From Limnanthes douglasii subsp. nivea (Eukaryota > Streptophyta > Magnoliopsida > Brassicales > Limnanthaceae): a stretch of DNA of 64,000 bases. Below the pieces are notes generated by a model. It saw nothing but the letters and a program-made list of their open reading frames with translations. It did not search any database and was not told the origin of the DNA. This document shows positions 1 to 64,000 of the stretch, in pieces. The DNA lies in the NCBI GenBank assembly GCA_036936605.1, contig JAUPFV010000002.1:123922376-123986375 (forward strand). The letters run 5' to 3'. Positions within the stretch are counted from its first letter, which is position 1. Each line of letters begins with the position of its first letter. Both the position numbers and the translations under genes were made by a program.

Positions 1-226
1 GGTTAGAAAGTGGCTTCAAAATTATAAATCTTTAAAAACTAGAAAAGGGGAAGAAAACATGAAATTATCCTTATATAGTTGGTAGAGGGTAATGTAGGTA
101 TTAAAAAAAAGTTGGAAATTAGTTGTGAGTATAATAGTTGAGATGTGTATTAAGTGGTAATAAAATGAAATTTTGGCATTAGATGACATTATAATAGTTG
201 AGTAGGTACTTTAGGTGCAATTTCTC
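1..226 (+). mobile_element. Right terminus of a second MULE, cut by the window edge
   Basis: This stretch aligns along its length, in the same orientation, with the right end of the 11.4-kb MULE (about 11930-12157). Shared landmarks are a ggttag start, a TATA-like ttatatagt, the phrase gttgagatgtgtattaag and the end aggtgcaatttctc, which matches aaatgcaatttccc. The interior of this copy must lie to the left, outside the window. It ends 486 bp before the next element, so two relatives sit side by side. Only terminal sequence is visible and coding content is unknown. Confidence 0.75.
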
Positions 227-703
227 TTTTTTAAATTTGTTATCTCATTTACTTTAAGTGTTTTATTTATTTAATTGATTATACCTTTGAATATTTTTTA
301 GTTTTTAAATGCTATAGCAAACTCGTTGATTATAATTTTAAATATTTTTTAGTTTTGAAATACTTTAAATACTTTAGGTGTTTTATTTATTTAATTGATT
401 ATAACTTTGTTATTGTTTGAAGTGCTAAAACAACCTGTTTATTTAAAAAAAAAAAGTGTGAATATGATCGAGTCAAAATATTTAAACAATTTAATGTTTT
501 TTTTCGATCAAAAAATAAGAAAAAAAGTAATACTCTAATAAAATATTATAACTTCCATCACGAATTCTTGTTGATTTTTGAATTAAAGAAATTGTTCATA
601 TATTCTTTGCAAAATAAATTGTAAAAATATTATATATTTGATTTATTATTTTTTATTTTTGGAAGAAATATTTTTTTTTTATTTAAACTTATATTAAAGG
701 GGA

Positions 704-712
704 TATATTTTT
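704..712. repeat. Left target-site duplication of the MULE
   Basis: The 9-mer tatattttt abuts the element start tagaaaagtacc and is repeated exactly at 12158-12166. Nine base pairs is the usual MULE duplication length. Confidence 0.8.
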
Positions 713-825
713 TAGAAAAGTACCTGAAAATACCCACTCAACTATCTTATTACCCGGCGGTACCCGCTTTTAACATAGTGTTACTTAATACCCAGACTAA
801 TAAATTGGACAAAAATACCCTTCCA

Positions 826-835
826 CTATATATAC
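826..835 (+). promoter_or_regulatory. TATA box of the Ulp1-domain gene
   Basis: ctatatatac lies inside the left terminus, about 280 bp before the splice donor that ends the presumed 5' UTR exon (acag/gtatgc, intron from 1115). The right terminus holds a matching TATA for the transposase, so each end drives inward transcription. Confidence 0.5.
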
Positions 836-1114
836 CCATTTTTCAATTCTAACCCATTTTTTCGACCCTCCTATCACCCTAAACAAACGCAAAATTCTAA
901 TTTTAGAAACCACCAGAAAACAAACCGTTCGACTTCGTGATACTCTCTCTCTCTCAAAACAGAAACCCTACAGCTTCTCACCTTCGTCACTATCGCACCG
1001 GTCAGCCTCTTTTACTCAGACAAACTACACACCTTCAAATCTCATTCGACAAAGTTGTCGTGAAGTCGTCTTTGAAAGCTTCTATCTCGTTCTCCGACCG
1101 GTGAAATTTAACAG

Positions 1115-1624
1115 GTATGCATTATCGTGGAAAGTATACTTTTTTTTGCGTTTTTGACGAATTTGAACCACTTTTTTCTCTTAATTCACAATATGCGAGG
1201 CTGTTGATACTAGAATGAAGTATCTACTGACGATAGTTGCTCAGTTTATGGGTTTATAGTCGAAGCCAGGGTATAATTTTAGTTGCATGTAATACTGATA
1301 CTCTCCTGAGAAATATTATGTATGTTAGATCTGCATTAGGTAGTTCATTGTTGATTTTGGTGTTTGTTGCATAATTCCCAGATCCCTGCAACGTGCATGT
1401 AAAAAGTGTAACAGTTCGCATCCTGATAACCTACTATTCAAGCAATTCGCAGCTCAGTTAATATTTATACTTATTTGCATACAGTTCGCAGCTTGAGTTA
1501 TCTAATTCGCATCATGTCAGAACTTATTTCGCAGCTTGTCTGTTAAGCCAGTATTTATATGTATGCGGTTCGCAGCTTGTGATGCGAATTATTTGTGACA
1601 TTCCAACTGATTTGTGTTTGTGCA
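1115..1624 (+). other. 5' UTR intron holding motif cluster 1
   Basis: The intron runs from gtatgc at 1115 to ttgtgcag at 1624, seven bases before the ATG. Seven TTCGCA hexamers (either strand) fall between 1415 and 1588, including the spaced dyad TTCGCA-N8-TGCGAA at 1569-1588. None fall in the flanking exons. Confidence 0.6.
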
Positions 1625-1630
1625 GGAAGA

Positions 1631-4600
1631 ATGACAACAAAACCCAACTACTACAGATCAGGGTTGGTGAGCCTTCTAAAGCTACTAAAAGACATGCGTA
1701 TTACAAGGGCCCACATTGAAGCTGCAAGAAACACACCCTTCTACACGCTTCTGAAAACGGCGTTCGAAATCCGTAATGAGGAAGAGCTGCCTAGGAAAAA
1801 ATTCTACTCAATCATTCAGTATATCCTCAAGAAATTCTCTCTGGAAAGAGACGCCTTTAGGATTGGCAACAAGTATGTAAAGCTAACTACAAACGATATC
1901 AAGATCATATTCGGGCTGAGGCATGACACCGAGAAAATGGAGTTAACAAAAACCGGCGCTTTTCAAAACAAGTATGCAGCCGGCCAGGAGGACGAATCAA
2001 GGATGATGAAGAAATACTTCATGTCAAAAACTGGCAGGAAAGTATCAGCTAGTAATACCAAAACAATAACAAATTCCATCATAAAGGTACGTCTAAAATG
2101 GACTTCATCTTTATAAAGCAAGATTCTGTACATTTCTAACATAGAATGTTGTCATTGGTTTTACAGGAGGGTATAGAGAAGGCCATAAACGAAGGAGGGG
2201 AACATGAATTGGAAGACGTGGCGAGGCTGTTGATACTGTTTTTGTGCTCCACGCTATTCTACTCCGTATCTGGAGATATCTTGGGCTGGAGCACGGTTTA
2301 TTACGTTGAATACCTCAACAGAATAAACAATTACGACTGGGCTGGATCGATTCTGTTCAAGCTTCGACAGTTTATCAGGAGTTGCTTAGCAGTAGAAAGA
2401 GCCGATAAAGTCGTCGGCAGCGTCGCCCTTGTAGTTGTAAGATTGATCTATTCAATATAACAATTAGTTATGTACATAGCATCATGTTGATAAAACTTGT
2501 CCCCATGCAGCCCTTCATCATGGAGCACACAACAATCGGCCACGAGGTAGCGAAGCCAACCTCGATACCAAGGTTCTTCAAATGGTTGGGGTTAGAGTGC
2601 CACGCATCAACCATGGACTATCTTATTAAAACAACCTACCTGGATGATGACCAGGTATAAGCTTAATATATGTATTGAACTTGGGGTGCATACAGTTCGC
2701 AACCTATGATGCGAACTGCTTATAAAAATATCTCAAACATTTCGCAGCCTGATATGAATTTTACTTCTCAGCTTCATGTTCAGCACAGTTCGCATCATAT
2801 GTTTAATACTTAGTTCGCATCATATGGTTTACACTTAGTTCCCATCATATGTTTTACATATAGTTCGCATCATACTGTCCCATAATCATTTCGCAGCTTA
2901 ACATGCGAAATGTGATTTAAAACCACACAGTTCGCATCATATGATGCGAACTGCTTATAAAAAACAATTTGTTTGTCTACACCCTCATACTTTCGAAACA
3001 ATTAATTTACTTACATGTGCATCTGTTGGTAGGTTTTTGAAGGTCCATTACAGCTTACCGAGGCTGAAATTGAAGCTTTCGGAGAAAGAGAAGATGATGA
3101 AGATGGTGAAGATGCAGAAGTAACGGTACCTCCTTCACCGGAAGAAAGACCTAGGAAGAGGTCGAAAAGCACAGCATCAAAACCAAAAAAAAGGAGACCA
3201 GCATCACAGAATGTAACAAATAAGGTGATGTCTCCCACACTCGAACACCCAACACCACCCGAGCCATCGATTCCACCACCAAGACTCCCAAAGAAAACAA
3301 TTCCACCACAACCCAAAGGCAAATCCAGGCAAGAGCCCTCCGACACCGACACAACCAGTATGAGTGAAACGATCGGTGATTATTTATTCAAACGCAGAGA
3401 CCCTAATCCCGATATTGCTGCTCAATCAAAGCGTTTGAAGACGTACGCCGACAAGAACAAGTACGAGCGAAAAATAGAAAAACAGGCCAGAGAAGTAAGT
3501 ATGACTTGAACCTTAAATAATCACTACAATCAGCACTTAATATGTTTATAAAAAGTTTGCTATCATTTTTGCAGCTGAAAGAATTGAAACGCAAGATAGC
3601 GGAACTTGAAGCACAACAACTCCACAATGCTATCTCTCTGCCAATCTGCCGTACTGAAAGCCCAATAAAGCAGGTACCAACAGCACTTCCAGAGGGACAA
3701 AAATCCACTGATCAGCAAGCATCCGTGTCTAATGCTGATCAGCACACATTTCTTCCTGGAGTACTGCCGGAAGAAAGGGACGATGATGCCCACAATTCAC
3801 CCATCATGGAGACACATACACAGGAGGTAGATAATGTAAGTAGATGATATGATGTTATCAAACAAATATCAGGTTGAGCTGCGAATTATGTAATAAACTG
3901 GTTGGTTATTACTGGTTGGTCATTCCAAACGTTTCGCATGTTGAGCTGCGAATTATGTAATAACCTGGTTGGTTTTTACACAATTTGCATGCTAAGCTGC
4001 GAATTGTTAGGAGTGAATAACATAAATATCAGGTCAGGATGCGAAATGTGATTACACAATGATTAACTTATGCTTAACCCTTCCACCCTTTTTTTTATTT
4101 TATTTTTGTATGAAATAGGAGACCGAAAGACAACAACAACACCAGCAGAAACAGCAAGCCCAACAGCAACAACAGCAACAACAACAACAACACAAACAGC
4201 AACAACAACAACACGAACACGAACAGCAACAACAACAACACGAACAGCAACAACAGCAACAACAACAACAACATCAGCAACAAGAAGAAGAACACCGCCA
4301 GCAAAAGCAACAAGAAGAAGAACAACAACAACACCCCCAACAACAGGAACAATAGGAACAACAGCAACAACAACAACAACAACACGAACAGCAGCAACAA
4401 CAACAACAGCACCAACGAGAAGAACACCCCCAGCAACAACAACACGAAGAACACCCCCAGCAACACCAGCAGCCACATGTTCAACACGAAGACCGGCAAC
4501 AAGGACAAGAAGAACAACAACAGCAGCAACAGATAACCTTGGCGAAGAGAGAAAGGCTAACTCAAGAGGTAGCACCTCAAGAGTCAGAACCTGTCCATCC

Positions 4601-6664
4601 CGGTGAGAAGACAGAACTACTCAGCCAGGAAGGACCATCCTTAGAAGACAAAACCACTTCTTCGGTGGAACCTCAAAGACCAACGGTGCTGTCAGCAAAG
4701 TCAGAATTGCTAAGCCAACGTCAAACTGTAGGCCCGGTAACAAATCAACTGCCAGCTCCAGAGTCCCACGATAACACAGTAGGTTTACCTGATGCTTTTG
4801 TTGATGGTATTAGTACTCAAGTTTCACAGACATTTTTAAATGAAATTGATAATGTATATTACGATTCTATAATACAACGGTCTCTGGAGAACATGTCGGA
4901 GGATGACATTAATGATTTTGCCGACACGATCCAGCCTCTATGCCGAACAAGTCAACGGCAGTGGTTGTCGCTGACCGTGCGGTAAGGCCTACTTACAATG
5001 ATTTCGCATCATAACATGTGACTTGTGGCAAATGCTGATTGGAGTATTACAAAAAAATATCAGGGTATGATGCAAACTGTTCAGTGGAACCTCGAATAGT
5101 TCGCACCCTACCCTGATATATAATAATAAATTTATTTAACTGCTATCTTACAGTTCGCAGCCTAAGCTGCGAACTGTTTGGACTCGTTGCACTTATAATC
5201 ACTGACGCCCTCTACTTTTGATTTTTGTTTCATACTAAGCTCGAGACAGTTAATGAGATAGAGAAGCCAACTTTTGCACTACTGACACAAACGCAGCCTC
5301 AAGTGGCAGAGGAAGAAGAGTTCGTAATAACAATGCGGGAACCGCTAGTAGTAGAATACAGCGACTGGCCAAAGAAAACCAAAGTAACTGAGTGTATCGA
5401 TCTGGCACAATACCACAAAATACAGTTGGTTAAAGCCTACGAGAGTGACACCCCTGATCCAGTGGTATGGCAGTTACCGGAGTCCAAGTTTACGTACGGA
5501 ATCAGGGTGCAAGCGAGTGATCTCATGGCACTACCTTTAGAACTGGAGCTGGACGTAAAGGTATTCAATTGTCAACCAACTTTATTTTCAATGTTTCAAA
5601 TATGTATTCTATATTTAACATAAATCTACAACTCCTTTGTTAGCTTATCGATGCTTGGATTCGAAAGATGCTTGAAGATGCAGACTACAAAGTTCCATGC
5701 ACTAAAGCTAAGGGAGAGCATCACGACGCCATACTGATTTCTGGCATGACTGCGGTAAGTTTAGCTCACGTAAATAGACCAAAGTTCTCAGAAATGTTAT
5801 CACTTTAATATACTCTTGCTTGGATGCAGCATCAAATGAAAGCAGGGTGGCAAGTGGAAAATCTGGTGGACATGGCTTTTAGGAAGGGGCGCAAAAATGC
5901 CAACATCATCATGGTTCCAGTGTGCACCGAGTCGAAGGACAATACAAACCACTGGACGTTGCTCGTCATCGACGTTGACGCCTGCACAATTTCAAACTAC
6001 AACTCGCTTCTGCCTAAGCTTCATGCCATAGACAACACCGCAAGAACACCTGCACTACTGGTAAATATTCCAAACTATACACTTAAATCTGAACACATTT
6101 TAAGTATGCATGCTGCAAAATGAGATATGGTATGTTGCGAATGAGTGAGTAATCAAGATGTTTTTTCGCAGCCTGTCCATAACTTAATTCGCAGCCTGTC
6201 CATAACTTAATTCGCAGCCTATATATGTTGGATACAATTCGCAGCTTGTTCACAACTCAATTCGCAGCCTATCAAGGCTGTCATACAATTCGCAACCTAA
6301 GATGCGAATTGTGTATGATTTATTGTCATATAATTCGCAGCCTGAGGATGCGAATTGTATGTTACCAACTGTTTTTGTTTTTGTGCATATTCCTAACACT
6401 AATTATTATACACAGATCAAATATTTGTTGGATAGAGGATTCCTACCCAAATATAGTACAGGATGGAAGGTGAAAGTGGAAAGAGGCTTCCCACAACAAA
6501 AAAAAGGCACCGTGGACTGTGGTGTCTTTGTCTGCAAATATGCAAGGGATATTATTGAGCATGGATCAGTCCAGAAAAAATACGATACAGATATGGTGAC
6601 TGCCTTAAGAGCAGAAATGTTCTATTACTTTTTAAATGACATAGACACCGTCACATATGGCTGA
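1631..6664 (+). CDS. Ulp1-type (C48) cysteine protease of a KI-type MULE, ten exons, interrupted
   Basis: Proposed exons are 1631-2086, 2167-2436, 2511-2654, 3033-3494, 3575-3835, 4119-4981, 5240-5560, 5644-5754, 5830-6060 and 6416-6664, about 1,120 codons; nearly all junctions are phase 0. The N-terminal 290 residues resemble the DUF1985-type domain of plant transposon proteins (FRIGNKYVKLTTNDIKIIFG, then an EHTTIG segment). Exon 4 has a bipartite nuclear signal (PRKRSKS and KPKKRRP), exon 5 a short coiled coil (LKELKRKIAELEAQQL) and exon 6 a 130-residue Gln/His/Glu-rich tract. The last three exons form the protease fold: NHWTLLVID (His, 5950-5952), NYNSL where families usually have Asp (Asn, 6001-6003), Gln-Gln near 6494, and DCGVF (Cys, 6518-6520). 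A TAG at 4353-4355 stops the poly-Q frame, and the exon 6 to 7 junction has no clean phase match, so the gene is probably broken. The family cleaves SUMO or related conjugates; the substrate here is unknown. Confidence 0.8.
2655..3032 (+). other. Intron with motif cluster 2
   Basis: Ten TTCGCA hexamers (seven forward, three reverse) sit between 2696 and 2950. Three spaced dyads start at 2696, 2890 and 2931; the last, 2931-2950, is a perfect 20-bp palindrome. A near-miss (ttccca) occurs at 2839. CCTGATAT occurs at 2748. Confidence 0.7.
3836..4118 (+). other. Intron with motif cluster 3
   Basis: Five hexamers fall between 3880 and 4045, mostly in the reverse sense, with one N8 dyad at 3933-3952 and a one-mismatch dyad at 3984-4003. 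Two copies of aaatatcagg (the second motif, reverse sense) accompany them. Confidence 0.65.
4119..4500 (+). repeat. CAA/CAG/GAA trinucleotide-rich tract
   Basis: A long imperfect CAA/CAG array in the reading frame of the Ulp1-domain gene encodes mainly Gln with His and Glu. A Thr-rich frame and a Val/Leu-rich antisense frame across the same bases are by-products of the repeat. One CAG has become TAG at 4353-4355. Confidence 0.85.
4982..5239 (+). other. Intron with motif cluster 4
   Basis: Four hexamers lie between 5003 and 5173, including the N8 dyad at 5154-5173. CCTGATAT or its complement occurs twice (near 5058 and 5112). The splice sites here are the least certain of the gene: donor gtaagg at 4982 and the acceptor near 5239 do not match in phase. 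Confidence 0.5.
6061..6415 (+). other. Intron with motif cluster 5, including a 23-bp tandem repeat
   Basis: Ten hexamers fall between 6136 and 6354. Copies at 6165, 6188 and 6211 are the heads of an exact 23-bp tandem unit (motif plus gtccataacttaa). Dyads occur at 6289-6308 (N8) and 6334-6354 (N9, the one spacing exception). Confidence 0.7.
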
Positions 6665-6785
6665 TTCGTGTATTGCTTCTAAATACATTAGTTGCTTGTA
6701 AATACATATGTGTGTTGTAAAAAAAATTTTGTTGTGCATACATAAACAAAATTGTGATATATAATGAATATTCATTATCTTTTAG

Positions 6786-6971
6786 TTCGCATCATAACCT
6801 GATATATAATGATTGATTATTATCCTGGTATGTATGAACAGTTCGCAGCCAAACTTGTATGAATACTTCGCAGCCTAAATTATATCAAATAGTTCGCAGC
6901 CTAACCTGAGAGATGGTTATCACTACACACACAATTCGCATCCTGGTATACCAGCTTATAACCTGTTCGCA
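6786..6971. repeat. Motif cluster 6, intergenic
   Basis: Six forward TTCGCA copies occupy the spacer between the protease gene's stop codon and the promoter of the small ORF, together with CCTGATAT at 6799. There are no dyads here; all copies face the same way. Confidence 0.7.
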
Positions 6972-7142
6972 GCCTGGTGCATAAATAAAATATTAAATAA
7001 CATCATTCAAGAATACGAACCGGCTATGGTGTATGCCTTGGTAAACGTTTTCTGCATTGAGCACGCAAAAAACAATCTAATCATGTCCAGAACCCATTAA
7101 TTGCTGATTGGACATGGAGGCTATGTAATGATCACCTCCTTT

Positions 7143-7151
7143 CCCTATAAA
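7143..7151 (+). promoter_or_regulatory. TATA box of the small ORF
   Basis: ctataaata sits about 110 bp before the ATG at 7257, in a CT-rich leader typical of plant promoters. Confidence 0.55.
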
Positions 7152-7256
7152 TAACACTAGAAAACTAGAGGCTATTTTTAAAACAAACTCTACATTTTAA
7201 ACCAGAGCTATTTTTTAACAAACTCATTTCCCTCGTCTCTTCGAATTCAAAAAGTC

Positions 7257-7736
7257 ATGTCTTTTTCCACCACCACAACCACCACCTCATACTCAAACTC
7301 TGGTTCACTCGGTTCTCTGGGTGACTCCTGGTCATCCTTAACCGTTAACTGGAGTGATGAGTTGATCATGCCAGCAGCAGCACCAAACAGCCCAGTATCT
7401 GTTTTTGGGTTAGACATATATGATGACTACTACTCAATTGACTCTCAACCATTGGAAGTTGTTCCACAGCTTGCTGCTGAACCTCAGCCAGAACAGGTTC
7501 CTGCTGCACCTCAGCCAGAAATGGTGCAACCTCAAACGGCAGAGGTTCAAAACAACAAAAGGAAGAGGGAAGACGAAGGTGGTCCATCGAGGACAAAATT
7601 TTTAAGCATGATGGACGTTGATGTTGAAGCTGAGGATAAAGAGGAGAAAGGGAAAGAGAAAGTCGAAGACAAAGATGATCAGCACAAAAAGGAGAAAGAG
7701 GAAACAGTTGGTGATGAATCATCTACCAACTGCTAG
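7257..7736 (+). CDS. Small charged, probably nuclear protein encoded by the MULE
   Basis: A single-exon ORF of 159 codons with its own TATA box. The N-terminus is Ser/Thr-rich, the middle (about 70-100) is Pro/Gln/Glu-rich with a repeated PQPE phrase, residues about 101-104 form a basic KRKR patch, and the C-terminal 50 residues are Lys/Glu/Asp-rich. No cysteine cluster or enzyme motif is seen. I do not recognise the family. It lies between motif clusters 6 and 7 but contains no TTCGCA itself, as do the other coding exons, which supports it being a kept element gene. MULEs often carry a second ORF of unknown role (mudrB, vanB); equivalence is only a guess. Confidence 0.6.
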   Translation: MSFSTTTTTTSYSNSGSLGSLGDSWSSLTVNWSDELIMPAAAPNSPVSVFGLDIYDDYYSIDSQPLEVVPQLAAEPQPEQVPAAPQPEMVQPQTAEVQNNKRKREDEGGPSRTKFLSMMDVDVEAEDKEEKGKEKVEDKDDQHKKEKEETVGDESSTNC

Positions 7737-7902
7737 AGTTGGTTTTTGTTTTTTGTTTTTTTGAAATGCAACTAACTAGCAACAGCAGCTTGTAGTGATA
7801 TGTGTAAACAGTTGTTAGTTTCTGGATATATTTTGTAATCCTCCTTTTTGTAATCCAACTTGTAATCCTCCTTTTTGTAATCCAAATATATTTTGTACAT
7901 CA

Positions 7903-8480
7903 TTCGCATGTTAACCTGCTATATTACTCATTTTTTAACCTTACTGAATATCCTGGTATTTTATTAAATAACAATTCGAAGCTTATCACATGACAAATAT
8001 CAGGACTCCTAACTGAACTCCATTCGCATCACAATTCTGGCACTAATTCGCAGCCTATCATACGAAACGTACGATATGATAAATGTTTGATATGATTTTA
8101 CTAATGATTCGCACCCTGTTAAAATTTCACATAATTGTACATAATTCGCATGTAATCCTGATAGATGTTTGTAATCCGACTTGTAATCCTCCTTTTCAAC
8201 CTTACTGAATATCCTGGTATTTTATTAAATGACAGTTCGCAGCTTATCACATGACAAATATCAGGACTCCTAACTGAACTCCATTCGCATCACAATTCTG
8301 GCCCTAATTCGTAGCCTATCATGCGAAACGTAAGATAAGACAAATGTTTGATATGATTTTACCAATGATTCGCACCCTGTTAAAATTTTACATAATTGTA
8401 CATAATTCGCATGTAATCCTGATAGATGTTGTAACAAATATGTATGCGTATTGTACATAATTCGCAGCACAGGATGCGAA
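7903..8480. repeat. Motif cluster 7, intergenic
   Basis: Twelve hexamers lie in the spacer between the convergent small ORF and transposase gene. One exact N8 dyad is at 8461-8480, and one-mismatch dyads are at 8047-8066 and 8308-8327. Several CCTGATA or CCTGGTAT copies are interleaved. Much of the cluster was copied by the tandem duplication at 7937-8431. Confidence 0.7.
7937..8431. repeat. Tandem duplication of about 261 bp
   Basis: Unit 1 (7937-8171) and unit 2 (8198-8431) share the run from aaccttactgaatatcctgg to cctgatagatgtt with scattered substitutions. Each unit holds five or so TTCGCA-type motifs and two copies of the second motif. A smaller 27-bp repeat (ttgtaatcctcctttttgtaatccaa) lies just before, at 7833-7884. 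Confidence 0.8.
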
Positions 8481-8581
8481 ATGATCACAACTCCAATAGT
8501 AGCAAAAACAAAAAACACAGGAATGTACAAATGTCTAGTTTGATGTACAAAACAATAACTATGCTAAAAAAATAAATGTCC

Positions 8582-11133
8582 TTAAACTGGAACATCACAA
8601 GTCCTCCGGTTATGGCCTGATTTCGAACATCGGCCACACCTTAACTTCTTGGTTGAAATTTCTCCTCTAGAAGGGATTCGCTTTTTCTTAGGCCTTCCGG
8701 AGCGTCTCTTAACGTTCGGAGGCAGAACTTCAACAAAAGAAGGATCGTTAGCGTTGGACACTTTGCCGAAATCAGTTAGAACTGGTATGCTGAAAGAGTA
8801 ACTTTCCCTGTAATTCTTAACCGTAAAGAAGGGTTCTATTACAGTCAATGGATCTTGGTCAGTGTATTGTAATGCCTCTAGAGCATGAGCACATGGAAAA
8901 CACTCTTGTTTCCATGATCCGCATGAACATTTGAAATCCAACAGATTAACAACAGCCACAGGAGTCGAAAAGACTTCGAACATGGCGGAAGAGGACTTAC
9001 ATACTACCCAACTTCGGCACATGTCAACATTCTGCTTTAGCTTCTTCTCGTACTCGGGAACCAAATTAGTACTCCAGCTGAGACCTTCTTCGTATCTCCG
9101 TGAAACCTGAGTCATAGGCAAGACTCTAATCCAATCAATAAACTCAACAATTGGTAAGCCGCAATATTTTTTGATCTGATTGTTAAACGATTCAGCTGCG
9201 GTAGAAGCCATAGAGCCGTATCGCTTCCCTTTTACGTAAGCTTGGGCATACTTTTCAGGGGGTAAATTTGCAAGAAAATCACTCATTCTCTCACCACCTT
9301 CACATAAAAAACCTGTTAGTATCTCTTTAAAAAGCTCTTGACTAGGAGCGTAAGCAAGACGGTGGAAGAAACTCAACATCTTTTTTTTATACTCCCTGTT
9401 AGTATGTTCCAGTTTGGCTCTCAAATTCTGCATGAGATGGAAATAACAGTACGCATGATAGCAGTTTGGATACAAGACAGAAACAGCATTAACAATACCA
9501 GCATGACGGTCTGAAATAAATGTAATTTGGCGATCCAGCAAATGTGGTTTCAAACACCCCAAAAACCACATCCAATTGTCCCAATCTTCAATGCTAACTA
9601 CAGCAACAGCAACATGGAATAGTCCTGGAAAAAGGCAGATCAATTAAACACTACAACAGTATGCAAACATTTAAAAATTGTAAACAATTCGCATGATGTC
9701 TTGTAACAATTCGCAGCTTGTCATGCGAAATGTATGTGACATTTTAATTGATCATGCAAACAGTTCGCAACTTGTTATGTGAATTCGCAGCTTGTGGAAA
9801 CTTTAAATAATACCTAACTCAAGCTGCGATGTAAGTACAGTTTATTCAGCATAATACCTAATTCGCAGCCTCAACTGCGAAATGTGAGGATCACAACCCT
9901 GCTTAATTCGCATCACCTGCTGCGAATTACATCAGCATTTTCACACAAAAACATCGTTCATTAACTATATAAATGTAACTAACCGTTGTTTCCATCCTTT
10001 TCTACAGCAGTGAGCAATGTACCCTTGTACTTGCCATATAAGTGGGTTCCATCGACAAACAACATTGGACGGCATGAATGAAAACCACTAAGGGACGAAC
10101 CGAATGCTACAAAACAGCGCTTGAATCAGTTTCCAGCTGACAACTCCAACTGGCAGTCTGAAGTAATATCCCGGCTCTTCAAGCGTTTGAAGTATCCGCT
10201 TAGTAAACTAAAATAACTTGAACTATCTCCAAAAACTCCTCTCCTAGCCTTCTCTAAAGCATTCCATGACAAACGATAAGAGATATCAAGACCGTAATCT
10301 TGTTTGATAGTCGATTGTATGGTTTTGGCTGTCAACGAATGGCAGGTCCGGAGAGAATCCTGAATTTCCTCTGCAATCAAATCTGATGTCAAATGCCTGT
10401 GCCGCTTATGCTTATGCTTCTGGGAGAAAACATGACTGCAAGTATGGTACGGGAAATGCTTCTTTATCGTCATAAGGCCGGTGCTTGAGTCAATAGATGC
10501 ATAAACCCTCCATTTGCACCCGCTTGTGAGCTTATTTTCACAATAAGCAGTGATCTTATTTGTTGTGTTGTGCAGGTATTTGAAAGAAAAACCATGCTCT
10601 AACGTAAACTTGCACAAGGATAACCTCAGACCGGCAGCACCTTCTTCAAAAGCTTGACCCACCCCTGTAATAGCATCAGCCCAACCAGCAGTAGCAAGTT
10701 GTTTTTTCCTCTGATCAGAATTAACTAAACCGTTACTACTCTCCCCGCTAACTATTTGATCAAGAGATGGTTCTACCAAAACCAAGCTACGCTCTTTACG
10801 CTTACCACCAGAATCCTTACCACCAGAGCTCTTATCAACAGAACTTTTATTACCAGAACCCTTATCAAAGACGTGTTGTTCTATGAGAAAACTAACCCGT
10901 TTTAAACGCTCCAAATCAAGATATAACACCAACCCAGCAAAATCACTCTGGTTATTAAAGAAACAATTATTGTGATCCCTGCAGGAGTAAGTAATTAGGT
11001 ACTCACCTGTGGCAAGCTCCTCCCATGTGTTCTCTACATAAGCTTGGATACTTTCGAAGCTTTCAAACTCCGTGAAAGGCACAATTGCAGTTTGGTGACC
11101 ATATTTAAAAATACAAACTCGTGATTTAGACAT
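8582..11133 (-). CDS. mudrA-like: MURA-type MULE transposase with an in-frame stop
   Basis: Two exons, 11133-9984 and 9624-8582, join in phase to 730 residues. Residues 1-95 look like the PB1-like N-terminus of plant MURA proteins; about 150-240 is the MuDR DNA-binding region (Cys/His-containing, GCKWRVYAS and HTC). The DDE catalytic residues are in FVDGTH (Asp, 10051-10053), FISDRHAGI (Asp, 9509-9511) and AAESFNN (Glu, 9191-9193). A SWIM zinc finger follows (CSCGSWKQECFPCAHALEAL), then a GRPKKK AT-hook-like patch and a C-terminal CX2C-GHNRRTC knuckle. A TGA at 10128-10126 (codon 336) interrupts the frame just before FKRCFVAFG; homologues read straight through here. The stop could come from CGA by deamination. 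The protein would bind the termini and cut and paste the element. Confidence 0.9.
9625..9983 (-). other. Transposase intron with motif cluster 8
   Basis: The intron runs from GTTAG at 9983 to TTCCAG at 9625 on the minus strand and splits a glycine codon. Nine hexamers occupy 9688-9926, with three exact N8 dyads at 9710, 9862 and 9907. Confidence 0.75.
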
Positions 11134-11212
11134 CTCTTAACGTGGACAATACAAGTTATTTGTTATTAGTCTAAAAAACTAGGTGTAAAATATTTACTAC
11201 TGCATCAAACAA

Positions 11213-11396
11213 TTCGCATCCTAATATGCGAATTGTGTATACCTACAACTATCTATTCGCATCCTGTCCTGATATTTGTAGGTAACAAAGTCCTGATATT
11301 TGTCATTAGTCACAAAACTGTGCAGATTATTTACTGCACCATCAAACAATTCGCATCATAACATGCGAAATGTGTACATACATCGAGTAATTCGCA
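11213..11396. repeat. Motif cluster 9 in the presumed 5' UTR intron of the transposase
   Basis: Six hexamers lie between the transposase ATG (11133) and its promoter, with N8 dyads at 11213-11232 and 11350-11369. Four exact copies of tcctgatatttg occur between 11267 and 11480. The arrangement mirrors the left end, where cluster 1 lies in the leader intron. Confidence 0.7.
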
Positions 11397-11998
11397 GCTT
11401 GTCCTGATATTTGTGTATATCTACATATATCTATTTGCAGCCTCTCCTAATATTTCTATGTAGCACCGGTCCTGATATTTGTTTTGAAATACAATACTCT
11501 AACTGACCTAAAAACTCGTAATCTACACATTACCCACAAACTAAAGCACTACGAAATTAGAATATAACATCAGAAAACAAGGACGTAACTATATAGCGAA
11601 CAATATTAACTAAACAGATCACTATAACCAAAAAAATAGAGAAAAGCTCGAAATCAGGCAATGGCATCTAAAAACAGTAGACTAGAACCTATTCCAACAG
11701 AGAAAACGAATAAAAAACTTCGAAATCGGTAGGTAATTACCTAAAAAGCTCGCAACACGGTTACTTGTAAGCTATAAGATTCCAAAAAGCGACGATCAAC
11801 TCTTGTACGTATAAAACAGAGGTTAGACAGGTCTAACACAACAACTTACATAAAGAAACAAACCTTTAGCAGCTTCCGATCACCGGAAAATGTGATTTCA
11901 ACCCAGCTCGTGGTGGTTGGTAGGGTTAGGTGGTTAGAGCGGCTAACAAATTCAAATCTTCAAAAAGCTAGAAAAAATAGAAAGAAAACAGAAAAAGT

Positions 11999-12010
11999 GG
12001 TTTATATAGT
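11999..12010 (-). promoter_or_regulatory. TATA box of the transposase gene in the right terminus
   Basis: Read on the minus strand this is ctatataaacc, about 150 bp inside the right end. The remnant at 1-226 keeps the same box near 69-78. Confidence 0.5.
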
Positions 12011-12157
12011 GGGTTAAAGGTAGTTAGGGTATTAAAATAAAATTAGGTTGTAAGTAACAATAAAGTAGTTGAGATGGGTATTAAGTAACAATTGATCAAA
12101 CCTTGGGTGGTAAGTGACAATTGAATAGTTGAGTGGGTACTTTAAATGCAATTTCCC

Positions 12158-12166
12158 TATATTTTT
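12158..12166. repeat. Right target-site duplication of the MULE
   Basis: Exact copy of the 9-mer at 704-712, directly after the element end gcaatttccc. It fixes the right boundary at 12157. Confidence 0.8.
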
Positions 12167-12828
12167 CCTAATTTAAACTTATACTAGACTGATATTATTA
12201 TGTTTACTATTATTTTTTTAACATATTGACTCTACATGCCAATCTTTGCAGAGTCGAACGGATGTTTAGAAGATCAACTTGATTACTCTAAAGTACTATT
12301 TTAGGTATTTTCCGTTAATATTGATTACTCTAAAGTAGGTATTGTTTGTCATTGCCGAACCAAAAGAGTTTGATTTGAAGTTTGGTCGTATTGTCGAACA
12401 TTTGAATTTTGCTTTATTTTATGTATAGGGAGTTTGTCAATCATAACTTTTTCTTTACTTTTGGCCGCATGTGATCGATCTTGCCAGATTTGATGTGAAT
12501 GAATAAATGGGATTGGTTGTATGTGTCCTTTGTCTGATCCAATTACTTTTGGTCGAATTTTCATGGTTCTGAATAGTTCGAGATTTACTGTCGCTATTTC
12601 TATCTTGTTAAAAACTTCGCAAACTAAAAGCTCTTTCGAAAAAAATATATTATATTTGTATCTGAAAAGTTAATATATGTTCATGTGTACTATCCTTCGA
12701 AAGCTCGATTTATTCATAGCCTTTATTACGATCGTGGAGTTTACCAACTATCTCTTCAAAAGCTCGATTTACTCATGCCTTCAACATTTGTGAGAGATTT
12801 CCATGACAAGTTGGGGTAAATCAGGTGG
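12167..12828. other. AT-rich spacer, no gene seen
   Basis: No coding or repeat structure supported. Short ORFs are chance. A 13-mer atttaaacttata at 12171 also occurs at 681, just outside the left end of the MULE. Confidence 0.5.
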
Positions 12829-14270
12829 CTTAAATCGATATCTAATCTTTCGACTATCACATTTTCAGTCATTTAGTCTCTCGACTAAAAAAATTACAGA
12901 CGATGGTCTTTTAACTATTAAAAATCTATAAAGTTGGTCAACACGCGTAGTATTCTCTTTGGTTCTGCCACGTCTCACCATAGTTAAATAATTTTTGTGT
13001 CACAAATAGTCCTTCGATTTTTATATTCATTTTTACCTTTCAATCTATTTTTATTTTTTGTGAAACAAAGTATTTCAAAAATTGTATACTATGTTTAACT
13101 TTAATCATTTCTCTCATTCTCCTCCATTTTCTAAATTTGCATATTCTTTGAATTTAATATTTTCTCTCTCATTCTCCTCCTCTCTCCCTCGCTTTGTGGC
13201 TCTTTTTCTACTAATTTATAATCTCACTTATAATCTAAATTAATACTGACATTTTCAAGATTTCTCAATAAAATCATTGAAGTGAACATTTAACTAAGCC
13301 AATAATAAATCTGATGCATTGCTATAAAACGAGTGTGAACCTCAATATTATACAGAAAAGAGATCAATAACAAAGTTACTCTATATCACTTCCAAGTATA
13401 TAATCTATAAATTCGAGTTATTTATTCTAATTTGATTTTTATCATACGAATTGTAAAAGAGGCTCCAAAAAATTTAATTAGTAACCACATTATTTAGGAT
13501 CCACATCGGCTGGATCCGTAAACTCGAAAAGTCTCACACACGAGCGGCGATTACGGCCGGTGCAGCAACGACGGCAGAGTTAGGAATTACAAGAACCTAG
13601 TGGACATTGGTTCTTGCTCGTCGATGTCGGTGAACAAATCTTTTGGAACCCTAAACTTGCGCTGTATGCACAGATTAGAGCGATTCCACCAATGGAAGCA
13701 GAAATCAAGACGAATCTGACGCAGGTGAGGAATATGACGACACTAAAGACAGGTTAACAAACTTAAATTAAGAATTTAATAATTCTTTTCTACTTCGGAT
13801 AATGTTCTGAATATTAAGATGATTCGTGTTTATGTGGTATAGTAGTTGACTAATAGTGTAACTATTAATTCTTTATAACAGTTTGCTTCTGCTAAATTGT
13901 TTAGGCGAACTCTTTATTTTCTCGGCAACCAAACTTTAATTTTTTGTAAAAACGCGAATTGAAGTAGACAGTACTTTTATGATCAAAATTGGTAGTAATA
14001 GGAAGATTAATATCTCCAAAACTTACATTTTTTTGAAATACTGATTCAACAAAAAAAATGAAATTTTATAATGACTTTCCAGTTCTTTGGAAAAAAACTC
14101 CACATGTTGTTGCTTTCTTCTTCAATTGTTAGTAATAGAACTTGAAACAGAGTATCAAAATTTTTGTGATACTATGTTTTGATAAGAATAAAAAAATAAA
14201 AAATAATTTTATAGATTGCACATTAAATGACAGAAAAAATAATAGTCGAGGGACTAGATAGCGATTTAAG
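12829..14270. mobile_element. Long-TIR MULE-like element, Pack-MULE candidate
   Basis: The left end (cttaaatcgatatctaatct, then ttcgactat) matches the reverse complement of the right end over about 29 nt with few differences. Weaker inverted similarity continues about 200 bp inward (attttcagtcatttagt; caatctattttta; aaacaaagtat). The outer edge may extend to gggtaaatca on either side, and a clean 9-bp duplication was not found. There is no transposase inside. The centre, 13500-13730, is distinctly less AT-rich and looks like captured gene sequence. Confidence 0.6.
13500..13724 (+). pseudogene. Possible captured first exon inside the long-TIR element
   Basis: The base composition shifts to near 50% GC over this stretch. 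An ATG at 13692 opens an 11-codon reading frame that ends exactly at a consensus donor cag/gtgagg (13725). That looks like a 5' UTR plus first coding exon of a host gene with its intron start, picked up by the element. The donor gene is not recognised and no later exon is visible. Confidence 0.4.
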
Positions 14271-14280
14271 TCGGGTAAAT

Positions 14281-14913
14281 CACATCGTACTTTGTTTCCT
14301 TAGGACATGTATGGCGTAACGGTACTAGCCCATAGAGGATGGGTCTTTCCAAATGTCTCTCCGTGGAGTGAATGTTATGGTGGGTTTAGCCACTGCTTAT
14401 GTCGCTAAATAGGTAAAGTCAATGATGTTTTTTACACATTAGAAAGATTATCCTATCCATAGCCTAAAAAACTTTCTTGAAGAAAATAGTTGTTTTCACT
14501 ACCCCTATTATTTTAAAAAATATTAGTTGCAAAAAGAGAGAGTAACCCAGAAACCTATTAAAATAGAGGGGATAGATAAAAAGCTCATGATTATTTATGT
14601 TGAAGTCCTGAAGAATACTATGGATAAAGAGGAAAAAAATAGAATTTGTGATAGAGTTGTGATATGTGAATGACGATGATTATTCCCAAAGCTTTAGGCT
14701 TCTGGAAAAAAAGTAGACGAAATCTTGTAGTGACTATGCAATAAAGAAATAAATGGGAAAGAACTACAGTAGTGGTTCAAAGCATGAAAAATGTTTTATC
14801 GATCCTTCTTTGATACCCCCAATGGGAAACTTGTCATGTCGGTTATTTGTTGTATTACCCAATGAGAAGAATTTGCCTTATGTTACTCCCATTATGATTT
14901 TGGAGGAAGAAGT
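14281..14913. other. No gene recognised
   Basis: Unassigned, moderately AT-rich sequence between two DNA transposons. It is continuous with the sequence after 15924, into which the hAT-like element was inserted. Confidence 0.4.
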
Positions 14914-14921
14914 GGTGCATG

Positions 14922-15916
14922 CAGTGGCGTAGCCAGGATTTTATCCTCATGAGTTCTTGGTTATTTTTCAAAAATGAAATAGCAAAAATAGAAACTTTTA
15001 GACTTTTATGCACCATGTATGATTTTTATTTTTTGTTATTTGGTTAACTAGTGTTTTTTATATTCATGAATCCATTATGTATTGTTATTTTCTTCAGTAT
15101 TTTTCCAATTTATAATCATGAGCACACCAAGGTTATCAGGCTTGACGATGTTTCCTCACATTTAGGTCTTTTCATCTTAGTTTTTTTTTACTTATCTTCA
15201 TGTATTGTGTGTGTATCTTGACACATCTTTGATTGTGTTGAGATCTGTAAGAGTCAAGAGACGAAAAATCTATGATATAGTCAATGTTAAAATTAGGTTC
15301 TTATTAAAGACAAAAAAACAATATACATAGAAAGGGTTTTAAGCAATCCTTGAAATTTTCTAAGGTAGATATGCAATCATGTCAGTTAACTTTATTTATA
15401 TTTATTAACTTACTTAGGTTCGTGTTTAATTATATTTTCTTTTCTTCACCTTAAATTACAACATTTTGTGGCTTTGAAATTGAAATTATCTTTAACTAAT
15501 ATACATTGTAACTAGTATATAGAACTTTGAAATTTAAAGATCACACTTAATTTAGATGGAAGATATCGTGCGGTTTTATAAATGTTTTATGAAACCATCT
15601 GCTATGATTCGAATTCGTAGTCAATTATATATATAATAGAATAAGTTAACAATTGAATCTAACTTTTTTTTATTCTCGTTACACATTTCTAATAGCGCGA
15701 AAAAGAAAAAAAGGGTACTCCAAATTGTTAAAAAATAGTGATCAGTATTACTTGATAAAATTTTGGCTGAGGTTTGAACCCAAGATCTATGTGTTCCTAC
15801 CTCAGCTTTTTCTATTGGGATATGATAAATTTCAGTATTTTGTTAGCTTATTAAAAATATATAGATAAATTTGTGGGTTCCTCGACACCACAAACCCCAC
15901 CATAGCTCCGCCTATG
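14922..15916. mobile_element. Non-autonomous hAT-like element
   Basis: The left end cagtggcgtagccagg and the right end (reverse complement cataggcggagctatgg) are imperfect inverted repeats of the CAGNGGCGGAGC type found in Tip100-like plant hAT elements. The flanking 8-mers ggtgcatg (14914-14921) and agtgcttg (15917-15924) agree at 6 of 8 positions, as expected for an old hAT duplication. The 995-bp interior is AT-rich and has no transposase. Confidence 0.6.
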
Positions 15917-15924
15917 AGTGCTTG

Positions 15925-17190
15925 TCTCTATTTTTGCCACGAGTCTAAGGAATATCATTCAAAACGATCCTCACTTCTTCTACTAGAAGGTATTTCTTCT
16001 GAGACCCGAGTCTCAGATCCGTATTTATACCAGACGTTTTATGAAGCAATGACCCATATAAAGCAAGAGAGGTTGCCTCTCGTATGATGACATCATACTA
16101 GTATTGGGTGCTTTCCCGTCTGATTATCTATGAATTACGTTTATTGAATAAATCTGAAGTTATTGTAGATATTATTTAACCTATTTGATATGGTGGCGGG
16201 AGTTAAAAAAGATGGAAAAATAATAATTTCATGATATATGACAAATAGTTTTGATGATGGATGAACGTCTGAGGAATCACACGTAAAACAAAACGAGAAA
16301 CCAATGTAGAAGAACAGGTTTCGCTAGAAAAAGACTCGGAAAGACTTGAGAGGTTACTTCGATCAACTAGTGGTTGCACTGAAGAAAGGATAGAATAATG
16401 TTGAGTCACAACTAGTCGATCGAGAGAAAATATTTGTTGAGGAGGGTCAAACACGTGTGTGAAGTTACTAAAATAGACTGACAAAGTTCGAGGAAATCTT
16501 CTCCGAAGTTTTAAAATAAAAAATTAGATAGTTCCACGGAAGGTGTGGAATAAGTAAGATAAAAGAAGAAAAGGTTGTTTCACCGACGGGTATTACCGAA
16601 GAAACTGATATGGGAGAAAGAGCTTTGCCTTCCAAATTGGACGAAGAATAAAAAAATAGGTTTTTCACCCGGAGGTGTCGATGAACACTAGGTTATCACG
16701 TCTTAAAAAATTTGATTGAGAATGGGTTCATCAAGCCTACAGGTTTCATACATGAAGGGTTTTGTTGGCCAAATCTTAGAGAGTTGGTTTGACTTATTAA
16801 TTTTTTTGTGAATCTATGTTCCCATCATTTTTTTCATATTCGTAATTTAAAATTTAAAAAACACTCATCACTTGTTTTTATTATTTTGTCCTCACGGTAT
16901 TTTCAAATTTTTAATTTTATGTTATTAATCATTCTCAAACACTTATATCAACAAACACAAGATTTAACCCAATTGAATCCAACATATATATACTTTACTT
17001 TATAAAATTAAATTCTAAAAATAAAAAAACCCTAAATTTGATAAAAATTATCCATGGAAAAAGAATACACCAAAATAAAAAAATTAACAACATAGAACAT
17101 CACACAATCAACCAACAATGAAATTTAATCTTGTTTTTAAGTCGTACATTAACGTAACTTGAAAATTTGTGCTAAAAAACCATTTTAGAG
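15925..17190. other. No gene recognised
   Basis: Degenerate sequence, probably old transposon remains. Short ORFs on both strands lack any domain pattern. Confidence 0.4.
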
Positions 17191-17191
17191 T

Positions 17192-17375
17192 AAATTCCGA
17201 TTTCTGCAGATTTTAGCGACAAACACCGGTATCTCGGAATCAATTATTTTTGCACAGAACAACTAATTCCGAGATACCATTCAGAATCAGTCCTTTTTGC
17301 ATAAACAACTGATTCCGAAATATTACCCCGGAATCAGGCATTTATCGCTAAAACCTACAAAAATCGAGATTTATG
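17192..17375. repeat. Imperfect inverted repeat (MITE-like)
   Basis: Outer arms of 28 nt (ending attttagcga and its complement tcgctaaaa) agree at about 22 positions. Inner arms repeat ggtatctcggaatca / attccgagatacc. The whole could fold into a hairpin of roughly 180 nt. A (TA)n run follows at about 17380-17405. Confidence 0.6.
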
Positions 17376-17409
17376 ATTAATATATATATATATATATATA
17401 TATATTATT

Positions 17410-20014
17410 TTTATAAAAAAATAACACCATAATTTTTTTTCTTAAATATAAAAAAATAACCTATTTATAGGTAAAATAACTTTCCCCACTTCTTCTTCAC
17501 TAACTCCAACAACTAAAGTCTTGTGCCATCAAATGAAACCATACCTTTATAATAAACATGTGACCTATGAAAACCTACTTGTGCCATCAAAGTAGGAAAC
17601 AATTATGCATAAAACAACTGAAAGGAAAGTTTGTAGATTAAAATTTAGCTAAGAGAATGTTCTATTCATGGTGTGTAGAGTTGAAATGTTTCACGTTTTA
17701 TAGATGAACTTTTGAATCCAGTAATGTGTAAGTCATTGGTTTGAATTTGGTTGTTACTGTGTAGGTTCCTTCTTAGTTCGGTCAAAAATTTACAAGGTTT
17801 TATATGTTTGTTGTGAAGCAAGACTCTTCTTAGTACCTGATCCTTTATTTGGAAATTTCAAAAACAAATATTAGAGTCATAAATTTTTTGCATTCGCGTT
17901 CGGTAGTTCTTCATCCATGTGTAAGTCTTTGTTCGTTTTTTTTTTATCATATCAAGCTCTACCCTTTCGTATGTATTCGTTTGTGCCTTCACTATACTTA
18001 GTGACTCTAAAATAAGGCATATATGTCTCTGTTTGGACTACAAATATAATCCCTTAGACTAAAAAAAATGAGGTCTCCCTTGTTGAGTGTTATAGGGTGG
18101 TTCAGTATGACCATAAGCCTTCTTGAAGTGAATCTAGTCCTTATCCTACAGAATATTTAAGGAGGTAAAATATTCCTTACAAGAAGGTCATATTACTTAC
18201 TACAACATGCCCGGTAGTTTGGGAATCGAATGATGTTGAGAAGTGCAACTAGTTCTCCTTTCTTCGACATAACAAATCTAACTTTGAATTTTTAGAACTG
18301 AAGCTCGTTATCAGTTATGATTACTCTTAGAACTTCCTATCTAACAATAAATGTTAGTTCCAAAAAATAGATAGCCTAATTTTCTTGTATATTTTCTAAT
18401 TGGTTTGCCCCACCTATTTGGGGAAGTAGTTTAGAACCACCATAAAGTATTGGCGACCATTTTATACTTTAGGAAGGGGTCCTATTATATACATATATGT
18501 TGAAGGGAATTACTTTATAGATGTACTTAATGAGTAATACTAAGATTTGAATTTATATTATCAAATCGATGGTAAGTATCACATTGTTAACAGAACACCT
18601 TGGAACCAATATGTATTGATAGTCAGTAGTACGAGCTAGTCACACATAGCATAAATTTGTTATTTTGATGCTTCTAGCCTCTATTTTATTTCTACAAAGT
18701 TTCTATTTAGTGAGATATGCATTTATTAGGGTTCTTCGGTCTGAGGGTTCGTAAATTACCATGATCTTAAATGTCATCTTAACAAGTTAAACTTTATTAG
18801 GTTTGAATATGGTGGCTCTCATTTAAGACCAAGCAAATGGTATATATGATACCTATGAAAGAGGCAAGTGTACCTACTACTATATTTTATGCTTGAAGTA
18901 CTTGTTCGTACTCAATTTCTTCAAATTTTGTATCTTTGGTTTGTAATATTTTCAGATAGGTGATGAGTTTATATTTTTATGCTTCAGCTTAAGGAATTTT
19001 ATGCATCAAGATCTACGTATATGGGCTACCAAAATCCTCGTTATTATAATGTGTATTCAGTTTTGTTAATGATCATGCAAGATAAATTTTATTTATTGGT
19101 AAATCGAATCCATGAAAGGGGATATTAGCTATAACCGACTTGAGGTCCAGTATTTTTTAAGTCCTCGCTCGTTCAAACTATCCAGTTTATGGGTAATTAT
19201 TTGAGGGACGTGGCCATTATTCATGGAACTCAATAATAAATTATGTCAAAGATTATGCCTTGATATAGCTTCTGGTTTGGATTTGATCTCAAAATTACCA
19301 AGATCGATTGACCATCGTGTTAGTATTCAAAATATATCATGCTTTTGAAGGACGTTTTACATAGGAAATAAGGTTTTCACAACGAATGCATGGGCTTGAA
19401 ATTATGGATTTATTTTTCTTGCAGTCACCAAAATACAAATTTCTAACTTCTCTTGTTCTAAGTACTGAGTCTCAGTATTCAGAAGATATTTACGTATGTA
19501 AAAAATGACTATGCATATGGTTCATTCTTCTTTTAGTAGGATTGCGCCTAACGTCATGGTCTGAGACTACTAAGTACAAATAAAGAATGTCACCTGAGTT
19601 TGGCCGTGTTAGGACTTTAAGAGATGCATTATATTCTTTGATTTTTTCGGAATGCTTAATCATTATTGGGGCTCCAACTGAACCATCTGACCCATTTTAA
19701 TATTTAAGAAAAGAAAACACACTTTTTAAGAATATTTATTAAAAAATCAATTGAGTATGGCCAATATACATGCAAGTACCTTGATCTCTTTGATATTTCG
19801 GGATAGTTTCATGGCTATTAGATTTAATTTTTTTTTATTAGATCAACATCGAATCTCATCTCAATGTTCGGATATTTTAGGATTTTCCTAACTAAAATTC
19901 AAAAGTTCATTTTTCTAGGTTTAACTTTAAGGATATTATATGAAGGTTTCCAAAGGTTTCTTCAAGGTCAGTAAGTTGGGTGGTGTCTTCTTTGATCCTG
20001 ACTGACATATCATT
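17410..20014. other. AT-rich region without a recognisable gene
   Basis: About 2.6 kb with no open frame of note, no LTR pair and no clear inverted repeat. It is the target into which Tat element A inserted. Confidence 0.4.
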
Positions 20015-20019
20015 GATAT

Positions 20020-20392
20020 TGATAAGGGAAATATTTATTCTGGCCTAGTTGAGTCGGGTAGGTGTTCGATGTGTTTGTTTAAATATATGATTTTATAATA
20101 GAAAAAATGACATAAGCATGTAATATTAAGGGTATATGATGTAATAGTAAATGTATGAGTAGGTTTAGTATTATAAATAGGTGGAATAATATAAAATCGG
20201 TCATTCATGTGGGTTTGTGCCCACCACCTTTTTTATATAAAGCAATATTTCTTTTTTGGGGAAGGGTGAACGATTAATATACTACAACCACTTTCTGGCA
20301 CATTCTCTCTCTATTTCCCATGTTTCTCTCTTTAAACTTAGTTCCAGTATTATTTGTAACATATTCAGATCCGAATAATTCTGGAGCGATCA
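20020..20392 (+). repeat. 5' LTR of Tat element A
   Basis: Starts tgataaggg, ends gatca; TATA box tatataa at 20234. Aligns throughout with 27184-27548. Confidence 0.85.
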
Positions 20393-20410
20393 TTGGCGAC
20401 CACAATGGGA
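20393..20410 (+). other. Primer-binding site of Tat element A
   Basis: ttggcgaccacaatggga lies directly after the LTR, the form common in Tat and related Gypsy elements. Confidence 0.7.
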
Positions 20411-20833
20411 GGAGATTGATACTCAGAGTTATTTTCTCCTAAATTACTACACAAAATTCCGAATTTATTATGAGGTATGAACATATACTTTCAAGAGGAG
20501 CTCCCTGTTACAATATAAGGTGCTGGGGTCGGGTATGTTTATGAGGACCATTTATTTAATGAACATCAAATCGAATAACAACACTAGAATGACCAATATG
20601 TCGATGAGCAGTTTAATCAATCTGCCGTGATGATGATGAGAATGAAATTGTTGGAAGATATTGCGAAGCTAAGCGCTCAAAAAGACGTAGCATTGATCGA
20701 AGAACGACTCAGATTGGAAATTTGGAAGGAACGATCCATGAAGGAAATTAAAATAGAAGTTGGGCATCAGGCTCGAGATCGAGATGTGGATAGGCGTCGG
20801 AGTTAGTGCTCTCCAAATAAAGAGACAAAATCT

Positions 20834-22215
20834 ATGAGACGATATGATTCAATGGAGTCTAGTGATACCTCTATTTACAACTCTGATGAGTCTTCATCCC
20901 CAAACAAAGAGTACCGATGCGGGAGGAAGAGGAAGAAGAAGGGTTCGAGGAAGCGGGCAGACCGATGTCGGGTTTTTCAGCGATCTAAGGATTCAAAGAA
21001 GAAAAGAACAACACTGACATAAGGACCTCAGTCTCTGTGGATAGAGACAGAGCAATAACTATCAAAAGAGGAGAGCAACCGACTCCTCATTCCAGTTCCC
21101 CTGAGGAAGTCAGAGCCTCGGATATCATGTGATTAGTCAATTTGTGAATCTATCTGTGGAAGGTTTATATGCGGCTCCTACTGAAGTTCTTGATGATGGT
21201 ATGTTTAAAACTTGACATAACTAGAGGTCATCTCTGCTATTTGATGAAATATTATCAGGCAATTTTCCGAAATAATTTGATATTTAAAAGTGATAAATAT
21301 TCGATGAAAAAAAATACATAGACAGTCATATGGAGTTGTTCAAAAATTTCATGAAATTTTTTGATGACGATGACAAGTTGTTGTGCCGATGATTTTGGTA
21401 TGCGTTTAAAAACGAGTCCTCAAAATAGTATAATTGTTTACTATAGGGCTGCATAGACAACTTTGATATGTTCTGGACCATGTTCAGGAGATAGTTTGTA
21501 GAAAGTAAGAAGTTTTGAGCTAATGAGGACAATATTATTTAACTATCAACATAGGGTCGGGGAAAGCCTGATGGATTATACCAGGAGATTTGTTGAGAGA
21601 AAAACTAAACTTAAGGCCTTTGAAGAAACTGTGGCGTTAACTGGATTTAGGCTGCGATTATTTCATGGGATTATGAAGGACAATATCGCAAAAAAGCAAA
21701 CTTTCACATTTGGAGAATTGTTAGCGTAAGTTGAAAAACGAATTTCGGTAGAGGAAACCCAAGTATCAGCGTTGGCTTCTCAAGAAGAGCAAAGTTTGCA
21801 GGCCCTAACTGTGATCTGCCAACAAGTACCTACACAAATTCCTCAACCACAGCCGATCCAGACTTACCACCAATCACCTTAATTCCGAACCAGAGTGTCA
21901 AACCAGTTACCACCTCGATCGATGAGGGTTTAGCAGGTGGCAAACATTCAATCAGCAGCTAGACCCATATCCAACAAGTGGGTTTGACCTTCTAACTTTG
22001 TTGAGTTGACTAAGTGTGTGACAACCATTTTCGATAAAGAAATGAAACATATACAAAGCCATTCCCGATCCAGACTATAAGGGAAAATTATTGTAACAGA
22101 CATTGTAAGTATCACGACGACTTCATGCATGATATGAAAGACTATATAGCGTTGAATAAGGAGATACAAGTGTTGATTGAGAATGGAAACTTGACGACGT
22201 TCGTTAAAAATTAGT
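20834..22215 (+). pseudogene. gag: gag remnant of Tat element A
   Basis: Fragments in several frames. The first part is Ser/Asp- then Lys/Arg-rich; the best block is NYQHRVGESLMDYTRRFVE near 21540-21600, the conserved gag motif of plant Gypsy elements (E-S-L-x-D-Y-x-x-R-F). Frameshifts and stops separate the pieces. The protein would form the virus-like particle. Confidence 0.7.
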
Positions 22216-22639
22216 CCCAACATATTCGTATGGGGATAGAACTCGTGGTAGCTCGGAAGCAAGAGAACACTCTGGTTATTTCAGAGCCTATCGACTCGTT
22301 CGATATAGCCTCAGAATATTTGGTCATAAGCGGGATCAAAAGGTTATCGATATCATAAAATAGGCCATGTCTGAGCCTAAGCGAAAGGTCAGTGCTTTGT
22401 GAAATATTTTTGAGTCACTAACTATTTTAGGGGGATGGGATATGATGGTAGAGGTTACTATTGTTTCCCGTTGAAGGCATATTGTTAGCTTAGCCACGTA
22501 GTTGGAACCTGGGGCCTCACTATACCTCTATGGGAACCCTTCTCTGATATTGTACTTCGATGATGATGATATGAGAGAAGTTGTGACGCCACATGATGAT
22601 GCAGTGGTGATTGTGATGGAAATCGTCAGAGACGAGGTT

Positions 22640-22930
22640 TAGAAGGTATTGATTGATACAGGAAGTTCTGTAAATATTATGTTCATGACAACTTATGGGA
22701 AAACAAAGAATCCTCTTACCATCCTCCAGTTTAATAGGACAATTATGAGTTTTACCGGAGCGATCGTGTAGGTGGTGGTAGCGTTCGAAATAATGGTAGA
22801 TTTGGGTCAAAGTCTCTTTTAGAAATAAGTGTCGGCGTTGTTTTTTATGGTGAACGCTTTGACTTCGTATAACGCAATTTTTGGCAGGTTTTTTGTTATC
22901 TCAAATGCATGCAGTACCGTCGACAGTCCA
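22640..22930 (+). pseudogene. Aspartic protease remnant of Tat element A
   Basis: VLIDTGSSVNIMF near 22650-22690 keeps the D-T-G active site of retroviral-type proteases, followed by a degraded tail with YNAIFGR. Stops interrupt it. Confidence 0.7.
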
Positions 22931-23469
22931 TCGGTGCTTAAAGTATATAGAAAAGAATTACATGGGCACTAAGATAAATCAAAAGACGGCCAGGGAGTGC
23001 TATCAGACAGCTCTGTCTCCGAGGCCCGGTTAAGTAGTTGAATCCAAAAAAGATTAGCAGTTACCATGTTCGATTTCGGGGTCTCATCCTATGGATGATC
23101 CGAGAGTGGTCATCGGCTTTTTGATCTCCAATAAAAAATTGGAAAAAAATTATGTTTTTTCTGGTGCAAAAGTTTTAAAAATCGGTACTATGTTATCTTC
23201 GGAGGTGCGAAGAAGTTAATCCTTTTTGTCGACAAGATTACATATGTTTGCTTGGTGTACGGGGGACGTTACAGTACTTCCTGAAGAGATAATTTGTTAC
23301 AGCCTCGTGACCCGTCCAGTTATTCAGAAAAGAAGGTCTTTCTCGAAAAGTCAGAGGTCATCATTGCCGAGATAGACAGGTTTTCAAAAGTATGACACAT
23401 ACGCGAATCTCAGTACCCCTTATAGATAGCTAACCTAGTCTTAGTAAAGAAGAAAAACAACAAGTGGAG

Positions 23470-23870
23470 GATGAGCGTGAACTTTACCGATCTGAACATA
23501 ACATGTCCAAAAGATCTGTTCCCAATTCCCAGAATTGACCAACTGGTGGACTCCACGTCGGGAAACAAGTTACTATCGTTCATGTACGTGTATGCTGGGT
23601 ATAACCAAATCAATTTAGACCCTAAATATTAGGATAATACTTTATTTATAACAAGGAGAGGTTTGTGTTGTTATAAAATAATGTCATTTGGGTTGAAGAA
23701 AGCGGGGGATACTTATCAGAGGTTTTTTAAACAAAGCATTTAAGGGACATATCATGCATAATGTAAAGGCATACATAGATGATATATTGGTGAAACGTAC
23801 TAGGGATGATGGTCATTTTTTGGACTTGGAAGAGACATTTAACAACTTGAAAAAATAAATTTGAAGCTAA
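23470..23870 (+). pseudogene. Reverse transcriptase remnant of Tat element A
   Basis: Blocks NFTDLN, CPKDLFPIPRIDQLVDSTSG and YAGYNQI are followed by MSFGLKKAGDTYQRF and a damaged version of the YVDD region near 23770. The order and wording are typical of Tat-lineage RT. Several stops and frameshifts. Confidence 0.8.
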
Positions 23871-24033
23871 ATTATGACTCCTCCTCAGACATTAGAGTTA
23901 AAAAAACGGAATAAAAAGAATTACAGATCTTGACTGGGAGGCTGAAAGCCCTGAGGGAATTAGAGCCGAAACATTACATTTAAATGCTCCCAACATTATG
24001 ATTCCCCCTCGAACTATTAAGTAATTACAGATC

Positions 24034-24450
24034 TTGACTGGGATGCATAAAGCCCTGATTAGTTCTATATTGAGGTTAATGAACAAGTGTCCTCCTTTTT
24101 TCCAAGTGCTTACTCATGAAAATAATTCCAATTGGACCTCGAAATGTACCGAGGGTTTCCTCAGTTTAAATAAATACTTGTCATCTCCTGCAATTTTAAG
24201 CAAGTCAAGCCCGAGAGAGATATTATTCATCTATATTGCATTGTCTGATTACGCCGTGAGTAATGCCCTAATTTGTGAGCCCAACCATTGTTCTCAACCT
24301 CTCTATTATATGAGCAAAAGCATGTTAGATGCTGAGAGTGAGTATTTAAAAATAGAAAATCTCGCCCTAGCATGGGTAACAACAACAAAAAATGTGATCC
24401 TATTTCCAAACACATTCAATAGTGGTTCGAACATCGTTTCCTTTGAGTAA
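24034..24450 (+). pseudogene. RNase H remnant of Tat element A
   Basis: An open stretch of 138 codons matching the segment after RT: a CPPFFQVL block, CTEGFLSLNKYLSSPAIL, then LFIYIALSDYAVSNALI and YYMSKSMLDAESEYLKIE, the Gypsy RNase H connection. Confidence 0.75.
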
Positions 24451-24477
24451 TGTTATACAACTACATGACGTCTCGAG

Positions 24478-25190
24478 TCGGATGACCAAGTACTCCATGG
24501 AGTTGGGTGATTTTGATACTGATTTTAAGCCCCGAACAATGATTATGGGCCAAGATTTGGTAGGCTTCTTGGTTGAATATTATTCTGAACGACCAGACAT
24601 GGAGATAGACCAAGAAAAGAAAAATATAGAATGGATTTTCCGGACTGACAAAGGTTCGAGCATTTCTGCCTCTGGGGTAGGAGTTCAGTTAACCACCCCA
24701 ACGGGATTAACGATGTATAATGCCATACGCTTTGGTTTCCCAGCTTCGAATAATGTATGAGTCCGCATTGACAGGACTACCACTCGTGTACATTTGTAGG
24801 TCTAAGCGGGTTTAGTTAATAAGTGACTCACATCTGTTACTTAATCATACGATAAGATAATTTGAGGCTATGCAAGATCATTTGGTAAAATATCGAATAA
24901 CGTTGAAAATATTGGTAGTGGTATTTCAGAGTGTCAAGTACAAACATGTCCATAAGATAAAATATGAAGTAATGGACTCCTTAGCAACAACGACTTATTT
25001 TGGTTGCTACCTATGAATTCATACACAGAAAAACCCATCTATAACAAAAAGATCGGAACAAATCTTTTATTTGAATACGCCATACCAGATTTAAACAAAT
25101 ATTGACAAGGATTGGAGGCACGATATTAGTGAATTCTTGGTTAATAACATTTTACCCCTTGACAAGACGATGGCTAACTTCACATCATAC
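24478..25190 (+). pseudogene. Second (archaeal-type) RNase H remnant and linker of Tat element A
   Basis: RMTKYSMELGDFD and DLVGFLVEYY precede a domain with a degraded DG(A/S) site (FRTDKGSSISASGVGVQL) and AIRFGFPASNN. The linker DWRHDISEFLVNNILPLDKT follows near 25110, and then the pol similarity stops. No integrase is found after it. Confidence 0.7.
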
Positions 25191-25750
25191 TACAAGACAT
25201 TGAGATTTTTTTCGTGTATTACCAATTCTTTTTGTAAGGCTTTATCTGTTTTCTTTAGTTCATCTGAAGCATACTGCGGCCATGCATTAGCACGGCCGAC
25301 CAGTTTTGTTTTCTCCTTAAGTTGTTCTTCCATATGACAAAATCTGGAGCTCCTCCTCTGATAGTTTTTTCTTTAACTTTTTTCCTTCCTCTCCGTAATA
25401 GCAATGAGATCCACCATAGGGTACGAAAAACAAACATATATGTCCGATTATCTGAGCTGATATGACCCAATATGTGTAGAGTCATCTAACAAAACCTGAT
25501 CGCTTGAGTTCCACCTTGAGGGACGAAAAACACGGGTAATTGATTGTTTGGTACATGGAGAGGTACCAAGGGTGGAACCTCAGTTGCGTGTCCCCAGTTG
25601 ATCGATGAGCTACTAATCATATGGATTTTAAGCCACAATAATAGTATCTTACGTCTTTAAATTCCCCTTAACAAGTGTCTCCTCTGGAGCGTTCAGAACT
25701 TGTTCACCTTCTTCATCAACGAAGTCATTACATTTTACCAAGCCCGCGTC

Positions 25751-26023
25751 TCATGACACCATTTTCTTCGTATTCTCTCCACAAGCTTTGTTTTTCTTGC
25801 TAGCCTCACAAGAATTGGAGCCTCCGATTTTATTAGCGTTGGCGTCCGTAGTTGTTGTCTCAGGATTGGAAGCTTTAACTGCCACTTTGGTTGGTACGAT
25901 ATCTTCTGTGGACTTTTTCTTCGGTCGATGATTGGGCATATTTTTCCGCTTCGGAATCACAACTCGTACATCGGGAGCTATTAGTCTTTCAATAATAGCA
26001 AAATGTTCAGGAGGATTCATCAT
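25751..26023 (-). pseudogene. Antisense ORF region of Tat element A
   Basis: A basic, Lys/Asn/Thr-rich 90-codon ORF read opposite to pol, between pol and the 3' LTR. Extra antisense ORFs are known from plant Tat elements. This one resembles in composition the antisense ORFs at 39483-39731 and 48018-48266. Function unknown. Confidence 0.45.
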
Positions 26024-26942
26024 CTGTACTTCACTCAGGTCACCTTCCGAGGACTGTCATAGATGGTTGTTGACAAGGTTCACGGTAAAGAAGAGCCGGT
26101 GAAACTCATTCTTCTAGTTTTTATGAGCCCATGTATTTTAGCGAGCGAAGGTTTTTTATGCAGACGCCAGATGCTCTTTCTTTAGAGATAATAATTTTGA
26201 TTTACGAACTGTTAATAGTAAAAGAACCACGGTTAACCTTCGAAGTTTATAATATATAGCATAATAAGATAATTACATTGACATACCCACACATGTGAGA
26301 GTCGCATCGGGTTTTTGTTCTTCTTTATATGAGCTCGACTATTCTCTCAAGCTCCACTAATAAATATGAAGTAGTGCTTTGAAGCTTTATCCGCTCTCAT
26401 CATATCATCCACAATTTTGTAGTCATTCACAAGGTGACGTAGAAAAAGGGTTGTTTTGGCACTATGGATATGGTGGTGATAACCATAACTGCTTCATTGG
26501 CATTGGTGTTTGAGACAACCACGACACCATGATGCAAGGTATTAATGTGAACCATGCATTAGGGCTGGCTTACCTATGGCACAATTACACTAGTTCAAAT
26601 TATCTCACGATTGCAGGATCTATCGGCAACGAACTCCCCATTTGAGCATATAAGAGAACAGTACAAGTTCTTTTTCTCCTACCGACAACAACGTCTCTCT
26701 TTAGACTGGTAAACGTATATTGACGAATGATGGAATTCCCCAGCTCTTCTTTAAGTCTGAAGTCTCACCTGGGTTATAACAAAAGTATCTCCCGGTATAC
26801 AAACCGACCAGGTGTTATCTATCCAACCCACTCTGATAACTTCTTAATACCTCCATTATTTATGTGGGCATGGCCTTTTCATGGTCGGAGACCTTCTCAA
26901 ACTCTCTGAAAGTCTTTATATTATGGGTCGGGATTAACCAAG

Positions 26943-27130
26943 GTGACGTACATTTATTGCCAGCATGTCCCAAACCAAGGTGACGTCCACTCAATGCCAG
27001 CAGGTTCTCGATCTGAGGCGACATCCACTCAATACCAACAGGTTCCCGATCTGAGGCGCGTCTACTAAGTGCCAATAGTTTCCCTATCCGAGGTGGCATC
27101 CACTCAATGCTAGCAAGTTTCCGCCACCAG
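26943..27130. repeat. Five-copy 38-bp tandem repeat next to the 3' LTR of element A
   Basis: Units begin at 26943, 26980, 27018, 27056 and 27093 and are 37-38 bp long. The model is gtgacgtccactcaatgcca followed by gcaggttctcgatctgag. It ends about 40 bp before the purine tract. Confidence 0.85.
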
Positions 27131-27183
27131 GACAAATAACATAGTCCCTGCTCAACTTTCTCGCAATGACTATGGGGAGCTAC

Positions 27184-27548
27184 TGATATGGGCGGAATTT
27201 ATCTGGGTTTGGTTGGGTCGGGCAGGTGTTGGATGGGGTTGTTTAAATATATGAGTTTGTAATAAATAATGACATAAGTATATAATATTAAGGGTATATG
27301 GTGTAATAATAAATGTATAAGTAGGTTTAGTATAATAAAGAGGTGAAATATTATAAAGTGGGTCATCCATGTAGGTTTCGGCCCACCACCTTTATTATAT
27401 AAAGCAAGCTTCTTTTTTAGGGAAGGGTGAACAATTAATATACTACAACCATATTGGAATTTTCTCTCTTCATTTCCCATGTTTCTCTCTCTAGACTTAG
27501 TTCATGTATTATCTTGTAGCAGATTCGGGTCCAGATCTAAAGTGATTA
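27184..27548 (+). repeat. 3' LTR of Tat element A
   Basis: Starts tgatatggg after tatggggagctac, ends gtgatta before the gatat duplication. TATA at 27395. Clearly diverged from the 5' LTR by substitutions and small gaps. Confidence 0.85.
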
Positions 27549-27553
27549 GATAT

Positions 27554-28600
27554 ATACTTTTATATTCTTAAAACATTTGATAGATAACAATTTCTTTACG
27601 AGTCGTTGATATGTTGAACCTGTATTTTTAAGGCCAAAATATATTACCTTGTAGCAGTGTAGCCCTCGTTTTGTTATTAAAGTTGTATGTTATTTATTAT
27701 ATAGATGTGTTGCGATATGATTATATATAAAATAAGTATTCATGAAGGGCAATATTTTTTTCCCGAAGTAGTATCTACCAATTTATTAATCCGTGAGACT
27801 TAGAATGGATCATTAAGTTATGCTTAGTTGAGATCGTTGAGGGTCATACATATATGTCTTTTGTCATTTCTTCGTTACCAAAACTAGATTCATAATCCTA
27901 ACAATGTAAACTGTTTTCATTGTACGACCAATTTTACTTAGTCGCGTGTTTTCGGTTATCATGAATTCGATTTTCTCATGGAAGAAGAATTGACACCTTT
28001 ATTTTATCAGAATACAATTATTGTTGATGGACAAATTAAGACACGTGGGTTGGTACTCTAGTTACATGCAACACACATAAAGCAAATACATCCAAGTTTA
28101 TGGATAAAAATGTTATTAAATCCGTCTGAATGACTAATTGTAAGTCTTGACCCACACATATTATTTATCATGTTTTAGGTGTTACCTATTCTACCTATTC
28201 CCATGGCTCCATTATAAGATAGGTCTCTCGTAGATCATCTATGCCGTCTGATATTATTGAGAGCCCGGCTAAGTACTATTTGTTGGGTACCAGAGAAGCA
28301 ACATAACACTATCTGACTACTCGTTGATTGCTTAGAATTACTCTGATTCTCTGATTAATGTTCTATCAAATGCATTGGCACATTTTAGATATAATGATGT
28401 GTATAATGAGGTAGTCTACCTTCTTAGTGTATTATTTATGCCTTAGTACTACATCTAGCCTCAACTCTTCAAGTAACTGGAAACTAGTTAATACTTTTCT
28501 TAGAGGTGTTAACATTGTTATACTTCACATAATTATATGTATTCCTAAAGGTGATATTGGGAAAGCTTCATATATCGACCATGATTCTTCTAATTTATCC
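27554..28600. other. No gene recognised
   Basis: AT-rich sequence with no domain pattern. Small ORFs look like chance. Confidence 0.4.
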
Positions 28601-28619
28601 CGACCAATTTAGGATTCAG

Positions 28620-28880
28620 GCTAGGCAGGTCTTAGGAGAGTTTTTACGCGATGGTGTACATGTGGCTCCGATAGCATGCAGCCCATAATGGAGACAGAGA
28701 GATAGAAACTGTGCAGCAAGGAATCTTTCTAGGCAGCCAGTCTTTATAACACTCGACCAAAGCTTTACTTAACTCGGCCCAAGAAATGCTCAAAGACTCC
28801 CATGCCTTTCTTGGTTGGACCAACCGGCGATTTCTGACAAACAAGTCTTTTGGCATTTTTAGAGCAAGAAGACAACAATC
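28620..28880 (-). other. Unassigned, less AT-rich segment at the edge of the organellar block
   Basis: Base composition is higher in GC than its surroundings, with a 70-codon minus-strand frame (28644-28856, Trp-rich: AWESLSISWAELSKALVEC). It may belong to the organellar insertion, but I cannot place it in a known mitochondrial or plastid gene. Confidence 0.3.
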
Positions 28881-30289
28881 TGAAGCATACGAATAATCGT
28901 TTCCTTTTCTATAATTTATCTAATAAAGATAAAGATAGAATTTCTATAATAACGAATAATACTGTCTATAAGTTTTTATTCGATATTATAAATTAGAATC
29001 ATTTTAATATTCTAAAATAGAATAAATATTTAATATTAATGTTTCAAGTTAGAATTTCTATTATTTAATATATTTAATAGTATAATTAATAAAATTAATA
29101 TACTATAATAAAACGACAAAATAGATATTAATAAAAAGGAAAAAGCCTTGTTTGTAGGTTCGATTCCTGTAGGGGCTAATCAAATTCATTCCAAAAATGT
29201 AAAGTTCAAAACAATTGGTTTTTCGAGAGATTGGATGCAGTTACTAATTACGAGCTAGCGTGTACATATTGAAAATTTCATTCTTGATTCTATGAGACTC
29301 TTTCTTACATTTTCTCTCCACGACTCCATCACATTGTCGAAATAAGAATCTTGTATGTTTGAATATAGAAATATTTTATTGATAATTGCTATATGAAGTA
29401 ATAAATAAAATTTATCTACAATTTACAATATCTATAGATATTATATAGATATGAATGGATCTTATTGCGTTTTGGAAAATAAGATATTGAAAAACAACTC
29501 TTAGGTTGTAATTTGGAATAAACCTTTCGAAGGTAATAGAAATTTCATTTATTCATATGGATCATCTATAAATATAAATAAAAAGATTAAATCAGAAATA
29601 CCGGCCCAGATTTCCAATAAATATGAACTAAAGAAATGATCTATTTCTAATAGCATAATAGTGGATATAGTCATGATTTAACAGGTTAGGTCCACTTACT
29701 TTTCCGTTGATTTCAAATATTTTTTACTTTGTAAAGCAATATATATTTTTTATATTTGGCGATTCAAGAGATGATTTATCATTATTCATTATAAATAATA
29801 ATAGAAAATGTTCAATTTGAATTACTCTCGAACTTATTAGAATGATAATTTTTTATCAATTATTCAATTCTCGATATGTTGAATTTGAAAATTGAAGAAC
29901 AACTCCGTTATTTATTTAAAAATACGGAGTTTCCACCTGCCAATATAGATCGGGTGGTCAATTCTTTGACCACGAATTCGACATCACTCCTGAATCTGTA
30001 TGAGACAGCCGACAACCTTCTCGATCTGGGGGCAGCGAGCCCTCATTTCGAGAATGTCTGTACAATTGTAGCATAATTAAATTATGGTCTGCGGGCGGGT
30101 TCAGAGCAGGATGAGGACTCATCTTCAATGACAAGTAGTCTGACGCGGCATTTCTTTGTGTGTTTTTTTCGCTTATATTTTCCATTTTCTGTTTACAATT
30201 TTATATAATATATTGGAGAGATCTTTATTTAAATCGTTGCATTTTCTTTTTATTTGACTGTGGTGAGGGGGTGATCTCAAGTAAACAAA
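28881..30289. other. AT-rich block before psbT, possibly organellar spacer
   Basis: Very AT-rich with plastid-like texture. A T-arm-like ggttcgattcc at 29158-29168 could be the 3' half of a decayed tRNA gene. A 66-codon ORF at 29876-30076 (IEEQLRYLFKNTEFPPANI) is not recognised. Confidence 0.3.
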
Positions 30290-30565
30290 ACAGGTATGAA
30301 AGCTATAATTGTAAGCCATGATCAAATTTATAGAAGCATTTGTTTATACATTCCTCTTAGTATCGACTTAGGGGATCATTTTTTCGCTATCTCTTTTAGG
30401 GAACCACTTAAAATTCCAACTGAAAAATGAAATGATTTTTCACTATCTCAATTGAAGTAACCAGCCTCCTAATATTAGGAGCCTGGTTACTTTAATAAGT
30501 CCCAGTGTTCCTCGAAAGGATCTCTTAGTTGTTGAGAGGGTTACCCAAATAAATAAAGTCACCAA
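30290..30565 (+). pseudogene. psbT: Nuclear copy of plastid psbB-psbT spacer, psbT and the psbN 3' end
   Basis: The run gaaagctataattgtaa, then a psbT frame (EAFVYTF, LLVSTLG, FREPLKIPT) ending at tga 30428-30430, matches plastid DNA. The psbT start codon is ata instead of atg and a base is missing mid-gene. After it, 30456-30491 is the conserved psbT/psbN convergent hairpin with one mismatch. The end of psbN then follows on the opposite strand (agagatcctttcgaggaac as the minus-strand sequence). Similarity fades near 30565. Confidence 0.85.
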
Positions 30566-30889
30566 TATCAGCATATCGGCGATTACTAGCCCTTATGATT
30601 CGAATACACATTAATTCTCGGGCCCCGCTGTTGTCTGCTATATTTAAATAGGTCTGAGGTTGAATCATATCATTTTTTATCTGTTCTTTCAATTTTCAAT
30701 GTAAAGACAAAAAAAAATTATTTATCGATAAAAAACATGAAAGAAATGGTTTATCCTTAATACTTAATTTCTTTTTTAATTATGCATATTTGTCCAGAAA
30801 TAATGAATTGAGTTTTTATAGGCATTTTGGACGCCGCTATTGAAATAGCCCTTTTCTGGCTATATTTTCGGCTACTCCACCTATTTCAT

Positions 30890-31053
30890 AAAGTATTCCT
30901 AGTCTTATTTTATTAGTAGCCATGATTGGGGCTATTGTACTAACTATGCATATGACTACTAAAGTGAAAAGATAGGATGTATTCCGACGAAATGCTATTG
31001 ATTTTAAGAGGACTGTAATGAGGAGGACGACAGACCCACTCACGATCTACTAA
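30890..31053 (+). pseudogene. nad6: Nuclear copy of the 3' end of mitochondrial nad6
   Basis: Frame blocks SLILLVAMIGAIVLTMH, TTKVKR, DVFRRNAIDF, MRRTTDPLTIY and a terminal taa at 31051-31053 are the C-terminus of plant mitochondrial NAD6. A CAG has become TAG at 30973-30975. Downstream sequence to about 31110 fits mitochondrial flank. It lies about 330 bp from plastid-derived psbN. Confidence 0.85.
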
Positions 31054-31836
31054 AGGGAAAGTAGCTTGATATTGGTTCAAATCCAATTTATGAGCACATG
31101 GGTAATGAAGCAAGCGATGATAATTGCTGCATATTTTTAAGGTCCTACAACCTCTCTTAAATCATCATCGTCCAAATTGATTGTGGGTAAGGATTCGTGT
31201 AGAGAAGGGTTGAAGTCTGGTATATTTGTTGAGACTCTATATTAGATATGTGATGCTTCTGATAGGGATTTGATATTTTGATAATAGAGTCACATCTAGT
31301 AATATTACAGACTACCTTTCTGTTTAGATTAGATTTAAGTATTCATTACAAACTTCATAGATGGCCAATATTTCCACTACTCGATGTACTAAGTTTGAGG
31401 GATCTTCTCGAGAAGGCTCAACTTGGGGTGTTGGTGGTTGTTGTACTATAATATTTTTGAATAAAGGAAAGGTCGATTTGATAAATTTAACGAGTTTACC
31501 ATCATCGATAAGACTTTAATTCTCATCTTTTAAGGCTCAATATTCTGTTGTGTTGTCACTGTTATCATTATGGTACTTACAAAACTTGTGTGGATTAATT
31601 TTATCTATTGGGGTCCATATTCATCCATGTTTTCAAACATGAGTCATATATTTGGTTTGATCATCGATAGTTGTGATACTCTCAATGAGTTCAGAATATT
31701 GGATGTCTAAACCCATTGTGGTATCTTTTGCTTTTATTTTCGTGGTTTTCTTTTGTTTGGGAGGATGTTCTTTCTAATTGTTCACATGGGGTTTTTATTT
31801 GTCTGTACAATGGAGATATGAAGTGGCTTGCCTAAC

Positions 31837-32387
31837 CTATAAGCTGGATAATACAAAAGATATATGTTGAGCCTTTTCGAAATCATACACATAGTTTTGT
31901 TGACCTTGATGTTTTTTCTCGATCGAAGCTAAGAGTTGGTTAAATGTCATAACCTTTCTCTTTACTGTATTTTTGAATGAGATGTCGGGGAAGATTAGAT
32001 GCTTATAATCAATACATGCCATAAGGTTGTGAAGATCTCTAAATCGTTCTTTATTCTGACGAACCTCTTCGTGTAGTCTCGTGGGCTCTCGTAAGGATCA
32101 TACTTGCAATACATGATATAGTCGTCATCGCCTCAGATAATCTTACTCCAAATAAATTGATCTTTAAATGAAGTCTAGAGTGAATCAAATGTATAGAATG
32201 AGCATATGGATAATTGGTTGTACAAATTAAGTGTGTTACATTTGAAGGTCATATAAAATAATCTACACGTGAGCCTATCATTACCATCAAATCCTAGTAT
32301 CTCATTAAAAATTTGTTCAACGTAATGCTCATGGTCACATGTCCCGTTATATTTATCCATTTTGTACTGGTTGAATTTAGGAGACAA
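31837..32387 (-). pseudogene. gag: gag remnant, Tat material B
   Basis: The minus-strand frame has KMDKYNGTCDHEHYVEQIF and DRLTCRLFYMTFK, the Gypsy gag block (Y-D-G-T-x-D-P-E-x-H). Farther in, KVMTFNQLLASIE continues gag. Truncated toward 31120. Confidence 0.7.
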
Positions 32388-33029
32388 ATATCCTTACAAT
32401 ATTATGGAGCTAGCGAGGAAGCAGCGAAATTATGTTTTATATTTTATTTCCCTCATCCAGAGTAGTCGTAGTTTGCCATACTCGAGATCTGTAGTTGTAT
32501 CATGGATTATGTGTTGGTAGTATTCATGCCATTATAGACATTGATTTAGTATTCCACAGTTTTTATTGAGGTTTAAAATATTGATTGGATAGTTTAACAA
32601 ACATTTTGCTGTTATGTTACTGAGCTCATACTAAATTGATGCATCACGCTGGTGATGGTTAGTAGAAGTTTGACTCATTGAATGTTAGCGGTTTTGCCTG
32701 CAGTAATGGTGTCCTCCTCTTCCAATCGACCATCTTTCACATCAACTCATGGATCGTTTTTTCATCTTTACTTCCTTTATATTATAATAGTCTCAATTTC
32801 GTTGTACTAAGATAGTATGCTACATTTTATAGCTTCCCTTTATTGCCTCATTGCAATGGTCGGATCCACTAGATCGTCAACTATTTGATCTCGGGTTCGG
32901 GAAGTGGTAGATTCAACATTGTTAGGTTTATGGTTTGAACCTTTTGAACGTAGTACAAGGTTTGTATATGACGTTGAGTATCTTAAGAATTTTTGTTTCC
33001 CACTTGCTGATGATGATGAGTGTGAATCC

Positions 33030-33617
33030 GATTAGAACAAAACAAATTATTCAAACGAGAACATAAAATTTATAAATAATTTAAAACCTTTTTTATGATT
33101 CTAGAGTAAAAAAAGTAATTTTTTTAGTTTAATAATAAAATTCCCTTAGTTTGAGGTTTGTTTATAGCGTTGGTACGAGAACACGTTTCTTGAATGAAAA
33201 AAGAATAATATGAGGTTGTTGCTACTATTTTTCACTCTAACTTTCATTCTAACTTTCACATGTCTCACAAAGGTTACATTTACCTCTTATATAGTAGTCC
33301 CGATTTGGTGAAGTTTAGGTTGCTGGCTCTTTATTGGTGCAACATTTTATGGTATTTTGGACAATTTTTAGACGGATGTACATCTTTGGAAGCAACCTTT
33401 CTGTACAATATTAGACCATGTTCCCGTATTTATACATAACTTATATACTCCTCAACGACAATTGTGGGTGGGAGGAGTGATAGAAGCTAAGTGTTTGTTG
33501 GTTAATGATCGCGGGGGTATCAAGTGCGAGCTCGTTGTGAACTCCTTGTCGGACCAAAAGAGGATCTCCCCTTGCATGGCAGACTCGGGCTAGCTTTTGC
33601 TACTACTGGCCTTAGAT
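33030..33617 (-). repeat. Left LTR of Tat material B
   Basis: Aligns with about 36830-37365 in the same orientation; shared runs include aggttgctggctctttattgg and ttaatgatcgcggg. On the minus strand it has a TATA box (gtataaatac) near 33430. Exact ends uncertain. Confidence 0.7.
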
Positions 33618-33917
33618 GTTCTATGTTTTATGGTTTGTGAATTTTTCTCCCGTTCATATCTTCCAACCAATAGGTTCCAGGTCGGTTGCACTCGATCACG
33701 CTCTAAGATCTTTTCAAAATGGATGCTAGCTTTCCTATCCTTTACTTTTTCATATGTTGGAAAACGCGTCTTAGTTTTAGTTTCCCAGACTTAATGAGTC
33801 AAGTTTTTAGTTTCGTATTATACTATCGCTTGGATTTTGTTTCATGGAGAATTCCCTAAATTGTATTTCGTCTGAACGTTCTTCCAGTATGTCTAGATCC
33901 GCATATCGTCCTAATTG

Positions 33918-34560
33918 TTAGTTTCTTGGTTTTATTGTAGGATATGTGTGGTCGGGCTCACGATTTTTACTGATATTACAGCTTCTGTCGCATAAGTGAG
34001 CTGAAATGATATTTCGCCTGTTGGGACTCCGTGACGTTGTTTGATATGTCCAGACTATCTGTGGTAGAATTTCCGACCAATTCCTTTTCACTTTCCAACG
34101 CTCTTTTTTATCCATGATCGTTTGGTTACTAACTTTTACTTTCCAGACTATCTGTCGTATCTCATACTTGAGGCAGAATTCCTTAATTTCCTATTTGTCA
34201 AATTGTAGCCCGTTATCGGAGATAAGGATCCTGGGTATGCCAAAACGGCATACTATATACTTCCATATGATTTTATTCCCCCTTGTTTAGATCTTCGACC
34301 TCCACTCATTTGGTAAAGTGATCGATTGCAACAATTATAAACCTCACGTTTCCCGGCCCAGAAGGCAACATACTGATTAAGTCCAGTTCCATACTGATTT
34401 AACGAACACGCTTCTAGTATCGACGCTAGCTCAACCCATGACTGGTATTGATAGTTGTCGTCCGTTTTAGTGGGTTTTTCACGTTATTATGCATGTCAGG
34501 CCAATAGTACCCCAAAGTTAGAGCTTTGTGGGCCAGAGTTCGAGCCCCCAAGTGACAATC
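33918..34560 (-). pseudogene. Integrase remnant, Tat material B
   Basis: On the minus strand: a zinc-binding block HLGARTLAHKALTLGYYWP, then VAIDHFTKWVEVEDL and ITDNGLQF with core acidic residues, then VWTYQTTSRSP. Stops interrupt it. It sits just inside the left LTR, the normal 3' position. Confidence 0.75.
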
Positions 34561-34959
34561 TCACGCCCCCATGTGGATTTCCTGGAGGCAATATTCATCT
34601 TTCATTTGTGATATGAATTTTAAGAGATGTTGGAGATACCCCTTACAAAATATCTTTACATCTACCACGATAAAGCATGCAACACGTAACGTTACCTCTG
34701 ATCTTCTACTTTGTTGGTCGGCTGCACCTCGTTGATAAGATATCTTATTACCTTAGTCGTCTATGTTGGTGATTCTCTCGAGATTTCACCGACTTCTTGT
34801 GCCTTCTCTTTCACAAAGCATAATTCCCCTTGTTTTCTAAACTCTCCTTTCTTCGGGAGCTTCTTGAGCACTTCCTTTAGCAGCGAGGTAGTCCGCTATG
34901 GTGTTAAGTTTTCGGTAAATCTGCTCGAAAGTAACCTTAGCAAATTAACCGTTTAATTT

Positions 34960-35175
34960 TGCACTTATTTTGGATATCGAATAATTCAGTCTTCCCTTGC
35001 TTCGTATTGTTTGATGATCTATTTTATGACCAGTTAGGAATCACTTCATACTCGGATGTTTCTGAATTGAACTCTTTATTTACCTTTAGTCATGTTATCA
35101 TGGACCTGTATTCGACCTTGTTATTAGAGGCTTTAAAACTAAAACGGATGGCTAGCATTACCTCTGCCCCCGTTA
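34960..35175 (-). pseudogene. Archaeal-type RNase H fragment, Tat material B
   Basis: Minus-strand GAEVMLAIRFSFKASNNKVEY matches the second RNase H of Tat elements. It follows almost directly on RT, so the first RNase H and the start of the second are deleted. Confidence 0.6.
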
Positions 35176-35181
35176 ATGGTT

Positions 35182-35860
35182 TCAGTCCGCATCTATTTCT
35201 TCTTTATGAACAATATAACCGAGGAATTTTCCTGAGGTAAGCCCAAAGAAACATTTTGTAGGGTTTAGTTTCATGCTATGATGTCTAAGGGTGTATAAGG
35301 TTTCTAGATGGTATGTAAAGTGAGAGTTCTTGTATTTATTTTTTACTAACATATCCTCGATGTAGACTTCCATATTCCACCATAATTGTTGTTTGAACAT
35401 TGTGTTCACCATCCTTTGGTACGTGGAGACTACATTGTTTATCCTGAAGGGCATTAGCACATAATAATACAACCCTTGGTTAGTGGAATATGAGGACTTC
35501 TCTTGATCTTGGGGATCCCTTTTGATTTAATTTACCCGGAGTAGGCGTCAATTAACGATAATATCTCGTGACCCGCGATGACATCCACGAGTTGATCTAT
35601 ATGTGGTTGTGGGAAAGGGTATTTTAAGCATGCTATATTGAGGCTCGTGAAATCAATGCACACTCTCCACTTTCCGTTCTTCTATTTTACCAGCAAGGGG
35701 TTTTCTCCCCACTCAGGGTAGCTGACTTCCACGATGTGGCCCATGGATAATACACGTTCGACCTCATCCTCCACTAGTTTCGATCGATATGATGTCAAGT
35801 GCTTATTCTTTTATTGCACCAGCCTGACCTGTGGGTCTATCATAAGCTTATGGGTAGCAA
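35182..35860 (-). pseudogene. Reverse transcriptase remnant, Tat material B
   Basis: An open stretch of 96 codons reads YYYVLMPFRINNVVSTYQRM, MEVYIEDMLVKNK (YIED where YVDD is usual) and LNPTKCFFGLTSGKFLGY. Upstream RT blocks are present but broken. Confidence 0.8.
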
Positions 35861-36239
35861 AAAAATAAGATGTACTTGTTACCGAGGCACTGTCTCATGC
35901 GAAGATGTCGTCATGCTCTCTTAGTAAGAGTATTAAGCTCGTCCTCATTTCCTTCTCCAAATTTTTTCTAATGTTCATTACTCAATCGGCTCATCCTCCA
36001 ATATACACTTCTTTTAACTTTTTCATCACCGCACTCGGATTGATGCTCCCTTGGATCGTCCACAGCTAGGGAAGTATGTGAGCTCCCATACTGGCACATT
36101 CTTGCTCGAGCTAATATCAATAACTGGTGGGTCGATGTAAATTCGTATGGATCTTCTCGAGCATCTTCGTGACTTACCTCGTGGTATCCCCTGATTACCC
36201 CTACTTCATCCCTCACCGTGTATTTTATCCATTGATGGT

Positions 36240-36830
36240 AAGGGGAGGGGACATTGTTAAAATTAAGCAGCCAAGGCCTTCATAGAACGAGGTTGTAGAA
36301 GAACGATGAGTCGAGTACCAAGAAGTCTACCATCTTGGTCTTGGCCCATTTCCTGATCCCTACCAAAGTTTTCAGCATTATTTTTCCCAAAGGGGCGATG
36401 GTTCTTCATTTTGGCTCCCATGATTTAGTTGAGAACAACACAGAGGATATTGTTAAAGGGTAGTCGAAATTTGGGATGGATGATTAGTAATTTTACCGTT
36501 GTCCTCTAGTCCATAGAAACTCTCGAATTGTTATGTTTTTCACGTAGGCCCTTACCAATAGTACGTCCCGGTGAGGCTGGGTTCGTTACTCCCTCCAAAT
36601 ATTTCAAAGTAAATTATATACAAGGCTCTTCTAGCCACCTTCGGAAAATACGTATCTCGTGTTCTCGGGGGTATCTTTCCGAGGGTTCGCAACCATCGAT
36701 TTATATTTTTGGCGGAACCTTGTATTTGTCTTTGCTCGAAGATGGGCAGAATATTATGGCTTCCCTTTGGGCCTTCATCGGTACTCTTATCTGGTCGGTT
36801 AGGATATGTGGTTACGCCGTAATCATAGTG
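36240..36830 (-). pseudogene. Protease region, Tat material B
   Basis: Minus-strand LKYLEGVTNPASPGRTVLVR and VDFLVLDSSFFYNLVL with RPWL match the Tat protease region. It abuts the right LTR directly, so gag is missing here. Confidence 0.65.
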
Positions 36831-37365
36831 GTTCGAACAAAAAAATTATTTAACTAGAAATCAGATTAACTTGAAACAATTAAGTGAATAACATTTATAT
36901 ATTATTGACAGTTTGGATGACAAAGCAGAATGTCTCGCTGTTGTTACTATTTTTCTCTCTAGCTTTCACATGTTTAAAAAAACTACATTCATTTCTTAAA
37001 TAGTAGTCCCAATTTGGTAAAATCTTAGGTTGCTGGCTCTTTATTGGCGCATCCTTTTTTAGCCTTCTAAAGGTTTTTCCAGACAAAGGTATATCTTTAG
37101 AGGCATCCTTTCTGCACAACATCAGACCACACTTTTGTATGTTGTCAAACACGACTTATGTACTCCTCAACAAAAATTAAGGGTGGAAGGAGTGAAAGAT
37201 GATAAGTGTTTGATGATTAATGATCGCGGGTTTATCAAATATGAACTCATTGTACGACCGATGATTCACCTTGTATAATAGACTCGGATAGTTAAATGTG
37301 AACTCATCGTCGGACCAAAAGAAGATCAAAATTATTGGCCACTGTTGGCCTTAAGTGACCAAAAT
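36830..37365 (-). repeat. Right LTR of Tat material B
   Basis: Counterpart of the left LTR, with several small insertions and deletions between them. Exact ends uncertain. The next 40 bp contain a small palindromic segment, ggctggccaaggtggccagcc. Confidence 0.65.
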
Positions 37366-37941
37366 GTTGCTAAGGTTCGGCTGGCCAAGGTGGCCAGCCT
37401 TGGCCTCTGTTAGATTGTCGTGTTTGGTTGTGTCTCACTCCTGAGTCGATTTGTTTTGTTTGAGCTTAGTTTACTCACCTCTCATTTGTACGGTATCATT
37501 GACCATTTCAATTTTTTCTATTAATCCTTTTGCCATCATTATTTATATTATATATATATATATATATATATTCTTTTTTTAAATGATCAATAATCTTGAG
37601 ATCAAAGGTTGAAAAAATTATATTAAATCCTCATATTGTTCCTATTGAATAAACGAATCAAATGAATAGTCAATTTAATATATATTTTTATTTTTAAAAA
37701 TCAATAAAAAATTAACACAGATTTAAATAAAAATAAACATAAAAAAAATTAGGTGGGTTTTAATTAGATTTCAAATTCGTGAAATCGATGGATTTTTTTT
37801 CATGATTAAAGATAGCTTTAAGACGGTGTCAGCATTTTTCATTTAATTTTTTGGATTTTTTTCATTTACACTTTTTTATATATATCACCAGTTTTTTGGG
37901 GGTTTCTTACACATATTTATCGAATGTTAACTTCAAAGTTA
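37366..37941. other. Spacer with a (TA)n microsatellite, no gene
   Basis: A (TA) run at about 37549-37570 lies in AT-rich DNA. Confidence 0.5.
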
Positions 37942-38275
37942 GCGGATCAAGTTTCGAATGGATTACCTTTGAATGAGTTTGGTGGATCGAGTTTTTATTT
38001 CCTTTGAATGGATTACCTACGAATGGCTTGGGTGGATCAAGTTTTTATTGCCTTCGAATAGATTACCTTCGAATGGCTGAGGTAGATCAAGTTTTTATTT
38101 CATTCGAATGGGTAAGCTTTGAATAACTCAGGTGGATCAAGTATTTATTTTCTTCGAATGGATTACCTTCGAATGGCTTAGGTGAATCAAGTTTTTATTG
38201 TCTTCGAATGGATTATCGTCGAATGGCTCAAGTGCAAGTTTTTATCACCTTTAAATGAATCATATCTTAACTTTA
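37942..38275. repeat. 50-bp tandem repeat array (fragment of C family)
   Basis: Units begin at about 37981, 38031, 38081, 38131 and 38181, exactly 50 bp apart, with partial copies on each side. The model is ggtggatcaagtttttattt followed by ccttcgaatggattaccttcgaatggctta. The same repeat stands at 46752-47080 in element C. Confidence 0.85.
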
Positions 38276-38707
38276 ATTATACTTGGATAAATTCATCTTA
38301 AGATATGAAGATAAGAATATATGAAGAAATAAAACAAGTTGATAAAATGATAGATAATATAATGTGTCTTGGGTCATCTAAAGGCTTAGTAAAATTTAAT
38401 GAGAAAATTACAAAATAAATTGGTAATGCCAAAGATTGCACAATAAATATCTGATTTGAAATTAAAACAACAAAATTCCTTGCATACATCAAGGGCTTGC
38501 ATAGAAACAAATACACTAAAACATACTAGTCTATGGGCTCGTTCCCATTGGTTTTTCCTCCTTTTTTTCCCTCTGAACTCTCACCATCAGATCCATCTTT
38601 GTTGGAACTTCTTTGGATTAATCATCAGAAATACCAAGTTGGTCGGCTAAAGGTATGTCATGAGGCATCAAATCCACTGACACACGTCTGCACAATTCTC
38701 CAAGGGC

Positions 38708-39731
38708 TTAATTAGGAAATTTCTTGTGAAATAGCAATACCATATCCGATTTGATTGAGTCATCCATCTCTTGCAAAGAGTTTATCACAGTTTTGGCATA
38801 TGCATCCACAACATCGGTTATATATTGAGTAGAATTTTCCTTGAGAGAGGTAATATCACCCTTTTGCTTTTTTATAAGAGCTTCATGGTTTTTCTTTTCA
38901 TCTGACAAGAGCTCAATTGTAGCTTTGTCATCGGATTGTTGATTATTCAATGAGGTAATATCCTTGGAAGTGAATGACTTCAAACATTTATAATCATCTT
39001 GCAACTTGACACGATCGGAATTCACTTAGATTAGTCATCTTTAACAGACTGCACATATCTATTTAGACTTTCAACCTTGATTTTTTCTTCCTGAACTAAA
39101 TTCTTCAGATTCTGATTCTAATCCCGAAGAGAGGTGATTTCTTCAATTTGAGACATTACTTGTCTCTCTAATTTGACTATTGGCCTGACATAGACCATAA
39201 CTCCATACCACTACTCATCATTCTCCTTTGATAATTCGAAGGGAACCCCATCGTACACCACAGCATTTGCAGTGCTTATAGACTCGGGGAAGACGGTCTC
39301 AAAGGTATCAAACTCGAAAGTCCCCATATCTTCTATTGGATTACCATCTCCAAAAATTTGCCTTTCAAATGGGGGAAATAATGGAGAAGGAGGATCAGAT
39401 ACCTTGTTTGAAAGAAGAACAGTAATTATGATAGTTAGATGATGAAGTTCTATACGAAGTCTAATTTTTTAACCAATCGAAGTCATCTTCTTTTTTTCGC
39501 TCTCTTATCACTACCCTGTTTACCCCTTTTGTTTCCCTTCTTCTTCTTGGGGACAAGAGATTCTGAAGGCACCTTACCCTCTTCAACATGGGCAGCAACA
39601 TCATCCAACAAGGCTGCGTAAATCTCATATGGTTGTTCCTTATTTCTTATTTTAGTAATGAACTGCGATGGGCCCTCCTTGTTCTTTTTATTATTATTCC
39701 TATGATCGGGAGCTCTATTCATTGTCGACAC
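38708..39731 (-). pseudogene. Antisense ORF fragments of a truncated C-family Tat element
   Basis: Two minus-strand pieces: a coiled-coil type segment (38708-39025, with SDDKATIELLSDEKKNHEAL and IKSDMVLLFHKKFPN) and a basic Lys/Arg-rich segment (39483-39731). Both match the antisense pieces of element C at 46968-47651 and 48018-48266 in order and wording. With the 50-bp array this is a 1.9-kb fragment of the element's 3' region without LTRs. Confidence 0.65.
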
Positions 39732-39984
39732 AAATTAATTTTTCATCGGTTGCCTTAGTCGCTTTAAATATTTTAGTCGCTCTGGTTTTCATAATTTACA
39801 TCTTCCTATATCATATCTTGGGATAAATATCAACTATAATAATAAAACTAGCAACTATAATGAATTAATTTCATAGATAATGTGTAGGATTTTAGAGTGG
39901 TAAAGAAAGCAACTATCGTTTGGAGACAGGTTGATCATTATCCAGTATGTACTAATAACACTGCATATCTACTGGATCTAGAGC

Positions 39985-41359
39985 AGCCTTATACCTAAAA
40001 TAATAATAGAAATAATGGAAAAGTTGTATAACAGGTTTCTATGGGGTCAAAAGAGGACACAAACACAATTCACTGGAGTAAATGGGGTAACATATGTATA
40101 CCTTATGAAGAATGAGATCTTAACTTAAGGAAAATTTAAGACCTCCAAAAGACATTCTCCTACAAACTCTGGTATAGATCTAAAGAATAAAAATCTATTT
40201 GGGCAAGGTATATATATAATGTATATTGTAATGATCTTCATCCTCTTCAAATTAAATATGAAAAACACCATTCAATAACTTGGAAAGTACTTATAAAGAT
40301 AAAAGAAACAACTGAGGAATTTATCTACTGGAAGATAGGAAAAGAAGAGGTTGATTTGCGGTAAGATAAGTGATATAATCCTCTTCTTCTTACCAAGATA
40401 TCATACAATGAGTATAACATATGGTATCTAAAGGAAAATTTAACACCTTCTAATAACATAATATGTTGGAATCTAGATAAACTAAGTGGATTAGTGTTAC
40501 CATCTGATATTCTAAACATTGAAAAAATCATTAAGGAGAATAATGATGATGAAATCAAGTGGTTACTATCTAAAACTAGTGGCTTTAGTACTAAAGATAC
40601 CTGTAATATATTAAGGAACAAAGGAAACAATTCCAACCTATAAAGATAAAAGAAACGGGTAAGGAATTTATCTACTGGAAGATAGGAAAAGAAGAGGTTG
40701 ACTTGCGGTAAGATAGGTGATATAATACTCTTCTTCTTACCAAGATATCATACAATGAGTATAACATATGATATTAACACTTTCTAATAACATAATATGT
40801 TGGAATCTAGATAACCTAAGTGGATTAGTGTTACCATATGATATCCTAAACATTTAAAAATCATTAAGAAGAATAATGATGATGAAATCAAGTGGTTACT
40901 ATCGAAATCTAGTGGCTTTAGTACTAAAGATACCTGGAATATATTAAGGAACAAAGAAAACAATTCAAACCCATAAAATAAAAAATTATAATAACATTAT
41001 ACCTAAGAAATGCTCCATAATATTATGGAGAGTTCTTTAATTGGAGTTCGGTAGATTCTATCCTTCAAAATAGGAATCTGACTTTGGTTTCAAAGCCAGT
41101 TATGTGAACAATCATAATCAATAAAGCACCTGATTGTATCTTGCAATATTTTCTGGGGAGTATGGTCTTATTTTACTGGATTATTTAACATAACTCTAGA
41201 CGAACAAATGATTATAGCCCATGTTATTAGATGTTGGTTTTGGTCTGCTAACAAGGAAGTTCATTTAAGAACTATAATTCCCCTATCTTATGTTAGGATT
41301 TATGTACAGCTAGGAACAAATCTAAATATGACAATTATAGGTTTACAGCTGGTCATATC
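39985..41359 (+). mobile_element. LINE remnant, upstream part
   Basis: Plus-strand frames contain LYNRFLWG, HWSKWGNICIPYEE and KLWYRSKE, then DEIKWLLSKTSGFSTKDT and LWRVL, the C-terminal part of plant L1-type LINE polyproteins after the reverse transcriptase. A Cys-type region and MIIAHVIRCWFWSANKEVH end at the insertion of element C at 41359. The remainder resumes at 51021. The reverse transcriptase itself is absent. Confidence 0.7.
40292..40976. repeat. Tandem duplication of about 347 bp within the LINE
   Basis: Unit 1 (40292-40638) and unit 2 (40639 to about 40976) both run from tataaagataaaagaaac to attaaggaacaaag. Unit 2 has lost a dozen or so bases. Divergence is low, so the duplication is fairly recent. 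Confidence 0.85.
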
Positions 41360-41762
41360 TGATGGGTATTGGAAATGTTTGGATACACAGAAAAAAGCAT
41401 AGGGCTGGATTTATTCGAATGGGAAATTTAGACTAAAAACAAAATTCTACACTTATACTGTTCCATAACCTTTAACTAAGTTGTATGGTAGACGCATATG
41501 TGTGCTTGGTACGTCTTTAATTATTATGAATAAGAATAGTTAGTGAGCTTATTTGGTCTATGGGTTTTACCCATGTTTCTCACCCGACCCGATTGGCCTA
41601 TTAATCCAAAATCAGTTTATAAATCTTTGACACACAATATTTAGGGGGTTGAGACTTTATCTCTCTAAGCATTAAATATAGAAGCTTAATTATTTCTCTG
41701 CATTCCACCTTATCACCTAAACATTTACCTAAATACCTTCTGACTAAATTTTATTCTTATCA
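41360..41762 (+). repeat. 5' LTR of Tat element C
   Basis: Starts tgatgggtattgg, ends cttatca; the body (tttagggggttgagactttatctctctaag) matches the 3' LTR closely. Confidence 0.85.
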
Positions 41763-41765
41763 AAC

Positions 41766-41782
41766 TGGTGAGCACAGTGGGA
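41766..41782 (+). other. Primer-binding site of Tat element C
   Basis: tggtgagcacagtggga lies three bases after the LTR; a variant of the tggcgaccac-type site in element A. Confidence 0.65.
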
Positions 41783-42539
41783 GCATCAAAGAAGGTGTCC
41801 GAATAAGCAATATTTGAAACCTTGCACATCGAGCTTTATCTTTACAGTTATTTGGAACATGGATCATGATATCCATATGGACCTTCCTCTTGAAAATGAA
41901 GGGGTTAGGGTCAAAGACGAGCATGTACACATATCTCATTTAAATAATGATACCAAAAAAAACTTCTCATGCAAGAAGAACATGATCACTTACGAGTAGA
42001 TATTAAAGTTGTGAGAGCCTAAAGGCAGGATGAGAAGGATTTGGGGGGAACATTCCATCGGAGTATCCAAAATCCGATGATTCGGATAATATAAATCAAA
42101 ATCAAGATAATCAATCCCCCAAAGCCCACTAAGAATCTAAAAAAGAGTATCGAGCTAAATATTATTCTAGCACTTCGGAATTTGTTGAAGACTCAACAAC
42201 AGACTCGGAAATTTTATCATCTTCTTCGAGTAGTGATCATTTTCAAAAATAAAAAGAAAGAGAAGTTTCAGTCTAAAAAGCACCACAAAGCAAGTAAAAA
42301 TGACTTTTCGGAAGAAAAAAAAGGACCCGAAAGGGTAAAGCAAAAAGGAACAAATATCAAGGAAAAATGAATGGGTCAGCTAACCATAGCATAGTTCGAT
42401 TGCTCACTGATCAGTCTGTCATGCAATCTGAGCCTGATATTTTTGCCACCCCCAATGAGGATCACATGTTTAGTCAATGACATAATTGAGACAATCATTG
42501 TTGTCTTCGAAAATCCTCTCCGGACATCTACCTAGGCAT

Positions 42540-43230
42540 TTTCAAAAATTTGAAAATAGAAAAATACGATGGGAGCCATGATCCCGATAATCATCTCAAA
42601 CAATTTAAGAATTTCATGATGAGCTTTGATGATGATGGCAGACTATGTGTAGATCTTTTTCTGAAACTTTCAAGGGTAATGCCTTGAAGTGGTATGAATG
42701 ATTACCGCATGAATCAATCAAAAATTTGACATGTTTTGGATGACATCTGAAGACAATTCGTGGGAAGTAAATAACTTAGAGGGAATGGAGATAAGATAAG
42801 CCATTGTTGGCAACACCCTAATGAATTTTTAAAATATTACAACAAACATTTTGTGAGCACCAAAGATGGGTTGGTAGATATCCTCGAACAGGTGGTCGTA
42901 GCTGGACAAGTGGGTAATAGGAAAATAAGTAACATATCACAACCAAGTACAAGTGGGGCTCATACTACATCACCTTTTGTCCGGGGGAAAAATGAAAAAG
43001 CTCTCAAACAAGATAGTACAAATGTGATTATTGATAAATTTGATGTGGATTCGGAATACTTGGATCCTAATCCGGATCGGGGTTGGGTGAATGTGGTGGC
43101 TGAAAATACTGGAAATGTTTCAAAGTTGTGTTACTTCTTCGAACCATTACCTATTTTTGGAGGAGATGCAATTACAGCACCTTCGATTTGTTCCAAGAAA
43201 ATACATGTAGTTAGTTTTATCATACAATAG
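42540..43230 (+). pseudogene. gag: gag remnant of Tat element C
   Basis: KIEKYDGSHDPDNHLKQFKN and MMSFDDDGR form the conserved gag start. An open stretch of 125 codons (42853-43230) with EQVVVAGQVGN and PSTSGAHTTSPF continues toward the protease. Frameshifts separate the two. Confidence 0.7.
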
Positions 43231-43239
43231 GAGGGGAAA

Positions 43240-43850
43240 ATATCATCATATCTCTATGAAAACCTTGCTCCATTCATAGTATTTGATAAATATTACTTAA
43301 GAAATATTACGGGCCTACATGAGGATGTTGTGGTAATAGGGTCATCTATTGAGGGAACAAAATTCCGAAGAATTTTGATCAACACCGGTAGCTCAGCTAA
43401 TATCTTGTTTATATTTACTTATTAACAAATGAAGAGCCCATCTATCATACTTTGATCGAATAGAACAATGGTGGGTTTACAAGTAATTATGTTGATGTCA
43501 TTGGGGAGTTCGAATGGGAGGTAATCCTTGCTAAAATACCATTTAAAAAAATGTCAGAGTATTGTTTGTGATGGTGGACTGCCTGACCCCTTATAATTCC
43601 ATCTTCGGTAGATCTTGTCTATCAATGATGCATGCAGTTGCATCAATAATTCATCAATGTTTGAAATATGATGTTGGAGGTCAAGTAAGGGTGGTTGGAG
43701 CAGCCAAAAGGTGGCTAGGGAATGTTATGTCATTGTTTTTGCTCCAAAGTCCCTGTAGAGTGTGGCAACCAAGAATAAATATCAATAAATCGAGTATTTT
43801 TCATATCCGAGCAAGATAGATTATCCAAGATATTTTTTTTTTGTTATTAT
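43240..43850 (+). pseudogene. Protease remnant of Tat element C
   Basis: RILINTGSSANILF near 43375-43410 is the protease active-site block, but the catalytic Asp is Asn (aac) here. A YNSIFGRSCLSMMHAVAS block follows near 43590. Confidence 0.7.
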
Positions 43851-44019
43851 CCTAATTGAAAAGGTCGAAGTATACAATTTAGCATATGGGGAAAATGTTA
43901 GGAGTGGAGCTAGATTTCCATCGGAATTAAAAGAGAAATTGTTATATTTTATCTAAAAAATTGTATGTATTCTCATTGTGTAATGAAGATCTGACTCGTG
44001 TACCATCTAGTTTCATTTG

Positions 44020-44665
44020 TTACAAGTTATCTGTGCGATCCGATGTGGCGCCAGTAATCCAAACAAGGAGATCTCTTTCCAAAGATAAATCCAAAGGAGG
44101 AGGGGAGTTACTTGACCTCAAATGAACTTTCTCTAATTTGGAAGCCATTAATTTAAAGCTGAATCCATACACATGTACCTTTGGAGTACGATCTGGAAAT
44201 ATTTTGGATTGCATCATTAATGAAAAAATGATATAGGATGACCCAGCACAATTAGATGCATTTTTAACTATGGACCATCATTGGTCCATCAAATATGTTC
44301 ATATGTTGATTGAAAGGTCGGTATCTTTGAACAAGTTTATTTCAAGACCATCAGATAATTGTGCATGATTCTTCCAAGTTTTAAGAAACACTAAAGAATT
44401 CAAGTGGTCCCTAAATTGTGATAAGTCATTCCTTGAAATCAAGTAAAATTTATTTTCTCCTAAAACTCTATTCAAACCGTTCATCGGAGAAAGACTCTAC
44501 GTATATCTAATTGTATCGGATTATTATGTAAGTGGAGTGTTAGTTTGGGAGGTTGACAATTACCCTCACCCAGTTTATTACATTAGCAAAAATTTGTTAG
44601 ATGCTAAGAAAAGAACCTCAAGTTGAAAAATTCGGTATTAGCCTTGGTAATAACAGTCAGGAAAA
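44020..44665 (+). pseudogene. RT tail and RNase H remnant of Tat element C
   Basis: Only the end of RT is left (LEAINLKLNPYTCTFGV, near 44140-44190). The catalytic YVDD region is deleted. The RNase H connection follows (FKWSLNCDKSFLEIK, YLIVSDYYVSGVL, YYISKNLLDAKK). Confidence 0.7.
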
Positions 44666-44729
44666 TGAGGCATTATTTTCAAGCGCATTCTATCACGGTT
44701 CGAACTTCTTTTCCACTAAAAACGCATTA

Positions 44730-45290
44730 TAAAAAAACGAATATACCGGGCTGAATGACCAAGTGGTCTGTGGAATTTGGGAACTATGATATTGACTTTG
44801 ATCCTTGATAGAAAATCATAGCCCAAGTTGTAGCAGACTTCTTGGTTGAGTTCCATTTGGAGGGACCCTGTGAAGAATTTAAAATTCACAAGCGTGGAAA
44901 AGAGTGGATAATTCAGACGGTGGATGGATCTAGTATGATAGGTTGTGAAGCATAAAATTTGCTACTTCCCCATCTGGAGACTCGATGTACCAAGCCATAC
45001 GTTTTGGTTTTAAGGCATCAAACAACAAAGCAGAATGTGAAACAACCATAGCTGGTTTAAGGCTTGCTCAAATATGTGGGGCCAAAAGGATCTTATTGTT
45101 AAGTGATTCACAACTGCTCATAAATCAAGCTTACGGACATTGTGAAATAAGGAAAGAACAGTTGGTGAAGCATTTTTAAGTGTTAAGAGAAATTTCAGCT
45201 TGTTTTAAGTGGGTAAAATATTAACATGTGTTAAGACCAAAACATTCGATGGCTGACTCTTTAGCCACTATTGCATATTCTGAGGCATAC
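44730..45290 (+). pseudogene. Archaeal-type RNase H remnant of Tat element C
   Basis: MYQAIRFGFKASNNKAECET and LLLSDSQLLINQAYGH (second acidic site in SDSQL) are clear. The start (WIIQTVDGSS) keeps its DG. One 64-codon piece is open (44985-45179). Confidence 0.75.
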
Positions 45291-45619
45291 CCTAGAATTT
45301 GGTACAAGAATTCCCTTCCATAAAAATAACCCTAGAAATAGGAGTTGAAAATGCAGAAATTTTCAAAATATCAGCCACAATCAATCAAGACTGGAGGTAT
45401 GGGATCCAAGAGTTCATTTATTATAGAAATATTTCCCGAAGACAACTGCCTAGCTAAAAATTGAAGTTTAAAGCACATGGGTTTTGGGTTTTGAGATGGA
45501 CCCTCAAAAGAAATTTTAGTAATCCTTTGTTGCACTTCCTCGGATCCGATGAGTCCCAAACAGTTCTATTTGAGTTACCTGATGAGGAAGGGTTTTCCCA
45601 TTATGTTATAAAGCTTTGA

Positions 45620-46620
45620 CTAGAAGGGTCTTATTATCATGGTATTAATGGTCATCGATCATGTTAAATGCTAAAGATCTAGTTAGAAATGTAACCTATT
45701 TCAGAGATTTGGAAATTCAATACACTTACCAGAAGTTCATATGGAGTCAGTGTGTGAAGCAGTACCATTTGATAGGTAGGGGCTTGATTTAGTTGGACCT
45801 TTGTTGATGGCTTATAAAGGGTGTTGAACTATTATCTTGGCAATTGATTATTTTTTTAAATGGGTAGAAGTTGCACGCCTCTCTAGAACTCCTTCCAAAA
45901 CTATAATCAAAATTATCATTTCCAATCTTTATTGTCGGTTTGGAATCCTAGACGTATTACTACATATAATGGCGCTCAGTTTGACAACATGGATATGGAA
46001 ATTTTTTGTACATCAAGAGAAATTCACCATTGTTTCTCTTCATCTTTTCATCCCCAAGATAATAGACATATATAGGTGACAAACATAACCATTTTGATGT
46101 ATCTCAAAAAGAATTTAGAAGGTGTGGCAGGTAAATGGCCAAATTACATACAAGAACTATTATGAGCTTATCGAACTACTTTACATACTTCCACACGAGA
46201 ATCTCATTTTTTTCATTGGTCTATGGAATGGATGTAATAGCACTAATAGAGTTTACTCTACCTTATTTCAGGGTTTAAAATAATTCTGAAGAAGAAAATG
46301 ACACTGCAATAAGATTTCAGCTAGACTTGATCGAAGAATAGAGAATTAAAGCTCATTTAAGAATGATACATTATCAGGGTTTAATGAGGAGTAGATACAC
46401 GTCTAGAGTACAAAGAAGAGACTTTTAAGTAGAGGACAAGATATTAAGTAAAGTATTTTTTCACACTAAAGAACATAAGTATGGGAAGTTAGCTCTGAAT
46501 TGGGAAGGACCATACATTGTATGTTAACAGATTAAGCAAGAAATGTATCGATTTGTTGACCAAGAATGTAGTAATTTGAAGCACCCATGGAATATCAAAT
46601 ATTTAAGGTTATATCTCGAG
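45620..46620 (+). pseudogene. Integrase remnant of Tat element C
   Basis: A core with LDLVGPLLMAYKGC, ILAIDYFFKWVEVARLS and YCRFGI, then YNGAQFDN (usual D-N-G now Y-N-G), HPQDN and AYRTT, in the order expected for Gypsy integrase. Stops and a frameshift at about 45950 break it. Confidence 0.75.
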
Positions 46621-46751
46621 TAAATTTATATTGTAAATATTGACTTTATTTTTGTTCAACGTGTAAAATTTGGGGGCATGTAAATATTGACTTTATATTG
46701 TAAATATTGACTTTATATTGTAATATTGACTTTATTTTCCTTTTAAAATGT

Positions 46752-47080
46752 GTATATGAAGTTTTTATTTCCTTTGAATGGATTACCTTCGAATGGCTTT
46801 TGTATGTGAATTTTTTATTGCTTTAGAATGGATTACCTTTGAATGGATTGTGTATGTGAAGTTTTTATTACCTTCTAATGGCTTACGTATTTGAATTTTT
46901 TATTTCTTTCGAATTGATTACCTTCCAATGTCTTGTGTATGTGAAGTTTTTATTTCCTTCGAATGGTTTACCTTCGAATGGCTTGTGTATGTGAAGTTTT
47001 TATTTCCTTCGAATGGATTGTGTATGTAAATTTGTTATTGCCTTTGAACGGATTACCTTCAAATGGATTATGTATGTTAA
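46752..47080. repeat. 50-bp tandem repeat array in Tat element C
   Basis: Units begin at 46752, 46802, 46852, 46887, 46937, 46987, 47022 and 47072; spacing is 50 bp, or 35 bp where an inner part is lost. The unit contains tttttatttccttcgaatgg and is the same family as the array at 37942-38275. Confidence 0.88.
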
Positions 47081-49550
47081 GATTAATTACATTCAAATAA
47101 GTTGGCCTAAGAAATATAAATAAGAATATATAAGGAAATGAGCTAAGTTGATGGGATAACGACAAATATAAAATTCCTTGGATGACCCAAGGACTTAATA
47201 AAATCTGATGGAGAATGTCACAAAATTCCTTGGCTTCCAATATCTTATCTTCTTCTCCTTCTTCTGACCTCTCACTCTCAAATTCATATTCATCGCTGTT
47301 GTCAGAACCATCATTGGATGAATCTTCAGAGATACCGAGCTGATCGGCTATGGATATTTCATGAGGTAACAAGCTATCTGGAACCATTCCCCATAAAGAC
47401 CCAAGGGCTAGTATGGGGAACTTCTTATGGAATTCCAGCACCATATCGGACTTGATTAATGCATCCTGTTTATGTAAGGTATTTATCACCCCATCAATGT
47501 ATGCATCTATAGCATCATCTGCTTCTTGGGTAGACTTTGCTTTGAGGGAGGCTATCTCATCTTCATGATGTTTGATAAGAGATTCTTGAACGATAATCTC
47601 TCCTAACAAATCCCCAATGGTGGCCTTATCATTAGCTTGTTGGTTTTTCAATGAATTTATCTCCCCAGAGTTCGATGATTTTAGTTTTCCTAATAACCAG
47701 ATTGCAGCTTTTTGTGATCGGAATTCACCTTGATCAACTCTTCCCTAACTAATTTGACCTCTTCGGATAGGTTATTAGTTTTGGCATTTTCTTTCTCGGT
47801 TGAGTTTTTCCATTTCCTGTTTTTCTCTTCAAGAGAAGTGATGATTTCGATTTGCGACCTTACTTCTCTCTCCAAATCAATACTTGGCCTCACATAGCTT
47901 AGTACCGAATACCCCTACACATCTATCTCCTTTGATAATTCAAAGGACATCCCTTTGAACACCACTGTAGTAGTGGTAATTGTAGATTCTGAAAAATCGG
48001 TTTTAAAAGTTACAAAGTCAAATCCCACATACCCTCAATTGGGTTAACATCTTCCTTTCAGAGGGGAGAAGTTTTGGAGAAGGAGGATCAGATATTATGG
48101 CTGCTGGAAGATCAACAACAGTGATGGTTGGACGAGTAATTTCCGAATGGAGGACTATTTTCGGACAAGTCGAGATTATCTTCCTCTTCTTGTCTCTTTT
48201 ATCACTGCCTTTTTTGCCCCTTTTGTGTACCTTCTTCTTCTTGAGAATGGAATATTTTGAGGGCACCTCACCTCTCTCAACAGCTGTAACAGCATCTAAT
48301 AAAGTTGAGTCAATCTCATCCGGTTGTCCTTAATTTCCCACATCGGCAGCAAACTATGAAACCTTCTTTTCTTTTTTTATCCTTTATTTTCTGATGGTTG
48401 AGGGCTTTATTCTTGGTCGAAAGACATAATTAGCCATCAGCAGCCTTGGTTCTTTTGAGAATGACTAAAGGACAATGAGGAGTACTAAATTGCTCCCATG
48501 TCAGCTCTCGTCTGGGATTGGTCCTCCAAAGTTGAATTAGAACAAAGTTGGCGAGAGTGAAGAATTGATGGAATCCATTTGACCACTTCACATGTGCCCA
48601 TTGATTCAGCTTTCTAAAGGTCACATTCGCGTCGGCCAGATGATGTGCATATGGCTTCAAAATAGTTGATACAAAAGAAGTTAGGGATAAATGGTAAAAT
48701 ATTGCATAATATAAATTTAAAATAATTACGAAGAGGCTTACGAGTATTCTTCCAATTTTTGGTGAGCTGGCTCGGATTTCTGTAAGAGATGATCTTCTTG
48801 CCATTCTCCCATTGACCATTGATGAAAATAAATTGAGTTTTCCAAATTCTATATGCCTCTATCAGATCATCCACCACTTTGTAGTGGTTCCCTTTGTTAA
48901 AATAGTAAAAGGGGATGTGGGATTTGCTAGATAGTCCCGCAACGGCAGCCAGTTATTCCATCAGCATCTGATTCTTAGAGAGTATTGAAGCTATGATGCA
49001 TGCCATCAATGAGAACAAGGCATTTGGGCTAGCTTGGTTTGGGTATAATCTTACCAAACTAAAGTATATCACAATCTCTGGGTCTAAGGGAAACCGAAGG
49101 CCCAAATTGAGCACGTCATTGTACTACTTATCCCTTAGCACGTCATTGTACTACTTATTCCTTAGCACCATAGCTCATCGGACTCTATCTGAGTTTGGGA
49201 AGCTTAACTTTAACTAGTTTTGAGGAACCCTATTTTAGCTCAGATGGCCTCCAATTTAGATTCATGAAAATAAACATAAGAAATTTTTTCTAAGGCTAAA
49301 AGATATTTGACACTAACCCTTGTAAATTCGGGCCTAACGTATCCGACTAGAGACTGAAGAAGAGGTTCGGTTTTTGTTGTTTGAGCTTTGCTTTTTCCCT
49401 TCCCATCACCATTTTACTGCACCTCTGAATTTTTCTGCTTCGATGGAATCGAATTCTCCCCAGTCTGAACAGATGTCTCAAGGGCGGAGTCTTCACTGGT
49501 ATCCTCCATGTTCTCTTCCATAACCTTAGGACTAGATCACAAATGCTCAA
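46968..49550 (-). pseudogene. Antisense ORF region of Tat element C
   Basis: A chain of minus-strand pieces. From its 5' side: 49347-49550, 48614-48877 (AYRIWKTQFIFINGQWENGK), 48018-48266 (basic: KRGKKGSDKRDKKRK), 47690-47893 (coiled-coil type) and 46968-47651 (SLIKHHEDEIASLKAKSTQE, then an acidic SEDSSNDGSDNSDEYE stretch). Together they look like one long protein with a basic middle, a coiled coil and an acidic tail, broken by frameshifts. Similar antisense proteins are known in Tat elements but have no established function. Confidence 0.6.
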
Positions 49551-50589
49551 TAGTTAGAGTAAAAACATTATCTTCTTCAGGTTGAGAGGACTCAGCTGCC
49601 AGTGTTGTAGCAATTTCTTCTCGGTTTAGAGCTCACTTGGAAGAGTCACAAGATCATCTTCCCAATTTGGAATTTGTGAAAGGGGGGATTATCGGAAGTT
49701 GTGTGCTGCAATGTTGGTTCTTCTTCTACAGAGGGTCTAGTTTTGGTTTTTAATTATCTAGTAACTCTGCATGGAGTGTTCTAATTGGATCTGATCCCAT
49801 AATTTTGAAAGTAGAAGAATTTCGATAGTTAGTGGCCCTTTGGGATTGAGATTATTTGAATGGTTTAGGAGAACGAATTGGTGAGTTAAATGACTCTGCA
49901 GTCAAAGAAGGTTTGGACTGATCGGTGCGCCTATTGTAAGAATAAACTCCCCGTAATCAACGGATTTAGTTACAACAACCGTACCTGAGGAGGCAGGAAA
50001 CCTAACATCAACCCTTGCCTTTTTATTTTCTTCTTCTAGTTCAGAAAAGTTCTACAAACCACCTTTGGTTAAAACGGTTTTGGAAGTGAACATGCAAACA
50101 CCAAGATAATGTCGGAAAACAAATTACGGTGGTTGACACGGTAGAGGAATAGAAAAGATCGTCAGTAAGAAATGTCACTTGTGAAAAATTGTTTCTATGT
50201 CTAGAAGCAAGTTTTATTTATTTCTAGAAAATCTTGAAGTGAAAAAATGAAAAAAAAGGTTTATATAGAAACTGTAAGAAATTCTTGTGTGTCCTACTAG
50301 AGAATTTGAAACGGTAATGGTAACTAGGGGACACTAGAGAAGTGGAAACGTCTCTCACTTGATTGGTTGGCTTTACCTAGGATAAAACAAATTCTTAACT
50401 CCAGGACACTTGTCATGGGAAATTAACTGGTTAAAATCTGTGAAGTTTGGTTAGTAATTGTTAATGACGGGTCGGATAACTTTTACTACCCGCGTTAAGA
50501 AAATACCAGCAAGTCAATTTTGAAAGAGTGAAACCATAACAATTCGGATCAACATTGGTTAGCCCTCCCAAAGTTTCTTTGAGAGGGCT
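49551..50589. other. Rest of the non-pol region of element C
   Basis: No frame of note. It probably holds the 5' leader of the antisense gene, which would begin near the 3' LTR. Confidence 0.35.
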
Positions 50590-50601
50590 AAGGGGGCTCT
50601 T

Positions 50602-51016
50602 TGATGGGGATCAACAATGTTTGGATGCACACAAAAAACATAGGGTCGGATTTCTTCGAATGGGCAATTTAGACTAAAGATAAAATTCTACATTTGTATT
50701 ATTCCCTAACTTTTTTACTAAGTCGTATGGTAGACGCTGCTATGTGCTTTGCAAATTTTTAACCATTAGGAATAAGAGTAGTTAATGGGTTTATTTGGTC
50801 TATCGGTTTGACCCATACTTCTGACCTGACCCGATAGGCCCATTAATCCAAAATCGGTTTATAAAATCTCTTACACACAGCATTTTAGGGGGTTGAGACT
50901 TTATCTCTCTAAGAATTAAATATAGCAACTCAATTATATCTTTACCTTCCATCTTAAATTTAAATAAAACTTAACAGTTACCTATATACCCTCTAATCAA
51001 GTTTTATCCTTATTCA
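50602..51016 (+). repeat. 3' LTR of Tat element C
   Basis: Starts tgatggggatc after aagggggctctt; ends ttattca. About as long as the 5' LTR and readily aligned. Confidence 0.85.
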
Positions 51017-51020
51017 TATC

Positions 51021-51560
51021 TTTAGTCATATTAAGCATATTCTAACTGGATTGGACTATGCTAAAAAAATTAAAAAGGACATTAGTCTAGTGATTATAAG
51101 GCAGTTATTGAACTTGGATGTTACAATTACTTATCCAAGGAAAAGAAATGCAGTCTTCTCAGCTGGATTCCTCATTTAGCCAACAAATACAAGCTCAGTA
51201 TTGATGGCTCATGTGGGCTCAATAGAGAAGCTAGTGGCGGTGGACTGATAAGGAATAACAAAAGGAAAACTATAGCTAGTTTTGGTAGGATTTATGGAAA
51301 CTTAACTCCTATATCAGAAGGTAGGGAACTACTAGACGGTCAGCTGATCTGTAACAATCTAAACATCAGAGACCTAAAAATCGAAATTGACTCTCAAATT
51401 CGATTGAAATGTTAAGTAAAGGTAAAGCACCTTGTGTCCTAGATCCCTTCCTAGTTGGTTGTACAAAATTAATTTCTTCAAACATGGTTATTACCCATAT
51501 TTTCAAATACCAAAATAAGGCGACCGACTAGATTTCCAGATGGACTAGAAAATGTAAAAC
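51021..51560 (+). mobile_element. LINE remnant, downstream part (RNase H-like domain)
   Basis: KYKLSIDGSCGLNREASGGG and LIRNNKRKTIASFGRIYGN, then LKIEIDSQIRL, form the RNase H-like (RVT_3) domain found at the C-terminus of plant LINEs. The catalytic Asp of IDGS and of EIDS are kept. It continues the piece that stops at 41359, which shows that element C inserted into it. Confidence 0.7.
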
Positions 51561-52690
51561 GAAATAGAATTTAATCATAAACAGATTCCAAACCATGGGA
51601 GTAGGTTACATTAGGATATTGAAATAATGGTATATCAGTTTGTGGTTATTTGATTATAATCTTAAATCCTAGACATAACACATAATTTATATTAGTATTT
51701 TCTATGAACTAACAATTTCAAGCAGGTATTACCTGACTTTTCCATTTGTGAAGCTGAAATTTGTAGGTCATTTTGCCGAATAAATGATTTTGAGGTACTG
51801 GAAAGAAGATAAAGACCCTTAGACTGGAACACAGGAATAAAATATTTGAGCAGGAAGATGATTACATCTAACGCATAGAAGTTCATCCAATCTGGAAATG
51901 AAATATATCACAGTATTTGAGCTAAATATCTTATGTTGAAGATTCTTCTGCCTGATTTGAAGGTATCTTCTGGAGACATAATTTGTTCACTTTTAGTAGA
52001 AAGAATGAAGAAAGATAAATTCCCTAAGGATAAAGAGAAATGATGAAGAGAGTGTGGAAATAAATGTTCATCGAACCCTCTTTGATAGCCTTATAGAAAA
52101 ATTAGATCCTCTAATTATTGAAGATTCATTTATTTGAGATTAAATAAACAACCAACTAAAAATCTCTCTTTTCAAGTTCACTAGAATCATGATATCTCAT
52201 GGCTTAAGCTAAGAAGAGTTTATCTAGATCAATAAATCTAAGTCTCGATGGATAGAAGCTTGATGTTCTCACTAAGATCTGAGAAAAGAAATGATAAAAT
52301 GACGGTGAACGAAAATTAAATATGGTGCTCAAAATATTCTGAATTTTTTATCTTTTTTTAGGTCCTAAATTAAATTCCAAGACAAGCTCAAAACATATTG
52401 GGCTTCTATGTAACACAAATTTTATTTCTAATACAAAGATGTTGATTTGCTTAAAAACACAAAATCAACAACCAAACTTTCTATTTATATACTAAATTCA
52501 AGTTTTTGAACAAAATCTAAAAACTTTTGTTGAAAAAAAATCATATTTTTTGACAAAAACTTTCTCTCTTATATCCTAACAAAAATACCAAACAAATAGA
52601 AATCTTGATATTTGTCGATGAAGTTGACATTAAAAATGTGGTAGTCTATTATTGTTGTTTGAAGTATCACTAAATTTAAGTTGATATATT
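51561..52690. other. No gene recognised
   Basis: AT-rich, no domain pattern and no repeat pair seen. Confidence 0.4.
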
Positions 52691-52699
52691 CATCGAGTT

Positions 52700-53520
52700 T
52701 CTCGATTTGGAAACTTTCATCGTACATTATGTCGGCGGCATGGCCCAATTGCATCACTAGCGGTCCTTAGACACGCTGGCAGTCACTAACAAAATGTTGA
52801 ATTTTTTATGTTTTAAAACTACTGACGATGTAACTTCACCACGCTGGCGGCGTACCATTACCATGCTGGCGGCAACTTCAGTTTAGACTATAAATTATAA
52901 TAATTTAGTCATTGGCGGTGTGAAGCTTTTGCGTTGGCTATGTAACTTATTTTCATTAGTTGTGTAACTTATTTTCATTAGTTTTTTAACTTATTTGAAT
53001 TGGCGGTGACTTCACTTATGCTTATAATATGGGCTATAATATTTTTTTGTCATTGGTGTGAATTACACCGGCAGTGTAAACTACATCGGCAATACGTTAT
53101 TTATACATTCTCAAAATATTTTCACGTTGGCGGTATGTTATTTTTTTCGGTGGGAACCCGCAACCGCTACTCAGAGTGCAATGAGCGCGCACAGGGTAAA
53201 CCCTCCGTCTGACGCGATATCCTGCAAACCAACGCCAGAAGGTAAACCACACAAGGTGACAGGCTCAGCCGAGAAAGCGTATGTAGAGGGACTCGAACTC
53301 ATGACCTTTGGTCACAAGCACGTCCTACTCAACCAACTCGGCTACCCCCTTGGGGGTGTTGGCAGTGTGTTATATTTACACTTCCAGTGGATAATTCCAC
53401 CGATAGTGTAGCGTAGTTTGCCACGTTTCGATTGTGGTTTCACGATGTTAGTGTATTATTTTGACTCTGTTAATAGGGAATTCCACTGGCAGTGTAGGAA
53501 TGACTATGCCGGCATGGTTC
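52700..53520. repeat. Degenerate GGCGG/TGTAACTTA-rich stretch
   Basis: Phrases such as gctggcggc, ttggcggtgtgaa, ccggcagtgtaa and tgtaacttattttcattag recur irregularly through this stretch, which hosts the SINE. A similar vocabulary (gttagcggtgac, ttggcgataac, caccaacgtcaa) returns at 62030-62230. It may be a decayed repeat family; class unknown. Confidence 0.4.
53144..53357 (-). mobile_element. tRNA-derived SINE
   Basis: On the minus strand it starts aagggggtagccgagttgg. It has a pol III A box (tagccgagttggttgagtagg at 53344-53324) and a B box (ggtcatgagttcgagtccc at 53306-53288), and ends in a short A-run. Flanking imperfect duplications of about 18 bp (gttggcggtatgttattt at 53126-53143, gttggcagtgtgttatat at 53358-53375) are typical of target-primed insertion. 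The plus-strand ORFs across it are chance. Confidence 0.8.
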
Positions 53521-53576
53521 CCCAAAATTATGTTCTCATTTAACGGTTTTGATTTCTAATAATTTTTTATTGTATG

Positions 53577-53725
53577 AGGTCAAAGATTCCGTATTTGTGG
53601 GAGTAAATTCTGGTGTTAAGGATACTGGTTTAGAAAGAGATGAGATTATGATGTTAAAAATACTCATAAAATACTCAATGCTCTACATGTCAATTATAGT
53701 GATGTATTTACTGATCAAATGATAT
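53577..53725 (+). repeat. Partial duplicate of the start of the MULE pseudogene at 54978
   Basis: atttgtgggagtaaattctgg to tacatgtcaattatagtgatgt matches 54986-55117 with scattered differences. It shows that the region was duplicated or that a second copy was truncated here. Confidence 0.75.
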
Positions 53726-53729
53726 TTAT

Positions 53730-54977
53730 CCTTGATTTTGTATCAATTTTATACTAATTTAATTGCTTATTTTAATTAATTATGAATAAAAATACTTTCA
53801 TTTGGTCATTTTTTATTTATTAGTGAAATTTGAGCAAAATGAATATAAAAGAGTTAAGATTGCAAATAGAAACTATAAGTAAAAAAGAAGAAAAAGTCAA
53901 AGTACTTGAAGATAAATTAGTAAAGAATAAATAATAGAAAGTCAAAATTACATTCTAAATATTTTAGTTTCCTAAAAATAAATAATAATATTATTATTAT
54001 TATTATTTAAAAGAATAATATAATTCTTTTATTTTATAAGAAAACGATTATGATTTTATTTTTAGGAAAAAATTAAAATATTTGGTCTTCTATAATAAAT
54101 TACAATATTATATTATATAATTTAAAAAAAAAAAATTATTTTAATAAATAAATATTATAATTATACTCTCAACGTGTTTTATTTTTAGGATAGTATGATT
54201 GAATAGGAAGTCCATAATCTTCCTATAACAAAACCCTAACACATCAAATAAAGGGAGTGAGATAATCGTCAACAGTTTACTTTTTTTCTTCTTCTTTTTT
54301 ATTTTGTTATTAGGGTTATGCTCACTAGGAGCTAAACTTTTTTGTTCTATGGTTATTAAACCTTTGTAGATACAATTTTTAATGTAGTATAATTTCTTTA
54401 TTAACTTAGTTTTTTTATCTTTAGTATTGATATTAATCTCAATGCTATCATTGATCTTAGATTTAGGTTGAGAACGAGAGGTAATATCTACTTCTGGACT
54501 ATATCAACACCACTAGGTTAACTGAGTAATTTACTACGGCCATGAACCAGTGAAGTCTAAACTAGGTTCTTAGAATTTATTACCTGATTGTATGAGGTAT
54601 GGGACTAGAGATATAACCAGCCATACAAGAAGGTTAGATGTGTGAGATTAATAGATAACCACAACACTCTAAAAAAGAATCTGGCTTTAAAGAATAATTG
54701 CAAAAGTTAAGTTCATTTGATTATATAAAAATACATTGCAAATTGTTTATATATATTTATTAACTTTGGAATAGTTTTTATAATTGATTAATTTCAATTT
54801 CAGTTTCAATTTTTACTTTATTTTAATTTATATTTAATTTATATTTAATTTTTAATTTTTTTTATTAATTAGTGTAATTGTTATATTCAACTATAGATTG
54901 AAAGATATAAATTTATTCCCTTGGATTCGAAATTCGAGTCTTAAAATACTTATAAAACTACAACGTAAATCGTACAC
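53730..54977. other. AT-rich spacer, no gene
   Basis: It includes a (TTA)n-like run near 53988-54006. No domain pattern. Confidence 0.5.
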
Positions 54978-55930
54978 TTGCGATTCAAGGATCTTGGATT
55001 TGTGGGATTAAATTCTGGTGTTAATGATACTGGTTTAGAAAGGGATGGCATTGTGATGTTAAAGATACCGATGGAATACACGAGGCTCTACATGTCAATT
55101 ATAGTGATGTGTTTATCATTTAAATTAACTATACACAACAACAATTGGCTGATTAGGTTAGGAAAACCGCAAAAGACAAACAGTCTAGTAGTCGTAGTAC
55201 AACGTCACGACGATGCGAAAAACATGAAAACTCCTAGGTTATTATTCAAATGTGAGATATACGGCACATACACAAAATTGATAAAACCGAAAGATTTAAA
55301 GAGAAAATTTATTGAAACGAAGAAATACAAATGTCATTTTAAGCTTAGAGGAGAAATTGTAAAAGATTGAGAATGGTCCTTAAAGATCGTGTACGGGTTT
55401 CACAATCATGGTAACACGAAATACAGTGAAGTTCATTTTTATTTGCAATATTTGTCAAAGAAATAGTTGGAATTTGTAATTAATCTACCAAGATGGGATC
55501 CACTCTTCGGGTAATTTTGGGCGCAGTAAAAAAGAAAAACCCTAACAACTCGTTTTCATTGTGCACTGTATACAATGCTTAACTAAAACAATACAAGGTC
55601 GAGAAATGCGATCGCTTGTAGATGCAATATTTGTTTGGTGAACTCAAACGGTTAGAATATTTTAGATGGAATAGACCGGTCGCATATGGGAGTGGTATCA
55701 TAAGTGAACTTTTCTTCCCAAACCCGGTTAGTTTATATTTTCTACAGATATTTCTAAATATGTTAATAATGGATAACACCTACTATAAAACCAAGTACGG
55801 GATGTCGTTGTGTGAGGTTGTTAAAGCCAATTGTTCTTGTTAGACTTTTTACATCGAATTTGCATTTATGTCTGGGGAGAAACTTGACAACTACAATTAA
55901 GTATTAGAATGCTTGCAGTCGTCGATGGTA
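54978..55930 (+). pseudogene. FAR1/MULE-type transposase pseudogene
   Basis: A 130-codon ORF ends in KYKCHFKLRGEIVKD; after a stop the frame continues with SLKIVYGFHNHG, the Cys/His DNA-binding region of FAR1-like MULE transposases. A second piece (about 55700-55930) has FLQIFLNMLIMDNTYYKTKY, with the first catalytic Asp, then MSLCEVV and FAFMSGEKLDNYN. The rest of the DDE domain is lost. It differs from the transposase at 8582-11133 and belongs to another MULE subfamily. Confidence 0.7.
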
Positions 55931-55984
55931 ACTCACTCTAAGGGTATAGGAGAAATATATTATCACTGACCTCGTATATTATAG

Positions 55985-56274
55985 CGATCGAACTACCACA
56001 AAGGTTCGATGTCCACAAATTGGAAAAGTACGATGGGACTGTTGAACCAGAGCACCACATAGAACAGTTCACAAACGTAATGATGAGCTTCCCCGAAGAT
56101 GACCGTTTGTGGTGTCGAGTGTTCTGGATGAATTTCAAAAAGAATGTTCTAACGTGGTTCAATAATTGGACTCAAGGTCCATTACGAACTTTAACCATTT
56201 ATGGAATCTCTTCAAACATGAGTTTATGTGGAGTAAAATTACCAAAAGACATGAGGACTATATAATAAACTTTG
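55985..56274 (+). pseudogene. gag: Stray Tat gag fragment
   Basis: FDVHKLEKYDGTVEPEHHIE and MMSFPEDDRLWCRVFWMNFK match the gag start of the Tat elements in this window. No LTR or pol is attached. It abuts the transposase pseudogene. Confidence 0.7.
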
Positions 56275-56399
56275 AGTATATGTATACGGAAAGTTTGAAA
56301 GACTACACATAGCATTCCGTGCACACCACGTGCAGATACTAGTACCCACCTTAACAACGTACAGTGCACCGCACGTGGCACAGCAGTCGCTGATTTTGT

Positions 56400-56995
56400 A
56401 TTTTTTTATTTCACCATTTGAGGCCTTGTGCAGAAGCGATTGATTTAGATCTCAAATAATCTATCGGCATTAGCGCCGGAAAATGCCTCATCAGGTTGTG
56501 AACGTGACAATCAAAAGAATAAGTAGCTAAGGCATGATAATTATACTTAATTAACAACCATTTTGGCACAAATCTACCAAAAAGATAAGGGCCAAATCCA
56601 TTTCAAGTCATCTTCCATCATCACTAATCTTCGACGATAGGAACCGAAAGCATTACAAGTATCATAATAACGTTGATTATAGGTTAGGCTAACGCGTTGA
56701 TCAAAAAGATAAATTCTTCGAGTTTAAACTTAATTTCTCATTATCGCAAAAACGTTTTCGGTCAAAAAATAAAGTGTTTTTACAAAATATATTAAGCTAT
56801 TCCATTTTTAAAACTCTATTTCTTTTTCAAAATTTCATTTTTTTTAATTAGAATATCTCAAGAACAAAAACCAAAAACTCTTAAATATCTTTTATTTCTT
56901 TTTAAAAAAACAAACAGCCCTTTTCTTACATTAAGAACATCAATGGACAAGGAAAAAAGAATAAAAAATCATTTACTGATTTAGTTCATTTTTTT
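56400..56995. other. No gene recognised
   Basis: AT-rich target region of the Copia element. Confidence 0.45.
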
Positions 56996-57000
56996 AGTTT

Positions 57001-57200
57001 TGTAGAAACTAGAAAAGATTTATTATAACACATAGAATTTCAGTACAAGTTAAAGCCATATATATAGGCTCTGAAAATATCTTCTAATTATACTAGTCTA
57101 CTGTAATAAAATCTAATCTAATAATATCTATAATAGATTACGTTTGAATATTGACTATAATAAATTATTTAGTCAATGTATATTATTATTTCCTTTAACA
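57001..57200 (-). repeat. 3' LTR of the Copia element
   Basis: Plus-strand tgtagaaactag to cctttaaca. It differs from 61617-61816 at about three bases. Confidence 0.92.
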
Positions 57201-57331
57201 CTCACCCTCAAGCTTGTGCGAAAGTGCTTGAAACTGTCGTAGCTTTGATAATAACATTCTCTTTGAAATTTGAACTGAAGTACTTGAAGTGCAGGCTTGA
57301 TCGAAAGACTGAAACGAAATCACACTCCCTC

Positions 57332-58024
57332 TCAACCTGGAGCATATATATTAATCATGCCCAACTTGTTACAAATATAAGTAATTCGTGATCCATTGAG
57401 CGCTTTTGTGAATATATCTCCTAGTTGTTCTCCTGTTTTGACATATCTCGTATGAATGAGATTTTGTTGAATCTTTTCGCGGATAAAATGACAATCAATT
57501 TCGATATGCTTCGTTCTTTCGTGAAAGACAGGATTAGACGCAATGTGCAAGGCCGCTTGATTATCACACCATAATTGCGCAGGCATGGTAGTCTTGATGC
57601 CAATATCATTTAACAATTGGAAAATCCAAATTATCTCACAAGTAGATTGAGCCATGGCTCTATATTCAGCTTCAGCACTTGATCGCGATACAACATTTTG
57701 TTTCTTACTCTTCCAAGATACCAAATTACCCCCTACAAAAACACAATAACCAGTGGTCGATCTTCTATCAGTTTTAGATCCAGCCCAATCTGCATCTGCA
57801 AAACACTCTATATTTGTATGACCAATACTGCCATACCACAATCCTAGTCCATGAGCTGATTTGAGATAACACAAGATATGTTCTAGTGCTGCCCAGTGAT
57901 TAACTGTTGGAGAAGACATAAACTGACTTACAACACTGACTGGATATGCAATATATGGTCGAGTTATTGTAAGGTAATTGAGTTTTCCTACTAATCGACG
58001 ATACTTTTCTGGATCACTAAACAA
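57332..58024 (-). pseudogene. pol: RT end and RNase H of the Copia element
   Basis: A 230-codon open stretch. It begins with YRRLVGKLNYLTITRPYIAY (end of RT) and includes the RNase H sites CFADADWAG (Asp), SRSSAEAEYRAM (Glu) and LWCDNQAALHIA (Asp), then HIEIDCHFIREK. It is separated from the upstream RT by a frameshift near 58100. Confidence 0.88.
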
Positions 58025-58070
58025 TTCTCTGTCATCTTTCAGTAATTACGAATTAGGAACCATTGCTGTA

Positions 58071-59198
58071 TTACATGGTTTTGCTCCTAGCTTTCCTGTT
58101 TCCATCAACAAATCTAGAACATATTTTCTCTGCGATAAAAAGAATACCTTTGTTGTTTCTTGTTATTTCAACCCCCAAAAAATACTTCAATGGTCCAAAA
58201 TCTTTTGTTTGAAATCGCGAATGTAAAAATGTTTTAAGAAATGAAATGCCTTTAGTATCATTCCCAATAATAATGATGTCATCTACATATACAACAACGA
58301 GTATAATTTCATTTTGCAGAACGTTTATAAAAGAAGAGTGATCACAGCTGCTCTTCTTCAACCCAAATTCATTTAATGCATCACTAAACTTGCCAAACCA
58401 AGCACGGGGACTTTGTTTTAATCCGTATAATGACTTACACAAACGACATACCTTTCCTTTCTCCCCCTGAGCAACAAATCCGGGTGGTTGCTCCATATAG
58501 ACTTCTTCTTGGAGGTCTCCATGTAAAAATGCATTTGTAATATCTAATTGATGTAATGGCCAATCATTTGATGCTGCTAAAGAAATAAGTAAACGAATAG
58601 AGGTAAACTTAGCTACCGGAGAAAAGGTTTCAGAGTAATCAACACCATAGGTTTGAGCATATCCTTTTGCAACAAGTCGTGCTTTGAGACGAGCTAGCGT
58701 CCCATCTGGATTCATTTTTACATTAAACACCCATCTACAACCGATAGCTTTCTTACCATTGGGTAAATCAACCAACTTCCAAGTACCAGTGTCTTCTAAT
58801 GCTCTTATCTCTTCAAACATTGCAGCTTGCCCGCCAGAATGACATAATGCTTCATGAACAGTTTTTGGAATAGAAATAGAATCAAGAGATGCAATAAAAG
58901 CTCGGGTAGAAGAAGGTAATTGATCATATTTTGCAAAAGAAGAAATTGGATAAGTACATTGTCTTTTACCTTTTCGAAGAGCAATAGGGAGATCGGGAGT
59001 GGACTCATTATTATTTGTAGCAGGATCTGAAGACGAAGGAATTGGTAGTGGACATGATGGAGGAGGTGCTTTACGTCGAGAATAAATATATCTAATGGGA
59101 GGTCGATATGGTGGAGGTGGTACATCAGATCTTTGAACGGTGGTGTACATGAGTAAATCATCATCGACAGTAGTTGTTTCTAGATCGACATTAGACAA
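58071..59198 (-). pseudogene. pol: Reverse transcriptase of the Copia element
   Basis: A 375-codon open stretch with the usual RT blocks: CRWVFNVKMNPDGTLARLKA, LVAKGYAQ, SIRLLISLAA, LDITNAFLHGDL and YGLKQSPRAW. The catalytic YVDDIIIIGND lies at 58289-58278. The N-terminal third is the Pro/Ser-rich linker after integrase. Frameshifts close both ends. Confidence 0.9.
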
Positions 59199-59221
59199 AC
59201 CAGGAAAAAATGGAACATGTT

Positions 59222-59878
59222 CTAGAAATGTAACATCCTTGGATACAATGTAACGATAAAGAGATGGGGAAAATATTTATAGCCTTTTTGAAACCTAGAA
59301 TATCCAAGAAAAACACATTTTAAGGATTTGGGATCTAATTGTGTACGAGTAGGACTTACATCCCTAACAAAGCAAGTACAGCCAAAAATGCGTGGTTCAA
59401 CAGGAAATAGAGGTTTAGACAGAAAAAGCACGGAATATGGAATATTATTTGAAAGAACAGTAGACGGCATACGATTAATTAAAAAACAGGCAGTGGAAAC
59501 AGCATCTGCCCAAAATAATTTCGGTACTTTCATTTGAAGAAGTGCACGAGTAACCTCTAAAAGATGTCTATTTTTTCTTTCAGCAACACCATTTTGAGAT
59601 GGCGTGTCCACACACGAAGTTTGGTGAATCATTCCTTTTTTTTCCATAAATAATTGAAATGCATTTGAACAATATTCTTTACCATTATCACTTCTTAAAA
59701 TATGAATAGGACAATTAAATTAGGTATTTATTTCTGCAGTAAACGTGCAAAATATTGAGAATAACTCAGAACGATTTTTCATTAAATATAGCCATGTAAC
59801 ACGAGAATAATCATCAACAAAAGTAACAAAATATTTAAAACCAGTTTTAGAAACAACGGGACAAGGACCCCAAACATC
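59222..59878 (-). pseudogene. pol: Integrase of the Copia element
   Basis: The core runs from DVWGP just after a stop (tta 59879-59881) through SDNGKEY to NGVAERKNRHLLEV (catalytic Glu) and LGYSRFQKGYK. A second stop lies at 59720-59722. Both stops stand where relatives have coding triplets. A frameshift near 59262 leads into the RT stretch. Confidence 0.85.
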
Positions 59879-60832
59879 TTAATGAACTATTTCAAAAGGA
59901 AACGTAGCCCGTTTATTAATACGAGGATATGATGGAAGACGATGATGTTTAGCAAATCTACATGACTCACACTCTAATGATGTCAAATGCCGAAATTTAG
60001 GATAAAGTTGTTTTAAAGAGATTAAAGATGGATGACCCATACGACAATGTGCTTCAAATGGAGATGTAATACTAGAACACGCAGTAGATGTATGATAGTC
60101 TTTATCAAGATAGTAGATACCTCCACTCTCATGCACTCTACCAATTATTGTATTCGTCGTAAGATCCTGAAACAAACAATGATCGGAATAAAAGGTAACA
60201 AAACAATTTAGTGTTTTAGTGAGTTGGCTAATAGAAATAAGGTTGAATGAAAACTGAGGGAGATGTAAAACAGATGTCAAAGAGATATTTTTGGTGGGAT
60301 TGACAGTCCCTGAACCTAAAACACGAGATGATGATCCATCTGCCAATGTGACATTAGAATGATGTGTATTTGAAAGAGAAGTAAAAACTTGTTTATTACC
60401 TGTCATATGTTCTGTGGCAGCAGAATCAATGACCCAATCAGAGGATGAAGAAATAAGACATGTAGTTGAGTTACCTGACACACAAGCTGCAGGGTTTGTA
60501 AGATCTTGTGACTTTAGAGACTCTTGGTACTTGGAAAATTGAGCATATTCCCCAGCGGAAAGCACATGAGGTTCCTCATTCGTTACCATATTAGCAAATT
60601 GTTGAGGTAGTTGAGGATAATTCCACTTTGTATGACCACGTTCATGACAGTAAAAACATTCAACATTGTTTAGATCACCTCTATGGTTACCGCAACTGTT
60701 ATGTCTATTGTATCCATCTTGACTATTGTATCCACCACGACTACCGCGATTACTGTATCCACCACGATTACCACGATAGTTTGATCTACCACGACTACCA
60801 TAATCGTTATATCCACCACGACCACCACGCAC
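59879..60832 (-). pseudogene. gag-pol: Zinc knuckle, protease and integrase N-terminus of the Copia element
   Basis: A Gly/Arg-rich RGG-like stretch (first 60 codons) precedes a CX2CX4HX4C knuckle in which the last Cys is Tyr (CFYCHERGHTKWNY). The protease block reads WVIDSAATEHMTG where D-S-G-A is usual. The integrase zinc region (HCRMGHPS and CESCRFAKHH) follows. Ends at the stop before DVWGP. Confidence 0.85.
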
Positions 60833-60939
60833 ACCAGATCTGCCACGATTGTTGTAACTATAAGCGTCGCGACCACCACGACCATCACGACTATTATGAC
60901 CATCTCGATCATCAGAAAAACCAGGTTTATTGGTGCTGA

Positions 60940-61557
60940 TTAATACACTAGTGACAGGTTGTACTGGCTGTGAGTTTTCGGTTCGAAGAAGTCTAGCAAA
61001 AATTTCATGTAGAGATGATATCTCATATCCAGCGAGGTTTGAGATTTTGCACTATCAAACTCCGAAGGAAGACCAGCAAGAAAACTCATTACAGCCATTT
61101 GTTCTCGTTGCAATTGTTGACTTTTAATATCAGTACTGAAGGGTAACAAAACATTAAGTTCTTCGTAGATGCGTTTGAACTCCATAAAATATGTCGTAAG
61201 AGACTTATCTTGTTTTTCAGTACGATAAAAAGACTTGCAGACATCATAGATACGCGATATATTACCTTTTCCCGCATATAGAAATTCCAGATATTCCATT
61301 AACCCTTTAACGTATTCACAATGATTAACAAGACTAAGTACCTCAGTAGTGATTGTATTTTGAATCTGAAGAAAAAGGCGAGCATCATCACGCATCCAAT
61401 TTCTTGTTGTGTCATCCGTAGGAGGATCTTGTATCAAATGGTCATCTTTTTCTATACTTCGTAAATAGATACGAATTGTTTTACTCCAATCTAAGTAATT
61501 GGATTCGTTCAATTTCTGTTCTGTGATTTTTGTCATCACAGGAACCAAATCAGACAT
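60940..61557 (-). pseudogene. gag: gag of the Copia element
   Basis: 205 codons from ATG 61557, about 60 bp inside the primer site. NYLDWSKTIRIYLRS is the UBN2/retrotran_gag-type start and MSFLAGLPSEFDSAKSQ the gag end. A frameshift near 61030 takes the frame off before the RGG region. Confidence 0.85.
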
Positions 61558-61603
61558 ACTTTTCCTTTCCTCCGTCTAGATTTTTTTTTATAGAAACCCT
61601 AAT

Positions 61604-61616
61604 GGCTCTGATACCA
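61604..61616 (-). other. Primer-binding site of the Copia element
   Basis: Minus-strand tggtatcagagcc, complementary to the 3' end of initiator Met tRNA, directly next to the 5' LTR. Confidence 0.9.
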
Positions 61617-61816
61617 TGTAGAAACTAGAAAAGATTTATTATAACACATAGAATTTCAGAACAAGTTAAAGCCATATATATAGGCTCTGAAAATATCTTC
61701 TAATTATACTAATCTACTGTAATAAAATCTAATCTAATAATATTTATAATAGATTACGTTTGAATATTGACTATAATAAATTATTTAGTCAATGTATATT
61801 ATTATTTCCTTTAACA
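61617..61816 (-). repeat. 5' LTR of the Copia element
   Basis: 200 bp, TG...CA ends, next to the agttt duplication at 61817. Confidence 0.92.
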
Positions 61817-61821
61817 AGTTT

Positions 61822-64000
61822 TAAGTTGATTTTTTTATAGATTATAGATTTAAATCATTTACCGTGTGAAATTAGTTAAATCTAGGGTTATAATCGATTT
61901 TTAAACAAAATATTGGTTTGGTTGTGTTTATTTTCTGTTGGAATCGTGTTTTTCTTTAGACTTAGAGAATTTTCTCAAAGATTAGTATGTTGAGTTGTGC
62001 GACTGTTCTTAGTTACTACCGGAGCAGAGCTTCCACGCCGCCAGCGTCAAATCCTAGCGTCAAATCCTGGCATTGGCGATAACTAATTGTTTATGTCTAT
62101 GTTTGTCGTCTTTGGCATGAAACCATTAGTGTTAGCGGTGACAAATTTAATTTTTGCTATCTTCAACGGTGACAAAAATTAAGTTTGTCGCCACCAACGT
62201 CAATGGTTTCACGCTGGAAGGGTCATATGTTCTTTGATCCTACTTCTCATTGCTTTTTATATATATATATAATCTATTTGTTTGTAGGAAAAATATTAGT
62301 AGGTTTGAGAAAATATTAAAAGGAGAATGTTCAGAATGAGACGGAAAAAAAAAGTTCAAAATGGGGGTATATTTCACAAACTGTTACGGTTCTTTTACAT
62401 TCAAAGCAAGCCAGACTAATCATTCCAAGCATATGGATCGGTCATTGTGGCGTAACAAGTTTAAAACCGCTAGAAAATGAGGTAAGGATGGTGGTGGCGA
62501 TGATCCTACTCTTTGTGATGAAGCACCAGATGATAATACAAGTTCTGAGGCAGAGGAGCCTCACATTCCTACCGAAGGACCTAGTAGTAATCTCGATCGC
62601 CTTTAGAATTTTTTATTGTCATAAAATAGTATCATACTGTTTTGGACTACCAGCTTCACGAGGCTTACCGCACCTACAGCGAGAATATAATTTTGATCAC
62701 TTATTTCTATTTATTTTTTTTATTTTGGTTTATATCGATAATAAGACTATAACAATCGGTTTGGTTTGATTTTGTTTTCATTTTTGCAATCTCAACCAAG
62801 TATTAACGTTCAGATCAAGTATAGACTTTTAGCATAGTGAACCTTAGTAGGTCGAAAGTGTGAAAATTACCTTGGAAGAAAATCTTACTTATGATATCGC
62901 GTTCGTCTTCGCAGACCTATACCATTCGTGATAATTTAACATTTTTAGTCACTAACAAGTATTGGAGCTGCGAGTGACTGCTTTTGTCGATCTTCTGTTA
63001 GTTTAGTTGAGCATTGTATACAAAGCGCAAAAATGACGAAATTTTAGGAATAACTTTTTCACGTCGTCCAAAACATTTCGATGACGAATACCACTATGGT
63101 AAAACAATTACAACTCAATTATTCTTTAGCCAAGTGTCTCAAATATGAATGAATTTCCACACTGAATTTGTAAATTCGTATACGATCTCTAAAAATCATT
63201 CATCATAATTTTAAGTTTGAAAAGGTATTCATATTTGTTTTGTTATAGTAAACTTCTTAATCTATCAACTTCTTTTAAGAGCATGTGCATCGTAGATGTT
63301 AAAGGATACGTTAGATATATTGTTTGTTAGCGCATTCCTAAATTCACTCCAATGAACGTGTTAAAGTAAGTGTTAACCAAAAAATAATTAAAAAAAGTTA
63401 AGTGCTTTGTTAAATACCAAGAGCAACTTAACAAAGCCACATAAGCCCACGTTTTTTTATTATTTTTTATTTTATTTTTACTTCTATGTTTCTTCATTTT
63501 TTTATGTGTTTTTAATTTTTCCTTCTCTTTTTTCAATTTTTTCGTCTTATTTTTAGTATTTGTTAATAAGTATAAAATAATAATCTTTTATAGAAAAACC
63601 ATTAAATTTTAATATATTATTTTTAAAAGATAGGTCTAAAAATATGATATAAAAAATCAAATTTAATCTTTTACAGATATTTTTAAGAATATATGATATT
63701 AAAATCAATTTTTTTTATATAAAAGATATTGTTGAAAAATATATGGAAATAAAATCTACATAATGAAAATTAAATTAAATTTGTATTTCCTTAATTTTAG
63801 GGTTCAGAATCAGGCAGCAAATTACCTTGCAAAATGGATTCTGAAATACTAAAAAAACCAAAGTTTTCCTTATTCTAAAGCCTCAAATCACCTCATGGCT
63901 ATTACTCTTCTTGAAAGCATGGGATTGGCTATATAATCCCTAATCTATGGTGACCTCCTTCTGTATTCCATTGTTTGGTTACTGTTGATTTTTTCAGAAT
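61822..64000. other. Right flank, no recognisable gene
   Basis: AT-rich. 62030-62230 shares phrases with 52700-53520. A frame at about 62430-62607 (KDGGGDDPTLCDEAPDDNTS, then SEAEEPHIPTEGP) is acidic and may be the C-terminus of a decayed transposon protein, but no family is recognised. The last 700 bp are strongly AT-rich. Confidence 0.4.

Follow-up and report, generated by a model that had tools for sequence, protein, structure and literature searches.

The MULE near the start of this window (the whole 64-kb stretch of Limnanthes douglasii subsp. nivea DNA analyzed here) is densely studded with the hexamer TTCGCA, which raises the question of what, if anything, reads these sites. We counted 77 copies on both strands of the window, compared with a mean of 19.4 when the whole window was shuffled, and 77 was reached in none of 100 shuffles. 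Exactly 69 of them lie at 1415-11396, where the original prediction had put about 69, and they fall into the nine clusters that it had described, with all coordinates matching (Table 1). Outside the MULE, the window holds 8 copies versus 14.1 expected, so that the "handful" reported for the other 52 kb represents no enrichment; in 1-kb bins the element peaks at 16 TTCGCA/kb and every bin past 12 kb has at most one. As had been stated, most copies (51 of 69) extend to TTCGCAKC, and the extended word is YANTTCGCAKCHTR.

Table 1. Positions (in window coordinates) of the MULE, its genes, the TTCGCA clusters, the second word and a related element end.
Feature	Position	Strand	Content	Remarks
MULE	714..12158		~11.4 kb	weakly alignable inverted ends; near-matching 9-bp flanking repeat
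Gene 1	1631..6663	+	~10 coding exons; C-terminal Ulp1/Peptidase_C48	candidate anti-silencing protein
Gene 1 exons	1631-2086, 2167-2436, 2511-2654, 3033-3494, 3575-3835, 4119-4981, 5240-5560, 5644-5754, 5830-6060, 6416-6663	+
Small third ORF	7257..7736	+	159 aa
Transposase gene, mudrA-like	8585..11133	-	DBD_Tnp_Mut, MULE domain, sub-threshold SWIM
Cluster 1	1415..1588		7 TTCGCA	leader intron of gene 1; convergent pair at 1569
Cluster 2	2696..2950		10 TTCGCA	intron; pairs at 2696, 2890, 2931
Cluster 3	3880..4045		5 TTCGCA	intron; pair at 3933; two TTCGCA-N6-CCTGATAT composites
Cluster 4	5003..5173		4 TTCGCA	intron; pair at 5154; one composite
Cluster 5	6136..6354		10 TTCGCA	intron; pair at 6289; 15-bp pair at 6334; short 23-bp tandem array 6165-6220
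Cluster 6	6786..6971		6 TTCGCA, all +	spacer between gene 1 and small ORF; no pair; one composite
Cluster 7	7903..8480		12 TTCGCA	spacer; pair at 8461; contains 261-bp tandem duplication (~7932-8434)
Cluster 8	9688..9926		9 TTCGCA	transposase intron; pairs at 9710, 9862, 9907
Cluster 9	11213..11396		6 TTCGCA	upstream of transposase; pairs at 11213, 11350; two composites
Second word CCTGATAT	2748, 3866 (-), 4026 (-), 5057 (-), 5112, 6798, 7997 (-), 8258 (-), 11268, 11292, 11403, 11471		12 copies	within 2748..11478
Second related MULE, end only	1..227			same orientation; 70% identical to 11932-12158; cut by window start

Under our gene model, which was drawn by eye on one damaged copy in one window, all 69 copies fall in the 5,438 bp of non-coding DNA of the element and none in its 6,005 bp of coding sequence (13 modeled segments), in keeping with the earlier report of none in roughly 6 kb of coding exons; slightly corrected coding borders gave the same 69 to 0 split. 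A Markov-1 model predicts 2.37 copies in the non-coding and 2.40 in the coding part, close to the five or so that had been expected by chance, and the excess in element non-coding DNA has Fisher p values of 4e-23 against coding sequence and 8e-62 against the flank. TTCGCA with its complement is the top-enriched 6-mer of the element non-coding DNA relative to the flank (69 versus 0.84, z 50), and in none of nine control stretches of 5.4 kb did the best 6-mer exceed a z of 8.1. Codon shuffling of the coding sequence leaves a mean of 2.04 copies and a probability of zero copies of 0.117; the empty exons are thus compatible with chance, the real signal is the excess in non-coding DNA, and we dropped exon avoidance as evidence. 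The claim that the motif is kept in every intron was likewise abandoned, since only 6 of the 11 modeled introns carry it (258-516 bp long, the leader intron being measured to the ATG, with 4-10 sites each) and the other five, all short (74-83 bp), lack it. Modeled introns account for 45 of the 69 sites and the two spacers for 18, and the outer 701 bp and 762 bp of the proposed element are free of TTCGCA, where 8.9 and 9.7 copies are expected at the mean non-coding density.

The sequence marks the element as a MULE: its putative terminal repeats are weak, and it carries a transposase gene and, on the opposite strand, a gene that ends in Ulp1/C48. Alignment of the inverted ends scored 136 versus a maximum of 113 among 200 base shuffles, the ends being only weakly alignable, and the flanking repeat (705-713, ATATTTTTT; 12159-12167, ATATTTTTC) matches by eye at 8 of 9 positions, a weak match in AT-rich DNA. 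The transposase domains PF10551 (E 3.6e-9) and PF03108 (E 1.8e-8) identify a mudrA-type MULE. Its intron (9627-10014) and an in-frame TGA (10126-10128), beyond which the frame continues, were both located by eye. When the second transposase exon was searched against proteins, 41 of 1,142 candidates matched at E ≤0.001 with 24-42% identity (40% for the top match), and the 33 with source names are all from eudicots (Fragaria, Camellia, Erythranthe, Humulus and others). The small third ORF had no match in Pfam. The end of a second, related MULE at the window start has no TTCGCA in its 227 bp, and the remains of a Copia-type LTR retrotransposon (RVT_2, integrase pieces, gag_pre-integrs and gag, over several frames) lie on the minus strand at 57335-61575.

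Gene 1 ends in a Peptidase_C48 domain (PF02902, E 7.5e-14 on the plus-strand exons 5240-6663). Ulp1 proteases carry a YDSL motif; in the C48 domain of gene 1 (5830-6663), NHW and DCG motifs are present and YNSL stands at the expected YDSL position, which suggests that the protease may be inactive. The N-terminal part gave two sub-threshold matches, to PMD (E 0.13) and to Tup_N (E 0.001); PMDs captured by MULEs have been speculated to serve anti-silencing (PMC5418596). A HMMER search for DUF1985 in exons 1631-3835 or 1631-2654 at E 10 gave no match, at a sensitivity that a diverged domain might escape. Protein searches at E 0.001 returned no homologue of the N-terminal part among the best 7,993 candidates and none of the C48 part among 741 candidates, and the structure predicted without an alignment for exon 1631-2086 alone has a mean pLDDT of 49.7. 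Exon 4119-4981 is glutamine-rich, contains an in-frame TAG and is followed by a misfit in phase; it is made of a CAA/CAG-like repeat, and VANC proteins, too, are described as having variable repeat regions (PMC5735166). With one in-frame stop each in gene 1 and the transposase gene, this copy may be dead.

The sites follow a grammar that the original prediction had overlooked, as it had the motif-free ends and the scarcity of CpG-decay forms described below. Convergent pairs of the form TTCGCA-N8-TGCGAA (20 bp) occur 13 times at an offset of exactly 14 bp and once at 15 bp, the next convergent offset being 36 bp; random placement of sites inside the clusters (1000 runs) produced a mean of 0.39 and a maximum of 3 pairs at 14 bp. 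Inverted pairs, the 15-bp one included, hold 28 of the 69 sites and leave 41 unpaired, four additional sites have a one-mismatch partner at the 14-bp offset, and the centers and flanks of the pairs vary from one pair to another. With TTCGCA masked, the top 8-mer of the element non-coding DNA is CCTGATAT, with 12 copies versus 0.1 expected; coding sequence has none, and the window outside the element has one. Six of these 12 copies begin precisely 12 bp past the start of a TTCGCA, forming the composites of Table 1, and in 2000 jitter runs no single offset gathered more than 4; there are three further one-mismatch composites, two of which are copies of each other within the 261-bp duplication.

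Unpaired sites lie mostly on the plus strand (36 plus, 5 minus), and they do so in the introns of the plus-strand gene (16 and 4), in the two spacers (15 and 1) and in the intron of the minus-strand transposase gene together with the DNA upstream of that gene (5 and 0). Motif orientation is therefore independent of the direction of transcription, and this indifference, together with the site grammar, favors a protein that binds DNA. The DNA-level binding proposed earlier thus finds support in the fixed-spacing pairs, the single CCTGATAT offset, the presence of sites in introns and spacers alike and an orientation that does not track the genes.

Every TTCGCA core contains a CpG, and the cores hold 69 of the 139 CpGs in the element non-coding DNA. 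Outside the cores, the CpG observed/expected ratio of this DNA is 0.55, only moderately under that of coding sequence (0.65) and flank (0.74), and the TG+CA ratio is 1.36 (1.23 in coding sequence, 1.05 in the flank); the low CpG and raised TG+CA ratios suggest decay through methylation. Decay forms of the motif are few: at non-coding TTNNCAKC the middle bases are CG in 51 cases, TG in 4, CA in none and others in 4, and when the upstream half serves as anchor (YANTTNNCA) they are CG in 55, TG in 3, CA in 1 and others in 17. TTTGCA occurs 8 times and TTCACA 5 times in the element non-coding DNA, where the flank rate predicts about 3.2 and 5.7. Scarce decay forms despite signs of decay nearby fit either retention of the core or its recent renewal. 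The two copies of the 261-bp tandem duplication (7932-8434; 94% matches) contain several TTCGCA sites, some of which differ between the copies; of 12 substitutions, 3 fall in cores versus 1.8 expected by length (36 of 243 bp core; hand count), so that no constraint on the motif is visible there, and with the duplication speaking against it we dropped purifying selection on the motif within this copy.

How does this array compare with known systems? In VANDAL21 of Arabidopsis, VANC21 occupies YAGTATTAY within introns and within the intergenic and terminal non-coding DNA, where the motifs form same-orientation tandem arrays, and VANC6 acts on AGTTGTCC/AGTTGTAC; both words are short, dense in non-coding DNA and found mainly outside coding sequence (PMC5735166). 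RdDM and VANC have been described as competing over non-coding DNA, and VANDAL ends as degenerate (PMC10398659, PMC6446971). Our element resembles VANDAL21/Hiun and VANDAL6 as a MULE with extra genes beside the transposase gene, apparently degenerate ends and a dense short word confined to non-coding DNA (69 of 69 under the gene model). It differs in that TTCGCA holds a CpG, which YAGTATTAY and AGTTGTCC/AGTTGTAC lack, and in that no DUF1985 was detected in gene 1 by HMMER. The VANC21 arrays run in one orientation and reach the terminal parts, whereas here 28 of the sites stand in inverted pairs, only 23 of the 69 in TRF arrays, and the outer 700 bp are empty; the unpaired sites do lie mostly in one orientation. 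A CpG in each core, inverted pairing at a fixed spacing (13 pairs) and a second word at a fixed offset are absent from the VANC descriptions with which we compared it.

A parallel in gene layout is found among KI-MULEs, in which mudrA and the ULP gene run in opposite directions (PMC2528002). According to a 2026 review, the Ulp1 domain is conserved in eudicots, and KIU genes, that is, Ulp1-carrying VANC genes of eudicot MULEs, act on non-coding motifs of their own kind (PMC13317346); Sasaki et al. 2022 (EMBO J) treated the co-evolution of eudicot VANCs and described the KIU motifs, as cited in PMC12312487, PMC12844716, PMC13317346 and PMC10398659. An independent system is therefore not established, and the element may simply be a divergent member of the KIU type. 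Like the KI-MULE/KIU elements of Arabidopsis, melon, grape and rice, it has several genes, with an Ulp1/C48 gene opposite mudrA; unlike them, the two parts of gene 1 that we searched have no protein match at E 0.001 among the candidates scored. A literature search for TTCGCA with transposon and plant, in whose scope the 2022 eudicot VANC study did not fall, found no mention of TTCGCA among the matches listed. A scan of 2.9 million viral contigs for TTCGCA-N8-TGCGAA found 30 stretches (28 with one pair, 2 with two) at 0.32-1.86 TTCGCA/kb, which we judged to be chance, and no array.

We consider it probable, on balance, that the TTCGCA sites are DNA-level binding sites for a protein encoded by the MULE, likeliest that of gene 1, in an anti-silencing system of the VANC type. 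Since Ulp1-carrying VANC genes act on their own motifs, we infer that the Ulp1 gene observed opposite the transposase would be the first candidate for the binder. The protein would load cooperatively on the clusters, dimerizing on the 20-bp inverted pair and occupying single sites and composites either as a monomer or together with a partner; once bound along the long non-coding stretches over which the array extends, it would counter host methylation and silencing, presumably with demethylation, much as VANC does in Arabidopsis VANDALs. Of the VANC-like reading put forward originally, the distribution, the gene layout and the weak ends fit, and the candidate protein, having no Pfam match to DUF1985, does not. 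The undetected DUF1985, the absence of a homologue among the candidates scored, the unconstrained duplication and the stops in two genes count against this reading, as do the inverted pairs and motif-free ends that set the array apart from that of VANC21 and the CpG ratio outside the cores, which is only moderately under that of coding sequence and flank. As every core contains a CpG, its methylation state could, speculatively, affect binding directly. We regard as possible but doubtful a more specific version, in which the inverted 20-bp pairs and composites form a CpG-bearing modular code of the anti-silencing system, the element's own protein reads site methylation as a switch (bound and open versus methylated and lost), and the protein of this MULE lineage lost DUF1985 or never had it.

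Among the alternatives, binding of the sites by the transposase or an accessory TnpA-like protein for excision and insertion, with the transposase itself perhaps being the anti-silencing factor, seems unlikely to us. CACTA elements do carry clusters of short motifs, direct and inverted, to which a TnpA-like protein is believed to bind (PMC2613891), maize MURA has been reported to induce hypomethylation of terminal repeats, activation of TnpA correlates with demethylation (both PMC10398659), and the transposase of this MULE has a DBD_Tnp_Mut domain. The spread of TTCGCA through the long internal introns and spacers and the empty ends nevertheless argue against end recognition by a transposase. 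The maize TnpA 12-bp site holds a CpG. In En/Spm, an element-encoded protein reads short sites that cluster in both direct and inverted order; in En/Spm and the CACTA superfamily these sites are subterminal, unlike the internal arrays and motif-free ends of the present element with its MULE transposase. Somewhat less credence is due to a host transcription factor for which the sites would serve as scattered enhancers, or as boundary sites, of the element genes: palindromic pairs and composites do resemble ordinary transcription factor grammar, but TTCGCA shows no enrichment in the other 52 kb of the window, and promoters seldom have arrays in introns at a distance from the start.

We find it improbable, more so than a host factor, that the array is a functionless minisatellite in which one unit was multiplied by slippage and local copying. 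Short tandem arrays (periods of 22-25 bp) and the 261-bp duplication, in which the motif is unprotected, do contain 23 of the 69 sites; the other 46 lie outside the TRF arrays, and the nine separate clusters with differing flanks, the fixed pairing and composite offsets and the few CpG-decay forms all speak against such growth. Least probable of all, in our estimation, is a role at the RNA level, as a splicing signal or as hairpins of intronic RNA: the inverted pairs could fold in single-stranded RNA and most sites lie in modeled introns, but the spacers hold 18 sites, five short introns have none, unpaired sites in the transposase intron read antisense and those in the gene 1 introns mostly sense, and 41 of the 69 belong to no inverted pair.

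In the literature covered, sequence-specific anti-silencing by transposons is described in detail for a few Arabidopsis families. If the anti-silencing reading is correct, this MULE would provide a second code, with a visible site grammar, in another plant lineage, and would indicate how far such systems diversify. It would also allow a direct test of dimeric recognition, offer a new pair of DNA word and protein for locus-specific demethylation, and suggest a testable rule by which a long MULE intron equals a short one with a landing array added.
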